NCBI GenBank assembly: GCA_027022065.1
Contig: JALVZS010000189.1
Coordinates: 1 to 6,818 of the forward strand
Source: a bacterium
GTDB taxonomy: Bacteria > Thermosulfidibacterota > Thermosulfidibacteria > Thermosulfidibacterales > Thermosulfidibacteraceae
DNA length: 6,818 bases
Reading direction: 5' to 3'
Shown here: one piece after another, positions 1 through 6,818 of the stretch
Numbering within the stretch: the stretch's first letter is position 1
Layout of the letters: every line of letters begins with the position of its first letter
Notes under the pieces: generated by a model
Told to the model about the DNA's origin: nothing
Database searches by the model: none
Seen by the model: the letters and a program-made list of their open reading frames with translations, nothing else
Program-made: the position numbers and the translations under genes

Positions 1-1979
1 GTGTCAAGCTGTCCCACCTTCCTTCCAGGCCACTTCTGGTTCTCAAGTATCTCTGTTATGGCTTTGTTTGCTGCATCAGCCATTACTTTGGCTTTTTTGT
101 GGTTGTACTTTTCGGCTATGAACTCAATGCTTGCGGAAAGTGCCGTAAACTCAGCCATAGAATCCCATCTTAAGTGGCCTTCTTTGAGGAACTGCTGGAC
201 GTGCTTGGGAGCGGATCCGCCGGCTCCTGCCTCAAAGAGCCTTCCGCCTGCAAGAAGTGGCACAACGGAGAGCATCTTTGCACTTGTTCCCACTTCAAGG
301 ATGGGGAAGAGATCTGTCAGGTAATCCCTCAGGACATTACCTGTAACTGCGATAACGCTTTCTCCCTTTCTCACCTTTTCACAGGTGAACTTCATGGCCT
401 CTGCAGGGCTCTTGATGTGTATCTCAAGTCCGCTTGTATCGTGTTCCTTCAGATACTCTTTCACCTTCTTTATAAGCTCTGCATGGTGGGCTCTATTTTC
501 GTCAAGCCAGAAAACAACAGGATATCCGGTGTTTCTGCCCACCTGAACAGCAAGTTTAACCCAGTCCTTTACCGCTATGTCCTTTACCTGACAGCCTCTC
601 CAAATGTCGCCCTTTTCAACCTTGTGCTCCATGAGAACATTGCCGTCTTCGTCCACCACCCTGAATGTGCCGTTGCTAGGAGCAAGGAAGGTCTTGTCGT
701 GAGAGCCATACTCTTCAGCCTTCATGGCCATCAGGCCGATGTTTATAACAGTGCCCATAACGGTTCTGTCAAAGGCGCCGTTCTTCTTGCAATCCTCAAC
801 TATCTGCTCGTAGGCTGTGGCATAGCTTCTATCAGGTATAACTATCTTTGCATCGTGTTGCTTACCATCAGGTCCCCAGGCCTTTCCGCCGTCTCTTATA
901 ATAACAGGGACTGAAGCGTCAATGATGACCAGGTTAGGTGCATGAAGGTTTGTTATGCCCCTGTCGGAATCCACCATAAACATCCTGGGGCCTTTCTCCA
1001 GCGCCTCTTTAACAGCAGCTTCTATTTCCTTTCTCTTGTCCTCGGGCAGTTTCTTCAGCTTTTCCTCAAGGTCAACCAGTCCGTTGTTGGGGTTAAAGCC
1101 AATTTCCTCAAGCACATCGCCGTATTTGGCGTATACATCCTTCAGGAAGATCTTTACCGCATATCCAAATATGGGAGGGTCAGAAACCTTCATCATGGTG
1201 GCCTTTAGATGCAGGGAGAAGAGCACATCCTTCTTCTTGGCGTCCTCAAACTGCTCCTCAAAGAACTTCTGGAGCTCCTTAACACTCATGAAGGTTCCAT
1301 CAAATACCTCACCTTTAGTTACGGGAACCTCTTTGAGGACCTGGACATTGCCGTTTTCGTCCACGAATTCAATCTTTATCTTCTGATCCTTCTCAATGGT
1401 TACGGACTTTTCATGCTCGTAGAAGTCTCCCTTGCTCATGTAGGAGACATGGCATTTGGAGTCTTTAGGCCATTCCTTTAAAGGAAGGCCCATGAGATTG
1501 GGGTACTTCTTGGCTGCTGCCTTAACCGGAGGAGGCACCATGCGAATGTTGTTACCCTGCCTTATCACAGGATTAACAGCGCTTCCCAGAACCTCTGCGT
1601 ATCTCTCCTTGATCTTCTTCTCCTCTTCGGTCTTGGGCTCTTCTGGATACTCGGGGACCATATATCCCTTGTTCCTCAACTCAGCTATGGTGTCTTTAAG
1701 CTGTGGAACAGTGGCGCTGATGTTTGGAAGCTTTATAAGGTTGGTGTCAGGCTCATTAACCAATCTTCCAAGCTCGGCAAGGTCATCTGGCACCCTTTGT
1801 TCTTCCTTAAGGTACTCGGGAAATGCGGCGAGGGTTCTTCCTGCCAAGGATATGTCTTTAATCACAATGTCAATATCGGCATATTTGAGATACTGTTTGA
1901 TTATAGGAAGCAGTGAGAATGAAGCTAGATAAGGTGCTTCATCTGTTTTGGTCCAAATGATGGTTGGTTTGTTCCCCAT
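1..1979 (-). CDS. icd: Isocitrate dehydrogenase [NADP+], monomeric type (3' end cut by window)
   Basis: Oxidative decarboxylation of isocitrate to 2-oxoglutarate with NADP+, or the reverse carboxylation; cytoplasmic, TCA or reductive TCA cycle. The visible 659 codons read without interruption and match the monomeric IDH family (about 740 aa) from the N-terminal [14 protein letters not shown] onwards. Visible sites are the substrate loop [15 protein letters not shown] (132-146, with S133, N136, R140, R146), [12 protein letters not shown] (257-268, K264), and [11 protein letters not shown] with R551, D552 and D556. K592, H593 and R604 lie in APKHVQQF and RWDS, positions that in this family contact the NADP 2'-phosphate; these equivalences are from memory of the Azotobacter and Corynebacterium enzymes. 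The frame leaves the window at GRKVGQLD, so roughly 80 residues are missing. The ATG at 1979 is preceded by AAAGGGGGAG. It lies downstream of the trmI operon but has its own promoter. Dimeric IDH is unrelated at this level and is ruled out. Confidence 0.96.
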
Positions 1980-2022
1980 GGGTCTCCCCCTTTGTATAAT
2001 TTTTCTCAAATTTTCGCCCTTT

Positions 2023-2051
2023 ATTTAAAATGAGCTTATATAAGTTGTCAA
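2023..2051 (-). promoter_or_regulatory. Predicted sigma70-type promoter of icd
   Basis: On the minus strand a perfect -35 TTGACA (2051-2046) is followed by a 17-nt spacer and a -10-like TTAAAT (2028-2023, four of six consensus). Transcription would begin near 2016, giving a leader of about 37 nt that contains the AAAGGGGGAG ribosome binding site (1993-1984). The spacer contains a 10-bp perfect palindrome, CTTATATAAG (2035-2044). The -35 lies inside a second small inverted repeat, GTTGTCAAC (2044-2052). Either could be an operator, but both are short enough to occur by chance. The call rests on sequence alone. Confidence 0.6.
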
Positions 2052-2077
2052 CAGAAAATTAAGATTACAAGCGGTTT

Positions 2078-3031
2078 TTAGGCCTTGCCCATGGCTATTA
2101 GGGCCCTTCTTTTTGCTTCCTCTGCCTCTTTAAAGTCTGGATATACTGAAAGGGCTCTGTCAAACAGCTCAACCGCCTTTTCAAACTGTGCCTTCTGCAT
2201 CATGGCAAGCCCTTTAACAAAGCAGGCCCCCGGATGGTTGCTTTCCTTTTCAAGCACCTTGTCAAAGCACTGAATAGCATCATCCAGTCTGCCTAGATCC
2301 GCCAGAAGTATTCCTGTGCTTATGTAGGCCAGGTCTTCCCTTTTGTGTATCTGAAGCTGTAGCTCAAAGTAGGTTCTCCTTGCGTGGTCAAAGACATCCT
2401 CCCAAACGGGGAATAGATGGCCGGGACAGAATGCTACAGGATTCAGTTTCATGATGTACCTTATGGACATGGCAAGCTCCTCAAGGCTTCCTCCCTGTGG
2501 ATCAGGTGCGGGAAGAAGTGCGTAGTCTCCCTTCATGGGAAAGAGGGTGTCCGACGAAAAGAGGATCTTTCTTTCGGGAACGAATAGGCAGATGCTACCT
2601 GGCGTGTGGCCTGGGGTGTAAAGAACCCTTAATTTAAAAATACCTGCGTCTATCTCCTCATTTCCCTTTAGGGGTTTTACCAGGTGTTCTTTGCCTATCT
2701 CCTTAAAAAAATCTTCAAGGCTCTTATCGCCGGAGACTGCGGAGAGCTCCTGTTGGTGTATGTAAATCTCTGGCTCGTATTGGGAAAGGAGCAGAAAGAG
2801 TCCAGATATGTGGTCTGTGTGTGCGTGAGTTATTATGACCTTTTCTATTTTTGAATTAGGGTAATGGGTCTTGTAGTCTTCTAAGAGTTCTATGCTATTT
2901 CCTGTATCAATAAGAACCCTGCCGTTGTCCAGTATGTAAACATTTGAGCTTAAAGGACCACTTCCGTAGTAGAGTAGATCTATGCCTTCAAAGATTGATG
3001 ACTTTTCGGATAACCTGTGGAATACGCTCAT
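2078..3031 (-). CDS. Metallo-beta-lactamase-fold hydrolase with C-terminal TPR repeats
   Basis: A 317-aa cytoplasmic hydrolase (no signal peptide) of the glyoxalase II/MBL superfamily; substrate unknown. The metal site is complete: THAHTDH gives H69, H71, D73 and H74. H142 follows in TPGHTPGS, D161 in SSDT and H205 in CPGH, so two metal ions can be bound. After the MBL domain (about 12-225), residues 235-300 form two TPR-like helix pairs ([22 protein letters not shown] and [20 protein letters not shown]), usually a protein-protein interaction module. The ATG at 3031 is chosen because AAAAGGAGGG lies 9 nt upstream and it overlaps the previous gene's stop as ATGA. An in-frame start at 3139 would add 36 residues unlike the family, all inside the upstream gene. 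It is the last gene of the trmI operon. GloB-like, lactonase or phosphodiesterase activity cannot be told apart here. Confidence 0.88.
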
Positions 3032-3360
3032 CTCTTGAATCCCTCCTTTTCCAGAAACTGTATAATTTGCTTTCTCAGTTGATCCTTTGTAAGCTCGCTT
3101 TTCCAACCAACGTACAGGCTGCCAGGTTCCTCTCCGCAATCTGAAAAGCTTTCTCTGATCCTTGGCCCTTCGTATGGCTCTCCCAGTATTTGGTTCAACT
3201 TCTTGACAAAGTCCTGTGCAGCGAAACCCGAGGGAACTATCTCGCAGTTTACGAGGTTGTCGTATATGGTGAGGCTTGCCTGATAGGGGATCCTTTGATC
3301 CTCAAAGAGGGCGGTTATATATGTGCAGCGTTCTGTTACTTTTTCTCTTATTCTCCTCAT
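3028..3360 (-). CDS. Conserved-looking hypothetical protein, 110 aa
   Basis: I do not recognise the family. The protein is soluble (no signal peptide or membrane segment), with a basic N-terminus ([11 protein letters not shown]) and three cysteines (C12, C39, C75). A middle stretch reads as alternating strand and helix ([18 protein letters not shown], then a helix around 47-59). The C-terminal helix (91-107) is charged and amphipathic, and a GWKSEL segment precedes it. It is very likely real: the ATG at 3360 overlaps the trmI stop as ATGA, an AAAGGTGG ribosome binding site lies just upstream, and its own stop overlaps the start of the MBL-TPR gene in the same way. The position suggests co-translation with a tRNA methyltransferase and a hydrolase. 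A role in RNA modification is only a guess from the neighbours. Confidence 0.8.
3041..3050 (-). promoter_or_regulatory. Ribosome binding site fixing the MBL-TPR start
   Basis: AAAAGGAGGG on the minus strand is a near-perfect Shine-Dalgarno sequence, 9 nt before the ATG at 3031. It lies inside the end of the 110-aa coding region. It is the main reason for preferring this start over the longer in-frame option at 3139. Confidence 0.75.
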
Positions 3361-4118
3361 CTTTCCACCTTTCTTGCAAAGACTAAGTAACCTGTGTGGG
3401 CATTCATAATGTCGTCGGGGCGCAGTCTGTCTGGATTTATTTTATACCTTCTAAGCAGTATCTCACATACCTCGGACACACAGAACCCCCTTTCCAGGGC
3501 CTTCAGCAGCGAGGATACCTGATTGGCCGTAGGAAGCAGAAAGCCCACAGGATGCCCTGGCTTTAAGGACTGCCAGACAGAATCAAGCAGAGTCTCGGGG
3601 GTTTTAACATCTATAAAGACTGCGTCAACATCCCTTTCGTCAAACCCCTCTTCTCCTCTTTTCACCTTAAATGTAACGGGGAGGTCAAATCCTGTTCTTT
3701 TAAGGTTTTCCTTTGCAAGCTCTATAAACTCGCTTCTCATGTCGTATGAGTAGACTCTTCCGAAGGGATGAGCGGCAAAGGCTAGCACGGTGGTTAGGGA
3801 CCCTGATCCTGTTCCACACTCAATTACTCTGCAGCCAGAGGTTATACCTAGCCTTAGCACTATATACCCTGCATCTTTGGGGTATATGATCTGTGTCTTT
3901 CTTTTTACCCGCTTTACGAAATCGTAAATTGTGGGTTTAAGTGCAAAAAACACTTCGCCTTTGCTTGATAGTACTGAACACCCAAACTCTCTTCCTATAA
4001 GTGAACCTACATCAATATTCCCCCTGTGGGTTCCAAATACCTTACCCTTTTGGACCTGGATCATAAACTCTTTTCCCTCTGGAGAAACAAGAAGCACAAA
4101 ATCTCCTTCCCTTATCAT
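3357..4118 (-). CDS. trmI: tRNA (adenine-N1)-methyltransferase TrmI (m1A58)
   Basis: Transfers methyl from S-adenosylmethionine to N1 of adenine 58 in the tRNA T-loop, a modification that stabilises tRNA in thermophiles; the family works as a tetramer. With the ATG at 4118 the protein is 253 aa, typical of bacterial TrmI. The N-terminal beta domain (1-60, starting [15 protein letters not shown]) is followed by [12 protein letters not shown] (76-87) and the SAM-binding loop [12 protein letters not shown] (98-109). The catalytic aspartate motif is FIDVKTPE with D170. C-terminal signatures are [10 protein letters not shown] (192-201) and RPDD...[10 protein letters not shown]. An in-frame TTG at 4148 would add ten residues with no match to the family and no ribosome binding site. 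It is the first gene of a minus-strand operon and overlaps the next by ATGA. The usual tryptophan after DxxxP is glutamate here. Confidence 0.93.
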
Positions 4119-4129
4119 GCTTTGCTTTG

Positions 4130-4135
4130 TATTAT
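4130..4135 (+). promoter_or_regulatory. Predicted -10 element of the bioD operon
   Basis: TATTAT on the plus strand overlaps by five bases the TATAAT used in the opposite direction. A start near 4142 would give a 25-nt leader carrying AAGGGG (4154-4159 region), 8 nt before the bioD ATG. The hexamer 17 nt upstream (TTCCCT, 4107-4112) is a weak -35. The assignment rests on position and the lack of a better candidate in this short gap. Confidence 0.4.
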
Positions 4136-4136
4136 A
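4131..4136 (-). promoter_or_regulatory. Predicted -10 element of the trmI operon, near-leaderless
   Basis: The minus strand reads a perfect TATAAT here, 12 nt before the trmI ATG at 4118. Initiation 6-7 nt downstream would leave a leader of only about 5 nt, with no room for a Shine-Dalgarno sequence and none visible. No good -35 sits at 16-18 nt: a TTGATA exists upstream but with only a 13-nt spacer. The promoter is therefore plausible but incomplete by consensus. Confidence 0.5.
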
Positions 4137-4166
4137 GGAAGAAAGCAAATATCAAGGGGTTAATGG

Positions 4167-4835
4167 ATGGGTGGAATTTTTATCACAGGTACAGATACGG
4201 GAGTGGGAAAGACCTTTGTGGCCTGCGGACTTATAAAGGGATTTAGGGAGATGGGGTTAAGGGTTGTGCCCTTCAAACCCGTAGAAACGGGATGTCCCGA
4301 CTACCCCATGGACGGAAGAGCACTAATAGAGGCATCGGGCATTGATTTGAGTTATGATTTAGTGGTTCCCTACCTCTTTAGGGAACCTTTGGCTCCGTCT
4401 GTAGCTGCTAGGCTAGAGGGAAGGCAGATAGATTTGTGCTTCATAAAAGAAAGATTTAAAAAGCTGGAATCTATGGGGGATTTAGTGGTTGTTGAGGGAG
4501 CTGGCGGGTTGCTGGTTCCCATTGCCGGAAGATTCACCTATGCGGATCTTGCCGTCTTTCTTGATCTGCCTCTGATTGTGGTTGCAAGAAGCAAACTAGG
4601 CACCATAAACCACACGCTTCTTACACTGAGGGTGGCCAGGGCTTATGGGCTTAAGGTTTTGGGGGTGGTGCTTAATATGTACGAGGGGGCTGATACCGCG
4701 GAAAGGACCAATCCAGATGTGATAAAGGAGCTTGGTGGATGTGAGGTTTATTTGGTTGAAAGGTGCGATGAGGTTCCGACCTTAAAAAGGCTTGCTGAGG
4801 CTGTATATGAGGGTTTGGGGCGTATTAGCTCCTGA
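4167..4835 (+). CDS. bioD: ATP-dependent dethiobiotin synthetase BioD
   Basis: Closes the ureido ring of 7,8-diaminopelargonate with CO2 and ATP to give dethiobiotin, the penultimate step of biotin synthesis; cytoplasmic homodimer. The 222-aa length is normal. Motifs in order are the P-loop GTDTGVGKT (8-16, with K15 and T16), KPVETG (37-42, substrate lysine K37), the Mg-coordinating candidate D49 in PMDG, EGAGG (110-114), and the adenine-side NMYEG...TNPD region (170-184). The ATG at 4167 follows AAGGGG with 8-nt spacing. The P-loop lies right at the N-terminus, as the family requires. It is the first gene of the plus-strand operon, and its last 29 nt overlap the FliK-like gene. No other biotin gene is in the window, so the cluster is split, or the other bio genes lie elsewhere. 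Confidence 0.96.
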
Positions 4836-5952
4836 GCAGGTAAGGGAGCTTGTAAGAAGCAAAGCCCTTCTTACGGGTAAGGTGCTTTCTGTTGATGGTG
4901 ATAGGGTGGTTATAGACTTTGGGGAATTTGTGGGGGAGGGGGTTTGGGAGGCTTCCCATGCCCTGCCGAATAAAGGGGATGTGGTTGTTGTTAGGGTGAA
5001 AGAGGAGGGGCCACCTGTGGTTTTGAGCTTTGTAAGGAGGATAAAAACAGCGGAGAAAGAGATACCTGTAAGGAGATTCGCAGAGCTCCCTTTAGATGTG
5101 CCTGAAAGGGAAGTTAAAGAGCTTGCAGCCTTTATAAAGCTTGCAGTGAAGGTTGCAGAACAAGGCTCAGAAGCCCACGTGGGAGGGAGATCCGGAACCT
5201 TTTTAGAAGGTGAGCTTTTAAGTGCTATGTTGAACTTGGAGGCCTCCCTTGGGGAAGCTTTAAAGGGCAAAAGTATAGAAAATTTTTTTGGTGCCTTTAG
5301 AGACTTTGTGCTTGTTGCTTCATCTTTGGTTGCCGATGAGGAGGTTAAGGAGCTTGCGTCTAGCTTACCTGAAATTTTTACTCGTTCGGAGGTTCCCGTT
5401 ATTAAAAGGCTCTCTCTAAAACTAAGAGGGATCCTGCCAGAGGTTGATGATCTAATTGATAGATTTGCAGATGTGGTTCAAGATAGCTCAGAAGGCAATT
5501 TGAGGAGCCTTTTAAAGGCTGTAAAGGATGTTAAGGAACATATAGGGCTATTGGTTGAGAGATCCTCTTCTAGCTCAAAGCAGGCTACCAATATCTATGC
5601 GTTTTCTTTTCCTGTAATTGTTGAAAAAAGAAGGTTTCTAACCACCTTGGCCGTAGAGCCTGAGGCCTCAGGTGCTAAAAGGGTGTTTGTGGTGCGAATG
5701 TTGATAAGGGAAGAGGATATGGGGGCTTTGAGAATAGACATGAGCTATGCTCCTGATGCTGGTAAACGCTTGATAGTAAGCATTCAGGCGAGTTTAAAAA
5801 GTACAAAGGAAGAGCTTGAAAAAAGAAAAGAGAAGCTTGCAAGGGTCCTTTCTTCTCACGGGTTTGTTCCCTCCTTGAGCTTTTACCACAATCCCAAGAT
5901 TGATGAGCTTTCTTTCCCTGTTATATCTTCCTCTCTAGAGGTGAGGGCATGA
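4807..5952 (+). CDS. FliK-like (flagellar hook-length control C-terminal domain) protein
   Basis: A 381-aa protein with no signal peptide, resembling FliK/YlqG-type proteins. The N-terminal domain (about 20-78) is beta-rich ([20 protein letters not shown], then [20 protein letters not shown]), like the GxV..v.gxxV...G segment found in long FliK relatives. A helical middle follows (about 95-250) and then a serine-rich linker, ERSSSSSKQ (251-259). The C-terminal part (about 262-365) has the Flg_hook pattern: [14 protein letters not shown], a RLIVSIQAS strand, a long helix [19 protein letters not shown], and [10 protein letters not shown]. That domain in FliK contacts the FlhB cytoplasmic domain, and the next gene encodes just such a domain. 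The ATG at 4807 has GAGG 6 nt upstream and overlaps bioD by 29 nt; the TTG at 4792 lacks this support. The stop overlaps the next start as ATGA. Assignment is by pattern only; overall identity to FliK is low. Confidence 0.65.
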
Positions 5953-6200
5953 AGAAGGCAGTGGCTTTAAGATACAAGAGGGGGGAGGATAAGGCTCCAA
6001 GGGTTGTTGCAAAAGGAGCCGGTAGTCTTGCGAAGAGAATCATTGAGATAGCCAAAAAGCACAATATTCCCATTGAAGAAGATCCATCACTTGCCGATGC
6101 TCTTTTCAGACTGGAGCTTAACCAGGAGATACCTCCTGAGCTTTACATGGCGGTGGCGGAGGTGTTGGCCTTTGTTTACTCCCATAAAAAGAGGAGGTAG
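5949..6200 (+). CDS. FlhB-like C-terminal domain protein (FhlB/YlqH type)
   Basis: An 83-aa protein that is essentially the cytoplasmic tail of the flagellar export gatekeeper FlhB, without the membrane part. The line [20 protein letters not shown] (5-24), the [22 protein letters not shown] helix-turn segment (31-52) and the end [19 protein letters not shown] (59-77) follow FlhB closely. It begins where FlhB's self-cleavage product would begin: MKK replaces the PTH of the NPTH site, so the protein resembles a pre-cleaved FlhB-CC fragment. The ATG at 5949 overlaps the FliK-like stop as ATGA and is preceded by GAGGTGAGG. FlhB-CC in flagella binds FliK during the switch to late substrates, so the two proteins probably interact. 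A specific function for stand-alone forms is not known to me. Confidence 0.88.
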
Positions 6201-6202
6201 GA

Positions 6203-6586
6203 ATGTTTAGAAAAGCAATCCTGATTTTTGTAGCGGTTATTTTGCCCTTTATCTGCAACGCAAAGGTTTTAAGCAGTAGAGTTATTAGGCTGTATTCGGC
6301 CTACTTTTTTGTGTCTCATCCTCCTCAGCCTACAGATCTTCAGTATTATATGGTTAATTTTGGTCCTGGAAATATAAAGTTTTTGAAACAGGTTGATATC
6401 GTTTTGGACAACGAAGGCAGGGTGCAGGGAGTGCAGATTATCTACACCCTGCCCGATGGATTTAAGAGAAAGACCTTTTTGAGAGGGGTTAGCGGCTGGA
6501 CATTTAAAAGGGCCAGAAAGAACAGCATAAGTAACAGCGTCCTCATAAGGGTTGTGACCACCGATGAGCTAAATGTTGTATGGTGA
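6203..6586 (+). CDS. Small predicted periplasmic protein, unknown function
   Basis: A 127-aa protein with a signal peptide: basic MFRK, then the hydrophobic stretch AILIFVAVILPFI, and a likely signal peptidase I site after CNA (residue 20). The cysteine is at -3, so this is not a lipobox. The mature part is about 107 aa, beta-rich and basic near the end (FKRKTFLRG, FKRARKNS), with a Tyr/Phe-rich N-terminal stretch (RLYSAYFFVSHPPQPTDLQYY). It contains no cysteine. I do not recognise the family. The ATG at 6203 follows GAGGAGG (6191-6197) and lies 2 nt after the FlhB-like stop, so it is the last gene of the operon. No membrane segment other than the signal peptide is visible. The shape recalls small secreted pilus or secretion accessory proteins, but nothing specific supports that. 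Confidence 0.8.
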   Translation: MFRKAILIFVAVILPFICNAKVLSSRVIRLYSAYFFVSHPPQPTDLQYYMVNFGPGNIKFLKQVDIVLDNEGRVQGVQIIYTLPDGFKRKTFLRGVSGWTFKRARKNSISNSVLIRVVTTDELNVVW

Positions 6587-6818
6587 CTATCTAACGAGGG
6601 AACCATATACCCACCCTATTCTACCATCGGGAAGCTCTATCTGATACCACCTGCCCTGCTTGCCTATGGCCTTTACACTGGTGCCTCTAACGAGCGAGGT
6701 TATTATGGGATAGTTTGTTCCGGGACCTTTCCTTATGTTTACCCTGCTTCCCGCTATGGTGATGTATCGGGCTTCTTCAAAGGCCACATACCTTGCTTGG
6801 GAGCTACTTTTGTATCCG
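6587..6818 (-). CDS. SH3b-domain protein, C-terminal part (5' end outside window)
   Basis: The C-terminal 77 residues of a protein whose frame stays open to the window edge. Residues from RYITIAGSRVNIRKGPGTNY through RGTSVKAIGKQGRWYQIEL to DGRIGWVYGSLV form one complete bacterial SH3 domain, with the hallmark N-(V/I)-R-x-GPGT-x-Y and the final GWV.GS. Such domains bind cell-wall peptides or glycans in secreted or periplasmic proteins. A GTG at 6787 could start a 66-aa protein but has no properly spaced ribosome binding site. The residues before it (GYKSSSQARYVAFEE) read as a linker, so a longer protein, perhaps with another SH3b unit, is more likely. The TAG stop at 6589-6587 is directly adjacent to the TGA of the convergent gene. 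Confidence 0.85.
   Translation of the reverse strand, partial: GYKSSSQARYVAFEEARYITIAGSRVNIRKGPGTNYPIITSLVRGTSVKAIGKQGRWYQIELPDGRIGWVYGSLVR

Follow-up and report, generated by a model that had tools for sequence, protein, structure and literature searches.

The 6,818-nucleotide stretch of DNA analysed here (the window), which is the entire contig C189 of a MAG of 1.57 Mb and 88% completeness, carries two overlapping genes that probably constitute a second, dispersed export-specificity switch pair. FlhX would serve as an exchangeable C-terminal (CC) domain of the export-gate protein FlhB, and FliK2 as its cognate partner. The pair strictly co-occurs with the flagellar export gate and is not independent of flagella. 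Both FlhX itself and a locus combining flhX with fliK have been reported before.

Locus and flagellar gene complement

The features of the module and its surroundings are as follows.

4807..5952, + strand: FliK2, a FliK-like T3S4 protein of 381 aa (ORF; Flg_hook E 0.02; profile-profile comparison with canonical FliK, E 6.5e-12)
4855..5052, + strand: N-terminal OB-fold domain of FliK2, about residues 17-82 (structure model m1c7bbe41a339)
5596..5892, + strand: C-terminal FliK/T3S4 switch domain of FliK2, about residues 264-362 (model of residues 249-381)
5935..5949, + strand: LEVRA, the C-terminal pentapeptide of FliK2, motif phi-[DNE]-x-x-[AVIT] (motif counts across ORFs)
5949..5952, + strand: ATGA, stop/start codon overlap of FliK2 and FlhX, translational coupling (sequence)
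5949..6200, + strand: FlhX, a stand-alone FlhB C-terminal (CC) domain of 83 aa (PF01312, TIGR00789 and PDB 3b1s_B matches)
4167..4835, + strand: bioD, dethiobiotin synthase (TIGR00347, E 1.8e-54); a neighbour, outside the module
6603..6818, no strand: dovetail overlap with contig C133 (216 bp, 99.5% identity, end to end)

The 4-nt ATGA overlap at 5949-5952 confirms the coupled arrangement described in a first-pass annotation of the window, and the start codon of FliK2 is backed by homologues in two sister genomes (G001 and G002). Upstream, the 3' end of bioD overlaps FliK2 by 29 nt, an overlap seen again in both sister genomes, so that the description of the pair as locked to bioD is accurate at this level; bioD is retained as neighbour only inside the family (G000-G002, G000 being the MAG itself) and not elsewhere. 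A TrmI/GCD14-type tRNA methyltransferase gene (3357-4148, - strand) lies divergent from bioD (4167-4835, + strand), an order kept in G001 and G002. The ORF downstream of FlhX, previously taken to encode a secreted protein, is not conserved in the two sister genomes, both of which carry a convergent lytic-transglycosylase-like gene in its place. The proposal that bioD and a secreted neighbour point to a non-flagellar role is not supported. In G002, from a sister genus (contig C148, L032:1846-2880), an opposite-strand ORF for a 344-aa P-loop ATPase-like protein splits FliK2 from FlhX, an apparent insertion.

The pair had been described as lying outside any visible flagellar cluster. This is correct for the window, but contig C133, dovetailed to its 3' end, carries flgB-flgC-fliE-fliF. 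By arithmetic across the dovetail, about 6.5 kb separate flgB from flhX, a distance that includes several non-flagellar genes. The MAG moreover holds fliPQR-flhB-flhA-flhF-flhG, a FliA-type sigma factor, cheB and fliM, as well as flgFGAHI-flgJ-flgM-flgN-flgK-flgL-fliW and fliG-fliH-fliI (names partly from reading sequences). Full-length flhB (348 aa) and flhA are located on contig C151. Neither FlgD (PF03963) nor a separate FlgE-like Flg_bb_rod match was detected in the four genomes of the order with flagellar genes (G000-G003). As the G000 contig ends inside fliI and FlgD/FlgE are undetected, the usual place of fliK-flgD-flgE is probably unassembled there; an assembly gap after fliI accounts for the absence of FlgD/FlgE in G000, albeit its recurrence across G000-G003 is odd. 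The FlgL-like proteins of the order are unusually long, at about 1155 and 1124 aa (L054:8720-12187; L060:1835-5209).

Identity of FlhX and FliK2

FlhB is cut at its NPTH motif, and the CC part remains bound. FlhX matches the C-terminal part only of Bac_export_2 (PF01312 profile positions 262-335, E 7.7e-28), and solved FlhB-CC chains match it down to E 6.2e-19 (PDB 3b1s_B). Since residue 4 of FlhX aligns with residue 5 of the cleaved chain 3b1s_B, FlhX starts at the autocleavage site and is without the membrane part. The initial reading of this gene as a free FlhB cytoplasmic domain that needs no autocleavage is borne out. Against the NCBIfam model flhB_rel (TIGR00789) FlhX scores 111.8 bits, below the curated cut-off of 117.35 bits, and is accordingly no formal member; it should be noted that only 2 of the 389 surveyed genomes reach this cut-off. 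The match of FlhX in PHROGs arises solely via a long FlhB-like family, and no viral relatives were found.

In a tree built from 79 free FlhB-C copies and 15 FlhB-CC domains the two kinds form separate groups, all 15 FlhB and only 2 free copies lying on one side (modest support of 0.65-0.85). The FlhX of the window groups with the free copies, and the organism's own FlhB (C151) with the FlhB group. The separation argues for one old paralogue and not repeated truncations. One free copy, in genome G035 (contig C57, L125), is located directly downstream of full-length FlhB and groups with FlhB in the tree; it is probably a local duplicate. A recent truncation of the genome's own flhB as origin of FlhX was rejected on the basis of the tree. 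In full-length FlhB of the order, the NPTH of the autocleavage site is replaced by NPVE, NPIE or NPTE (L031 = G000:C151, L012, L016), and the residues after NP vary in other genomes too. Loss of the motif in the own FlhB (NPVE) as cause of the free copy was likewise rejected, as NPTE, NPVH and NPDH variants exist; NPTE is also present in genomes that match with full-length FlhB alone.

FliK2 opens with an OB fold, continues through a helical middle part and closes with a T3S4 domain of FliK/PscP type; the last residues of the protein are LEVRA. The Flg_hook profile (PF02120) gives 15.2-18 bits (E 0.02, or 0.003 genome-wide), under the gathering score of 29.8, and FliK2 is the sole Flg_hook match in the MAG. 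The sister-genome homologues, of 260 and 264 aa, reach E 1.4e-4 and 0.009 with Flg_hook. The profile is also matched, at E below 0.01, by 28 of 42 aligned FliK2 proteins, namely that of the window and 41 named homologues whose genes precede a free FlhB-C. Comparison of the FliK2 C-terminal profile with a profile of 20 canonical FliK proteins (hhalign) provided a probability of 97.5 and an E-value of 6.5e-12. The last 133 residues (249-381) were modelled with a mean pLDDT of 81, up to 97 in the core. The best of 996 re-aligned PDB chains is the PscP SS domain 5cuk (Z 7.0, 80 aligned, rmsd 3.3); FliK-C (2rrl) gives Z 4.9 and was ranked first by Foldseek (prob 0.93), the Foldseek E-values being weak. 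Profiles and model together indicate that the C-terminal domain of FliK2 is a T3S4 fold related to FliK-C. The homologue and family matches, the profile-profile comparison and the fold therefore confirm the FliK identity of FliK2 despite the sub-threshold Pfam score. The C-terminal Flg_hook pattern reported at first is upheld by the profile-profile and fold comparisons, Pfam alone being suggestive.

FliK2 is nevertheless a FliK paralogue and not the canonical hook-length ruler. This assignment is based on the OB-fold N-terminus, on the absence of the OB segment from 20/20 canonical FliK proteins, and on the position of the gene beside bioD. The N-terminal model shows a small five-stranded barrel, matched by many OB folds at Z 6-7; by profile iteration the OB segment was found in 27/47 FliK2 proteins and 0/20 canonical FliK. 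Because a folded OB domain sits where canonical FliK has its ruler region, the role of FliK2 may differ from that of canonical FliK. The terminal pentapeptide phi-[DNE]-x-x-[AVIT] was present in 37/47 FliK2, 10/20 canonical FliK and 7/384 unrelated ORFs; allowing S at position 2 as well, it ends 41/42 proteins of the named FliK2 set. FliK2 shares the T3S4/substrate-specificity-switch fold and the hydrophobic-D/N-x-x-A/V end with canonical FliK (PF02120; 2rrl) and injectisome PscP/YscP (5cuk), from which it is set apart by the OB fold at its N-terminus, by the weaker match to Flg_hook and by its position adjoining FlhX. At position -2 a charged residue (R/K/E) is usual in FliK2, as opposed to a hydrophobic one in canonical FliK/PscP.

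Distribution of the pair and its known relatives

The survey covered 389 genomes, the own MAG included, nearly all at least 90% complete. A TIGR00789 match was found in 171 genomes and FlhA in 176; all 171 have FlhA. Free (short) FlhB-C is present in at least 79 of the 171 genomes with an FlhB-family match, and FlhA in all 79, whereas the matches listed include no free FlhB-C from any of the 213 FlhA-less genomes. Together with the flagellar gene set of the MAG, this speaks against the earlier suggestion that the pair works without flagella or modulates another export system. Judged from the matches listed, FlhX is absent from more than half of the flagellate genomes in the sample. The pair is not confined to complete flagellar operons either: in the surveyed set it is usually dispersed, outside such operons, yet always in flagellate genomes. 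Its neighbours vary by family, with bioD in the present case as against rnhB and sucC in Bacillaceae, while pair and flagella stay.

A Flg_hook match was found directly upstream of free FlhB-C in 47 of 80 genomes, or about 49 of 80 after adding FliK2-profile matches; in about 30 of 80, about a third of the free FlhB-C copies, no recognisable FliK2 lies upstream. A second, separate Flg_hook match elsewhere, usually stronger, accompanies the pair in 41 of 47 genomes (median 62 vs 31 bits). In an independent named set, FliK2 precedes 51 of the 56 free copies having an upstream ORF. By record titles this set includes Bacillaceae, Brevibacillus, Alicyclobacillus, Butyrivibrio, Thermodesulfovibrio, Syntrophobacterales, Aquificales and Campylobacter concisus, among others. 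Over both sets, loci with FliK2 directly upstream come from Bacillota, Nitrospirota, Aquificota, Campylobacterota and genomes of Desulfobacterota type. The genes overlap or lie within 50 bp of each other in 42/46 survey pairs, with an overlap of -4 in about 12/46 and also in many Bacillaceae.

The anticipated likeness to Bacillus ylqG-ylqH is seen in both gene order and ATGA-type overlap. In Bacillaceae an RNase HII-like gene (rnhB, recognised by position) is followed by FliK2, FlhX and then sucC (MNIHEYQGK start), with 4-nt overlaps, so that the homologous pair lies between rnhB and sucC; FliK2 is longer there (about 420-690 aa) and the neighbours are different. FlhX is a named component (PMC9321776, PMC10746217). 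FlhX/FlhB2 proteins (H. pylori HP1575, C. jejuni Cj0848c, B. subtilis YlqH; TIGR00789) are likewise of about 80-90 aa, comprise FlhB-CC only, without membrane domain, and coexist with full-length FlhB from a location outside the main flagellar cluster. The window's FlhX differs in scoring just below the TIGR00789 cut-off (111.8 against 117.35 bits) and in its linkage to bioD. Wand et al. (2006) reportedly describe HP1575, going by their title, as a 'spare part' for FlhB-CC. Nitratiruptor has been listed with an flhX-fliK locus (PMC9321776), in which, as in the window, the two genes are found together and apart from the large flagellar cluster. The N-terminal 36 residues of C. jejuni Cj0849c act as an export signal for the Yersinia flagellar system (PMC2764114), and the neighbouring flhX is Cj0848c (PMC4894983). 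From locus tags and position, and from a homologue in C. concisus (L159), we infer that Cj0849c is a FliK2. As its N-terminus directs flagellar export, the analogy suggests that FliK2 is exported. In the literature searched, no account was found of the OB domain, of the conserved end or of how widely the pair occurs.

Proposed role of the pair in the export-specificity switch

Salmonella genetics indicate that FliK ejects the CC domain of FlhB, and its last five residues have been proposed to act on CC (PMC13344023). Against this background, the pair most likely tunes the hook-to-filament switch. FlhX, sized and bounded like autocleaved FlhB-CC, would dock on the membrane/CN part of FlhB and replace CC; docking at this site is most plausible because size and boundary equal those of the autocleavage fragment. 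FliK2, translated from the same mRNA in a coupled manner, would be the cognate FliK-type partner of FlhX, and its T3S4 domain and last five residues may recognise FlhX or FlhB-CC. This recognition, in turn, would time the exit of the export gate from hook mode. An exchangeable CC with its own FliK fits the locus because a gene for a ready-cut CC overlaps that of a FliK paralogue with a conserved end. A more far-reaching version appears rather doubtful, namely that the pair is a dedicated second switch in which FlhX, loaded by FliK2, refills the site after canonical FliK has ejected CC, and the gate is kept in or returned to hook mode. If true, the 'irreversible' switch would be resettable in bacteria with the pair.

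Several other readings were weighed against the exchangeable-CC proposal. FlhX could be a cytosolic holder or decoy that binds the C-terminus of FliK2, blocks its export or early action, and never joins the gate. The frequent pairing and the overlapping genes, typical of a protein and its binding partner, are in line with such a role, as is the lack of a membrane part. The coincidence of the FlhX boundary with the FlhB cleavage site, however, speaks for the gate, as does the H. pylori 'spare part' title, which is said to report substitution in FlhB function. Furthermore, FliK2 was not recognised beside FlhX in about 30 of 80 genomes, and we consider the decoy unlikely. It is improbable, too, that FliK2 is the organism's only FliK, acting as hook-length ruler and switch after relocation from the flagellar cluster, with FlhX as its adjunct. 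FliK2 is indeed the sole Flg_hook match in the MAG, and likewise in G001 and G002, but the separate, usually stronger FliK in 41/47 pair genomes (median 62 vs 31 bits) argues against this reading, and with the G000 contig broken in fliI and FlgD/FlgE undetected the usual place of fliK falls into an assembly gap. As the stretch from fliI to flgE is missing from the assembly, FliK2 is not claimed as the only FliK. A non-flagellar role, be it in another export system or jointly with bioD, would agree with the location of the pair outside flagellar operons and its overlap with bioD, but it is hardly credible: none of the 213 FlhA-less genomes has a free FlhB-C among the matches listed, and the neighbours change between families while pair and flagella remain.

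For the window, the outcome is a good annotation and no new system. For flagellate bacteria in general, a free FlhB-CC together with an OB-fold FliK paralogue emerges as a widespread unit of overlapping genes that goes with flagella, a canonical FliK usually being present as well, and its FlhX half is present in nearly half of the sampled flagellate genomes, among the matches listed. Recent work equates the switch with the FliK-driven loss of FlhB-CC (PMC13344023). As one gene of the pair supplies that very domain and is expressed along with a FliK, the pair offers a direct and testable way into how the switch is set, held or reset.
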